Origin: Candidatus Fermentithermobacillaceae bacterium
Lineage (GTDB): Bacteria > Bacillota > Sulfobacillia > Fermentithermobacillales > Fermentithermobacillaceae
Reading direction: 5' to 3'
Length of the DNA stretch: 45,268 bases
Assembly (NCBI GenBank): GCA_012512325.1
Contig: JAAZEL010000051.1
Span: 1-45,268 of the forward strand
The notes beneath the pieces are model-generated. The model was not told the origin of the DNA. It made no database searches and saw nothing but the letters and a program-made list of their open reading frames with translations. A program made the translations under genes and the position numbers. Shown here piece by piece: positions 1 through 45,268 of the stretch (positions within the stretch are counted from its first letter, which is position 1; the number at the start of each line of letters is the position of its first letter).

Positions 1-264
1 ATGGTGGAGGGTTATCCGGACGGAACCTTCATGCCGGACAAATACATCACCCGTGCCGAGTTCGTGACCCTCGTCAACAGAGTCCTGAACCGCAAGGTTC
101 ATGCGGAGAACATTCTGCCGGAAGCCAAGCAGTTCCCGGACCTCCTGCCTGGCGCCTGGTACTACGAGGCGATGCAGGAAGCCATCAACAGCCACCTCTA
201 CGACCGCCGAGAGGATGAATACGAGGTGTGGTCGGAGATCACATATCCTGACATCGAGATGTAG
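1..264 (+). CDS. S-layer homology (SLH) domain protein, C-terminal end
   Basis: The 87 visible residues look like SLH repeats, which anchor surface proteins non-covalently to secondary cell-wall polymer. The stretch GYPDGTFMPDKYITRAEF is the classic core of an SLH unit (GYpDGTFrPn..ItRaEf). It is followed by VTLVNRVLNR, then a partly diverged second unit with FPDLLPGAWYYEAMQEA. The gene almost certainly begins outside the window: the ATG at position 1 sits inside the SLH core and has no visible ribosome binding site. The C-terminus ends soon after the last repeat, so the SLH module lies at the C-terminal end of a larger exported protein. A hairpin terminator follows. The family call is secure; the full protein's function cannot be seen. 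Confidence 0.85.
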   Translation: MVEGYPDGTFMPDKYITRAEFVTLVNRVLNRKVHAENILPEAKQFPDLLPGAWYYEAMQEAINSHLYDRREDEYEVWSEITYPDIEM

Positions 265-294
265 CTCAAGTCCGTAGCAGAAATATAGTCTGGA

Positions 295-329
295 GAGGAT
301 GGGGCCTTTGCCCTATCCTCTTCTCATAT
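295..329 (+). terminator. Hairpin terminator after the SLH gene
   Basis: GAGGATGGGGC (295-305) pairs with GCCCTATCCTC (310-320), an 11-bp stem with one wobble and a 4-nt loop, followed by the pyrimidine-rich TTCTCATATTT. It lies 31 bp after the stop codon. The U-tract is imperfect, so strength is uncertain. Confidence 0.6.
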
Positions 330-550
330 TTCGCCCATGCTCCAATAGGAGGCCTACTACACGCAACTGCCCCTATGTATGTGGCATCGCCGGACAACAA
401 GCTAACCAATCTTCGCGAGCAACCGGAAGCGGTTTTGCGATTAACGTGCAATTAACCCAATGTGTAAAAATTCATTCTACCCATTGCATATCCCGCATCC
501 ATTTGGTAAAATTCCTTTCAATATCCGGGAAAGGGTATTTCGTATAAGGA

Positions 551-676
551 AGGGTACCTTAGGGTTCCGTTTCAGGGTGTAATCGATAGTTCGAGGGACC
601 CTGGAAGTCTGGTCCGAGCGGTACCGGCTTTGCAAACGCAAAGCACACCGTGGGTGCAAAATGCCCGAGCGGCAAG
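551..676 (+). promoter_or_regulatory. ykkC-family riboswitch (subtype unresolved; ppGpp/2a favoured by context)
   Basis: Conserved blocks of the ykkC RNA family are visible in order: TTAGGGTTCCG (559-569), CTGGTCCGAGCGG (609-621) and CACACCGTGGG with CAAAATGCCCGAGCGG (644-672). GGGTACC (552-558) pairs with GGTACC (620-625), as expected for P1. The family includes guanidine-I (subtype 1) and variants binding ppGpp (2a) or PRPP (2b). ppGpp variants are known upstream of branched-chain amino acid genes, which fits the livJHMGF operon here. The 3' block (GCCCGAGCGG) differs from the usual guanidine-I ending (GCCCGGGAGA) as I remember it. The family call is firm; ligand identity is inference. Confidence 0.85.
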
Positions 677-732
677 TTCCTTATAGCAAAGCCTTGCTAG
701 AAATTTCTGCTTGTCGTCCGGGTTTTTGTTTT
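664..732 (+). terminator. Riboswitch-controlled intrinsic terminator
   Basis: CCCGAGCGGCAAG (664-676) pairs with CTTGTCGTCCGGG (710-722), a 13-bp stem with one mismatch, directly followed by TTTTTGTTTT (723-732). The loop carries a small internal hairpin, TAGCAA/TTGCTA (684-699). The 5' arm is the 3' end of the aptamer, so a folded aptamer would block the terminator. That is an ON switch, as usual for ykkC RNAs. The 3' arm can alternatively pair with CCGGACG (735-741). Confidence 0.8.
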
Positions 733-761
733 ATCCGGACGCTGAAACGGGGGTGATAACA

Positions 762-884
762 GTGGGGATTACCGGGACGCCAGTATGCCCTGTGGTTCTT
801 GCGGGCGTCGGGCTCATGGCGAAGGGAAGAGGCAGGGAAACCTGTTCCACTGGTTTCGGGTACTCCGTGGATTCCAGGAACTAG
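762..884 (+). CDS. Possible 40-residue ORF between riboswitch and liv operon
   Basis: A GTG at 762 is preceded by GGGGGTGA (749-756) at a reasonable spacing. It opens a 40-codon frame beginning VGITGTPVCPVV and ending in TAG at 882-884. The peptide has a short hydrophobic stretch (VVLAGVGLM) and then a basic segment. I do not recognise it. It lies 30 nt past the riboswitch terminator and about 370 nt before livJ. It may be a small leader gene, a remnant of a gene formerly under the riboswitch, or chance. No other coding signal is seen between 885 and 1256. Confidence 0.25.
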   Translation: MGITGTPVCPVVLAGVGLMAKGRGRETCSTGFGYSVDSRN

Positions 885-1256
885 GTTTATTGTCTGATAC
901 CTCCCTGCCAGACCCTAGGCGCGCTGTGTCCGGGGTTCCTTCTTCCATCTTCGTCTTGTAACTCGCTTTTCCGGGCGCTTTGAATGATGCTTTCATTAGT
1001 GTGATTCAGCCCGGCCGAGTGCGGCAGACGCCTGGTCTTTACCATGCCCAGATTCTGACCATTACCGGGTTCAGGAAACATCGTGTTCCGCATGTTACTT
1101 GGCAACAGACGGCGGGTACGGTGGGTGCCCATGCAAGGTCCGAATTGTGAGAGCGGCATTACGTGCCGTAACATGCAGATCACATGTATGACAGGTGAGC
1201 CGCTTCTTTCGGGACGCATTGATATGTTCAGGACAAACAGGGAGGGAACGTAGTAA

Positions 1257-2510
1257 ATGAAATCCATGAACCATATGTTTGATGCCCACAAGAACCACAC
1301 CGGGACAAGACCCGACGGCCGCAAAGGGGATAACGGCCGCAACAAAGGCAAGAAGTTCTGGTTTTCAAGTTTGTTTACCGCCGGTATTGCACTGGTTCTC
1401 GCCGCTGCCATGTTCTTGGCAGGCTGCGCAGGTTCGCAGTCCAAGGAACGCTCGGGCCAAGCTGACGGCGGCGACAAGGTGATCAAGATAGGCATGGTGG
1501 GACCGCTCACGGGAGACTATGCCACTTACGGGCAGAGCGTGAGAGACGGTGTCCAGACAGCCATCGACGAGATTAACGCAGAAGGCGGCGTTAACGGATA
1601 CACTCTCCAGCTCATTGCCGAGGACAGCAGAGGTGAATCCACTGAAGCCGCCAACGCAGTCCAGAAACTCATTGACCAGGACAAGGTAACCGCAATTGTA
1701 GGGGCTGTGCTAAGCGGCGAAACCGCCACGGTAGCTCCAATTGCCCAGGATGCAGGAGTCCTGCTTATTACCCCGTCTTCTACGGCTCCGGGTTTGACAG
1801 AGGTGGGCGATTACATTTTCCGCAACGTAATCACCGACGATGTGCAAGCCCGGCAACTGGCCGAATATGCCGTCTCCCAACTGGGTTGCCGGAAGTTCGC
1901 AGTGCTTTACGCCAACAACGACTACGGCGTGGCCTTGAGAGATAACTTTACCTCTAAGGTTGAGGAAATGGGCGCTTCAGTAGTGGCTGTCGAGTCGTAC
2001 CTCGACGGCGATGAAGACTTCAGAGCGCAGCTCACAAAGATCGGCAGTGACATTGATGCCCTGTACATAGCCGGGTATTACACGGAAGCCGCCAAGATCG
2101 CCCAGCAGGCAAGGAGACAGGGTATAGCTGCCACGCTCCTCGGCGCCGACGGCTTCTATTCGGAGAAACTCGTTGAACTCGGCGGCGAAGCAGTTGAAGG
2201 TTCGGTGTTCACTGCCGGGTTTTACTCGGGCGACGCATCAGAAGCCGTCCAAACCTTCGTCTCAAACTACAAGCAGAAGTATTCACAGGAGCCTGACATG
2301 TTCGCTGCAAACGCCTACGACACCATGAAGATAATTGCCCAGGCTCTGGCCAAGGCAGGCAACGACAGGGCGGCCTTAAAGGACGAGATGTACTCCGTCA
2401 AAGACTACCCGGGGATCACCGGCAACACGTCCTTTGACGCAAACGGCGAAGCGGTGAAAGACGTGGTGTTCCTCAAGGTTGAAAACGGCAAGTTCGTGAG
2501 GGCCGACTAA
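1257..2510 (+). CDS. livJ: Branched-chain amino acid ABC transporter, substrate-binding lipoprotein (LivJ/LivK type)
   Basis: Extracytoplasmic binding protein of a high-affinity amino-acid importer; it captures substrate outside and delivers it to LivH/LivM. The mature part has the typical type I fold signature: KIGMVGPLTGDYATYGQSVRDG, INAEGGVNGYTLQLIAEDS, then VGAVLSGETATVAPIAQDAG. A hydrophobic segment ends in the lipobox LAGC with the lipidated cysteine at about residue 57, so it is membrane-anchored. The N-region before the signal core is unusually long (about 30 residues, basic and Asn-rich). A start inside it is possible, but the ATG at 1257 has a good GGGAGG site (1240-1245). It is the first gene of livJHMGF. 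Branched-chain amino acids are the default substrate; amides, urea or other amino acids are possible in this family. Confidence 0.9.
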   Translation: MKSMNHMFDAHKNHTGTRPDGRKGDNGRNKGKKFWFSSLFTAGIALVLAAAMFLAGCAGSQSKERSGQADGGDKVIKIGMVGPLTGDYATYGQSVRDGVQTAIDEINAEGGVNGYTLQLIAEDSRGESTEAANAVQKLIDQDKVTAIVGAVLSGETATVAPIAQDAGVLLITPSSTAPGLTEVGDYIFRNVITDDVQARQLAEYAVSQLGCRKFAVLYANNDYGVALRDNFTSKVEEMGASVVAVESYLDGDEDFRAQLTKIGSDIDALYIAGYYTEAAKIAQQARRQGIAATLLGADGFYSEKLVELGGEAVEGSVFTAGFYSGDASEAVQTFVSNYKQKYSQEPDMFAANAYDTMKIIAQALAKAGNDRAALKDEMYSVKDYPGITGNTSFDANGEAVKDVVFLKVENGKFVRAD

Positions 2511-2644
2511 GAGCGTCACAAAGCAGCTATCGGCGAAGGAGTAGTTTACTGCAGCGTACAGGCAACAACGGGGTGGGAGCGGATGGTTGAAGATGGTTTC
2601 TGCTCTCCACCCTGCCTGCTTGGACTTAGGCGGAGGTGTGTGAT

Positions 2645-3514
2645 TTGCTGCAGCAAGTTGTAAACGGGCTCACCCTGGGTAGTTCTTATGCACTCATCGC
2701 CCTGGGATACACCATGGTCTACGGGGTGTTGCGCCTCATCAATTTTGCCCATGGAGAAATCTACATGGTGGGTGCCCTCATAGGGCTGATGACGTCTCAG
2801 GCAGCAGGCCTTCCCTTTGCCCCTGCCATGGTGACCGCGATGGCCGGCGCGGCAATTGTGGGCGTTATCGTTGAAAGAATCGCATACCGGCCTCTCAGGA
2901 AGGCTCCGCGCCTTGCAGTGCTCATCAGCGCGATAGGCATGTCAATATTTCTGCGCAACCTTGCCCTTGCTGTAATGGGTCCCCAGACAAGGGCATTTCC
3001 CATTCCATTTGAAGTCAAGCAGTTCAGCACAGGCAGGTTCCGCATGAGCTCATTCGATGTGCTCATTCTGCTTACAAGCATTGCTCTCATGATCGGCCTT
3101 CATTTCCTGGTCCAGAACACAAAGATCGGAAAGGCCATGAGAGCCGCGGCTGAAGACAAAGAAACTGCGAGTTTAATGGGGATAAATGTTAACCGCGTAA
3201 TCGCTTTTACCTTTGCGGTCGGTTCGGCTCTGGCTGCGGCTGCAGGAGTCCTGATAGGGATGAATTTCAACGCAGTTGACCCGTCTATGGGAATGATGCC
3301 CGGGCTCAAAGGTTTTACCGCTGCCGTTCTGGGAGGCGTAGGGAGTATCCCCGGCGCCATGTTAGGCGGAATTCTCCTGGGGATGGCTGAGGTTATGGGG
3401 GTCGCGCTCCTGAAATCAGAGTGGAGGGATGCCATCGCCTTCGGGATACTTGCTTTGGTGTTGCTGGTGAAGCCATCGGGGATACTTGGCCGAAATGTGC
3501 AGGAGAAGGTGTAA
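2645..3514 (+). CDS. livH: Branched-chain amino acid ABC transporter permease LivH
   Basis: Membrane permease of the LivHM heterodimer forming the translocation path. The N-terminus LLQQVVNGLTLGSSYALIAL, followed by GYTMVYGVLRLINFAHGE, is the family hallmark; the rest is a chain of hydrophobic helices. The conserved loop EDKETASLMGINVNRVIAFTF lies near residue 175 and carries the EAA-like coupling motif. I place the start at the TTG at 2645 rather than the GTG at 2636, because GGAGGTG (2632-2638) is then 6 nt upstream and the protein begins exactly where LivH proteins do. livJ ends 134 bp upstream; livM starts 3 bp after the stop. Length (289 aa) is normal. Confidence 0.92.
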   Translation: MLQQVVNGLTLGSSYALIALGYTMVYGVLRLINFAHGEIYMVGALIGLMTSQAAGLPFAPAMVTAMAGAAIVGVIVERIAYRPLRKAPRLAVLISAIGMSIFLRNLALAVMGPQTRAFPIPFEVKQFSTGRFRMSSFDVLILLTSIALMIGLHFLVQNTKIGKAMRAAAEDKETASLMGINVNRVIAFTFAVGSALAAAAGVLIGMNFNAVDPSMGMMPGLKGFTAAVLGGVGSIPGAMLGGILLGMAEVMGVALLKSEWRDAIAFGILALVLLVKPSGILGRNVQEKV

Positions 3515-3517
3515 ACG

Positions 3518-4579
3518 ATGATCAGTCCATATTACTACCAACTGCTGGTAATCGCGAGCATAAACGTGATAATGGCGCTGAGCCTCAATTTGGTTACAGG
3601 GTGTGCGGGACAGCTGGCCCTGGGCCACGCCGCTTTTATGGGAATCGGAGCGTATACTGCAGGGATCTTAACCTCGGTCTACCACGTGCCCTTTGCAGTA
3701 GCCCTTGTGGCAGGCGCGGCGGTGGCGGCCTTGTTTGGCTTGATCGTGGGGCTTCCCACGTTGAGGCTCAAAGGAGATTATCTTGCCATTGCCACCTTGG
3801 GTTTCGGGGAGATCATCCGGGTAGCCATCCTCAATATGGGGATCACCGGCGGGCCGTTTGGCCTTAGGGGGATCTCCAAGCACACCAACCTTACCTTGGC
3901 GGTGGCTGCAGCAGTCCTGGCCTACCTGACAATGAAACGCCTCATGAATTCCCGTTTCGGCCGGGCGCTTACAGCCATCCGCGAAGACGAAGTGGCAGCG
4001 GTGGCCATGGGCATTGACGCCACCCGCCACAAGGTGCTTGCTTTTGTGATAAGCGCAGCGTGGGCAGGGATTGCAGGCGGGCTGTTTGCCCATTGGTTCA
4101 GATACCTGCATCCTTCTTCCTTTGCTTTCTCTGCGTCAGTGGAAATCCTGAGCATGGTGGTATTGGGAGGCATGGAGAGTCTTGAGGGCCCGGTGTTAGG
4201 CGCTGCCGCGCTCACGTATGCGCCTGAGCTTCTCCGAGGGGTGTCTGACTTTGTGTCCCGGCACCGCATGATGTTTTACGGAGCGCTCCTGGTAATCATG
4301 ATGCTGGTGCGTCCCCAGGGGCTGATAGGGTCCGGGGTTAAGGGCCTCAGTATTTCCAAACTCGGAAGGATCCATGGGGTAGTTCGCCTGCCTCAGATGG
4401 AAAGAGTAACCCAATGGCTTACTGCGGCGAAACAAAGAAAGCATTTGAACGACTCAAGCGTGTCAACGGACAGTCGGGTTGTGGAGGAAAGACTGGCCGG
4501 TCTTGGTATGAGTTCCGGTACCGGCTCAAGGGGCACCGGTATTGGGAGCGGAGGAGGGGAAGAACATGCCGGTTCTTGA
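3518..4579 (+). CDS. livM: Branched-chain amino acid ABC transporter permease LivM
   Basis: Second permease of the importer. It has the LivM signatures [24 protein letters not shown] near residue 25, [20 protein letters not shown] near residue 90, and [23 protein letters not shown] near residue 165. The C-terminus is longer than usual: after RPQGLIG about 70 hydrophilic residues follow, ending in a Gly/Ser-rich tail ([10 protein letters not shown]). The last 14 bp overlap the start of livG, so translation is likely coupled. The tail overlaps the livG ribosome binding site, and its low complexity suggests it is tolerated read-on rather than a domain. The ATG at 3518 has GGAGAAGG upstream. Confidence 0.92.
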
Positions 4580-5339
4580 GTTGAGAGAAGTGAGCAAGTC
4601 CTTCGGAGGGATCACCGCGGTACGTGAGGTGAGCTTGTCGGTCGAGCAAGGCGACATCCTGGGGCTGATAGGCCCCAACGGTGCGGGCAAGACTACCTTG
4701 TTTAACCTGGTAACCGGCATCTACAGCCCCAGTTCGGGGGAGATACTCTTCGGAGGACGCAATCTGGCCGAATTAGAGCCCCACGAGATAACCGATCGGG
4801 GGCTTGCCCGTACTTTCCAGAATATCAGGATTTTCGGCCAGATGACCGTGCTTGAGAATGTGATGATAGGCAGGCACTGCAGGACCAGATCTGGAGTGTT
4901 AGGTGCCATCCTGGGCACTCCCTGGGTCAGGAAGGAAGAGAAAGAAACCCGGGAGTTGTGTCTGGAGCTTCTGGATTTCGTCGGGCTGGACGTTGACCCG
5001 GATGAAAAGGCGTCCAACCTTTCATACGGCCAGCAGAGGCAGCTTGAGATCGCAAGGGCGCTTGCCACTGATCCGGAACTTCTTCTCCTTGACGAGCCGG
5101 CTGCCGGCATGAATCCGCAGGAGACAAAAGAGATTACCGAACTTGTTCAGCGCATCAGAGAGACAGGCAAGACCATCCTTCTCATAGAGCACGATATGAG
5201 GATGGTCATGGGAACCGCAGACAGGGTCGCGGTATTGGACCACGGGGTAAAAATCGCAGAAGGGACCCCGAAGGAAGTGCAGCGGGATCCGGCTGTGATA
5301 AAGGCATACCTGGGGGATGAAGCAGATGTTGTCGCTTAA
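4566..5339 (+). CDS. livG: Branched-chain amino acid ABC transporter ATP-binding protein LivG
   Basis: Cytoplasmic ATPase subunit that powers the LivHM permeases. Walker [10 protein letters not shown] lies near residue 38, signature [15 protein letters not shown] near residue 150, and Walker [14 protein letters not shown] just after. AAGMNPQET is diagnostic for LivG, as is the long insert between Walker A and the signature (MIGRHCRTR...). I choose the ATG at 4566 ([15 protein letters not shown]), preceded by GGAGGGG (4554-4560), over an upstream in-frame start that would lie inside livM. Its end overlaps the start of livF. 257 aa, normal length. Confidence 0.95.
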
Positions 5340-6042
5340 GAACGTTGTAACCTGTTACGGTTCGATAAAAGCACTCAAAGGGGTATCCATGGATATTGCC
5401 CAGGGAGAGATCGTGGCCTTGATTGGGGCCAACGGCGCCGGCAAGACCACCACCCTCAAGACCATATCAGGGCTCTTGACTCCTTCCGAAGGTGAGATCA
5501 TATTTGACGGCGTGGACATCACCCGGAGCAACCCTGAGGACATTGTGAAAATGGGCCTCTCCCACGTACCCGAAGGCAGAAGGGTGTTTTCCCGCATGAC
5601 CGTCATGGAGAACCTGGAACTGGGTGCGTACTCCAGGTCAGGGACAGGGTCCGGCAGGAAGCAAGCCCAGGATGACCTGGACCAGGTGTTTTCGCTGTTT
5701 CCCCAGCTAAAGGGAAGAGAAAAACAGTTAGCGGGGACCTTGAGCGGCGGGGAACAGCAAATGCTGGCCATAGGGCGGGCCCTCATGTCCAGGCCCAAGA
5801 TGCTCCTGTTAGATGAGCCTTCCATGGGGCTTGCGCCCATGATCGTGAAAGATGTGTTTCGCATCATACAGGAAATCAACCGTGCAGGCACTACCGTGCT
5901 GCTTGTAGAGCAGAACGCTCATTTGGCTCTCAACACCGCCTCCCGCGCCTACGTGCTTGAAACCGGCAAGATAGTGCTTCACGGCGAGTCTGCCGACCTG
6001 CTGAGCAACGACCAGGTTCGTAAGGCGTACTTGGGTGAATGA
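5326..6042 (+). CDS. livF: Branched-chain amino acid ABC transporter ATP-binding protein LivF
   Basis: Second ATPase of the importer. Walker [18 protein letters not shown] lies near residue 36, signature [15 protein letters not shown] near residue 140, and Walker [13 protein letters not shown], the SMGLAP being typical of LivF. Two in-frame ATGs compete. The one at 5317 gives three extra residues. The one at 5326 (MLSLKNVV) has GGGGG 9 nt upstream and matches the usual LivF start, so I prefer it. The gene overlaps the 3' end of livG by 14 bp. A small dyad GATCAC/GTGATC follows the stop but without a U-tract, so no convincing operon terminator is visible. Confidence 0.94.
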
Positions 6043-6215
6043 TCACGGCTGTGATCTTCGACGGCGGAGTTAAGCGGTGCCTGCCGTGAACCGATGTGGC
6101 CTCTTCTCTCCTCTTGTTACCTAATTTCTTGCAAGGAAGTATATAGTAGCAGAAGATGTCGCAGATCGGTGACGGTTGCTGCTTCGAGCGCTCTGCTGCC
6201 GTTACCTGAGGGGAG

Positions 6216-7016
6216 ATGAACGACTTGATAAAGGCTGAAGGACTCACCAAGAACTACGGCACACTGACCGCTGTAAATGACCTTACGCTGTCAGTGGGAC
6301 CGGGGGAGATTTTCGGGTTCCTGGGGCCCAACGGTTCTGGCAAGACCACAACGATAAAAATGCTGTGCGGCCTATTATCACCTTCGGCGGGGCAGGCAAA
6401 GATATGCGGCGTTGATGTCCATGAAAGGCCGGTGGAAGCAAAAGCACTGCTAGGCTTTGTCCCCGATACGCCAAACGTGTACGAGAGACTGACCGCCAGA
6501 GAGCTCCTGCAGTTTGTGGCCGACCTTAGAAAAATGGACCGCCGGAAAGCTGCTGAACGCATGGATGAACTCCTGTACATATTTGAACTCACTGACAGGC
6601 AGGACGAACTGCTGTCGTCGTACTCCCATGGAATGAGGCAGAAGGTATGTATTGCAGCTGCCCTCCTGGATGAACCCCAGGTGCTGTTCTTGGATGAACC
6701 CACCGTTGGCCTGGATCCCAAGAGCGCGCGGTTGGTCAAGGAAGTGCTAAGGAAGTATGCCCAGGGCGGACGGGCGGTGTTCATGTCAACCCACATCCTG
6801 GAGATCGCGGAGAGGATGTGCGATCGGGTAGGGATCATCCAAAAGGGTCGGATTATTGCCGAAGGCAGTGTAGACGACCTCAGGCGACGGGTTCTTCCCG
6901 GTGCAGCCGAAGCCGCTTCCCTCGAGGACCTCTTCCTCAAACTCACCGGAGGCGAGGAGTACAAAGAACTGGTGAAGCATCTGGGGTCCAATGCTGACAA
7001 CGTGGAGGCAGGATAA
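6216..7016 (+). CDS. ABC transporter ATP-binding protein (exporter, ABC-2 type partner)
   Basis: ATPase of an ABC export system, cytoplasmic and associated with the permease encoded next. Walker A GPNGSGKTTTIKMLCGL lies near residue 35. The signature is YSHGMRQKVCIAAAL (H replaces the more common G/K, frequent in this group). Walker B is VLFLDEPTVGLDP, followed by FMSTHILEIAERMCDRVGII. This layout is that of the CcmA/NatA-like ATPases that pair with ABC-2 permeases. The ATG at 6216 abuts GAGGGGAG too closely; the in-frame TTG at 6225 (IKAEGLTKNYG) has better spacing and may be the true start. The partner permease is interrupted, so the system may be inactive. Substrate unknown. Confidence 0.88.
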   Translation: MNDLIKAEGLTKNYGTLTAVNDLTLSVGPGEIFGFLGPNGSGKTTTIKMLCGLLSPSAGQAKICGVDVHERPVEAKALLGFVPDTPNVYERLTARELLQFVADLRKMDRRKAAERMDELLYIFELTDRQDELLSSYSHGMRQKVCIAAALLDEPQVLFLDEPTVGLDPKSARLVKEVLRKYAQGGRAVFMSTHILEIAERMCDRVGIIQKGRIIAEGSVDDLRRRVLPGAAEAASLEDLFLKLTGGEEYKELVKHLGSNADNVEAG

Positions 7017-7064
7017 AGCTTCTGGGAGCCTGCTACGTCACTCCGAGTGGAAGAAGGTGTTGCT

Positions 7065-8780
7065 ATGAAGTACGTCTGGATGATACTTAGGACGGATCTT
7101 GTTTCGGTGCTGAACAAGAGCAAGGGCGGCACCAAAGACAAACTCCAGCTGGCCCTTCTGCCCATCCTGTGGCTTGTACTGGCCGGCGGCGCTTTTTACG
7201 GTACACGTTTGTTTTTCAGGTACCTTGAGCCTTACCTCGCCGCGATTCCGGGGATGGCTGATGCCGTGGCTCTCAAGTTCCTCAACAGTGTGGCTGTCTA
7301 TGTGATATTGTTCGTATTCCTCGGCGGGTTTCAGACCACCTTCCGGATTATATATGAATCGGATGATATCGGCTTCCTGCTCTCGCAGCCTGTTCCGTCC
7401 CACTCTGTGTTTGCGGCCAAGTTTATCACCGCCTACCTTGCCCTGTTACCCATGGTGCTGATATTTGGTGGTTCCACCTGGTTTGCATGGGGCTCTTTCA
7501 ACCGGGCAGGACTTGGGTTTTATGTGATGGTGATGCTCTCGTTCATGCTGTTGCTGCTGCTCATTCACGGGGCCATTGCATTGCTGCTGCTGCTTGCAAT
7601 GAGGTAGCTGCCCGGCGCCAAGTTAAAACGTCTTTTTGTCGCCCTTGCAGCCATAGTGGGTATGTTGGTGGTGCTTTGGTCTCAGCTCATGAGCTCAAGG
7701 CTCTCGTCAAGTGAGAATCCCATGGGAATGCTGATGCGGATTGAATCGGAGAACCTTTTCGGCAGATGGTACCTGCCCACCACGTGGTGTGTGAACTCGA
7801 TACTTGGTATGTTGGATAGGTTTGGCGTGAAAGCTTACCAATACGCCGTGCCGCTGGCCTGCAGCGCTCTTGCAGTTGCCTGGCTTGCCGTAAAGGTGTC
7901 TAACAGAGCGTATTTTGCAGGATGGTCCTCAACCCTGGAAGAGGGTCCATCCAGGGCCGGGGCTGCGAGAAGGGCAGCCCGAAGGCGCAAAGGGTCGGGC
8001 GCTGCACGTGCTTGGGGGCTGCGTTCCTCCGGAATGCAAGGTGCGCTTTGGACTATCTTGCGCAAAGACGTGAGACTGCTTTTCAGGGATCCGGTGCTGT
8101 GGTACGGCCTGGGAACCAGCTCCATTGCGTTAGGGTCTTTCGCGTATAACCTGATCCGCAGGGGTGGGGGAGAGTATTCCCTGGGGGATCAGGGCATGTT
8201 GTCCTATCTCAGCATGATGACGGTGTGTCTCCTGGGGGCAGTCGTAGGAGGCCAGACAGGCGGTATTTCCCTGAGCCGGGAAGGCTCGTCCCTCTGGCTG
8301 CTTCAGGCCAATCCAGTTGACGGCAAGAGCCTGTTCCGGGCCAAAATGGTTTACGCCGTGCTTCCCAGCATGGTGTTGATTGTTCCATTCTTCACCGTTC
8401 TTGAGTTCAGCAGCGTGCCTGTCTATCCCTTGTGGCGGAACTTATTGGTGGGAGCGTCCATTGCCACAATAATTGCCTTATCTCAGATCTTGCTCGATAC
8501 CTTTTTCCCGGATTTCACAATCAGGGTAGAGCTGGGCTCGTCCAAGGGCACCGGGAAACTTCTCGTTGTACTCCTGGCCAGGATGGGCATGGCCATTGCC
8601 CTTTCCGTGGTGCTCTTGTTGCCTTCTATACTGGTAAGCAAGGGCATCTATCCTCAATCTTCCCTTGCCAGGTTGAACGCCATCGTCCACGGAGGCCTGT
8701 TGGCATCGGCGCTTCTCATGGCGTACCTGGGCAGCCTTGTGGGCTCAAAGCAGGCCGCTAAGCTCCTTAGGCCAAATTAA
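7065..8780 (+). pseudogene. ABC exporter permease interrupted by an in-frame amber stop
   Basis: A start at 7065 (ATG after AAGAAGGTG) opens a frame that hits TAG at 7605-7607, codon 181, right after LLLLLLAMR. The same frame then continues without a stop to 8780, beginning LPGAKLKRLFVALAAIVGML, so the joined product would be 571 codons of one multi-helix membrane protein. Hydrophobic segments occur throughout, with a basic cytoplasmic loop rich in Arg/Ala/Gly near residues 300-325, as in large ABC-2-like exporter permeases (the PF16949 type, by memory). One base change (TAG to TTG or CAG) would restore it. Options are nonsense mutation, sequencing error, or two polypeptides, the second from the ATG near 7659. 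It lies 48 bp after its ATPase gene. Confidence 0.75.
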
Positions 8781-8890
8781 CGCAAGTGAGGCTCAATGCC
8801 CTGCAAGGCGCAGCTGACGTCAGGCGGTTCTCGGATGCGTGCCCACCGGGCCTAGGCGAAGAGGAGTTCTGAAAGGTTTGTTGTATATAC

Positions 8891-8914
8891 AGGGCGGTAC
8901 CTCGGTACCGCCCT
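8891..8914. other. Perfect 11-bp hairpin upstream of the C69 peptidase gene
   Basis: AGGGCGGTACC (8891-8901) and GGTACCGCCCT (8904-8914) form a perfect 11-bp stem with a 2-nt spacer (4-nt loop if the closing pair opens). It lies between the exporter and the peptidase, 25 bp before the ATG at 8940. No U-run follows, so it is either a weak terminator, a 5'-UTR stem, or a protein-binding palindrome. Confidence 0.6.
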
Positions 8915-8939
8915 CATAATGTATAAAGGGGGGAAGAGT

Positions 8940-10262
8940 ATGTGCGACACTTTCTACATGAGGAGGCCTGACGGCGCCACTTCGTTTTTTGCGAAAAACA
9001 GTGATCGGGATCCGAACGAGCCCCAGTACATGTTGTTTGTACCTGCAGGTTCCGGGAGCACTCCCAAGACATATGTGGAAATGCCTTCTCATGAGGTGAA
9101 GCATGATGTTTGGCTCTCCAAACCCTCGTGGATGTGGGGAGCTGAAATGGGGGTCAACGGGTGCGGGGTTTGTATCGGCAATGAGGCGACGTTTAACAAG
9201 GTCCGTGTAGATAAGACAGGGGTTCTGGGCATGGATCACCTGAGGGCCGCCCTGGAGCTTGCCTCAACGGCCAAGGAAGCTTTGGAAATCATCGTAGAAA
9301 ACACGGAGCGTTTTGGGCAAGGGGGCAACGGGGGATACGAGAATCCCCTTTACTATCACAACAGCTACCTCATCATGGACCCCAGGGAAGGCTATGTGTT
9401 GGAAACCGTTGACCGCTGGTATGCCTACAAAAAACTGGACGGCAACTACAACATCAGCAATAAACTGTGCCTCAAAGATGACTTCGACGGGATTTCGCCG
9501 GACCTTCAAGGTAAGGTAAGAGATTTCGAACGGTACTTCGTCAATCCTATAGTCTCGTATTTCGCAGGGGCGTATCACCGTGAAAGGCGAGGCCGGGAGC
9601 TAATGGAGCGCGAGGGTTTTGACTTGGCCGGTGCCATCAATGTGTTGCGAGACAGGCAGACAAGCTGCGTAGCATCCATGAGGAACATCGGGATGGTGGC
9701 GGGAGGGTTGGTAAGTTCCCAGGCAACCGCTTCCATGATCTATGATTACGACACGGGAACGATCTGGTACACAGAGGGACCTTGTTCCGAAATCCAGCTT
9801 TTCAAGCCCATTGAGTTCCCTTGGCGTGATGAAGCGACCGGGCGGAGTGGAGCTGCTGAGCCCTGTGGGGCATCCGGCCGGAGGGGTGCCGCTGAGCATC
9901 AGTATCCTTGCTCCATGGCAGATGAAGATGAAGGCATCAAGCGGTGGAAGCACAACAATTTGCTGTTCAGGGCCGTGCTAAAGGATTATCATAGCAATGT
10001 GGCGCAGCTCCGCCCCGTGCTTGCGGAGTATCAAAACAAGCTGTTTGACCTGGCGAACAACATGGACGGGGCAGAGCTTTGCCATCAGGCACAAGCGCTC
10101 AACACGGAGTACGTCCGGCGCGCCCTGGAACTTGTGGGTGAGGGGCCGTTCAAAGGCGGCTGGCAGTTCAGGCGGTATTGGCGCAAACAAAACCGATTGC
10201 TGATTCAGAAAGAAGATGATAGCGAGCTAAAGGAGCTGTACCTACGCTATCTGCAGGAATGA
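8940..10262 (+). CDS. C69-family (secernin-like) peptidase / Ntn hydrolase
   Basis: The protein begins MCDTFYMRRPDGATSFFAKNSDRDPNEPQ. The Cys-Asp-Thr start and the (F)AKNSDRxPNE motif are characteristic of secernin-like peptidase C69 proteins, whose N-terminal cysteine becomes the nucleophile. I therefore choose the ATG at 8940 (site AAGGGGGG, 8925-8932) over the in-frame ATG at 8919, which would bury the cysteine. Further family features are WMWGAEMGVNGCGVCIGNEA and HNSYLIMDPREGYVLETV. No signal peptide, so cytoplasmic. A Gly/Ala-rich insert (about residues 300-325) interrupts the C-terminal half. Family members hydrolyse dipeptides or act as amidohydrolases; the substrate is unknown. It stands alone between an exporter and a MATE gene. 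Confidence 0.82.
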   Translation: MCDTFYMRRPDGATSFFAKNSDRDPNEPQYMLFVPAGSGSTPKTYVEMPSHEVKHDVWLSKPSWMWGAEMGVNGCGVCIGNEATFNKVRVDKTGVLGMDHLRAALELASTAKEALEIIVENTERFGQGGNGGYENPLYYHNSYLIMDPREGYVLETVDRWYAYKKLDGNYNISNKLCLKDDFDGISPDLQGKVRDFERYFVNPIVSYFAGAYHRERRGRELMEREGFDLAGAINVLRDRQTSCVASMRNIGMVAGGLVSSQATASMIYDYDTGTIWYTEGPCSEIQLFKPIEFPWRDEATGRSGAAEPCGASGRRGAAEHQYPCSMADEDEGIKRWKHNNLLFRAVLKDYHSNVAQLRPVLAEYQNKLFDLANNMDGAELCHQAQALNTEYVRRALELVGEGPFKGGWQFRRYWRKQNRLLIQKEDDSELKELYLRYLQE

Positions 10263-10337
10263 GCGGCATCGGCGGCAATAAAGCGAGGGATGTATGCACA
10301 AGCCGGGTGTACACAACGGAAGATTGACTATCGGGTC

Positions 10338-10371
10338 GGCCTGTCTTCCAGGGGCCTGATTTTTTGCGGCA
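10338..10371 (+). terminator. Probable terminator after the peptidase gene
   Basis: GGCCTG (10338-10343) pairs with CAGGGGCC (about 10349-10356) with a GG bulge, then TGATTTTTT follows. It lies between the peptidase stop and the MATE start. The stem is short, so confidence is moderate. Confidence 0.5.
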
Positions 10372-10415
10372 AACCACGAGACTATAACAAATATTGAGGG
10401 AAAAGGTGACTGTAA

Positions 10416-11822
10416 GTGTTGGAAAGGATTAACCAAATGTTCGGCACACAGGATATGACCGTCGGAAATCCGATGTCGAACTTGCTGAGTTTCTCTATCC
10501 CCCTGCTTATCGGGGACTTTGCCCAGCAGATGTACAGTACAGTGGATTCAATAATCGTAGGGCGCTACGTAGGTGACGAGGCTTTGTCGGCCATTGGCAC
10601 GACCCTTCCGGTGCTAAGGTTACTCTTGGTCCTGTTCATGGCGATTTCAACCGGGACGGGTGTCATGGTTGCCCAGTATTTCGGTGCCAAGGACAGGGAA
10701 ACCCTGTCCCGCTCAATCGGCAACGCAATGACAATGATTTTTGCGTCTTCGCTCCTGATCATGGCCATTGGGATACCTTGGGCCGACTCTTTGCTGCGGC
10801 TGACCAACACCCCTGTTGAGACCTTTGCTCTCGCCCGTTCCTACCTGGTCATAATGCTATGGGGCACCATGTTCAGCGGGTTTTACAATATTACAGCGGG
10901 TGTGTTGAGAGGACTTGGCAATTCCGTATATCCTCTGATGGTGCTTCTGCTTGCATCCTTTCTCAATGTGGTCTTGGACATCTGGTTTGTTGCAGGCCTC
11001 AATATGAGCGTTGGCGGTGCGGCGCTGGCCACCATAATCTCCCAGGCCGTTTCTGCGGTATTGTGTATTGGGAAACTCCTCAGGATGAAAGATGTTGTAG
11101 ACATAAACCGGGCAAGGCTGGTGCCCGACAAGGGACTCATGGGGCAACTGCTCAGGTTGGGGCTGCCCGCGGGAGTTACCAGTGCCATCTTTTCCATGTC
11201 TGCAGTGTTTGTGCAGGCGCTTACCAACAGCATGGGATACAGGATCGTAACGTGTACCACTGCCGTTATGCGCATTGACGGTTTCGCCATGCTGCCCAAC
11301 TTCACCTTCGGGATGGCTATCGCCACATTTGTCGGGCAAAACGTAGGGGCCAATAGGATGGATCGTGTAGCTCAAGGCACCAAGGACATGCTCAAGCTGG
11401 CCCTTACCGCAGTTTCCGTGCTGGTGGTTTCGTTGTTGGCGTTTGGGGAGAACCTCATACGTATGTTCACAACCACAGAAGAGATAATTGCCCTTGGGGT
11501 ACGGCAGCTCCGGATACTTTCCGTGGGATACATAGGTGTCGCACTATCCCAGGTTTTCGGAGGGATTATGCGCGGGGCAGGCGATACCATGCCATCCATG
11601 TGGATTTCGTTGATCACCACGGTCGCGTTGCGTGTACCCCTGGCCTATATCTGGGCATATTTCACGCGGAGTGAAACCTATCCGGCGGGCTCTCCCGACG
11701 CCATATTCTTCTCCCTACTCATTAGCTGGATTATGGGCAGCGTGCTCAACTACGCGTGGTACAGGCGGGGCAAATGGCGGGAGAAATCTCTGATCAGGCA
11801 CGACCGCGTCCCGGCGGCGTGA
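10416..11822 (+). CDS. MATE-family efflux transporter
   Basis: A 468-aa integral membrane exporter of the MATE/NorM-DinF superfamily, which uses Na+ or H+ gradients to expel cationic compounds. Typical features: the N-terminal LSFSIPLLIGDFAQQMYSTVDSIIVGRYVGDEALSAIG segment, then MAISTGTGVMVAQYFGAKDRE, and the second-half repeat with LRLGLPAGVTSAIFSMSAVFVQ. About 12 hydrophobic helices are expected. The GTG at 10416 has AGGTGA 6 nt upstream. It appears to be transcribed alone; a strong palindrome (11842-11868) follows. Substrate cannot be inferred. Confidence 0.9.
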   Translation: MLERINQMFGTQDMTVGNPMSNLLSFSIPLLIGDFAQQMYSTVDSIIVGRYVGDEALSAIGTTLPVLRLLLVLFMAISTGTGVMVAQYFGAKDRETLSRSIGNAMTMIFASSLLIMAIGIPWADSLLRLTNTPVETFALARSYLVIMLWGTMFSGFYNITAGVLRGLGNSVYPLMVLLLASFLNVVLDIWFVAGLNMSVGGAALATIISQAVSAVLCIGKLLRMKDVVDINRARLVPDKGLMGQLLRLGLPAGVTSAIFSMSAVFVQALTNSMGYRIVTCTTAVMRIDGFAMLPNFTFGMAIATFVGQNVGANRMDRVAQGTKDMLKLALTAVSVLVVSLLAFGENLIRMFTTTEEIIALGVRQLRILSVGYIGVALSQVFGGIMRGAGDTMPSMWISLITTVALRVPLAYIWAYFTRSETYPAGSPDAIFFSLLISWIMGSVLNYAWYRRGKWREKSLIRHDRVPAA

Positions 11823-11841
11823 GAGGGAGGGTAATAGGATA

Positions 11842-11868
11842 AGCCCCCGGGATACATCCCCGGGGGCT
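11842..11868. terminator. Bidirectional palindrome between convergent genes
   Basis: AGCCCCCGGG (11842-11851) and CCCGGGGGCT (11859-11868) form a perfect 10-bp stem with a 7-nt loop. It lies 19 bp after the MATE stop and 30 bp before the stop of the convergent minus-strand gene. Neither side has a clean U-tract, although the minus-strand side continues TTATCCTATT. Position argues for a shared terminator. Confidence 0.65.
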
Positions 11869-11898
11869 CACTATCACAGTCCCTGTACCAACCGGCCT

Positions 11899-13240
11899 TT
11901 ATTCCATTTCTTCAAGAGGCGAATACTCAAGCTTCACCGTCAGGCTGTAGTTGTTGTTCCTGGTCACCGTGACGTCGGTGATTGTAGCACCTGTTCCGGT
12001 ATCGTCCCCAACCTGGGGCAGGCCTACTATCATGTCGGCAGTGAACGGGTTTGCAAAGAAATAGGCGCTGTTTCCGCCAGGGTATTCGTTGGTCTGGAAC
12101 AGGATCGACACTGAATATGCCACCCCGGTCTTGAACCTGCCCGCTTCATCAAGTTCGCCCTCCCAGCTGACCCTGGGATAACCGCCGGTTACCCAGAACA
12201 GCGGCCATGGGTCTTCTTCGCTGGCCACATATACGCTCACCGGCTCTTCGCCCACCCTGGGATGGGCTATGCTGCCCCAGTGGAACTGCTCGATGTCGGG
12301 CCTGCCCATCGTTATTGTGTACGATGCCCTTGCCACCTGATATACCCCGTCGGTGTCGGCAGTGGCGGTGATAGTCGCGTTGCCCCTGTTCCACGGGAGG
12401 AGCACTGCACCGTTTTCATCCACGGGGATGAGGTCAGGGTTGGAACTGGTCCAGGTAATGGTTCCCCGGTAGTCCTCGGGCACTCCCAGGAGGATGGAGG
12501 TGTAGGGGAAATCATGGAAGGAGAGGGTGATTTGGTCCTCCGGGAAGCTCAGGGACAGGGGCAAAAGCGCCGGGCCTTCCGCTATGGAGTATTTGTTGAG
12601 GGTCTTGTTGTCCCATGCAAGCACTGCAAGGAAATCGCCTTCCTCGAGCACGCCTTGGGTCTTGGCTGCCTTGGTCTCGAAGTCCTTGGCGTTTTCCACA
12701 ACCGCGCCCGCGGTGAAGAGCTTCATCTTGGCGAACTTGGCCGGCTTCAAGCCCGACAGCAACTCCTGAACTTGAGTAACCCCGAACTCGATCGCTTTCT
12801 CGTTGGGGCTTATCTGCCCATCCCGCACAAGGTAATCTGTGGAGTCAACTGTGGCCAACGCCAGGTATTCGATGTTGCTGCTTCTGCTTACGGTTAACAG
12901 TTTACCGGGATTAGCGTCGTTGTTAGCCAGGTATATCCTGAAATCCTTGTCGGTCAGCAGGTCTTGGGGCAGGGGTATCAGGTCGCCCTTGTGGTCATCT
13001 ATGTTGATGTACTGGTAGACTGATGTGTCCGATCCGCTGACGTTTACGTTGAGGGTTCCGATACCCGCAGCACCTGTGATGTTTGCAGCGGCGCCAGGGT
13101 CATTTCATCGATGTACGAATCAGCGTCCAAGGTAAGGTGCACCGGGGAGTTCACCTGTGCCCCATCACCGGTGAAAGGGGGAGAAGGGTGCAGACTACCA
13201 AGAAGGCAGCCAGCAACCTCAATCTGGGTCTGTGGTTCAT
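11899..13240 (-). pseudogene. Secreted Ig-like (BIG2-type) protein with two frameshifts
   Basis: The real start seems to be the ATG at 13240 (minus), with GGAGGTC 7 nt upstream. It gives a clear signal peptide, MNHRPRLRLLAAFLVVCTLL followed by PLSPVMG. That frame stops after HR. A second frame carries on with AQVNSPVHLTLDADSYIDEMTL, and a third with GAAANITGAAGIGTLNVNV down to the stop at 11899. Each step is a -1 shift (adding one base restores it), near 13160 and near 13095. The repaired product is about 448 aa. It includes an Ig-like segment, YRGTITWTSSNPDLIPVDENG, and A-rich beta-strand sequence, consistent with a surface protein. Either a decaying gene or two sequencing errors. I do not recognise the rest. 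Confidence 0.75.
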
Positions 13241-13594
13241 TTCTTTGACCTCCTGGAAAATTTGATCGTCGGCCTATGGGTTCCGTCGGAAGCAATCCGC
13301 AGCGTGCTTTCAGCTCATTGCGTCTGGTAGTCATTGATGGCCCTGTAAGTCAATATTGACGGGGTGGGCTGAGTATCACCTCACCGCTGAAAGATCAGCC
13401 TACACTACCTGAATGCCTGATTGTGACGTCCGGCTTCGTCTGCTGCAGGCGACACCGGGGAAAGGGGCGATCAACTGCCAATAAGTGGTTAGTACATAAG
13501 TATTCGACCACCGTTATGCTTAGTCCTTCACGTAGGCAGCAGCTTGGCAGTTGTTTGAATGGGTGCTGCGGATAGCATTGGCGGGTCCAATGAG

Positions 13595-13697
13595 GACTTC
13601 TCACGGGAACTCCCGGGCAGAACTTCTAACCACAACTCCTGACTACAACTCCCAACGGAACTTCCAGCGAGAGCTTTTGGCGAGAGCTTCTAGAACC
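13595..13697 (+). repeat. Degenerate 13-bp tandem repeat (about 8 units)
   Basis: Consecutive units are GACTTCTCACGGG, AACTCCCGGGCAG, AACTTCTAACCAC, AACTCCTGACTAC, AACTCCCAACGG (12 bp), AACTTCCAGCGAG, AGCTTTTGGCGAG and AGCTTCTAGAACC, running in register from 13595 to 13697. The constant core is (A/G)CTYC or CTTY at each unit start. The rest of the gap 13241-13918 shows no coding signal other than the tldD promoter. Confidence 0.6.
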
Positions 13698-13802
13698 GGT
13701 GCCGGAGGAGCACTCTCTCACCCCGGACGCAGGAGGCCACATAAACATTAACTGGAGGCTTGAAGACTTAAATATGCGAATTAGAAAATTTGAAGATGCG
13801 CC

Positions 13803-13831
13803 TTGACAAGTTCTCTCCCATGGAGTAGATT
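13803..13831 (+). promoter_or_regulatory. Sigma-A-type promoter for tldD-tldE
   Basis: TTGACA at 13803-13808, a 17-bp spacer and TAGATT at 13826-13831. A second TTGACA starts at 13830 with GACAAT 17 bp later. Both lie within 115 bp of the tldD start. Confidence 0.55.
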
Positions 13832-13918
13832 GACATTTGAGACAAATACCATGACAATTCTGGGTAGAACTGGGTATCATGGAAAAGCCACTAAGAGTAG
13901 AAGGGAGGAAGTTCCACA

Positions 13919-15307
13919 GTGCAGACTCCTATCAAGGATCTCATGAAGCGGGCTCTCAAGCATTCCACTGCAGAGTACTGCGAGATCCGGGTTGAAGAAA
14001 CCACGGAGACAGCGATCCGCATCAGAGGCAAGGACATAGAGCTTGTGGCGCAAAATGTCTCCGCCGGTGGAAACGTACGCGCACTGTACCGTGGAGGTTG
14101 GGGGTTCATCTCCTTCAACCGCTTGGACGACCTGGAAAAGAAGGTAGAGGAAGCCTGCGCCCAGGCCAGGATTCTCGGGGAGAGATTGAACAAGGATATC
14201 AAGCTGTATCCCGTGGAGCCGGTGGAGGACTACGTGCCCGGGAATTTTAAGAGAGAGGCCTTCGCAGTGCCTCTCAAGGACAAGATGGCCCTCCTGGAAG
14301 GGTACAACAAGCTCATCCTCGGATGTCCCGAGATCACATCTTCGTCGATTGGATACTTCGACCGGCATACCCATTGGCATTTTGCCAATTCCGAAGGTAC
14401 ATACATTTACCAGGAGAAGATGGATCTCGGCGGCGGGCTCGCGGCTATCGCCACCAAGGACAAACTCACCACCCAGGATTCAGCGAGATTTGGGTCAAAC
14501 AACGATTACAACGTTGCCCTTGGGTTGGAAGATGAGGTAAGGGAAGCGGCGGAAGCCGCCAGGCAAATGCTGTATGCCCCTGTTGTGGAGGCAGGACAGT
14601 ATACGGTAATCCTGGACCCGGACATGGCAGGCCTCTTCGTCCACGAAGCCTTCGGGCATTTGAGTGAGGCCGACGACCTCGACGAAGACGAGCGCATGAA
14701 AGAACTGCTCAAGATCGGCACAAGATACGGCACAGGCGAACTCAACATATATGACAGCGGCATAGAAGGCCCTAACCGGGGCGAGTGCAAGTACGACGAT
14801 GAAGGGGTTCCCATGCAGAGGACCTACCTCATCAAGAACGGCGTAATAGCCGGCCACCTCCATTCCAGGGAAAGTGCCGTTAAGATGGGTGAAGCTGCCA
14901 CAGGCAACGCCCGCGCCCTGAGCTACAGGTTCCCGCCGATTGTAAGGATGCGCACCACGTGCATAGCTCCCGGCAAGCACGCCTTCGAAGAAATGCTCAA
15001 GGGAATCTCCCTGGGGATCTACGTCCAGGGCGGTTACGGCGGCCAGACCAACGGGGAGATGTTTACCTTCGCACCGTCCAAGGCTTATATGATCCGCAAT
15101 GGCAGCATCGCTGAGATGGTCCGTGACGTGAACCTGACCGGTAACGTCTTCGACACCCTGAGGAACATCGACATGATAGGCAACGACTTCGTGTACAAGA
15201 ACAGCCCGGGCGGATGCGGCAAGGGAGGCCAAAGCCCTCTTCCGGTAGCCCAGGGTTCACCCCACGTTCGCATCAGGAATGTGGTTGTGGGAGGTGAGAA
15301 GAAATGA
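13919..15307 (+). CDS. tldD: TldD-family metallopeptidase (first copy)
   Basis: Catalytic subunit of the TldD/TldE heterodimeric zinc protease, which degrades unfolded or leader peptides (microcin B17 maturation and CcdA turnover in E. coli). The HExxxH motif is present in VHEAFGHLSEADDLDEDE (about residues 241-258). The third metal ligand Cys is in NSPGGCGKGGQSPLPV near the C-terminus. Other TldD marks are LVAQNVSAGGNVRALYRGGWGF and GTGELNIYDSG. The start is the GTG at 13919, preceded by AAGGGAGG. The ATG of tldE overlaps its stop (ATGA), so the subunits are translationally coupled. 462 aa, normal length. Cytoplasmic. Confidence 0.93.
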   Translation: MQTPIKDLMKRALKHSTAEYCEIRVEETTETAIRIRGKDIELVAQNVSAGGNVRALYRGGWGFISFNRLDDLEKKVEEACAQARILGERLNKDIKLYPVEPVEDYVPGNFKREAFAVPLKDKMALLEGYNKLILGCPEITSSSIGYFDRHTHWHFANSEGTYIYQEKMDLGGGLAAIATKDKLTTQDSARFGSNNDYNVALGLEDEVREAAEAARQMLYAPVVEAGQYTVILDPDMAGLFVHEAFGHLSEADDLDEDERMKELLKIGTRYGTGELNIYDSGIEGPNRGECKYDDEGVPMQRTYLIKNGVIAGHLHSRESAVKMGEAATGNARALSYRFPPIVRMRTTCIAPGKHAFEEMLKGISLGIYVQGGYGGQTNGEMFTFAPSKAYMIRNGSIAEMVRDVNLTGNVFDTLRNIDMIGNDFVYKNSPGGCGKGGQSPLPVAQGSPHVRIRNVVVGGEKK

Positions 15308-16593
15308 AGAGCTTGTTAGAAGAGGCGGTTGCCCGGGGAGCTGATGCTACTTTGGTGGCGACCGAGTCCAGAAACGCCTCGGTGTCTTTCGAGGCAAACA
15401 GGTTGAAGAGGGTTGGGAGCACTGAATCCCTGAACCTGGATATGCAGGTGATTAAAGCGGGCAAGCTGGGCATCGCCAGCTCCACCAAGCCAGGGACGGA
15501 GATGCAGCTCCTTGAAAACGCACTGGACGTGGCCCAGTTTGGCTCGGATGTCAGCTACAGTTTCCCTGAACCTGAGCCCCCGGCAAGCCCCAAGGTGTAC
15601 GACCAGGCGGTCGCGGATGTGGATGTGGACAGGATGATCTCCATAGGCGAAGAACTCATCGAGTTCATCAAGGCCTTGGATCCTGCGATACAGGGTTCGG
15701 CAAGCGTCAGCGCAAGGGTAATCCACAAGAGCATATATAATACCCGCGGGCTTGATGCCTCTCTGGACAAAACCCTGTTCACAGTGTCTGCCGGATTTCA
15801 GTTTGTAGAAGGGCAGAACCTGCTGCAATCATGGGATTGGAATGCGTCGACGGATTTAGAGTACGACTTGGAGACCATGAAAGCAACGCTCAAGGCAGAC
15901 TTCGACATCGGCCGGAAGAATGTGGAGGTCAAGCCCGGGGTATACGATGTGCTGCTTACCCCCGTGGGTTTCCAAGCCCTCATATCGCCTATCCTGGCTT
16001 GCCTCGACGGCCGGGCGGTGATGAGGGGGATCAGCCCCTTCAAAGACAGGATCGGCGAGGAGATTTTCGCGCCGTCCTTCTCCCTTATAGACGACGGCAC
16101 CATGGACGGCGGCCTGTCGTCCCAGCTTTACGATGACCAGGGAGTCGTATGCCGGAGAACCCCGCTGATAGAGAAGGGTGTGCTCCGGGAATACCTGTTG
16201 GACCTCGAGTCGGCTCACAGGCTGGGAAGACGGCCCATTGGCACAGGTTCACCCGGAGGCGCAAATCCCAACAACCTTCTGGTAATCCCGGGTGAAACCG
16301 GGTGGGAAGAGCTGTTAAGAGGGATGAAAAAGGGCATAGTCATTGACCATACTATGGGCGCCTGGGCAGGTAACCCTTACACAGGTACCGTCACCGGCAA
16401 CATCGCCCTCGGATATCTCGTGGAAGACGGCGAGAAGGTGGGCAGAGTGAAAGACTGCATGTTCTCCCTGAACGTGTTCACCCACCTCAAGTCGAACCTG
16501 CTGGCTCTCAGCCGTGACGTCAAGGACCTGGGCGGGTTGTTGTTGCCTTACTGCTTGATAGGAGGCGTTTCCATAGCGTCGCGGGAGTCGTGA
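15304..16593 (+). CDS. pmbA: TldE/PmbA-family protein, partner of TldD (first copy)
   Basis: Non-catalytic partner of the TldD/TldE complex. It has the PmbA fold without HExxxH, starting KSLLEEAVARGADATLVATES, with the family segments SLDKTLFTVSAGFQFVEG, DVLLTPVGFQALI and the C-terminal IGTGSPGGANPNNLLVIPGE. The start ATG at 15304 overlaps the tldD stop, with GGTGAGAAG as a ribosome binding site. 429 aa. A hairpin terminator follows at 16657. A second, diverged TldD/TldE pair lies at 27979-30656 on the minus strand. Confidence 0.9.
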   Translation: MKSLLEEAVARGADATLVATESRNASVSFEANRLKRVGSTESLNLDMQVIKAGKLGIASSTKPGTEMQLLENALDVAQFGSDVSYSFPEPEPPASPKVYDQAVADVDVDRMISIGEELIEFIKALDPAIQGSASVSARVIHKSIYNTRGLDASLDKTLFTVSAGFQFVEGQNLLQSWDWNASTDLEYDLETMKATLKADFDIGRKNVEVKPGVYDVLLTPVGFQALISPILACLDGRAVMRGISPFKDRIGEEIFAPSFSLIDDGTMDGGLSSQLYDDQGVVCRRTPLIEKGVLREYLLDLESAHRLGRRPIGTGSPGGANPNNLLVIPGETGWEELLRGMKKGIVIDHTMGAWAGNPYTGTVTGNIALGYLVEDGEKVGRVKDCMFSLNVFTHLKSNLLALSRDVKDLGGLLLPYCLIGGVSIASRES

Positions 16594-16656
16594 AGTTGCA
16601 GGTTAAGTGTGACACCGGGTAAAGGTTAAGTGAAAGTGAATAACTGAACAACAACG

Positions 16657-16699
16657 GGACAGTTCTGATCGTTTGTGTGCTCAGGACTGTCCTATGCTT
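16657..16699 (+). terminator. Terminator after tldD-tldE
   Basis: GGACAGTTCTGA (16657-16668) pairs with TCAGGACTGTCC (16681-16692), a 12-bp stem with one wobble and a 12-nt loop, followed by TATGCTTTT. Confidence 0.6.
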
Positions 16700-16812
16700 T
16701 TCCGGTTGCCCTCGGTTTAACTGTCCGCAGTTTGTGAAGCAGGCACCTCTTGCAACCGGCCATTAGACCACATGTGTTTATATGGTGACCATGGAGAAAG
16801 GGGGTTACGGCG

Positions 16813-17070
16813 ATGGCGGCCGGTTCTCGGAAACCAGCATCTCCTCTTACACACATGGTCTTGTGTCTGTTTTCCCTAGGCCTTTGTTTGATCTGCTCAT
16901 CCTGTGTGAAGGTAGCAGACCCGGACAAACCGTGGAGTTACATGCTTGACGCCCGCTTGGTGATATCCGGCGTTGAAGCCGTTCATCCCGCCTTTCTACT
17001 GGACGAAGTGCCTGAGGGGTACGGAGCAGCTAAGGCAGAGTATCTTCAGACGGCTGCGGGCATTCTCTGA
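16813..17070 (+). CDS. Possible small exported protein, perhaps the 5' part of a frameshifted gene
   Basis: ATG at 16813 with GAGAAAGGGGG upstream. After about 14 residues a hydrophobic stretch, MVLCLFSLGLCLICSSC, resembles a signal sequence, but the residues before the cysteine do not make a good lipobox. The frame then reads VKVADPDKPWSYMLDARL and stops at 17070. The +1-shifted frame continues as SDDSRGDILLDGHFELGAVS to 17197. The joined protein would be about 128 aa. I do not recognise it. It could be a decayed gene or chance; the surrounding region is otherwise non-coding. Confidence 0.3.
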   Translation: MAAGSRKPASPLTHMVLCLFSLGLCLICSSCVKVADPDKPWSYMLDARLVISGVEAVHPAFLLDEVPEGYGAAKAEYLQTAAGIL

Positions 17071-17450
17071 CGACTCACGGGGCGACATCCTGCTTGATGG
17101 GCATTTTGAACTCGGTGCTGTCAGCCGGGACAAAGCGTGTATCGCTACCAGTAGATGTTCCGTGTACCTCATTGATTTCCGGAAGGTCTTGAGGTGACAC
17201 CAACCACATTACGCACTTCCTTTCGAGTTTCAAAGGTAAGCGCTCAACGGTAAGCGTTGGTGAGTGAGGGGAAACAGATCATTGCTTGCCCCCAGCCTTA
17301 TCCAATCCTCGGCTCGGTTTCAACGCCGACTCAACTTATTAGGTTCGACTAGGCTCGGAGCCCATTCCGGCACCGTCAGGGTTGAATGCAAGAGCTTGAC
17401 CGCGTCAAGATTGGAACCGCCGGGAACGCGTAATCGGGCCAAAGAGGAGG

Positions 17451-17804
17451 TGGTCAATTCCTGGCCGGTTTCCGGTTGAAACCGGTCGGTTTCAGACCAG
17501 GTCTTTAGCCGAACTGGTCAATCCTAAACCAGGTCTGGTCTGGAAGTGGCCAACTACAAACCAGGACAGGCTACGAATTGGTCAATTCGAGACCAATCTG
17601 AACCTGAGGGACCGGAGACTGGCTAATACCGAACCAGATTCAGGCGAGAAGTGGTAACTCTCTGACCAACTCAAGCTTTCAACCGGTCAAATCGGAACCG
17701 GCATGAGCCTCCGTGTAAGCGGAATGGCAAATCCTTGACCAGATGGGCGACACAAGTGGTTAACATCAGACCAAATTCTCCGACGCGCCGGAGACTTGAG
17801 ACCA
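17451..17804. repeat. Helically phased array of 17-bp dyads (32/41-bp period, about 11 units)
   Basis: Units of consensus YGGTC-N7-RACCA start at 17451, 17483, 17515, 17547, 17579, 17620, 17652, 17684, 17725 and 17757, with a decayed one at about 17788. The intervals are 32, 32, 32, 32, 41, 32, 32, 41, 32 and 31. Unit 17579 is perfect (TTGGTC-N7-GACCAA). The spacer between arms is always 7 and often begins AA. Linker sequences vary, but many end GAAC/GAAG/GAAT. 32 and 41 bp approximate three and four helical turns, so all dyads would face the same side of the DNA. No reading frame covers the array. The stretch 17198-17450 before it holds only a short direct repeat, GGTAAGCG (14-bp spacing). 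Confidence 0.8.
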
Positions 17805-17895
17805 AATGCACCTTAGAACCGGTCCGTTTTTCACCATCGCCGGCCGACAGGAAGGCCCGCCTGGCCAATTCTTCAGCATTCCAGTCTCAGCTATG

Positions 17896-17922
17896 TTGAC
17901 AGTTTCCTTGAAACGCTATACC
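17896..17922 (+). promoter_or_regulatory. Promoter for the TPP riboswitch/thi transcript
   Basis: TTGACA at 17896-17901 and TATACC at 17917-17922 with a 15-bp spacer, just upstream of the riboswitch (17937) and about 90 bp after the dyad array. The -35 is perfect; the spacer is short. Confidence 0.5.
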
Positions 17923-17936
17923 CTGAACATGGAAAC

Positions 17937-18023
17937 GGTTTGCGGGGGAACTCTTCGGAGTTGAGAAAGGTAAGACCTGACCCTTTGAACCTGTTGGTTA
18001 AGACCATCGTAGGGAAGCAAACC
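17937..18023 (+). promoter_or_regulatory. TPP riboswitch (THI element)
   Basis: P1 is GGTTTGC (17937-17943) with GCAAACC (18017-18023), perfect. Inside are the conserved blocks CGGGGGAAC, GTTGAGAAAGG, ACCCTTTGAACCTG and GGTTAAGACCATCGTAGGGAA. These match the TPP-binding aptamer (CUGAGA, ACCC..GAACCUG, UAAU.CC..CGUAGGGAA). It would repress the thi genes when thiamine pyrophosphate is abundant. Confidence 0.95.
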
Positions 18024-18046
18024 AGATACAAACAAGATGTTTGACT

Positions 18047-18071
18047 GGGTGCCTCCCGCGACGGGGCACCT
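18047..18071 (+). terminator. Candidate expression-platform hairpin of the TPP riboswitch
   Basis: GGTGCCTC (18048-18055) pairs with GGGGCACC (18063-18070), an 8-bp stem with one wobble. The following TGTTGAACTTCT is a poor U-tract, so termination is uncertain. About 150 nt of leader remain before thiD. Confidence 0.35.
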
Positions 18072-18224
18072 GTTGAACTTCTAGGGCATTTGGTTGCATG
18101 GCCGGGTCTCCTTCCAGGGTTCTCTGCTCTCTGTATTTCAGCATCCCCCACCAAGCAAACTGACAGGAGAATCTGTATATAAGAACCTGGTTGAGAAGCA
18201 CTCAGGTGGAAAGGACGTGCAACG

Positions 18225-19037
18225 ATGAAAAAAGCTCTCACCATTGCCGGCTCAGACTGCAGCGGAGGAGCAGGCATCCAGGCAGACCTCAAGACATTTG
18301 CGGCCCATGGCGTCTATGGAATGAGCGTCATAGTCTCGGTTGTCGCGGAGAACACCTTCCGGGTGATTGACATCGAAGACGTGAGCCCACCGATGATCGA
18401 AAAACAGATCGATGCCATCTTCGAGGATATAGGCACCGACGCAGTGAAGGTGGGCATGCTTTCCCGGGCGGAATGCATGGAAGCGGTAGCGCGCAAACTC
18501 AAGGAGTACAAGCTACAGAACGTGGTAGTCGACCCCGTGATGTACGCCAAGAACGGCCATCCTCTTATGGATCCTGATTCTGCTGACACCCTGATCCGCG
18601 AGATCCTTCCTTTGGCGGATGTGCTCACCCCAAACATCCCTGAAGCTGAGAAGATAACGGGAATGAAGATAGAATCAATCGAAGACATGGAGGCTGCAGC
18701 CAGGCGCATTCACCAGCTGGGCGTGAAATACCCCTTGGTCAAAGGCGGTCACGCAATAGGAGATGCGCTGGATGTGCTGTATGACGGAAATCGGATGTGG
18801 CATTTCAGTTCAGAGCGCATTGACACCAAGAACACCCACGGTACCGGCTGCACCTTTTCCTCAGCTATAGCGGCCAACCTTGCTCTGGGCTTGGACTTGT
18901 GCGAGGCAGTGAAAGCAGCCAAAGATTACGTCACCGCTGCAATCAAGCATTCCCTCAACATCGGCAAGGGCCACGGGCCTACCCATCACTTCTATGACCT
19001 GTACCGGAGGGGATTGGTGAGGAAAGGCGCGCTGTAG
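18225..19037 (+). CDS. thiD: Hydroxymethylpyrimidine/phosphomethylpyrimidine kinase ThiD
   Basis: Phosphorylates HMP and HMP-P to HMP-PP, the pyrimidine substrate of thiamine phosphate synthase. Ribokinase-fold signatures: [20 protein letters not shown] at the N-terminus, [18 protein letters not shown] mid-protein, [14 protein letters not shown], and the anion hole/catalytic [20 protein letters not shown] near residue 205. 270 aa, normal. The ATG at 18225 has GGAAAGGA upstream. First gene of thiD-thiM-thiE behind a TPP riboswitch, an arrangement for salvage of the pyrimidine and thiazole moieties. Confidence 0.95.
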
Positions 19038-19117
19038 GGTTTTCCCTCAAGAAGCTGCCAAAGCAGAGCTTGCCAGGGGTTTATGTACTAACACATCAGT
19101 AAGGAGGAGACTGTCAG

Positions 19118-19960
19118 ATGACCCGTGAACTCATAGACCAGATTACAAATATGATGGAAAACATCCGTGTCAAGAAACCGCTTATCCACCACATTACCAA
19201 TTACGTTACAGTCAACGACTGCGCCAACATTGTGCTGGCCATAGGGGCATCGCCAATTATGGCGGATGACATCGATGAAGTGGAAACCATCACGTCCATT
19301 TCCTCGGCGTTGGTAATCAACATCGGAACTCTCAACCGCAGGACCATTGAATCTATGGTTGCAGCCGGCAAGAGGGCAAATGAGCTGGGTATTCCGGTGG
19401 TGCTTGACCCGGTGGGAGCCGGTGCTTCAGGCCTAAGGAACGAAACCACCGAGAGGCTCCTGGCTGAAGTCAAACTCACAGTGCTGCGAGGGAACATGTC
19501 TGAAATACGGTTCTGCGCCGGCCTCAAAGCTGATACTAAAGGGGTTGAGGTATCTGAGGCAGATCAGAAGATCGGCGCCGACGAAGGCAGCGAGGTGGCG
19601 CGGGATGTCGCCCGCAAATTCGGCTGCGTGGTTGCGATTACAGGGGCTACGGACATCATCACGGACGGGGAGCGTACAATCTACATCGAAAACGGCACCA
19701 GGCATATGTCCAATGTGACCGGTACCGGTTGCATGTGCACTTCCCTGGTTGGCTCTTTCTGCGGCGCCATGGATGAAGCCACAGGCGGGCCCCTCATCGC
19801 GGCTGCAGGCGGCGTGCTTGCCATGGGCCTGGCAGGGGAACTGGCCTATGAAGCCGCAAAGGATAAGGGATACGGCAGCTTCCACATCGCCATCATCGAC
19901 GCCGCGAGCAAGCTTGACAGTGACACCTTGGGCGCCAGGGCGAAGATATATGAAGCATGA
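19118..19960 (+). CDS. thiM: Hydroxyethylthiazole kinase ThiM
   Basis: Phosphorylates the salvaged thiazole alcohol (THZ) to THZ-P. Family features: KKPLIHHITNYVTVNDCANI, GASPIMADDIDEVE, VLDPVGAGAS, LRGNMSEI, and the catalytic NVTGTGCMCTSLVGSF near residue 200. 280 aa. The start at 19118 has AAGGAGGAG upstream, one of the best sites in the window. It lies 80 bp after thiD and 222 bp before thiE. Confidence 0.95.
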   Translation: MTRELIDQITNMMENIRVKKPLIHHITNYVTVNDCANIVLAIGASPIMADDIDEVETITSISSALVINIGTLNRRTIESMVAAGKRANELGIPVVLDPVGAGASGLRNETTERLLAEVKLTVLRGNMSEIRFCAGLKADTKGVEVSEADQKIGADEGSEVARDVARKFGCVVAITGATDIITDGERTIYIENGTRHMSNVTGTGCMCTSLVGSFCGAMDEATGGPLIAAAGGVLAMGLAGELAYEAAKDKGYGSFHIAIIDAASKLDSDTLGARAKIYEA

Positions 19961-20182
19961 GTGAACACAGAAATGCTACCAGGGCACTGATGTGATTGGC
20001 AGCGGGAAGCAATCATCCGCCAGGGGACATACACCGGCCGTGGTTAACGGGGGAGTACCGTCTCCCATCCTGAGAAGGCTAGGTCCGGCAAGGCACTGTC
20101 CAGTCGTGGACGTCCGGCCCGGCGGGTCACGTTGACTGTTGGCCGGCGCTGTTGGCGCCGCCAGGGAAGGAGTGCAGGCAAT

Positions 20183-20824
20183 ATGAACCCTATGAAGCAT
20201 AACGTAGATTACAGCTTGTACCTGGTGACCGACAGGGACATTATGAGCACGTCCACCATCGAAGAAGCGGTGGAGCAAGCCATCAAGGGAGGGGTGACCC
20301 TTGTCCAGCTGAGGGAGAAGCGTGCATCGTCCCTGGAATTCTACGAGACCGCGCTCAGGGTGAAACAGATAACGGACTCGTATAACGTGCCGCTGATCAT
20401 AAACGACAGGGTTGATATCGCCCTTGCGGCGGATGCCGCCGGTGTGCACGTGGGCCAGAGGGATCTGCCCGCAGCCCGGGTGAGGGAGATCATAGGGCCT
20501 GACAAGATACTGGGAGTTTCCGCGTCGTGTTTCGAAGAAGCTGTGCAGGCTGAGAAGGACGGTGCAGATTACCTGGGAGTAGGGGCGATGTTTCCAACCG
20601 GCACCAAGACCGATGCGGACATCACCACCATGGACGAACTCAGGCGCATTAGGGGGGCTGTATCAATACCCATCGTGGTCATCGGAGGTATCAATAAGAA
20701 TACACTTCCCCTTTTTGCCGGAACGGGCATTGACGGGATTGCAGTGGTTTCGGCCATTATCTCAGCCGCCGACGTCCAAGAAGCTGCCCGGGAATTGAAA
20801 ACCCTCCTCCAGCAGGTTAGGTGA
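20183..20824 (+). CDS. thiE: Thiamine phosphate synthase ThiE
   Basis: Joins HMP-PP and THZ-P to thiamine phosphate. TIM-barrel signatures: [19 protein letters not shown] (pyrophosphate site), [53 protein letters not shown] and [11 protein letters not shown] choose the ATG at 20183 ([17 protein letters not shown]), with GGGAAGGAG 10 nt upstream, over an earlier in-frame start whose N-terminus does not resemble ThiE. 213 aa, normal. The 222 bp upstream contains several GC-rich inverted repeats but no recognised element. Confidence 0.95.
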
Positions 20825-20972
20825 TTGGCCGCCGGCGCACCAGGCAAGTCCTTTCAGAAGGGACCGGGACAGGGGCTGGGAGGGGAAGGCCTATTACACA
20901 AAAGCGCCGGCAGAAGCGTGAAGATGGACGGTTAGAGAAGGACGACGGCAGAAGTGTAAAGGGGAGTTGCAA

Positions 20973-21647
20973 GTGCTTGATTTTGAAGCTGCCATTTTTG
21001 ACCTTGACGGGACACTGCTGGATTCCATGGGGGTCTGGCACGAGATAGACATTGAGTTTCTGGGACGACGGGGTATTGACGTGCCCGGTGAATACATCTC
21101 GGCGGTTAACTCCAAAGGTTTCAGAGAAACCGCCGAGTTCACCATCGAGTATTTCAATCTGGACGTCACCCCGGAGGAGCTCATGGATGAATGGTTCGAG
21201 ACGGCCGTTGACAAGTACAGCCGCAAAGTCCGGCTTAAGCCTAGTGCCAGGGAGTACCTGATCTTCTTAAAGGAACATGGCATCAAGCTTGGAACTGCAA
21301 CTTCCTTGCCCAGGATGCTTGCCGAACCTGCGCTGAAAAACAACCGGATTTACCATCTGTTTGATGCCTTCACCACGACAGATGAAGCAGGGCGCAGCAA
21401 GGAATACCCCGACGTCTACCTGCTGGCTGCCAAGAGGCTGGGTGTTCCGCCGGGAAATTGCATCGTGTTTGAAGATATCCTGCCTGGAATAAAGGCGGTG
21501 AGGGCGGCGGGGATGCGCCCTTACGGCGTGTATGATAAATCATCAGAACACCATCGGGACGAAATCAAAGCCCTCTCTGAGATCTACATCCGTGATTTCG
21601 GTGAGATTCTGCACATACACCGTGCTTTGTGTTGCAAGGATGAGTAG
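20973..21647 (+). CDS. HAD-superfamily phosphatase (beta-phosphoglucomutase-like)
   Basis: Cytoplasmic haloacid-dehalogenase hydrolase, subfamily I. Motif I DLDGTLLDS at residues about 9-17 (nucleophile Asp), motif II TATSLPR near residue 107, the conserved lysine in RSKEYPDVYL, and motif III/IV FEDILPGIKA. The helical cap lies between motifs I and II. I choose the GTG at 20973, with GGGGAG 6 nt upstream, over an upstream in-frame TTG. It follows thiE by 148 bp. A role in dephosphorylating thiamine phosphate or an HMP derivative is conceivable from context only; the substrate is unknown. Confidence 0.88.
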   Translation: MLDFEAAIFDLDGTLLDSMGVWHEIDIEFLGRRGIDVPGEYISAVNSKGFRETAEFTIEYFNLDVTPEELMDEWFETAVDKYSRKVRLKPSAREYLIFLKEHGIKLGTATSLPRMLAEPALKNNRIYHLFDAFTTTDEAGRSKEYPDVYLLAAKRLGVPPGNCIVFEDILPGIKAVRAAGMRPYGVYDKSSEHHRDEIKALSEIYIRDFGEILHIHRALCCKDE

Positions 21648-21777
21648 AGACATATAACCTTTTAGCGGTTTCTCTTCTCCTTTCCGGTTTTTCTGCAAGA
21701 CCGGGCGGAATCCCGGCTTTGATACCGGTTTTGCCATAGGGATATGACAACACCGCCTTCCGGCTGTATTACAGAGT

Positions 21778-23592
21778 CTACCGGTCCAATCTCTCCACCA
21801 AAGCGAAGAACCCTACGTAGTAGATCTCAGGCTCCCTGCCGTCCTGGTAAAGCTGGCAGCGTATGCTAGTTATCACGATCTTAACCCGCAGCTTGGGGCT
21901 CAGGGCTTCAAACACCATATCCTCAGGCCGGAAGGTCCCGTCGGCCACCCTGTCGCCAGGTATGGGGGCCCCCTCAGGCCCAGGGGCGTTGTCTCCCGAT
22001 GCTGTGTATTTGTGTTGGATGGATTTCACGTAATCCGTAAACGACCCTTGCCATTGGAGCTGGCCCTCCAGAGCTATGGATAGGTGCTTGGTGGTTTTTT
22101 CATATGTCACAACCACGCCGTCTTGGGACAGGGACTGCCTTTCTTCATAGTATGGCCTGGCGAAATCGAACAAGTAATCGTACTCCGTTATGTCGGCACT
22201 CCAGTTTTCCCCTTCGTAGTAGAACCACTGGACGGGAGTTGGGATACCGGCATCCGTGTAGGAGAACCCAAACACGTCTTCAAACCGGTCAAATGTGAAG
22301 CCTTCCGGCACCAAGGCTATGTCGGACAGGTCATGATATATGTCAAAATACTGTATGATGGCTAATATTTCTCTCCGGTCCGAGGGTGCAACCTGGTCAG
22401 AAGGCTGGATCATCCCACCTGACACCATGCCGTAACTTGTGCAAATCGCCTCAAGCCTGCGATTTTGGCTCCACTTGGACACTGAAAAACTGCTCCACGG
22501 GCCTATCACTGACAACAGGGCCACTATCGCCAGTGTAACAGGTATCACAATGCTTTTTCTTGACTTGGACAGGTTGAGGTGCAGCATTATCCCCAACAGC
22601 CAGGAACCCAGGACAAGCACATAGTAACGGTTTTCAGTGATCCCGTAATGCTTGATCCTTATTCCCAGGGACGCAAACATCATGGCCAGAAGGGGGATTA
22701 CCGCCCAGGGGAAGTAGCGGGAAAAGGTTTTTGCCCACTTGTTTGACTCAGCCAACGGCCAGGTGAACAGCAGTGTTGCAGTGGTGAACACTGCATACCA
22801 TAACACAAGATGGCCTACCAGGCCCACAGGCCACTGCCAGGTGATCAGTATCTTGGCGAAGTACAGGTAGAGGATGAATGTGTATACGGTAAGCACCGGG
22901 GTGACTACGTACACTATGAGGTTGCTGAGCACTTTCGGGTAGTCACCCGTGGGGATGATCTCACCCGGTTCAGGTATCCCTGCCATGAACAAGAAGGGGG
23001 CTACCGTGCCGGCCATGACGAACCATGTGTGCAGGTAAACCCTGTGGGACAGGTCCAGGGAAAACAAGTAGTCAACCGCCGCGGTTATAGCCGCGAGCCC
23101 CATGAACAGCACTGCTGAGAACAATACTGCTACCACTGCCTGGGTGAAGAGCCTCACCACATACATGTCCAGGCCCCGGCTGTTTCTCCAATTGGGTATT
23201 GCGAAAAACAACAAGAACAGGAATACGCATATACCTATATGCCTGCTCAGGGCTACGAAGTCGAGCCCTTGGAGCATGGCAAAGGTAGCCCAGGTGATCC
23301 CTGAGCCCGACACCAAGGCGATGAAGTTGCCTGTGAGGGCGGAGCGTGACTGAGAGGCTTTGGCCCCCTGTTCCCATAGGAGTATGGCGCACCAGGATGC
23401 CAGTAGTCCTGCCACCAGGGCCAGGGACAAGCTGCCGGCCTCATCCGGCGGCTCTCGGTAGGGTTCTAAGGTATAACTGATTAAGGTGGCGGTAAGCACT
23501 ACTGTGAACCCTACGGAAGCCCAGAACCGTCTGAAAATGGGCCCGGCAGAAGCCACCATCCGTTGGATTAGCGACCTTAGTTCGGTCTTCAT
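21778..23592 (-). CDS. DUF4153-like multi-pass membrane protein
   Basis: A 604-aa protein with about 11-12 hydrophobic segments over residues 25-370 and a hydrophilic C-terminal portion (about 380-600), probably extracytoplasmic. The central segments LFFAIPNWRNSRGLDMYV and VFTTATLLFTWPLAESNKWA resemble the DUF4153 family, whose function is unknown. The C-terminal part (EGFTFDRFEDVFGFSYTDAG) is recognisable as part of the same family. The start ATG at 23592 has GGGGAGAG 6 nt upstream. It is convergent with the HAD gene and transcribed in the same direction as the downstream-flanking mscL region. No enzyme motif seen. Confidence 0.65.
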   Translation of the reverse strand: MKTELRSLIQRMVASAGPIFRRFWASVGFTVVLTATLISYTLEPYREPPDEAGSLSLALVAGLLASWCAILLWEQGAKASQSRSALTGNFIALVSGSGITWATFAMLQGLDFVALSRHIGICVFLFLLFFAIPNWRNSRGLDMYVVRLFTQAVVAVLFSAVLFMGLAAITAAVDYLFSLDLSHRVYLHTWFVMAGTVAPFLFMAGIPEPGEIIPTGDYPKVLSNLIVYVVTPVLTVYTFILYLYFAKILITWQWPVGLVGHLVLWYAVFTTATLLFTWPLAESNKWAKTFSRYFPWAVIPLLAMMFASLGIRIKHYGITENRYYVLVLGSWLLGIMLHLNLSKSRKSIVIPVTLAIVALLSVIGPWSSFSVSKWSQNRRLEAICTSYGMVSGGMIQPSDQVAPSDRREILAIIQYFDIYHDLSDIALVPEGFTFDRFEDVFGFSYTDAGIPTPVQWFYYEGENWSADITEYDYLFDFARPYYEERQSLSQDGVVVTYEKTTKHLSIALEGQLQWQGSFTDYVKSIQHKYTASGDNAPGPEGAPIPGDRVADGTFRPEDMVFEALSPKLRVKIVITSIRCQLYQDGREPEIYYVGFFALVERLDR

Positions 23593-23700
23593 AGAAGTCT
23601 CTCCCCTGACTCAGATTTCCCATTCCAGGCCAAGGGAAGCGGAATTATCCGACCTGGGACACTCTCGTCGACACATCCATGCCCGCACACCCAGGCCGGT

Positions 23701-23744
23701 GCACTCAGGCCAGGACGTTTGGAGTGTGCGCCGGGCCTGAGTGC
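23701..23744. terminator. 11-bp hairpin between the PepF remnant and the DUF4153 gene
   Basis: GCACTCAGGCC (23701-23711) and GGCCTGAGTGC (23734-23744) form a perfect 11-bp stem with a 22-nt loop, just past the stop (23769) of the PepF remnant. On the plus side TTTGCCCTTCT follows. No U-tract on the minus side. Confidence 0.4.
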
Positions 23745-23768
23745 TTTGCCCTTCTCGACAGTTTCTTG

Positions 23769-24227
23769 TTAAAAGCTATTCACCACTTCGTCCACTAATT
23801 CGCCTACAAAGGCTACCGCTTCCCGGATGGGATCCGGTTTAGTCATATCGGCTCCTGCCATCCTAGACAGTTCCAGCGGCTTCTTGGTTCCACCTAACTT
23901 GAGCACTTCTATCCATTTTTCGGCGGCAGGAGCCCCGTGTTCGCGAATGGCTTTGGCCACTGCAGTGCCTACGGTAAGCCCCGCCGAGTAGGTGTACGGG
24001 TACAGCCCGCGGTAGTAGTGGATTTGACGCATCCAGACCAGTCTGGCACCTTCGTCGATTTCCACCTCGCCGCCCCAGAATTCATCCAGGATTTCGCCTT
24101 GGACCCTGTTAAGCAAGTTGGCTGTTATCGGCCGTCCTTGTTCCGCCATGGCATAGATGCGGCGCTGCAGTTCCCCTTCGATAAGGTGCCTTATGAAGTT
24201 GTGGTGATAAGTCTTAAGGAGCTGCAT
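23769..24227 (-). pseudogene. C-terminal remnant of an M3-family oligoendopeptidase (PepF type)
   Basis: About 150 residues match the last part of PepF-like oligoendopeptidases: [42 protein letters not shown], then IHYYRGLYPYTYSAGLTVGTAV. Intact enzymes are about 600 aa and carry the zinc motif HExGH upstream of this region; that part is absent here. The remnant runs directly into the 3' end of mscL with no ribosome binding site before its first ATG (24227). The best reading is a deletion that removed most of pepF and the true end of mscL. The remaining frame is intact to its stop, so the event may be recent. Confidence 0.8.
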
Positions 24228-24612
24228 GATCAGTCTTGGTGGTAGGAGGAGCCGGCTCTCCAGGTACGGGAGCCGGGGCTGCAATTTCCCTTAGCCTGTT
24301 CATTTGTTTTACTACAATGAACAGGGCAAAGGCGATGATCACGAAGTCGACTACGGCAGTGATGAAGCTACCGTAATTGAGGGTTGCAGCGCCGACCACC
24401 CTAGCTTCCTCCAGGGTCTGATAGGTGTTTCCGTCCAGGGCCACAAACAGGTTTGAGAAATCTACCTTTCCCGTTACCAGTGAGACCAGAGGCATGATAA
24501 AGTCATTGACCAGAGACGTCACAATCTTGCCGAATGCGCCGCCGATAACAACCCCGATTGCAAGATCGATAACGTTGCCTTTCATCGCAAACTCTTTGAA
24601 CTCTTTCCACAT
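24214..24612 (-). CDS. mscL: Large-conductance mechanosensitive channel MscL (C-terminus altered)
   Basis: Homopentameric inner-membrane channel that opens under hypo-osmotic membrane tension. N-terminus [31 protein letters not shown] (first helix), [12 protein letters not shown], a short periplasmic loop, then [25 protein letters not shown] (second helix). The ATG at 24612 has CGGAGG 7 nt upstream. The usual C-terminal helix (LLTEIRDLL-like) is missing; instead a Pro-rich tail ends TTKTDHAAP. The final codons are read out of frame through the pepF remnant. The channel core is complete, and MscL tolerates loss of the C-terminal helix, so it may work. 132 aa. Confidence 0.92.
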
Positions 24613-24814
24613 GTCACTGCCTCCGCTCACGTTGGATTTTGGCTGGGACAAGCCTACCTTGGTATCATAATAGAGGGTAGCGGGAGGAAGATCCAGTATT
24701 AGCTCATGGGGAAACCTGGCATCGCGATTCTGCTGAGAGGGGGGGGGAACATGCCATTCCAGGCCGGTGTTCAAGTGTGATTGAGCACCCTGATGCTGAG
24801 GATGGGCGATTACC

Positions 24815-25828
24815 ATGAAGTCTTTTGAGGTTGAACCAAGGGCTCCGGCATATCTGTCCCTGACTGACAGCCAGTGGGAAGAAAAGCTCGAGAAGAGCAG
24901 GAGCCTCGTGTCGCCCTGCGTTCTGTGCGCAAGGCGCTGCAGGGTGAAGCGGAATGCGGAGGATAATGCATCTGAGCCCCAATCATCGGGCTCGGAAGGG
25001 GCGTGTGAAAGCATCCGGACATCTTCCGGCAGGCGTGCCCGTGCCGGTGCTGTTGGAGTGTGCGGAACGGGGGAAATGGCCAGGGTGGCAAGTTTCGGCC
25101 CTCACTTCGGCGAAGAGCCTCCTTTGGTTGGCAGGCGGGGATCGGGCACCATCTTCTTTGCCGGATGTAACCTCAAGTGCAGCTTCTGCCAGAATTATGA
25201 TATTGCCCACCTGGACCGGGGATGGGAGGTCACCGATGAGGAATTAAGCCGCATCATGCTGAGGGTCCAGGAGATGGGCTGCCACAACGTAAACCTGGTG
25301 TCCCCGACCCATGTGGTGCCCAATATCTTAGCCGCAGTGAGGATGGCTGCAAAGAAAGGGCTTAAGATCCCCATAGTCTACAACACAGGCGGTTATGACT
25401 CCCTGGAAACCCTGGAGGTTCTCGACGGGGTGGTGGACATATACATGCCCGACATGAAATACGGGGAACCCGGACCGGCTGAGGAGTTTTCCATGGCACC
25501 CGATTATCCTGAAGTCAGCTTCAAAGCCGTGAAGGAGATGCACAGGCAGGTAGGTGACCTGGTCACCGACAGGCACGGTGTGGCGGTGCGGGGCCTCTTG
25601 GTGAGGCACCTGGTTTTGCCGGAAGGGATGGCGGGAACCCAAAAGGTCATGGAATTCATCGCCACACAGATCTCCAAAGACACTTATGTGAACGTGATGG
25701 CCCAGTACCGTCCCTACTACAAGGTTGTGGGACATCCTGTAATAGGCAGGAGAATCACAGGCAGTGAGTATCGCCAAGCCTTGGACATAGCCAGGCGGGC
25801 TGGGTTAACCAGGGTGCATGCCCTTTGA
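24815..25828 (+). CDS. Radical SAM protein, PflA-like (putative pyruvate formate-lyase activating enzyme family)
   Basis: Radical SAM enzyme with the cluster motif [10 protein letters not shown] (CxxxCxxC) near residue 117. An N-terminal cysteine-rich segment ([12 protein letters not shown]) is typical of the COG1313-type PflA-like group. Following barrel segments include [38 protein letters not shown] and [12 protein letters not shown] poorly conserved insert (about residues 45-75) separates the Cys motifs. The protein probably activates a glycyl-radical or related partner, but none lies nearby. Divergent from mscL; the start ATG at 24815 has only a weak site (GAGGATGG). 337 aa. Confidence 0.85.
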
Positions 25829-25966
25829 CCCGGATGTCTGGCAAGCATTATCCCAGCCCCGCCACAAGACCGGTAACAGAATATCCTCCAACGATTATTG
25901 AGGGCCATGAGATCGTTCTGGCCCTTGCAGGCTCGCGGTTATCGCTCTTCTGCCTGTGTCGGGCCC

Positions 25967-26788
25967 TCATATATTGTCCGCATCTGTTGCACCCGCACCT
26001 GTTGTAGCATCTGCTGTGGCCGCAGCCGCATCGGAATCCGTGCCCGTCAGTATGTCCGTGCCCTCTTCTCTCGCTTCGTCCCCATGGGGGCCCGTTGCCT
26101 CGTCAGCTCCTACCGGAGCGTCGCAGGCATCCGTGCATGCGGCTTCCGTCTCTTGGGTTTCGTCAGCTTCGTCATGGGCATCGGCGTCATGGTTCTTGGA
26201 CCTTGTCAAAACCGGGGAAAGGGCCAGGGAACCTACCAGGGCGACAAGCAATCCGCCAAGACCGGATTTCAAGATGAATGGCTTGAGCTGGTCGGTTGCA
26301 TCACGGGCTAGGGATTTCAGCGGACCCACCAGTATCAAAGATCCCGAGATACCGTCGCTTGACCGCCACGGGACCGAGATTGCCACCTGATCTTGACCCA
26401 CCTGTGGCAAGTCGAAGGAATGGGTTTCACCTGAGGCAATTGTAGACTTAAGCAGTTCTGACACAATGCTCTCGCCTTGCAGTGAACCATCAAGTGATGA
26501 GTCTACAACTACCGTGCTTTCTGCATTTGTGACCAGCACGCGCATCCCTGTATTGTAATAAACCCAAAATGCCACTTCGCGGCATGTTTCGTTATCCTCG
26601 GCGGCCACATCCAGCTCAACCACTGCACCGGCAAGCTGCTCAGCGCTGTTCTTGACCTGTTTACCCGCGGAGTTAAAGAAATGGCCCTGAAGCAGCCGTG
26701 CTTCAACCACTGCCATGGATGCTATTACCAGGAGGCTCAATACACCATTATTACAGTTGCCTTCGCTCGCGTAACCATTCCGAATCAC
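25967..26788 (-). CDS. Sensor-like membrane protein with acidic Ala/Asp/Thr tail (orphan, possibly frameshifted at the start)
   Basis: The visible frame has a hydrophobic segment (VLSLLVIASMAVVEA), an extracytoplasmic-type domain of about 140 residues (SAEQLAGAVVELDVAAEDNE ... QVAISVPWRSSDGISGSLILVG), a second helix (GLGGLLVALVGSLALSPVL), then about 80 residues rich in A, D, E and T. Sensor-kinase N-termini look like this, but no HAMP or kinase domain follows. The GTG start at 26788 is badly placed relative to GAGGGAA. A better-placed ATG at 26778 opens another frame (MVTRAKATVIMVY) that stops almost at once. A frameshift near 26740 would join them into a normal first helix. Function unknown. 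Confidence 0.45.
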   Translation of the reverse strand: MIRNGYASEGNCNNGVLSLLVIASMAVVEARLLQGHFFNSAGKQVKNSAEQLAGAVVELDVAAEDNETCREVAFWVYYNTGMRVLVTNAESTVVVDSSLDGSLQGESIVSELLKSTIASGETHSFDLPQVGQDQVAISVPWRSSDGISGSLILVGPLKSLARDATDQLKPFILKSGLGGLLVALVGSLALSPVLTRSKNHDADAHDEADETQETEAACTDACDAPVGADEATGPHGDEAREEGTDILTGTDSDAAAATADATTGAGATDADNI

Positions 26789-26962
26789 TTCCCTCTGTGA
26801 ATGTCTGCGTTGTTCCGACAGGCGCTCCGGACCCTGAAGCTTTCCGGTGCGACACTAACCTCCATTATCTCACTTATGTCAACCCTGGGACAGGTACGGC
26901 AGCAAAACCCACACCAGTATCAGCGGGTGGTGATTTGCCCAGATAATGCGGAGTCATGGTAA

Positions 26963-27030
26963 AGAAGGGATACACTACACATATGTAGGACCTGGTCCTG
27001 CAGCACCCATATGTGTCATGTATCCCTTCT
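26963..27030 (-). terminator. Long hairpin terminator downstream of dapB
   Basis: AGAAGGGATACA-CT-ACACATATG (26963-26985) is the complement of CATATGTGT-CA-TGTATCCCTTCT (27008-27030), 21 of 23 pairs. It encloses a second palindrome, AGGACC-T-GGTCCT (26987-26999). On the minus strand the stem is followed by TTTACC. It begins 9 bp past the dapB stop. Confidence 0.75.
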
Positions 27031-27038
27031 TCTCTTTG

Positions 27039-27821
27039 TCAGACTGCCTTGCTCTCAATCACATCTTTCATGCTGTAAAGCTCGGGAGGTTTACCCGGCA
27101 AAAACCTGGCCGCCTCAAGTGCGCCGTACCCGAATATATCCCTGGATAAGGCGGCGTGCCTTATCTCCACTACTTCGCCCGGCCCGGCGAAGATGGCATC
27201 GTGCTCTCCCACGATGGTTCCCCCGCGCACCGCATGGATGCCGATCTGGTTTGGCTTGCGCTTTAGGCTCTCGTCATCCCCGCGCCTTCCGTATACATAA
27301 TCCATGCTGTTACCCAGGGCGGCGTTGATGGCGTCTGCGATCATCACGGCGGTTCCGCTTGGGGCATCGATCTTCTGGCTATGGTGCTTCTCGACAATTT
27401 CGATGTCAAAGGATTTTCCGAGCACCTGGGCTGCTTGTGCCACCAGGGAGAGCACCAGGCTTATGCCCAGGGACATGTTTGCCGACATGAGCACCGGTAT
27501 TTTTTGGGCCGCATCTGAGATTTTCTGGCGCTGTTCAGGCGCAATCCCTGAAGTACCTATCACCAATGGGACGTGCCTGCTTAGTCCGAAATCCAGCAGG
27601 TTCACAACTGAACTGGGATGGGAGAAGTCGATCACAACATCAGGTCGTATGTCCGCCGGCACTTCCTTGAGGGAAGGGAACACCGGGTATGTGTTATCGA
27701 GCTTCCCGGGGTTCATGTCAACCCCACACACAACCTGCATCTCAGGGACTTGAGACTCTTCAATCAGCCTGGTTATCACACGCCCCATCCGCCCGTTACA
27801 TCCGTGCAGCAATATTTTCAC
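27039..27821 (-). CDS. dapB: 4-hydroxy-tetrahydrodipicolinate reductase DapB
   Basis: NAD(P)H-dependent reductase of the lysine/meso-diaminopimelate pathway, supplying cell-wall peptide and lysine. Rossmann motif GCNGRMGRVI at residues 7-16, VIDFSHPSSV (ligand region), GTSGIAPEQ, and the substrate-binding/catalytic EIVEKHHSQKIDAPSGTA near residue 140. 260 aa. The GTG start at 27821 has GGAGG at a 9-nt spacing (complement of 27831-27835). Other dap genes are not in the window, so dapB stands alone here, with its own terminator. Confidence 0.95.
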   Translation of the reverse strand: MKILLHGCNGRMGRVITRLIEESQVPEMQVVCGVDMNPGKLDNTYPVFPSLKEVPADIRPDVVIDFSHPSSVVNLLDFGLSRHVPLVIGTSGIAPEQRQKISDAAQKIPVLMSANMSLGISLVLSLVAQAAQVLGKSFDIEIVEKHHSQKIDAPSGTAVMIADAINAALGNSMDYVYGRRGDDESLKRKPNQIGIHAVRGGTIVGEHDAIFAGPGEVVEIRHAALSRDIFGYGALEAARFLPGKPPELYSMKDVIESKAV

Positions 27822-27978
27822 TGTGATCCACCTCCGGTGGGTATGTATTCCGTGCTGCTCCTTTTGATGACGATCACAGTCTATTCTACCAGATAGCCCG
27901 GATTGTAGGCGCCGGCCTCCGATGTATATCGGTGCCCGTTCCGGCCAAGCTATTGCACCGGCCCTTGCTTGACAGCTT

Positions 27979-29274
27979 CTACTTGCCGGATACGGTGATC
28001 CCGGACACGTGAACCCACGGCAGGATAGAGAACCCGTAGTCTATCCTTTCCCGGGATATGGCTTTGATGTTCTTGAGCATTTCCGCAAAGTTGCCTGATA
28101 CCATGGACTCGCTTATCGGATACTTGATCCGGCCGCCTTCAATGAGATAGCTGTTCTTGGCCACTCCTGAGAAGTCACCGCTGTCACTGGGATAACCCCC
28201 GGAGAACCGGGCAAGCAGGATACCTTTTTCCACCGACTTGATCATGTCATCGAGGGAGGTGTCACCGGGCTCCATCACAAACGCGCCGCCCATATTGACC
28301 GCCCTGTCGAAGCCCGTTTTCCTGGAACCGTACAGGCTGAGCAGGTAGGTCTTGAGCACGCCCGATTCAACGATGGTGCTGTTCTGCGCGGCGTACCCGT
28401 CTGAAGTCACGAAGTACCCGTTGCATATCTCGTCTGACACCGGGCGTGAATGCAAGGTCAGTAGGGGGCTGGCGATCTGCTGACCCAGCTTGTCTTTGTA
28501 AATGCTGGTACCTGATATCATAGGCCCATCACTTATGGTTCGCGAGACGAACCAGAGCATATCGTTCATGCAATCGGGGGTTATGATCAGGTCCCCCACG
28601 AATCTGCCTTGCAATGGCCTTGTGATGATCTGCTCCGTGGATTGCTTGAGAAGGATGTCCAGGGAACCGCATTCCAGCAGATCTCTCTCGAGATCCCGCA
28701 AGGAGAAGCTGGTGTAATTGAAGGACGATACCTTATCTTGATCCTTGGATGTAAACATAAACATGCAGTTATACACACCTTTGTTTGTGACGAAATCAAC
28801 ATTGTTGGAATTGACAAAGCAGCTTCTCGAGCGGGTAAAGTCAATGATTGCCTGCATAAGCACGAGTTTGGGGTATCTTGCTTTGACTTGATGCAGCAGT
28901 TCCTTCACACCCGAGTACATCCTATCCAGGTCAGGCGCATCGCTCCCGGATGAGAATTCGGCCGGAGGCTGGGCTTCGGCGATGTCATACGCTTCGTCAG
29001 GGGCGGATGCAGCGGCTATTGCGAGGACCTCGGCCGCCGCCTTGTCCATTGATTCGTTGTCCGACTTATTGATGGCCGTTGAACCTCTCCGGCTATCCTT
29101 TATGGCAGTCAGCCCTATATTGGTGTCAAAGGTGGTCCTCAACAGGGAGAATTCGCCCAGCTCAACATTCATCTCGTGTTTTTCAGTAAAGGTGGCGACG
29201 CATTGGGCTTTGTCCGCACCGGCCCTTAGCAGCGCATCCAGTCCGTATTGCGCGACCTCTCTCAGATTAGCCAT
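27979..29274 (-). CDS. TldE/PmbA-like protein (second copy)
   Basis: A 431-aa PmbA/TldE-type partner lacking HExxxH, with the family's C-terminal layout: LIITPDCMNDMLWFVSRTI, TSIYKDKLGQQIASPLLTLH, VESGVLKTYLLSLYGSRKTG, then GGYPSDSGDFSGVAKNSYLIEGG. It starts 2 bp after the stop of the upstream tldD copy, and the ribosome binding site GGAGGTAG overlaps that stop region, so the two are translationally coupled. It is clearly diverged from the first copy at 15304, which suggests different substrates or partners. Cytoplasmic. Confidence 0.85.
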   Translation of the reverse strand: MANLREVAQYGLDALLRAGADKAQCVATFTEKHEMNVELGEFSLLRTTFDTNIGLTAIKDSRRGSTAINKSDNESMDKAAAEVLAIAAASAPDEAYDIAEAQPPAEFSSGSDAPDLDRMYSGVKELLHQVKARYPKLVLMQAIIDFTRSRSCFVNSNNVDFVTNKGVYNCMFMFTSKDQDKVSSFNYTSFSLRDLERDLLECGSLDILLKQSTEQIITRPLQGRFVGDLIITPDCMNDMLWFVSRTISDGPMISGTSIYKDKLGQQIASPLLTLHSRPVSDEICNGYFVTSDGYAAQNSTIVESGVLKTYLLSLYGSRKTGFDRAVNMGGAFVMEPGDTSLDDMIKSVEKGILLARFSGGYPSDSGDFSGVAKNSYLIEGGRIKYPISESMVSGNFAEMLKNIKAISRERIDYGFSILPWVHVSGITVSGK

Positions 29275-29276
29275 AC

Positions 29277-30656
29277 TTATCTACCTCCTATGTTGATCTT
29301 GCACTTGATGGCCGGTCCACCCATTCCTACCGGTATGGCTTGTTTCTTGCCGCACATTCCCCCGGGACCCCACTTCATGTCGGAGGAAACCATGGTTACA
29401 GTCTTGAGCATGTCAAAGGCTACGCCGGAAATGGTGGTGTCTTTGATCGCCCTGCCCAGCTTGCCCTTCTTGATCTCGTAACCTAGGGTGATCCCGAACA
29501 TGAACTCGCTGGTAGAATCAGCCTGGCCGTTGCTCGGCTCGATCAAGTAATAGCCGTCATCGATTGAGGCGATCATGTCCTGGAGCTTGTCAGTTCCGGG
29601 CAGGATTGCCGTGTTTCTCATACGTATCAGGGGCTCATCAGAGAACTCATAGGCCCGGGCATTGCCCGTGGGCTCCGTATTGAAGTACCTAGCGCTTTCT
29701 TTATTGTGCATGTATCCTTTCAGGATGCCGTTTTCGATGAGCACCGCATCTCTGGCCATGGTGCCTTCATCGTCGATGTACACAGGCACCGGGCAGGTTT
29801 GGCCGTTGTACGAGTGGGCGAAGTCTATGAGAGTTACAAGGGGGCTTGCCACTTGTTGGCCTATCTTGCCCGCTGCCACAGAGCCGCTTAGCACCATGTC
29901 CGCTTCGGTGGTATGGCCTATGGCCTCGTGGGCCAAAATGCCTGCGAGAGAGGCGTCGAGCACGCATGTTTTCAAGCCTGCGTCCGCGAACACCCCTTCG
30001 CTTTTTTTCATGAGGTGATGATACTGCTCTTCAATTCTCTCATAGAGATCTGCAGGGGACGTGAACAAGTCCTCAAAGTGCCCCCGTCCGCCGTAGGACT
30101 TGCCGAATCCCACGGGTTCGCCGTCCTTGATGAGGGACAGGGTTATGCCGATGATGGTCCTGGGCACCACGGACCGGGAGTATGATCCGTCTGATGTGAC
30201 GAGGGTTTTTTCCATGTCCAGGCAGTTGAGGGCTACGGTTCTGCTGGCCAGGTTCGGGTACGTTCGGGCTATATGGTCATCGAGTTCTCTTAGGAACTCA
30301 ACCAGCTGCTTTTGGCCCAGACGCTGTTTCTTTGTGGAAAAAGCCTTTTGGCTTTCAAAGGGAACTCCAGGAAGCGGGCCCCGTCCTTTTTCCTCTTTTG
30401 AGTCGAGGAAGATCGCATTTGCCGTTGCCGCCTGTATCACCCCTTTGACTGCCTGGTCGCTGATCTCAGGGTTGGATGCAAATCCCCACGAACCGTTCCT
30501 GTACACCCTTGCGGATATCCCGCCGGTTGCGGAACGTGAGTTTGCCGTGTTATTTCCTTTGACGAACACAATGCGGATGACCCTGTTTTCCTGGACCCTG
30601 AGCTCGGTGTAGCCCGAAAAGAGCTTCACATAGTCACGCAGGTCTAAGCTGTACAA
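29277..30656 (-). CDS. TldD-family metallopeptidase (second copy)
   Basis: Zinc peptidase subunit with HExxxH in ILAHEAIGHTTEADMVLSG (about residues 238-256) and the third ligand Cys in GPGGMCGKKQAIPVGMGGP. The middle matches TldD (DEGTMARDAVLIENGILKGY, NKESARYFNTEPTGNARAYE). The start is a TTG at 30656 with AGGAGGG 6 nt upstream. It is followed by its TldE partner. Having two complete TldD/TldE pairs within 17 kb is unusual; substrates are unknown and no obvious precursor peptide was seen beside either pair. Confidence 0.88.
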   Translation of the reverse strand: MYSLDLRDYVKLFSGYTELRVQENRVIRIVFVKGNNTANSRSATGGISARVYRNGSWGFASNPEISDQAVKGVIQAATANAIFLDSKEEKGRGPLPGVPFESQKAFSTKKQRLGQKQLVEFLRELDDHIARTYPNLASRTVALNCLDMEKTLVTSDGSYSRSVVPRTIIGITLSLIKDGEPVGFGKSYGGRGHFEDLFTSPADLYERIEEQYHHLMKKSEGVFADAGLKTCVLDASLAGILAHEAIGHTTEADMVLSGSVAAGKIGQQVASPLVTLIDFAHSYNGQTCPVPVYIDDEGTMARDAVLIENGILKGYMHNKESARYFNTEPTGNARAYEFSDEPLIRMRNTAILPGTDKLQDMIASIDDGYYLIEPSNGQADSTSEFMFGITLGYEIKKGKLGRAIKDTTISGVAFDMLKTVTMVSSDMKWGPGGMCGKKQAIPVGMGGPAIKCKINIGGR

Positions 30657-30793
30657 AAAGATCCCTCCTCAAATAGCTACAAGGCGACTTGAACAGAGTG
30701 GTTGGTTTGTTGCATCGGCGCAGGATTGCGAGAACTCGTCAGAGAGTCGTTAGGGGTTTTTCTACGCCGCGGACTCAGTTACCTCCATCCAAA

Positions 30794-30869
30794 GGGGGAG
30801 TTTTTGTCGGCACTGCCTATCTCATTCGGCTATCTTTCTTTGCACCCGGCAGACAGAGGGGGAGTTTTT
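30794..30869 (+). repeat. Two copies of GGGGGAGTTTTT in the tldD-nudix gap
   Basis: Identical 12-mers at 30794-30805 and 30858-30869, 64 bp apart. The whole gap 30657-31016 shows no gene. It lies between divergent genes, so it must hold both promoters, but I could not assign them. Confidence 0.4.
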
Positions 30870-31016
30870 CCTGGCTACTGCACCTGCAAGACGGGCTGCC
30901 TGCAGCTTGTCTTTGCCTAAGTAGCCTGCCCGTGGTATGTTAAGGTTAGCTGGAGTGTTGCCTGTTCAGTCAGAGGTTGCCTGTTCACCCAAAATGCCCA
31001 GGAGGAGGTCAGCCCC

Positions 31017-31562
31017 GTGGAAACACCCATATCCAAGCGAACGGTTTTCACAGGCCGCATACTGTCAGTCAGGGTAGATACCGTCTTGACCGGGGCCGGC
31101 AAAGAAACCACAAGGGAGATCATTGAGAGGCCGGATACCGTCGCTGTTGTGGCCCTAGACGATAACCGCAATATCCTGCTGGTGAAGCAATATAGATACG
31201 CAACGGGCAAGCATACTGTGGAAATTCCTGCTGGGGTAATCGATCCTGGGGAAACCCCTGAACAAGCGGCCAGGCGAGAACTCAGGGAAGAGACGGGATA
31301 TGACTGCGACATCCTCATCCCCGTACATACCTACTGGCCTGCCATTGGTTATTCCACTGAGAGGATGACCATATTCCTGGCCAGGGGTCTCAAACCTGCC
31401 CCCCTCCAGGGGGATGAAGAGCGCATAGAGCTTCTGAGGCTGCCCTTCAGCGATGTGTATGAGATGACCCGCAAGGGTAAGCCCATCTTCGATGACGCCA
31501 AGAGCGCCATCGGAGTACTACTGGCGGCAGGGGTATTTGCCGGCAATGCAGGCCGGGCCTGA
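31017..31562 (+). CDS. Nudix hydrolase, ADP-ribose pyrophosphatase type
   Basis: Cytoplasmic housekeeping hydrolase splitting ADP-ribose to AMP and ribose-5-phosphate. The Nudix box is complete: GVIDPGETPEQAARRELREETG (about residues 78-99), matching Gx5Ex7REUxEExGU. The preceding VVALDDNRNILLVKQYRYATG and following YWPAIGYSTERMTIFLARGL match the ADPRase branch. The GTG at 31017 has AGGAGGAGG upstream. 181 aa, normal. Divergent from the second tldD. No plus-strand terminator was recognised after it. Confidence 0.9.
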   Translation: METPISKRTVFTGRILSVRVDTVLTGAGKETTREIIERPDTVAVVALDDNRNILLVKQYRYATGKHTVEIPAGVIDPGETPEQAARRELREETGYDCDILIPVHTYWPAIGYSTERMTIFLARGLKPAPLQGDEERIELLRLPFSDVYEMTRKGKPIFDDAKSAIGVLLAAGVFAGNAGRA

Positions 31563-31713
31563 TCGGCGTTCGGGCCCCTCGAGCAACCAATGTCCTGCTG
31601 CGGTGCTGGCCTGCAACGCAGGCTGAGCTTGGTCGACTCCTCCATGGGAATGCCCGACTCAAAATCGCGTGGGGTAGCGTTGGCGCCTCTTGCAGCGGAC
31701 AGGCTCGCAGGGT

Positions 31714-31749
31714 TGAAAAAGGCAAAACCCCGGGGATTGCTCCCCGGGG
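31714..31749 (-). terminator. Strong minus-strand terminator with no gene upstream
   Basis: CCCCGGGG at 31728-31735 and again at 31742-31749 forms an 8-bp stem. Read on the minus strand it is followed by TTTTGCCTTTTTC (31727 down to 31715). No minus-strand gene ends here, so it may end a small RNA starting further right (about 31830-31900). Within that span GGTGCCGAG/CTCGGCGCC (31826-31818 with 31797-31789) forms another 9-bp stem. Confidence 0.5.
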
Positions 31750-31938
31750 AAGTTGGCGCTACCCGGCGGACCTCCCGCTGGGATTAGAGGCGCCGAGCAG
31801 CACTGGTCTACTACTCACTCGGCACCACCTCCTTTCCTGTAGATCGTATTCTGTGTTGAACTCCCTATTCCTGCTCACGCACGTCCCGTTTAACTGCAGA
31901 TTTGTTTCTTATGCCAATGCGAACACCTGTGTATATGT

Positions 31939-31947
31939 TGTGGATAA
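31939..31947 (-). promoter_or_regulatory. DnaA-box match
   Basis: TGTGGATAA on the plus strand, the reverse complement of the consensus TTATCCACA, in an AT-rich stretch. It is a perfect 9-mer match. Confidence 0.5.
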
Positions 31948-32146
31948 TTTTTCATAAATGTATGAATCAGACAACACCCCGGTCAGGGGTCACATGTGAA
32001 CAAAGCCACTAGAGCCCAGCAAGACCCGTTTTTGCGAAGCAAAAGACCAGCATAATTAGCTTTTCTCTCGACCGGTCCCGCAGCCGGCGGTGCCGGGGTT
32101 GCTGTGGACTCTGTGTGAACATTATGTGGGTATCGTGACAGGGGGT

Positions 32147-32166
32147 TGTGGATAAGTTGTGGATAG
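32147..32166 (-). promoter_or_regulatory. Two DnaA-box matches one helical turn apart
   Basis: TGTGGATAA (32147-32155) and TGTGGATAG (32158-32166) in the same orientation, start-to-start 11 bp. They lie 105 bp upstream of the PHP gene. The first is the perfect consensus, the second has one mismatch. The gap 31563-32270 contains no gene that I can support. Confidence 0.5.
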
Positions 32167-32270
32167 TTTTTTGACCTGGTTGGTGACTCCCTTGAAGCGA
32201 GCTTGAGACTGGGGTATCCTCATCATGAGGATATGGGGTTGTAAAGGGCAACCGGCGATGAGGTGATCTC

Positions 32271-33122
32271 TTGAAACTAAACCTGGACCTACACATCCAC
32301 TCGAGTTTTTCACCTGACTCCCTCGTAACCCCCGAAGAGGTCATCAGGATTGCCAAGAGAAAAGGACTGGACGGCGTGGCTATCGCTGACCACAATACCG
32401 TCGGCGGTGGGATGGCGGCGTTCAAGAGCAACACGGACCCCGACTTCATAGTGATACCCGGCGCCGAGTACTCAACTGAATACGGCCACGTGGTGGGATT
32501 ATTCCTTTCTGAAGAGATCAGGGTGCAGGGCCGCAAGCCCCAAGGCTACACTCTTAGCCCTACTCTCCCGTTTGAAGACGTTGTCCAAGCCATACACGCC
32601 CAGGGTGGAATTGCAGTGCTTGCACATCCCTTTCAGTCCAGAGTATCCTTGCCCGCACATGTGTTCAAGGGCCCTGTCAAGGTTGACGCCATTGAGGGAT
32701 TTAACTCCCGAGCCGGCGCCCGGGCCAATCCGAATGCCAATGCCCTTGCCGCAAGCTGTTCAACCGAGTACAACGTGCCTGCGCTTGGAGGCAGCGACGC
32801 CCACTTGCCTTGGGAGATAGGGAGGGCATACACCCTGGTAGACTTGGGCGGGGCTTCCGGCGGCGCTGTTTGCATCAGGGAAAGCCACCATCTGGTGAAA
32901 CAAGCTATCTTGGCAGGACGAGTTGAATGCCATGGCAGGCACACCCACAGAGCGGTGATTCCCCTCACTGAATTGGTTAAAGCCTACAAGCGGAGGACAT
33001 ACCGGAGGGTACCCTATCTCCTCGGGTGGCTCCTGGTGTCACTGCTGGAGCCTGTAGGATCTTGGTTGGAGAAGCCCCTGGGGAAGGGGCGTGACTCGCA
33101 GCGCGCGAAAGATCAAGGCTGA
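32271..33122 (+). CDS. PHP-domain metal-dependent phosphoesterase
   Basis: Trinuclear-metal phosphoesterase of the PHP family. Motif I DLHIHSSFSPDS (residues 5-16), motif II ADHNTVGG near residue 40, IPGAEYSTEYGHVVGLF, AVLAHPFQS, and the last motif GGSDAHLPWEIGRAYT near residue 175. This is the full set of metal ligands of the YciV/TrpH-like group, which hydrolyse nucleoside bisphosphates or short oligonucleotides. The start is a TTG at 32271 with GAGGTGA 5 nt upstream. 283 aa. The C-terminal 80 residues are basic and may be a lineage-specific extension. The stop codon lies inside a hairpin (33117-33158). Confidence 0.85.
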   Translation: MKLNLDLHIHSSFSPDSLVTPEEVIRIAKRKGLDGVAIADHNTVGGGMAAFKSNTDPDFIVIPGAEYSTEYGHVVGLFLSEEIRVQGRKPQGYTLSPTLPFEDVVQAIHAQGGIAVLAHPFQSRVSLPAHVFKGPVKVDAIEGFNSRAGARANPNANALAASCSTEYNVPALGGSDAHLPWEIGRAYTLVDLGGASGGAVCIRESHHLVKQAILAGRVECHGRHTHRAVIPLTELVKAYKRRTYRRVPYLLGWLLVSLLEPVGSWLEKPLGKGRDSQRAKDQG

Positions 33123-33158
33123 ATAGCACAAGCGCACTTGGCGTTGTGCCATTCAGCC
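33117..33158 (+). terminator. Hairpin overlapping the PHP stop codon
   Basis: GGCTGAAT-A-GCACAA (33117-33131) pairs with TTGTGC-C-ATTCAGCC (33144-33158), 14 pairs with one mismatch. The TGA stop is in the left arm. No U-tract follows. Confidence 0.45.
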
Positions 33159-33281
33159 AAGCATAGGGGTTGCTGTTACGCCTGATGTACAACTCAGGCT
33201 TTGGTATATCCCTCTCAACAGCTTTCCGCTCAATAGCCTTTCTCCGGCAATTGGGTGTTATCTAATTCACCGCAGTACGGC

Positions 33282-35009
33282 CTAAGTCCTTCTTCCTCCT
33301 GATTTCTTCAACCCATTCAGAATCCTCTCTACCCGCTCAATTTCGGGCAGGACCTTGCCGGATTCAGGGTCAATCGCTACACAGGCACCGCCCACCATGG
33401 CAGCGCGGATCCGGCCGCATGCCGCCGGGTTCCCCTGAAGGTGCGGTGCGTCCAGGAGCCCTATCTTGATGGCGTAAGACAGCACCCTTGGATTGGTAAG
33501 GGCTGATACTGACTTGTCTTGTTCGTCCCCTTGCAATGCGTCGTTGATAAGCAGTTCAGGCACTATCTCGGGCAGCTGTGCGATGGCGTGCAACAGAATC
33601 TTGGCTTCTTCCACAAGGCGGTTCTTTCTTGCCTGAACCTCGTCGGACAGGGTCATGTCAGGCATGCCTTCCATGCAATTCCTGATTACCCCCTGGACGA
33701 TCTTGCAGCTTTCGATGATGTCCTCAGGAGTGGCAGCGTGATCACCTTCGCAGAAGCCCACGACGTGTACTATGTGGGGCTTGAGATTCATGCTCACCAA
33801 AGTCGAGGCAGCCAAATGACCCTTGGCCATGTCTAGGTCGGTGGGGAAACTGGCAAGTCCTGCCCTGACCTGGCGCCATACCCTGAAATCATGATCAACC
33901 AAAGACTCAATTAGCTCCAGTTTCGCCAGCATCTTTCCCAGATCCATGGCAGCGCCGGTTCCCGGAGGAGTATTGAACATGTACTGGGCGACGTAATCTT
34001 TGACGCCTAAGGATTTGGCATTAAGCGCACCCAGGTACGCCGCTGCCACCGCTACCACATCAGGCGCGTCCCGCAGGCTCCAATGATGGGCTTCGTTTAC
34101 TTCCACCGGGATGCCCCTTTCGGCATGCCGGGCGATGGCTTCCTGAGCCTCTGTCATGGCTTGTTCCACACCCCGCGGGCCCCGCCTGTCGAGGACGTTG
34201 TACCAGCAGAGGGGGATGGCAGTCCACGCGTTCTTTATGGTATTTAGCAGCATCTCGCCGAACCTGATCACGTCCCTGGTGCCGCTGTAGCATCTCATCA
34301 AGGGGTAATTCCCCCGGCGGGACGCTGCGTACAGCAACTCGAAGTCCCTCGCGCTCCTGACAGGCACTCCTCCGGCGCCGTCCTGATCAGGATCCATGTT
34401 TTCAGGGTGGAAGAAGTGCTCCTGGGCGTTCTGGTCCGGCCCGATGGAAACCACATCGAGCACTCCGGCTTCGGAAATCCTCTCAATCCCTGTCCTGGTC
34501 GCTTCCACCGATGGCAGTCCGAAGTGATGCCTTAGGAGCGGGTAGGGGGCCTTCCAGGCAATCCTGTCCACCAAGTTGTCAGGGAAATCAACCCGGACGG
34601 ATGAGCCTGTTTCGCCTTTGAGGTATCCCACTATCTCGCTTATATCCTCAGCCCCTGAGAATGCTCTTTCGAAGATGCCTGACGCCTTGGCTACCTCCGC
34701 CACCGGGGGAGTACCACCAAACACAAGTCGTTGGTGTGGATAGAGGCCTGCTTCATCCAAGACTTGTTTGAGCCGCGAGAAAAGCCGCCCTGCGGCGTCA
34801 GGATCCAGCCGGTACCCAATGGCCAGGATGTCCGGCTTGTTATCCTTGGTCCAAGCGACGATTTCTTCAGGCGATTTGGCAGCCCCTATGAACTCTGTCC
34901 GGTATCCGTGGGCTTCAGCAAGCTTCAGGAAGTTAAGTATGCCTGCCACATGAACGCAATCTCCGATAGATACTCCGGCAATAAGCACTCCTGTCTTGGT
35001 TCCTGTCAT
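33282..35009 (-). CDS. Cobalamin-binding protein resembling fused glutamate mutase S and E subunits
   Basis: A 575-aa single chain. Residues about 8-140 look like a B12-binding domain: GDCVHVAG near residue 17 (compare DxHxxG in glutamate mutase S), ILAIGYRLD at the SxL position and LVFGGTPP at the GG position. Residues about 200-575 resemble the catalytic barrel of glutamate mutase E: IPLCWYNVLDRRGPRGVEQA, GIPVEVNEAHH, FNTPPGTGAAMDLGKMLAKL, and NCMEGMPDMTLSDEVQARKN. In known glutamate mutases these are separate proteins. The histidine motif has one extra residue (DxxHxxG), so base-off cobalamin binding needs proof. The start ATG at 35009 overlaps the ODH stop (ATGA) and has AGGAGGAG upstream. 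Probably a carbon-skeleton mutase; the substrate is unknown. Confidence 0.65.
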   Translation of the reverse strand: MTGTKTGVLIAGVSIGDCVHVAGILNFLKLAEAHGYRTEFIGAAKSPEEIVAWTKDNKPDILAIGYRLDPDAAGRLFSRLKQVLDEAGLYPHQRLVFGGTPPVAEVAKASGIFERAFSGAEDISEIVGYLKGETGSSVRVDFPDNLVDRIAWKAPYPLLRHHFGLPSVEATRTGIERISEAGVLDVVSIGPDQNAQEHFFHPENMDPDQDGAGGVPVRSARDFELLYAASRRGNYPLMRCYSGTRDVIRFGEMLLNTIKNAWTAIPLCWYNVLDRRGPRGVEQAMTEAQEAIARHAERGIPVEVNEAHHWSLRDAPDVVAVAAAYLGALNAKSLGVKDYVAQYMFNTPPGTGAAMDLGKMLAKLELIESLVDHDFRVWRQVRAGLASFPTDLDMAKGHLAASTLVSMNLKPHIVHVVGFCEGDHAATPEDIIESCKIVQGVIRNCMEGMPDMTLSDEVQARKNRLVEEAKILLHAIAQLPEIVPELLINDALQGDEQDKSVSALTNPRVLSYAIKIGLLDAPHLQGNPAACGRIRAAMVGGACVAIDPESGKVLPEIERVERILNGLKKSGGRRT

Positions 35010-36127
35010 TGGGAATCTCCTCCTAGTACCAGTTCAACGATGGCATCCACATCCATTCCTGCAATTCCCATGGCTTGGGCGGTCCTGCCTTGACTCATGT
35101 AGTCTACGCCGTGGAGGGCGCTTGCCAAAGATATGGTTGCTTCGATTACCGGCACCTCCACCCCTGCGATCCTTGCAAAGGCCGCAAGGGGAACCAGGCT
35201 AAAGGGCACATCTTCAAAGATATACCTGTGATTCAGAGTGTCCGGGGCAGTAATTCCCACATACCCTGGGTTGTGTTGCACAGCCTCGTATAGCGTGTCT
35301 GCCTTGATACCGTAAGTGTGATGCATCCATTCAAGAGTTGACCGTGAGCGTACGCCGAAAGCTCTGGCTATGGCAAGCCTCTCCTCGTCCAAGGCTGCCA
35401 GGGCTCTCGCAACCGACGGGGTGATCCCACCCCTGTAATGCTCATACGGAAGGTTGCTTTCAATCCTGCCGGCGTTGAGGATCACAGGCAAGGGATGGAA
35501 CACTGCGCCGATATTATCAAACCCTGTAAAGAGCACATTTTCAGCCGGAACGAATCGAGGATATGCCTTTCTCAGCACCCGTAGGGCCTCTATGGTTCTC
35601 GTCGCCGGGAGGGCCGCTACGGGAACCCTGTGTTTGATGCCGTAAATGTGGGAAACACCTTCCGCTATAGTCCGGCTCGCATATATGAACGTACTGGCTT
35701 CAACGATGGTTACATCGCTATGGCAGTTATTCTTTAGCAGCACCTGCTTGAACTCAAGGGCACCGCCTGTCCGGCCGGGGTTTAGCACTACTATTTGCCC
35801 GTCAGAGAGATGTGGCGCCATCTGCGCTGCCACATCCCTATGGCCGGATGCCGGTACGGTCACCATGATCAAGCTGGCTTCGCGTACAGCCTCGCCCATG
35901 TCCGACGTCATCAGATTTGGCGTCGCAAACCCGGTGACCTGGCCCTCAAGCATAATACCCCCGATTTTGTTTAGCAAATCTATCTTGCTTTCCGACCTGT
36001 TCCATAGGTTTACATCAAAACCCTTAAGTGCCAGGAAACCTGCCATGGCTTGCCCGCCGTTTCCCGCACCTATTACTGCAATTGTTGAATCCGGGAGCAG
36101 TTCAGGAGATAGAATTCGCTCAGCCAT
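35006..36127 (-). CDS. NAD/NADP octopine/nopaline dehydrogenase family protein
   Basis: Opine-dehydrogenase-type oxidoreductase: an N-terminal Rossmann domain with GAGNGGQAMAGFLALKGFDV (about residue 20) and a C-terminal helical domain with FHPLPVILNAGRIE, WMHHTYGIKADTLYEAV and FEDVPFSLVPLAA, all family hallmarks. Such enzymes reductively join an amino group to a 2-keto acid, or run the reverse. I choose the ATG at 36127 (MAERILSP), preceded by AGGGGGG, over an upstream in-frame start. It sits between the ATP-grasp and mutase-like genes, translationally coupled to the latter. 373 aa. The substrate pair is unknown. Confidence 0.88.
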   Translation of the reverse strand: MAERILSPELLPDSTIAVIGAGNGGQAMAGFLALKGFDVNLWNRSESKIDLLNKIGGIMLEGQVTGFATPNLMTSDMGEAVREASLIMVTVPASGHRDVAAQMAPHLSDGQIVVLNPGRTGGALEFKQVLLKNNCHSDVTIVEASTFIYASRTIAEGVSHIYGIKHRVPVAALPATRTIEALRVLRKAYPRFVPAENVLFTGFDNIGAVFHPLPVILNAGRIESNLPYEHYRGGITPSVARALAALDEERLAIARAFGVRSRSTLEWMHHTYGIKADTLYEAVQHNPGYVGITAPDTLNHRYIFEDVPFSLVPLAAFARIAGVEVPVIEATISLASALHGVDYMSQGRTAQAMGIAGMDVDAIVELVLGGDSQ

Positions 36128-36168
36128 GTTACACCCCCCTCTAGTCTCTCTGATATGGCCGGCGCACA

Positions 36169-36186
36169 CCCGCCCTGAAGGGCGGG
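36169..36186 (-). other. Intra-operon GC-rich hairpin
   Basis: CCCGCCCT (36169-36176) and AGGGCGGG (36179-36186), an 8-bp perfect stem, in the 124-bp gap between the ATP-grasp and opine dehydrogenase genes, 42 bp before the latter. No U-tract; it could be an mRNA processing or stability element. Confidence 0.4.
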
Positions 36187-36251
36187 GTCCGGCCTTACTT
36201 AGTTTGGCTTGGCGTGGCCGTTGTTTTTCCGCTGCAACGCACTATGAAGGA

Positions 36252-37190
36252 TCATTTCAATGAGCTCGGGATAGCTGATTCCGCCGCTTCTGCAATCCAG
36301 GGGACTTCACTGTAGCCCGGCATCAGGCCTGGCAGCGTGCTGATTTCCAGGGCGAAAGCTTGCCCTTGATCTTCAGACACCCTTATGTCGACCCGCGCGA
36401 TATCCCGGCAACCAATTGCCTTGAACGCCCGTATGGCTAAGTCTTGAAGCTTGCGACTGAGCTCTTCCGGTATGGGCGCAGGGCATACAGGGGTGACGTT
36501 GTCACGGGATTTCACATCGTATGTGTACATGTGGCTGCCGTTAAACACTATTTCTTCCACCGGAAGGGCCATTGGCTCGGGATAGCCCACAACGGCTATT
36601 GTGAACTCTCGCCCGTTTATGTATTCTTCCACTAGCACGGGTGGCTCAAGTGAGTCCAGGAGCCTTTTTGCCATGGTTTTGGCTTGAACCGGACATTCGG
36701 TCACGCTTTCAGGATATATGCCTACGCTTGAGCCTTCGGCAGCGGGCTTCACTATCACCGGTGTGGACAGTTCATTACCCACCGCTTCCAAGCTGGGCTG
36801 CTTGTCGATGCTTCGGCTGTCGCAGATCACTGTAAACCGTGGAGTCGGGATGTTGTTGGCCATGAAAGCCATTTTGGAAATGTGTTTGTGCAGCCCGGCG
36901 AAGTGGGCGGCGGAACCTGAACCGGTAAACGGAATTCCGCTGAGTTCGAGCATGGCAGCTATGTTGGCCTGATCCTTTCTGGCACGGTAGCTCGTGGCGA
37001 TATTGAAAACCGCGTCAGGCTTAGCTGCTTCAAGGTCCAATAACAACTGCGGCCCTGCCTCGATTATATGAACATTGTAATTAAGGTCAGACAGAGCTTG
37101 CGCTACGGCTTGGCAAGTCACCTGGGCCTGGGTTTTCGAACCAGGCTCCTTGTAGCTGTTGGTTGACGAAGTGACAACCGCCATGTTCAT
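36252..37190 (-). CDS. D-alanine-D-alanine ligase-like ATP-grasp enzyme
   Basis: A 312-aa ATP-grasp ligase of the Ddl type, forming a peptide or amide bond through an acyl phosphate. Features: an N-terminal domain with PDAVFNIATSYRARKDQANI, IPFTGSGSAAHFAGLHKHISK, the ATP-binding loop VIVKPAAEGSSVGIYPES, VLVEEYINGREFTIAVVGYP, and the C-terminal ALEISTLPGLMPGYSEVPW. In true Ddl the last motif is E-x-N-T-xPG; here the Mg-binding Asn is Ser, and PGLT is PGLMPG. I therefore doubt it makes D-Ala-D-Ala. The ATG at 37190 has GGGAGGT at 7 nt. It is the first gene after the c-di-AMP riboswitch, 320 nt downstream. Confidence 0.8.
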   Translation of the reverse strand: MNMAVVTSSTNSYKEPGSKTQAQVTCQAVAQALSDLNYNVHIIEAGPQLLLDLEAAKPDAVFNIATSYRARKDQANIAAMLELSGIPFTGSGSAAHFAGLHKHISKMAFMANNIPTPRFTVICDSRSIDKQPSLEAVGNELSTPVIVKPAAEGSSVGIYPESVTECPVQAKTMAKRLLDSLEPPVLVEEYINGREFTIAVVGYPEPMALPVEEIVFNGSHMYTYDVKSRDNVTPVCPAPIPEELSRKLQDLAIRAFKAIGCRDIARVDIRVSEDQGQAFALEISTLPGLMPGYSEVPWIAEAAESAIPSSLK

Positions 37191-37292
37191 TGCATCAACC
37201 TCCCTGAAAAGAATCTTTGGTTCCTTCAGGTGCGCCCGTTGTATAACCCGTGTGTGATAGGCATAAGTGCGTGACAAATACGGCAATACACA

Positions 37293-37323
37293 CCTAAGGG
37301 GAATGCCTGCGCTTTCCCTTAGG
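37293..37323 (-). terminator. Leader hairpin between riboswitch and ATP-grasp gene
   Basis: CCTAAGGG (37293-37300) and CCCTTAGG (37316-37323), an 8-bp perfect stem in the minus-strand leader about 100 nt before the ATG. It is followed on the minus strand by TGTGTATTGCC, a weak U-tract. Candidate expression platform. Confidence 0.35.
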
Positions 37324-37512
37324 CGCATCAGAGCAAAGCTACGCTATACGCCGGTGTTCCACAGCAACTCACGCCACGGACCGCGGCCCGCTTATACGGG
37401 TAACCACATGAACTTGAACGTGAGACAGAGATTTATGGAGGCTCAACTGATTGATAGTGTTTGAGAATGTGCGGCACATGAGTGCCCCGGTTTGCCAGTG
37501 CCTCCCTTTGCC

Positions 37513-37656
37513 ACGCTTACGAGGTTAGCTGACGGGCTCGGGTCGAAAGGGACGTGACCCTACACGAAATCCCAGTTGCAAATCGGCAATGGGATTTCGC
37601 GATTAGCCCCGAAAAGTTGGGTCCCCCGCTCTCCGCTTCCGGAGATTCAGCGCCAA
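37513..37656 (-). promoter_or_regulatory. c-di-AMP riboswitch (ydaO/yuaA)
   Basis: Read on the minus strand, the hallmark blocks appear in order: GCGCTGAATCTCCGG, GAGAGCGGGGGACCCAAC, CGGGGCTAATC, GTAGGGTCACGTCCC, and the 3' block CCCGTCAGCTAACCTCGTAAG then CGT. These match the B. subtilis ydaO RNA nearly base for base in the conserved positions (GGGGGACCCAA, CGTCAGCTAACCTCGTAAGCG). The variable stem GAAATCCCA/TGGGATTTC sits where the family allows length variation. c-di-AMP riboswitches are usually OFF switches on osmotic, K+ and cell-wall genes. The next minus-strand genes are the ATP-grasp/opine dehydrogenase/mutase-like operon. Confidence 0.96.
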
Positions 37657-37683
37657 ACCTGATGAATTCTCACGCATAATCAA

Positions 37684-37713
37684 AGTATACAGTGAATTGC
37701 CCAAAAATGTCAA
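37684..37713 (-). promoter_or_regulatory. Promoter of the c-di-AMP-riboswitch operon
   Basis: On the minus strand TTGACA (37713-37708), an 18-bp spacer and TATACT (37689-37684), i.e. a perfect -35 and a 5/6 -10. Transcription would start near 37677, about 20 nt before the riboswitch. Confidence 0.8.
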
Positions 37714-37812
37714 ATGGCGGTAAAGAACTTGCCTTCATTGCATTGCATGGCAACTCTCAGGAGAAACTAACCCAGGTTGTGTCCAATGTTCCACAGCTTG
37801 GAGGTGTTGTCA

Positions 37813-38034
37813 TTGAGGAGAATGGGTGCCATCGATTGGACTGCCATGATACTGTTGATCATTGGCGGGCTCAACTGGGGAATTGTAGGCTTGTTTGACA
37901 TGGACCTGGTAGCGGCCTTGTTCGGAGCCAAGACCATGCTGTCCAGAGTAGTGTATGCTCTGGTCGGAGTCTCCGCCTTATATGAGCTCATCCGCCTGCT
38001 GATAGGTGAACCGGTTGCCGACAGAGCGCGCTGA
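37813..38034 (+). CDS. DUF378 small membrane protein
   Basis: Short two-helix membrane protein: MGAIDWTAMILLIIGGLNWGIVGLFDMDLVAALFG then SRVVYALVGVSALYELIRLL. The pattern GGLNWGxVGLFxxDLVAxLFG is diagnostic of DUF378 (YuzA-like), whose function is unknown. I choose the TTG at 37813, with GGAGGTG 6 nt upstream; the ATG at 37822 is an alternative lacking good spacing. 73 aa, normal for the family. It is divergent from the c-di-AMP riboswitch operon and convergent with the regulator gene. Confidence 0.85.
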   Translation: MRRMGAIDWTAMILLIIGGLNWGIVGLFDMDLVAALFGAKTMLSRVVYALVGVSALYELIRLLIGEPVADRAR

Positions 38035-38042
38035 GGGTGAGC

Positions 38043-39710
38043 TTAGCCTATCCCTAACTGTTTCATCTTGTTAATTACCGTGGCATGGGAGATGCCCAAG
38101 GCCTTGGCAATTTTCCTCGAAGAGGAATACTTGCTTGCTGCCTTGGTAAGGTAGTATTTTTCGATCTCCTCGATTAGCCCTGGCAAGCTCACCGGAATTT
38201 CAGCAGGGAGTTGCACATGCCGGTTGTCATCGTCTTGAGCGTCTTGACGCCGTGTTTCCTCGGGTACTGAAGTGCCGTTGCGCTCCACGGTCGCTTGGCG
38301 CATGAAGCCGGGAGGAGCATCGTGAGCTCTCGATGCCGGCCCTTCGATTAACAGATGGGCCGGCTCAATCCTATGTTCAGCAAGGACCGCCGCCCTTTGG
38401 ATCACATTTTGAAGCTCCCTCACGTTGCCCGGCCAATCGTGGAGCAGCAGCTTCTCCATGGCGCTTTCCGTGAGGTGTAAGTCCGGTTTTCCCAACTCCC
38501 TGGCAAGGAAGCTTACGAAATGCTCGGCAAGGAGCGGGATATCCTCGGTTCTGTGACGCAGGGGCGGAATCCAAATGGGAATTACGTTTAACCTGTAGAA
38601 CAGGTCTTCTCTGAAGGTGCCTTCTGAGATCATGCTTTCAAGATCCTTGTTGGTCGCGGAAATGATGCGCACGTCTATCTTGACTTCGTGACGCCCGCCT
38701 ATCCGGCGTATTCTTTGCTCCTGAATGGCCCGTAGGATCTTTGCTTGCAACGGAGGGGACAGGTCGCCTACTTCGTCGAGGAACAGAGTGCCGTGGGTCG
38801 CCAGTTCGAAAAGGCCCTGCTTTCCGCCGGACGAGGCGCCTGTGAACGCTCCTCTGTCGTAGCCGAAGAACTCGCTCTCAAGGAGAGAGTCGGGTATGGC
38901 AGCGCAGTTCACGGCTATGAAGGGGCCGTTCTTTCTGGCTGAATTCTTGTGGATAGCCCTGGCGAAGAGTTCTTTACCTGTCCCGCTTTCGCCCCTGAGC
39001 ATTACGCTCATGTTGGTGGGAGCCACGGCTTTGGCCAGGTTGATGGCATTGCCGAGGGCCTGGCTTCTTCCGATGATATCGTAGAAATCCACCAGGGCAG
39101 GGGGCCTCACGGACTGGATGAGTTGCCGCACATCGTCCAGCTCCCTCAATATCACAAGCGCTCCCGACGGAATCCCTTCTTCATTGGTTATAGTCCTTAT
39201 GCTGGTGACCACACGGATGCTCTTGCCTTGCCACGTGATGGTAACCTCAACGTTATCCCGGTCCTCGTCAAGAGGGAGGAGGGGTTCAAGCTTGCGGCTC
39301 TGCATTAGACTGACCAGGTTAGGCGGTTGTTGAGACGGGCCGAAGCCCAGCAATTTTCTCGCCTTCTTGCTGGCATAGGTAATGTTGTGCCATTGGTCAA
39401 CAACGAGAATGCCTTCGCTGATGTTCTCTCCGATGATATCCAAGGCTTTTTCCTTCTTCTCGTATTCCATTATGTCAACTTCTGCGATGTGCCCTAAGTC
39501 GCTGATCTCCGATCGGAGGCCGTTGACAAAGCGAGACCACCCAATGTCATCAGGCCATTCAACCTTGAAGAAAATATCAGGTGGGCTGACTTCGATGTTG
39601 AGCACATTGATGTGTTGTTTTCCCAAAGCCCGGAGGATGTCATAGATCATGCCAACCCTGTTTTCGGCCCCGCTAAACCTGATTCTCTTGATGTCTTCGG
39701 AACCTGCCAT
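38043..39710 (-). CDS. TyrR-like sigma-54-dependent transcriptional activator
   Basis: A 555-aa enhancer-binding protein. Domains in order: an ACT-like N-terminus (IKRIRFSGAENRVGMIYDIL, about 1-75), a PAS domain (EGILVVDQWHNITYASKKARKLLG, about 95-190), an AAA+ core (about 210-440) with Walker A GESGTGKE, ESEFFGYDRGAFTGASSGG and Walker B LFLDEVGDL, and a C-terminal HTH (SSRKIAKALGISHATVINKM). The GAFTGA loop is intact, so it can contact sigma-54; E. coli TyrR lost this. The layout is that of TyrR, which senses aromatic amino acids. It is divergent from tyrosine phenol-lyase and likely its activator. The start ATG at 39710 has only a weak ribosome binding site. Confidence 0.9.
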   Translation of the reverse strand: MAGSEDIKRIRFSGAENRVGMIYDILRALGKQHINVLNIEVSPPDIFFKVEWPDDIGWSRFVNGLRSEISDLGHIAEVDIMEYEKKEKALDIIGENISEGILVVDQWHNITYASKKARKLLGFGPSQQPPNLVSLMQSRKLEPLLPLDEDRDNVEVTITWQGKSIRVVTSIRTITNEEGIPSGALVILRELDDVRQLIQSVRPPALVDFYDIIGRSQALGNAINLAKAVAPTNMSVMLRGESGTGKELFARAIHKNSARKNGPFIAVNCAAIPDSLLESEFFGYDRGAFTGASSGGKQGLFELATHGTLFLDEVGDLSPPLQAKILRAIQEQRIRRIGGRHEVKIDVRIISATNKDLESMISEGTFREDLFYRLNVIPIWIPPLRHRTEDIPLLAEHFVSFLARELGKPDLHLTESAMEKLLLHDWPGNVRELQNVIQRAAVLAEHRIEPAHLLIEGPASRAHDAPPGFMRQATVERNGTSVPEETRRQDAQDDDNRHVQLPAEIPVSLPGLIEEIEKYYLTKAASKYSSSRKIAKALGISHATVINKMKQLGIG

Positions 39711-39781
39711 ATCAACGGCGCTCGCCCAGTGCCCTCAAAGGCGGCACTTGCAGCTTCCTCCTTTCTCCATGATCCGAAAGG

Positions 39782-39848
39782 TGTAAACCAGACTTACAAA
39801 TATCGATAATTGTGTAAACAGTCATTACAATTGTAAGATATATTTACG
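39782..39848. promoter_or_regulatory. Three TGTAA-N7-TTAC dyads (TyrR-like boxes)
   Basis: TGTAA-N7-TTACA at 39782-39798 and 39813-39829, and TGTAA-N7-TTACG at 39832-39848. The last two abut to give the palindrome TTACAATTGTAA (39825-39836). Centre spacings are 31 and 19 bp. They lie 72-138 bp upstream of the regulator start and about 170-235 bp before the sigma-54 promoter of tpl, the usual place for an enhancer. Classical TyrR boxes are TGTAAA-N6-TTTACA, one base longer between arms. Confidence 0.7.
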
Positions 39849-40015
39849 ATATTGAGGCATCGAATCCCTTCAGACACCGGACTGTTTCGGCGGTCAAACC
39901 CGGAGGGCCGGCGGGCGCAAACTTATGTGCATGCAGGGTGAATTCATGATCTTTCCCCTTCGTTCCCTTGGAGCTTCGCCCTGACCATACTTAGATTGCC
40001 TGGCCTCGTATCGAA

Positions 40016-40029
40016 GGCACGGTTCTTGC
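40016..40029 (+). promoter_or_regulatory. Sigma-54 (-24/-12) promoter of tpl
   Basis: GGCACGGTTCTTGC: GG at 40016-40017 and GC at 40028-40029 with exactly 10 nt between, matching TGGCACG-N4-TTGCA except the first T. The expected transcription start is near 40041, 33 nt before the gene. Confidence 0.8.
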
Positions 40030-40046
40030 ACGTGAATTGCTATTAA

Positions 40047-41453
<1,407 letters not shown>

Positions 41454-41457
41454 GCGG

Positions 41458-41520
41458 TGTAGATAGGCGCTATGGGTAGGCCATGACACCGACAGCACTG
41501 AACAGGCCATGTAGATAGGC
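41458..41520 (+). repeat. Short direct repeats after tpl
   Basis: TGTAGATAGGC at 41458-41468 and 41510-41520, with GGCCATG also twice (about 41479 and 41505). No clear terminator for tpl was found in 41454-41542. Confidence 0.4.
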
Positions 41521-41542
41521 ACCGTCAAGGCGAGGCGCTTCG

Positions 41543-42043
41543 CTAGGAAACTGTCTGGCGGGGCGCTTCCCTTTTTGATCTCTCTTGCAGAGCAACATAT
41601 ATTGAAAGTTTCCCCAGGTTGCCCAATACCAGTGGGATCACCAACATATTCAGGCTGACTGCCGATATGAGGGCGCCTTCCCCCGTGATCAGTGCCGGAG
41701 GGGACAGTTTGCAGGTGTATCCGAGGCTTTCGAGCCTGGCCGCCGCTTGACCTGTAATGATATTGCCCATTTCGGCCAAGGCTGACTCCGCCATTTGATC
41801 GTACAAAGGTACCGGGTTTCCGATTAGCTCTGATGCAATGTTCTTGGCAGTCCGGCTGTTCATGGAATACAAGACGATTCCTTCAGTGTCCCCCGTAACC
41901 CCTGTCAGCACCGTTACGTCTTCAGGGGTGGAATGGCAAGATTCTATGCTTGGCTTGTTACGGGCGATCTCGATACCCATTTCGTGTTTGAAAAACACAA
42001 TGGCTCCTTCAACAAAGGGGTTGATAAACTCCGCCTTAAGCAC
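41543..42043 (-). CDS. CheX/CheC-like chemotaxis phosphatase domain protein
   Basis: A 166-aa protein with the CheC/CheX/FliY phosphatase signature: SALAEMGNIITGQAA gives (S/D)xxxExxN, and a proline about 22 residues later (LSPPALITG) completes the motif. Such proteins dephosphorylate CheY-P. N-terminal LKAEFINPFVEGAIVFFKHEMGI matches the CheX group. The GTG start at 42043 has AGGAGGG 6 nt upstream. No chemotaxis genes are nearby; it lies 163 bp downstream of an HTH regulator on the same strand. It may act on a stand-alone response regulator. Confidence 0.85.
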   Translation of the reverse strand: MLKAEFINPFVEGAIVFFKHEMGIEIARNKPSIESCHSTPEDVTVLTGVTGDTEGIVLYSMNSRTAKNIASELIGNPVPLYDQMAESALAEMGNIITGQAAARLESLGYTCKLSPPALITGEGALISAVSLNMLVIPLVLGNLGKLSIYVALQERSKREAPRQTVS

Positions 42044-42206
42044 TCGTATCCCTCCTGAAAATCCAGGCGTGAAAATCCAGGGAAATCTTGAACAGGAAAC
42101 GTTGAGTTGAGCTCAGCTGCCTGGCGAGCTGCAAGAGTGTGGCACGTTCATTGCAAGGATGAGTGCAAGTTCTGTATTAACTATCGTGAAGATGGTCGGA
42201 ATTGTT

Positions 42207-42950
42207 TCATACGGCAGGGGTGTTGTCGCAGGCTTGTGCCGATGCGCCCTTGCGCACTATGGTTTGGATGAATTCGAGCAGCCTGTCTTCGTTGGCTTGT
42301 TCCAGCTGTTCGACTTGATGGGAGAATGAGTGCATGAGGTTTTCAAGGTCCGGGAGCAATTTACGGGCACCCCTTACCAACAGGCTTCCTATGAGAAGCC
42401 CTGTGAACAGGGGGAGTGTCATGCGTTTGTCTGCATCGATCTCAAGTATCCCGCTCAAAGCAACCAAGTCCAGTCCCTTGCGCTGAGCTTCAATGATCAA
42501 TAAAGAAATAAGGGCGGCACAGTACGCAAGAGGGGATGAGTCATACTTGTCCTTGGTCAGATCGATGGAATGGGCGACTTCTTTTTCGGATGCCATGTGG
42601 ATTTGGTTGAGCAGGTCATCCTTGGCGCGCTGCCATTCATCATCCCCTTGGGTTGCTTGGTCAGACTGCTGAGGGTACAGGTTTTCCACACGGTGTGCCT
42701 CAACCACGCTGAGCCCTTTCCGTGTGGGACTGAACATTACCAGTGAGCGGCCAGGCGAACCTGAAGGGTTCAGTGAATATGAGGTCTCCACCAACCCGTC
42801 TTCGGCGAGTTGCCGCATCATGTCATAGGCGGTCCACTTGGATACGTTCATTTTCTCAGACACGTCTATGTAGTGGACGGGAGCTCCCTTTTGATTCACC
42901 AAATCGACAAGGGTTTCCAGAAATTCAAACCGCCTCTTGCTCAGTTTCAC
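42207..42950 (-). CDS. Winged-helix transcriptional regulator, family unassigned
   Basis: 247 aa. Residues about 8-70 form a winged helix: RFEFLETLVDLVNQKGAPVHYIDVSEKMNVSKWTAYDMMRQLAEDGLVETSY, with VSKWTAYDMMRQL as recognition helix and a Gly/Pro wing. The remainder (about 95-247) is mostly helical, without a recognised ligand or kinase motif; SPLAYCAALISLLIIEAQRKG and LFTGLLIGSLLVRG look like amphipathic helices of a sensing or dimerisation domain. The GTG at 42950 has AGGAGGG 7 nt upstream. It lies between the radical SAM and CheX genes, all minus strand. Confidence 0.7.
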   Translation of the reverse strand: MKLSKRRFEFLETLVDLVNQKGAPVHYIDVSEKMNVSKWTAYDMMRQLAEDGLVETSYSLNPSGSPGRSLVMFSPTRKGLSVVEAHRVENLYPQQSDQATQGDDEWQRAKDDLLNQIHMASEKEVAHSIDLTKDKYDSSPLAYCAALISLLIIEAQRKGLDLVALSGILEIDADKRMTLPLFTGLLIGSLLVRGARKLLPDLENLMHSFSHQVEQLEQANEDRLLEFIQTIVRKGASAQACDNTPAV

Positions 42951-43070
42951 CTAACCGCCCTCCTAACCTCATTTGCTTGCAAGATATCTTGCTTTCCGCC
43001 CCTTGTCAATGTTCAGAAAAAGATGGCAAATGCAGGAATTACCTCCAGTTTGCACTTCGGTGTAAGACCC

Positions 43071-44426
43071 CTAGTCAACCGCAACCCTTTCCTTTGAGAT
43101 GAAGCTATCGGCCAGTTCGCCCCATTCCTTGGCGTAACCGTGAAGCGGTCTGCACAGTTGGGCTGCTGTAACTCCGTTCTTTTGTGTTGGATACGCTCTT
43201 GTTTCTTCAACCATTTTTTCCAGCATTGCAGGGTTATCGATGATGGGGCAGGGGCGCATGTGGTTGGTGTTGAACGGTTGGTTCTTCTGGAATGCCTGAA
43301 GCAAGGGTGACTTGAGCGCTTCTGCCAAGCTGCAATTCTTTATGTTCACGTTGGCGTAGTGCACAAAGGCGCAAGGTTCCACGTCGCCTGCTGCATTGAT
43401 GTGGAGGTAGTTGCGTCCGCCGGCTATACAACCTTGGGTGAACACGCCGTCGTTCCAGAAATCCGCGACGAATATGGGTTTTTCCTCGCGCCATCTACGG
43501 ACTTGCTGCGCCATGAAGAGCCTTTGCTCAGGAGTGGCCATGAAGTTAAGGTCTGAGTCGCCGCCGACCGGCACGTAGGTGAACAGCCATCCCATCAGGC
43601 AACCTTTGTCGATCATCAGGTCTATCCATTCATCACTGCCGATGATTTCCGTGTTTTCCCTGGTATACGTGCCCGAAAACCCGAAAGGTACTCCTGCTTC
43701 CCTCAGGTTGTCCATGGCTTGCATTACTTTCTTGAATATACCTTTGCCTCTTCGGGCGACAGTCTGCTCCTCAAACCCTTCAAGGCTGATGACGAAAGAC
43801 ATGTTCCCCTCTTCCGCAAATCGCTGTGCTGCTTCTTTTGTGATCAAGGTACCGTTGGTGAAGATGTGAAACACCGATTCATTGTGGCTCTTCGCCAAGG
43901 AGATCAGGTCGTCCATTCTTATCAACGGTTCGCCGCCGGAGATCACAAAGAAACTTATTCCCATTGCTTCGGCGTCGGTCATCACCCTGTCCAAGGTTTC
44001 ATAGTCCATGTCCAGGGACCTGTCGTATTCGGCGGCCCAGCATCCCGTGCACCTCAAGTTGCATCTCCCGGTAGGGTCGATGAGGATTGCCCATGGAATA
44101 TGGACCCCGTATTTTGCTTCGCCTTGCTTGCGTCTTACCGGACTAAGCAAGCCGGCGTTGATGAACATGTTGATCCCAAGCTTCTCCACCACATTGGGTG
44201 CAAGTTGGCTCAGCGCCTTGATAGCCAACCGTCTCCAGTTGTTGCTTTCGTCTGCGAACATGTCAGCCCATTGCTTGGCATAAGCTTTGTGCTCGGGCAC
44301 CCTGGCAAGCCGTTCGCCCCATCTTGCCAGGTTTACCAGGTTCTTCTCAGGGTTGTGCCTGAGATACCTGAGCCCCTGCTTAAGGGCTGCCTCACCGATC
44401 ATCGACTTAGCCAGTTCAAACGCCAT
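43071..44426 (-). CDS. Radical SAM protein with C-terminal auxiliary-cluster-like region
   Basis: The cluster motif CNLRCTGCW (CxxxCxxC) lies near residue 125 after IPWAILIDPTGR; then FVISGGEPLIRMDDL, IFTNGTLI, FVISLEGFEEQTVARRGKG and FSGTYTRENTEII, all standard radical-SAM barrel segments. The C-terminal part CIAGGRNYLHINAAGDVEPCAFVHYANVN, plus a later RPCPIIDNP, supplies extra cysteines as in SPASM/twitch proteins. An N-terminal helical region of about 115 residues precedes the barrel. The frame is open further upstream, but I place the start at the ATG 44426 because the earlier residues lack a good site and look non-coding. Substrate unknown; not beside a peptide precursor that I can see. 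Confidence 0.82.
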   Translation of the reverse strand: MAFELAKSMIGEAALKQGLRYLRHNPEKNLVNLARWGERLARVPEHKAYAKQWADMFADESNNWRRLAIKALSQLAPNVVEKLGINMFINAGLLSPVRRKQGEAKYGVHIPWAILIDPTGRCNLRCTGCWAAEYDRSLDMDYETLDRVMTDAEAMGISFFVISGGEPLIRMDDLISLAKSHNESVFHIFTNGTLITKEAAQRFAEEGNMSFVISLEGFEEQTVARRGKGIFKKVMQAMDNLREAGVPFGFSGTYTRENTEIIGSDEWIDLMIDKGCLMGWLFTYVPVGGDSDLNFMATPEQRLFMAQQVRRWREEKPIFVADFWNDGVFTQGCIAGGRNYLHINAAGDVEPCAFVHYANVNIKNCSLAEALKSPLLQAFQKNQPFNTNHMRPCPIIDNPAMLEKMVEETRAYPTQKNGVTAAQLCRPLHGYAKEWGELADSFISKERVAVD

Positions 44427-44628
44427 CCTCCCGGTTCCCCCTCTTGCTCTTGTTGTAATCCCAAAAAGCCCAAAAACATTACACAAGACATCCAAGTAAC
44501 TGAAGTGCGCTGCGAAAGCGTTTGCAAAAACATTCCTAAAGGTAGGCCGGTTGCTGCTTCCTTCTATAGCTCTATATATGGCCTTGCGCTTACTGATTAA
44601 CACAAGCTGCAGATCCCAAAAAACCAAA

Positions 44629-44644
44629 ATGCTATATTTAGGAT
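44629..44644. promoter_or_regulatory. Dyad ATGCTATATTTAGGAT, copy 1
   Basis: Near-palindromic 16-mer (ideal ATCCTA-TATT-TAGGAT) in the divergent gap 44427-44950, about 200 bp upstream of the radical SAM gene. Shares the 11-mer CTATATTTAG plus flanks with copy 2 at 44899. Confidence 0.4.
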
Positions 44645-44898
44645 ATTCCTGGAGACTCCTGCTGTCAACTCATAGTCTGCTTTCACAATTCTACAGTGGA
44701 CAGTTTGACGGTTCACTGCCTGACAATCCACGGCCTCAGGACAGGCCTTGCGTCTCACTCAAAGTGCTCATGACGTACCTGGTGTGTGCCGTTAAGGACT
44801 TGACATGGAAAAGGCAATCAGGAATCGGGGATGGTCCGAAGCCGTGCCTTTGCAGGCCAACACAGATTCTATAATAACTACCTAATTATCGGCAGGAA

Positions 44899-44914
44899 AT
44901 CCTATATTTAGAAG
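44899..44914. promoter_or_regulatory. Dyad ATCCTATATTTAGAAG, copy 2
   Basis: Second copy, 37 bp before the DUF3798 start and 24 bp after a TATAAT (44870-44875; a weak TTTGCA lies 15 bp before it). Its position past the -10 suits a repressor. No other element was recognised in 44427-44950. Confidence 0.4.
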
Positions 44915-44950
44915 CGAATATACAGTAAACTCGTTGGAGGGAGGAACAAA

Positions 44951-45268
44951 ATGAGATTTACCCGCTTATGCTGCTTGTTGTTGTGTGTGGTGTTGATGGT
45001 CCCCCTGTTGGCAAGTTGTACTCCTGAAGAAGAGCCTGGGCCGGAGGGTGAACCGGGTGCGGAGGTTCCCGCGCCGTTCAAAATAGGGATTGTCACCGGT
45101 ACGGTATCCCAGGGGGAGGATGAGTACCGCGCAGGGGAGCAGATGAAACAACGGTACGGCGACAGAGTGATCCATGTGACCTACCCAGACAACTTCATGG
45201 CTGAGCAGGAGACCACCATAAGCCAGATAGCAGGGCTTGCTTCTGACCCCGATGTCACGAACATAGCC
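44951..45268 (+). CDS. DUF3798-family lipoprotein (5' part; runs off the window)
   Basis: Signal sequence MRFTRLCCLLLCVVLMVPLL followed by the lipobox LASC (Cys about residue 23), then an acidic Pro/Glu/Gly linker and the domain start FKIGIVTGTVSQGEDEYRAGEQ, YPDNFMAEQETTISQIAGLA. The latter blocks are typical of DUF3798 proteins, periplasmic-binding-protein-like lipoproteins of anaerobic Bacillota, probably binding proteins of a transport or sensing system. The ATG at 44951 has GGAGGGAGG upstream. The rest is outside the window. Confidence 0.85.
   Translation, partial: MRFTRLCCLLLCVVLMVPLLASCTPEEEPGPEGEPGAEVPAPFKIGIVTGTVSQGEDEYRAGEQMKQRYGDRVIHVTYPDNFMAEQETTISQIAGLASDPDVTNIA

Follow-up and report, generated by a model that had tools for sequence, protein, structure and literature searches.

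A c-di-AMP riboswitch precedes genes for a ligase, an opine dehydrogenase and a predicted B12-dependent mutase in a Fermentithermobacillaceae bacterium

Introduction

A family of B12 proteins encoded beside octopine/nopaline dehydrogenases (PF02317) was predicted in 2009 by Zhang, Rodionov, Gelfand and Gladyshev (PMC2667541); according to the portion of that paper available to us, an N-terminal B12-binding homologue is always adjacent to PF02317, across 11 bacteria, with a D-Ala ligase or an asparagine synthase nearby in several organisms. From a different direction, Dehalobacter places lysine-2,3-aminomutase, an enzyme for the osmolyte acetyl-beta-lysine, under a tandem Na+/c-di-AMP riboswitch (PMC9337991); K+/amino-acid transporters and wall hydrolases are further targets of c-di-AMP riboswitches (PMC10117811).

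Here we describe a locus in which these two themes meet. An earlier note on this DNA held that the combination was not known from the literature: the gene set had in fact been predicted in 2009, and the riboswitch link is the part that stands, being unmentioned in the available portion of that work (PMC2667541). No paper describing the link emerged from a literature search that paired c-di-AMP riboswitches with opine dehydrogenase, nopaline or glutamate mutase; older ydaO target lists may name these genes.

Operon layout and leader

The window (the whole 45,268-nt stretch that was analysed) carries, by Rfam, Pfam and open-reading-frame analysis, a c-di-AMP riboswitch followed by three genes, here called LIG, ODH and MUT, all on the minus strand:

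37684..37713, minus strand: sigma-70-type promoter, TTGACA-18-TATACT, 11/12 consensus
37499..37662, minus strand: c-di-AMP (ydaO/yuaA) riboswitch aptamer, RF00379 84.6 bits, E 2e-18
37191..37498, minus strand: leader from aptamer to LIG, 308 nt, with conserved blocks in relatives L003/L005
37473..37486, minus strand: hairpin GGCACTCATGTGCC just 3' of the aptamer, kept in the genus
37437..37442, minus strand: GCCTCC, candidate switching strand, from an alignment of three leaders
36252..37190, minus strand: LIG, D-Ala-D-Ala-ligase-like ATP-grasp ligase, PF07478 122.9 bits
35006..36127, minus strand: ODH, opine dehydrogenase, CENDH-like, PF02317 159 bits
33282..35009, minus strand: MUT, N-terminal B12-binding domain (PF02310) and GlmE-like mutase TIM barrel (predicted fold)
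24277-24612, minus strand: mscL, in the window and not in the operon

The riboswitch, promoter and three co-directional genes of the earlier note are thus borne out, and its notion of a single regulated unit with three enzyme classes is supported by the aptamer, the gene order, the recurrence of the linkage and the Pfam and fold matches; mscL is likewise present, outside the operon as the note had it. L003 and L005 share both promoter hexamers exactly, while their spacers have partly diverged, and the promoter-like site lies 22 nt upstream of the aptamer. The ODH and MUT genes overlap by ATGA, and the host genome encodes a diadenylate cyclase.

The aptamer score lies above the curated RF00379 cut-off of 38 bits and, across 15 operon-linked copies, compensatory change is seen in 14 of 29 consensus pairs; the variable hairpin of the window copy is enlarged relative to its relatives. 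Sequence and structure score confirm the element as a c-di-AMP riboswitch, with ligand binding as the predicted function.

No clear canonical terminator was seen in the 308-nt leader of the window, in which the hairpin GGCACTCATGTGCC is a weak terminator-like candidate. The GCCTCC segment is complementary to two elements, GGAGGC in the aptamer tail and GGGAGG, the Shine-Dalgarno sequence of LIG, such that it may, purely as a lead, act as a switching strand. Terminator-like hairpins were seen in L015, L020, L051, L006, L023 and L118, and clear terminators follow the aptamer in Thermoanaerobacter, Caldanaerobacter and others; it is from the terminators of relatives, along with precedents, that we infer an ‘OFF’ direction for the switch.

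Recurrence across genomes

For comparison 80 related loci were kept, including Armatimonadota and an archaeal MAG. ODH adjoins MUT in 78 of them, and a covariance model places a riboswitch directly upstream, on the same strand, in 27 of the 69 loci with enough upstream sequence, against the ~0.1 matches expected at an assumed genome-wide density; the same model found none elsewhere in 1.15 Mb. RF00379 and MUT share a contig in ten or more families of the class, riboswitch-led operons occur in Thermoanaerobacter too, and in Armatimonadota the linkage is seen in L079 and, truncated, in L052. The L117 genome contains two ODH-MUT operons, both led by a riboswitch of their own, whereas in L118 a riboswitch precedes MUT with no ODH; the archaeal MAG (L074) carries the ODH-MUT pair. 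Around 60% of loci are without a detectable c-di-AMP riboswitch, and the pathway is therefore not tied to c-di-AMP.

The earlier note proposed to check whether the three enzyme families and ydaO RNA recur as neighbours; the comparison comes out in its favour for the ODH-MUT pair and the riboswitch, and LIG is optional: Thermoanaerobacterium saccharolyticum and Thermoanaerobacter, for example, have an aptamer-led operon without it. That the switch and gene pair recur in many distant bacteria suggests a widespread route to an osmotic-stress or envelope compound. Neighbouring genes for a V-type ATPase, Lnt, NFACT, a P-type ATPase and a FolC-like Mur ligase were judged lineage-specific or incidental.

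The mutase

The B12 motif HxxG of MUT is found at H20-G23; beyond the N-terminal PF02310 domain there was no Pfam assignment, a profile search matched mainly B12-binding domains and a phmmer search of the PDB gave no match. A Foldseek search with an AF2 model (pLDDT 90.6) returned a GlmE-type TIM barrel (E 5e-16), and structural comparison with 1cb7_B (VIA, Z 30.8) aligned 376 residues at 17% identity; together with the N-terminal domain, this predicted fold agrees with the ‘fused B12-mutase’ previously proposed.

The predicted GlmE fold, along with weak PF06368 matches above cut-off in four Thermoanaerobacter-type members (the window MUT has none), could suggest an ordinary glutamate mutase accompanied by an incidental dehydrogenase. 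We consider this highly unlikely given the residue changes set out below, the adjacency to ODH in all but two of the loci, and the existence of a second, diverged pair, in which ODH precedes a MUT-MutL fusion. In the 17% identity alignment, the columns of GlmE R66, R100 and R149, which we take to be the ‘arginine claw’ of glutamate mutase, hold H162, Q196 and Y241 in MUT, with R160 and R239 two residues from the R66 and R149 columns; the R100 column is Gln in 42/42 MUT sequences, and that of E171 is variable, with Glu in 0/42. The equivalents of E330 and Y177 are invariant. As the claw is not intact and E171 is lost, MUT appears related to glutamate mutase without being a plain one, for which it is an unlikely candidate; the modelled fold and these residues indicate that it is probably a carbon-skeleton mutase with a substrate other than glutamate. 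MutL/GlmL lies directly beside MUT in three loci (L065, L067 and L075) and beside ODH-MUT in a fourth (L145).

A PLP-dependent B12 aminomutase (KamDE, OraSE) was also considered and rejected, since the PLP lysine is absent: this residue, which we take to lie 11 residues after the B12-ligand His in KamDE/OraSE (also in an OraE alignment), is replaced by A31 in MUT, with no invariant Lys in residues 1-130.

The dehydrogenase and the ligase

ODH matches CENDH (1BG6) over its full length with 43% identity (E 4e-90), and its H211/D306 dyad, invariant in the alignment, aligns with H202/D297 of 1BG6, which we take to be the catalytic residues. Placement in the opine dehydrogenase family is supported by the PF02317 helical domain and the His/Asp dyad, from which condensation activity is predicted.

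LIG begins at 37190 and not with the ATG at 37328. Alignment with relatives indicates that a one-base frameshift near 36290 in this assembly removes the last ~26 residues, whereas the frame conserved in relatives continues to 36199; it is the C-terminally truncated reading that falls below the cut-off of the NCBIfam Ddl models (176.2 vs 243 bits). LIG is an optional part of the system and not essential: it is absent from most loci, riboswitch-led L020, L015 and L051 among them, an asparagine-synthase-like enzyme replaces it in others, and some loci have neither.

These patterns bear on whether the product is an envelope or peptidoglycan building block, in which case Ddl-like LIG would link D-Ala or a stem peptide to an opine or unusual amino acid, and c-di-AMP would keep this in step with wall synthesis. 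An envelope role is possible because riboswitches of this class also control transporters and wall hydrolases, often preceding the latter (PMC10117811), and a second RF00379 copy in the host genome precedes an ORF that, by reading, resembles a wall hydrolase. Nevertheless, the absence of LIG from so many loci, the ODH-MUT pair of the archaeal MAG and a separate Ddl-type gene elsewhere in the host genome all count against it, and we regard this as unlikely, if still worth keeping in mind.

Discussion

Synthesising these observations, we propose a biosynthetic operon that would be switched off by c-di-AMP and whose product would be an amino-acid-derived osmolyte, a proposal on which we are evenly divided. 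MUT, as an adenosylcobalamin-dependent carbon-skeleton mutase, would rearrange an amino acid; ODH would use NAD(P)H to join an amino acid and a 2-keto acid reductively into an N-carboxyalkyl amino acid; and an ATP-using step would cap a carboxylate, through LIG here and through the asparagine-synthase-like enzyme, or nothing, elsewhere. Synthesis would proceed when c-di-AMP is low, under osmotic stress, and high c-di-AMP would repress the operon. Either an osmolyte or an opine-type compound would be a plausible product, an uncharacterised osmolyte being the most likely.

Biosynthesis is favoured because the partner enzymes use ATP; a catabolic unit, in which ODH oxidises N-carboxyalkyl amino acids of the opine kind and the freed amino acid passes through MUT into fermentation, would have LIG and the asparagine-synthase-like partners consuming it. 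Moreover, c-di-AMP control is unusual for fermentation genes and the annotated neighbour clusters include no fermentation enzyme that recurs alongside the pair. CENDH-type enzymes are, however, reversible, the window contains a beta-eliminating lyase and a PrdR-like regulator, and, since by reading the host has ornithine-degradation genes, including an apparent ornithine aminomutase operon, a catabolic role keeps some standing, improbable as we judge it.

It is also conceivable that the riboswitch mainly serves other biology, with the operon making a metallophore of the opine type or a dipeptide that acts as a signal or resembles an antibiotic: opine dehydrogenases reportedly build opine-like zincophores, and in some of the asparagine-synthase-like partners the N-terminal Cys is replaced by Gly or Ser. 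Set against this, ODH is CENDH-like and neither a nicotianamine-synthase-like gene nor a dedicated exporter recurs in the annotated neighbour clusters, making this a very improbable reading.

Returning to the osmolyte proposal, its boldest form is a new class of bacterial compatible solute, an amino acid modified by B12-dependent rearrangement, N-carboxyalkylation and either amidation or ligation, c-di-AMP-gated in many anaerobic Bacillota and Armatimonadota and made by a mutase that rearranges the carbon skeleton in an undescribed way; this we put forward tentatively, as rather more doubtful than not. With this operon the targets of c-di-AMP riboswitches gain a biosynthetic class, and its study could bring to light an osmolyte and a B12 rearrangement that are both new. 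For an AdoCbl mutase family predicted since 2009, the recurrent riboswitch provides a physiological ‘handle’, namely osmotic or envelope stress, and genetics is possible in Thermoanaerobacterium saccharolyticum and Thermoanaerobacter.

Comparison with known systems

The locus resembles GlmES (1cb7, 6h9e) in its predicted GlmE fold, B12 Rossmann domain, invariant E330/Y177 equivalents and, in some loci, a GlmL-type partner; it differs in that MUT fuses S and E, with B12 domain N-terminal to barrel, has H, Q and Y at R66/R100/R149, has lost E171 and, in the window protein, lacks a PF06368 match. ODH shares full-length similarity and the His/Asp dyad with N-(1-D-carboxylethyl)-L-norvaline dehydrogenase (CENDH), and unlike it is nearly always accompanied by a B12 mutase. 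Relative to the tandem riboswitch of Dehalobacter (PMC9337991), the mutase is of another type, with the opine dehydrogenase absent there and a tandem Na+ sensor present. By gene context, the locus matches the family predicted in 2009, which likewise adjoins PF02317 with a Ddl or asparagine synthase nearby; to the available account of its 11 bacteria (PMC2667541), our 80 loci, Armatimonadota and the archaeal MAG included, add the c-di-AMP riboswitch, the GlmE fold, the MutL link and a physiological proposal.

Organisation and linkage of the operon

On the minus strand of the window (contig C34 of a 1.66 Mb assembly), a promoter-like site and a c-di-AMP aptamer precede three genes, which encode a Ddl-like ATP-grasp ligase (LIG), an opine dehydrogenase (ODH) and a B12-binding/mutase fusion (MUT).

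Features of the operon and its surroundings in the window
17934-18033 (+): TPP riboswitch (RF00059, 61.6 bits)
35009-33282 (-): MUT
36127-35006 (-): ODH
37190-36252 (-): LIG, its start preceded by GGGAGG
37442-37437 (-): conserved GCCTCC, a possible pairing partner for the tail of the aptamer or for the LIG Shine-Dalgarno; a lead only
37486-37473 (-): short hairpin; a lead only for the expression platform
37662-37499 (-): c-di-AMP (ydaO/yuaA) aptamer (RF00379, 84.6 bits, cut-off 38)
38043-39710 (-): PrdR-like sigma-54 activator with ACT and PAS domains
40074-41453 (+): beta-eliminating lyase (tryptophanase/tyrosine phenol-lyase type)

Two relatives have both hexamers of the promoter (TTGACA and TATACT) unchanged, with a spacer that differs in part. 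ODH and MUT are probably translationally coupled, since they overlap by ATGA. The LIG frame is broken near 36290 in the present assembly, the conserved frame of relatives extending to 36199; this one-base frameshift (36252-36310, minus strand), an assembly error or real, removes the conserved C-terminus. The PrdR-like activator and the lyase provide an amino-acid fermentation context.

Searching GTDB genomes with MUT returned 97 related loci, of which 80 were retained; within the window organism's class 75 of 154 genomes gave matches, some of them weak and to the B12 domain only. The earlier note had taken riboswitch and genes to form one unit, and the co-occurrence check upholds this for the ODH-MUT core: a same-strand ODH adjoins MUT in 78/80 loci (77 by script, plus L037, missed only through overlapping open frames and counted as adjacent), the exceptions being L011 and L077, the latter at a contig end. 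A covariance model made from operon-linked aptamers, scanned across about 1.2 Mb, matched in 27 of the 80 loci (27/69 of those with >700 bp upstream), always directly upstream of the operon and on its strand, with zero matches elsewhere in these loci; if riboswitches are assumed to occur about once per Mb, chance would give about 0.1 such matches, although a formal P value would be too strong, the loci being related to one another.

Ten or more families of the class (f1, f2, f7, f14, f16, f17, f24, f38, f46 and f48; matched by eye) have RF00379 and MUT on one contig, and the two are also paired in Thermoanaerobacter and Thermoanaerobacterium; in Armatimonadota, L079 has an aptamer and L052 a truncated one. 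One genome (L117) has two ODH-MUT operons, each behind its own aptamer, and L118 (4174-5853) is an aptamer-led MUT without ODH. On the same contig as L118 lies a MutL-ODH-MUT operon (L145, 3737-7934) with no riboswitch listed. The aptamer went undetected in ~60% of loci, and the enzymes are therefore older or broader than the switch.

Among other neighbours, a V-type ATPase operon lies closely 3' of ODH-MUT in L012, L014, L024, L026, L028, L041, L045, L049, L056, L059 and L080, and an FMN riboswitch immediately 3' of LIG-ODH-MUT in L013 (9691-9804) and L063 (9709-9823).

The enzymes

ODH is 43% identical over its full length to N-(1-D-carboxylethyl)-L-norvaline dehydrogenase (1BG6), whose His/Asp pair H202/D297, which we take to be catalytic, corresponds to the invariant H211/D306. 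MUT has an invariant HxxG in its N-terminal B12 domain, and the AF2 model of its barrel region (pLDDT 90.6) best matches glutamate mutase epsilon, GlmE (Z 30.8, 376 residues, 17% identity), followed by lysine 5,6-aminomutase and ornithine 4,5-aminomutase; four MUT members match PF06368 weakly, yet above cut-off. In a joint alignment GlmE Y177 and E330 are kept invariant, whereas the R100 column is an invariant Gln, the E171 position is unconserved and R66/R149 are offset by two residues from the invariant MUT R160/R239; MUT also lacks the PLP lysine found in the aminomutases. Given these altered residues and the missing lysine, alignment and model suggest that MUT most likely rearranges a carbon skeleton, on a different substrate from that of GlmE.

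B12 mutases of this kind are usually partnered by MutL/GlmL, which adjoins MUT in L065, L067 and L075 and ODH-MUT in L145. MutL is also fused to a MUT relative, again downstream of a diverged ODH; in L113, L114, L115 and L116 this fusion (B12/mutase/MutL, ~1210-1270 residues) represents a second, distant pairing of both functions. The window genome has five MutL genes, one of which belongs to what appears to be an ornithine aminomutase operon; none of its genes matches PF06368.

The third position is more variable. LIG is Ddl-like, scoring under the Ddl cut-offs, and a separate Ddl-type gene lies elsewhere in the genome. LIG-like genes occur in ~16/80 loci, placed upstream, downstream or divergently; eight other loci have an Asn-synthase-like gene near the pair, in most cases immediately adjacent, and that of L052 separates ODH from the truncated aptamer. 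In L057, L073 and L078 Gly or Ser replaces the N-terminal Cys nucleophile of this enzyme, and we speculate that beta-lactam-synthetase-like chemistry may act here on an opine. Both enzymes consume ATP in acting on a carboxylate, an argument for biosynthesis; catabolism is less likely.

A model for control by c-di-AMP

Terminator-like hairpins with T-rich tails lie 3' of the aptamer in six loci (L015, L020, L051, L006, L023 and L118), and would be consistent with OFF control by analogy with the behaviour demonstrated for other c-di-AMP riboswitches (PMC9337991; PMC10117811). The window genome encodes a diadenylate cyclase. Its second c-di-AMP riboswitch (G000:C61:2685-2823; L002 ~1501-1639) sits just 5' of an ORF reading like a putative SleB-type cell-wall hydrolase.

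The model that fits best is one in which c-di-AMP would repress the synthesis of an amino-acid derivative that is B12-rearranged and carries an N-carboxyalkyl group. Our leading guess is that this may be an osmolyte, because c-di-AMP signals the absence of osmotic stress and because, in Dehalobacter, an osmolyte aminomutase is under c-di-AMP riboswitch control (PMC9337991); an envelope building block and a metallophore are less likely alternatives.

The earlier note knew of no literature precedent for the combination. This stands for the riboswitch link to ODH-MUT, of which we found no report in the literature searched (key ydaO papers lying outside its coverage), but not for the gene set: the accessible text of Zhang et al. 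2009 (PMC2667541) already predicts the B12 family, with PF02317 as a constant neighbour and D-Ala ligase and Asn-synthase as associates. Relative to that text, what is added is the link to the riboswitch, a predicted GlmE fold whose 'claw' is altered, the association with MutL and the breadth of the distribution.
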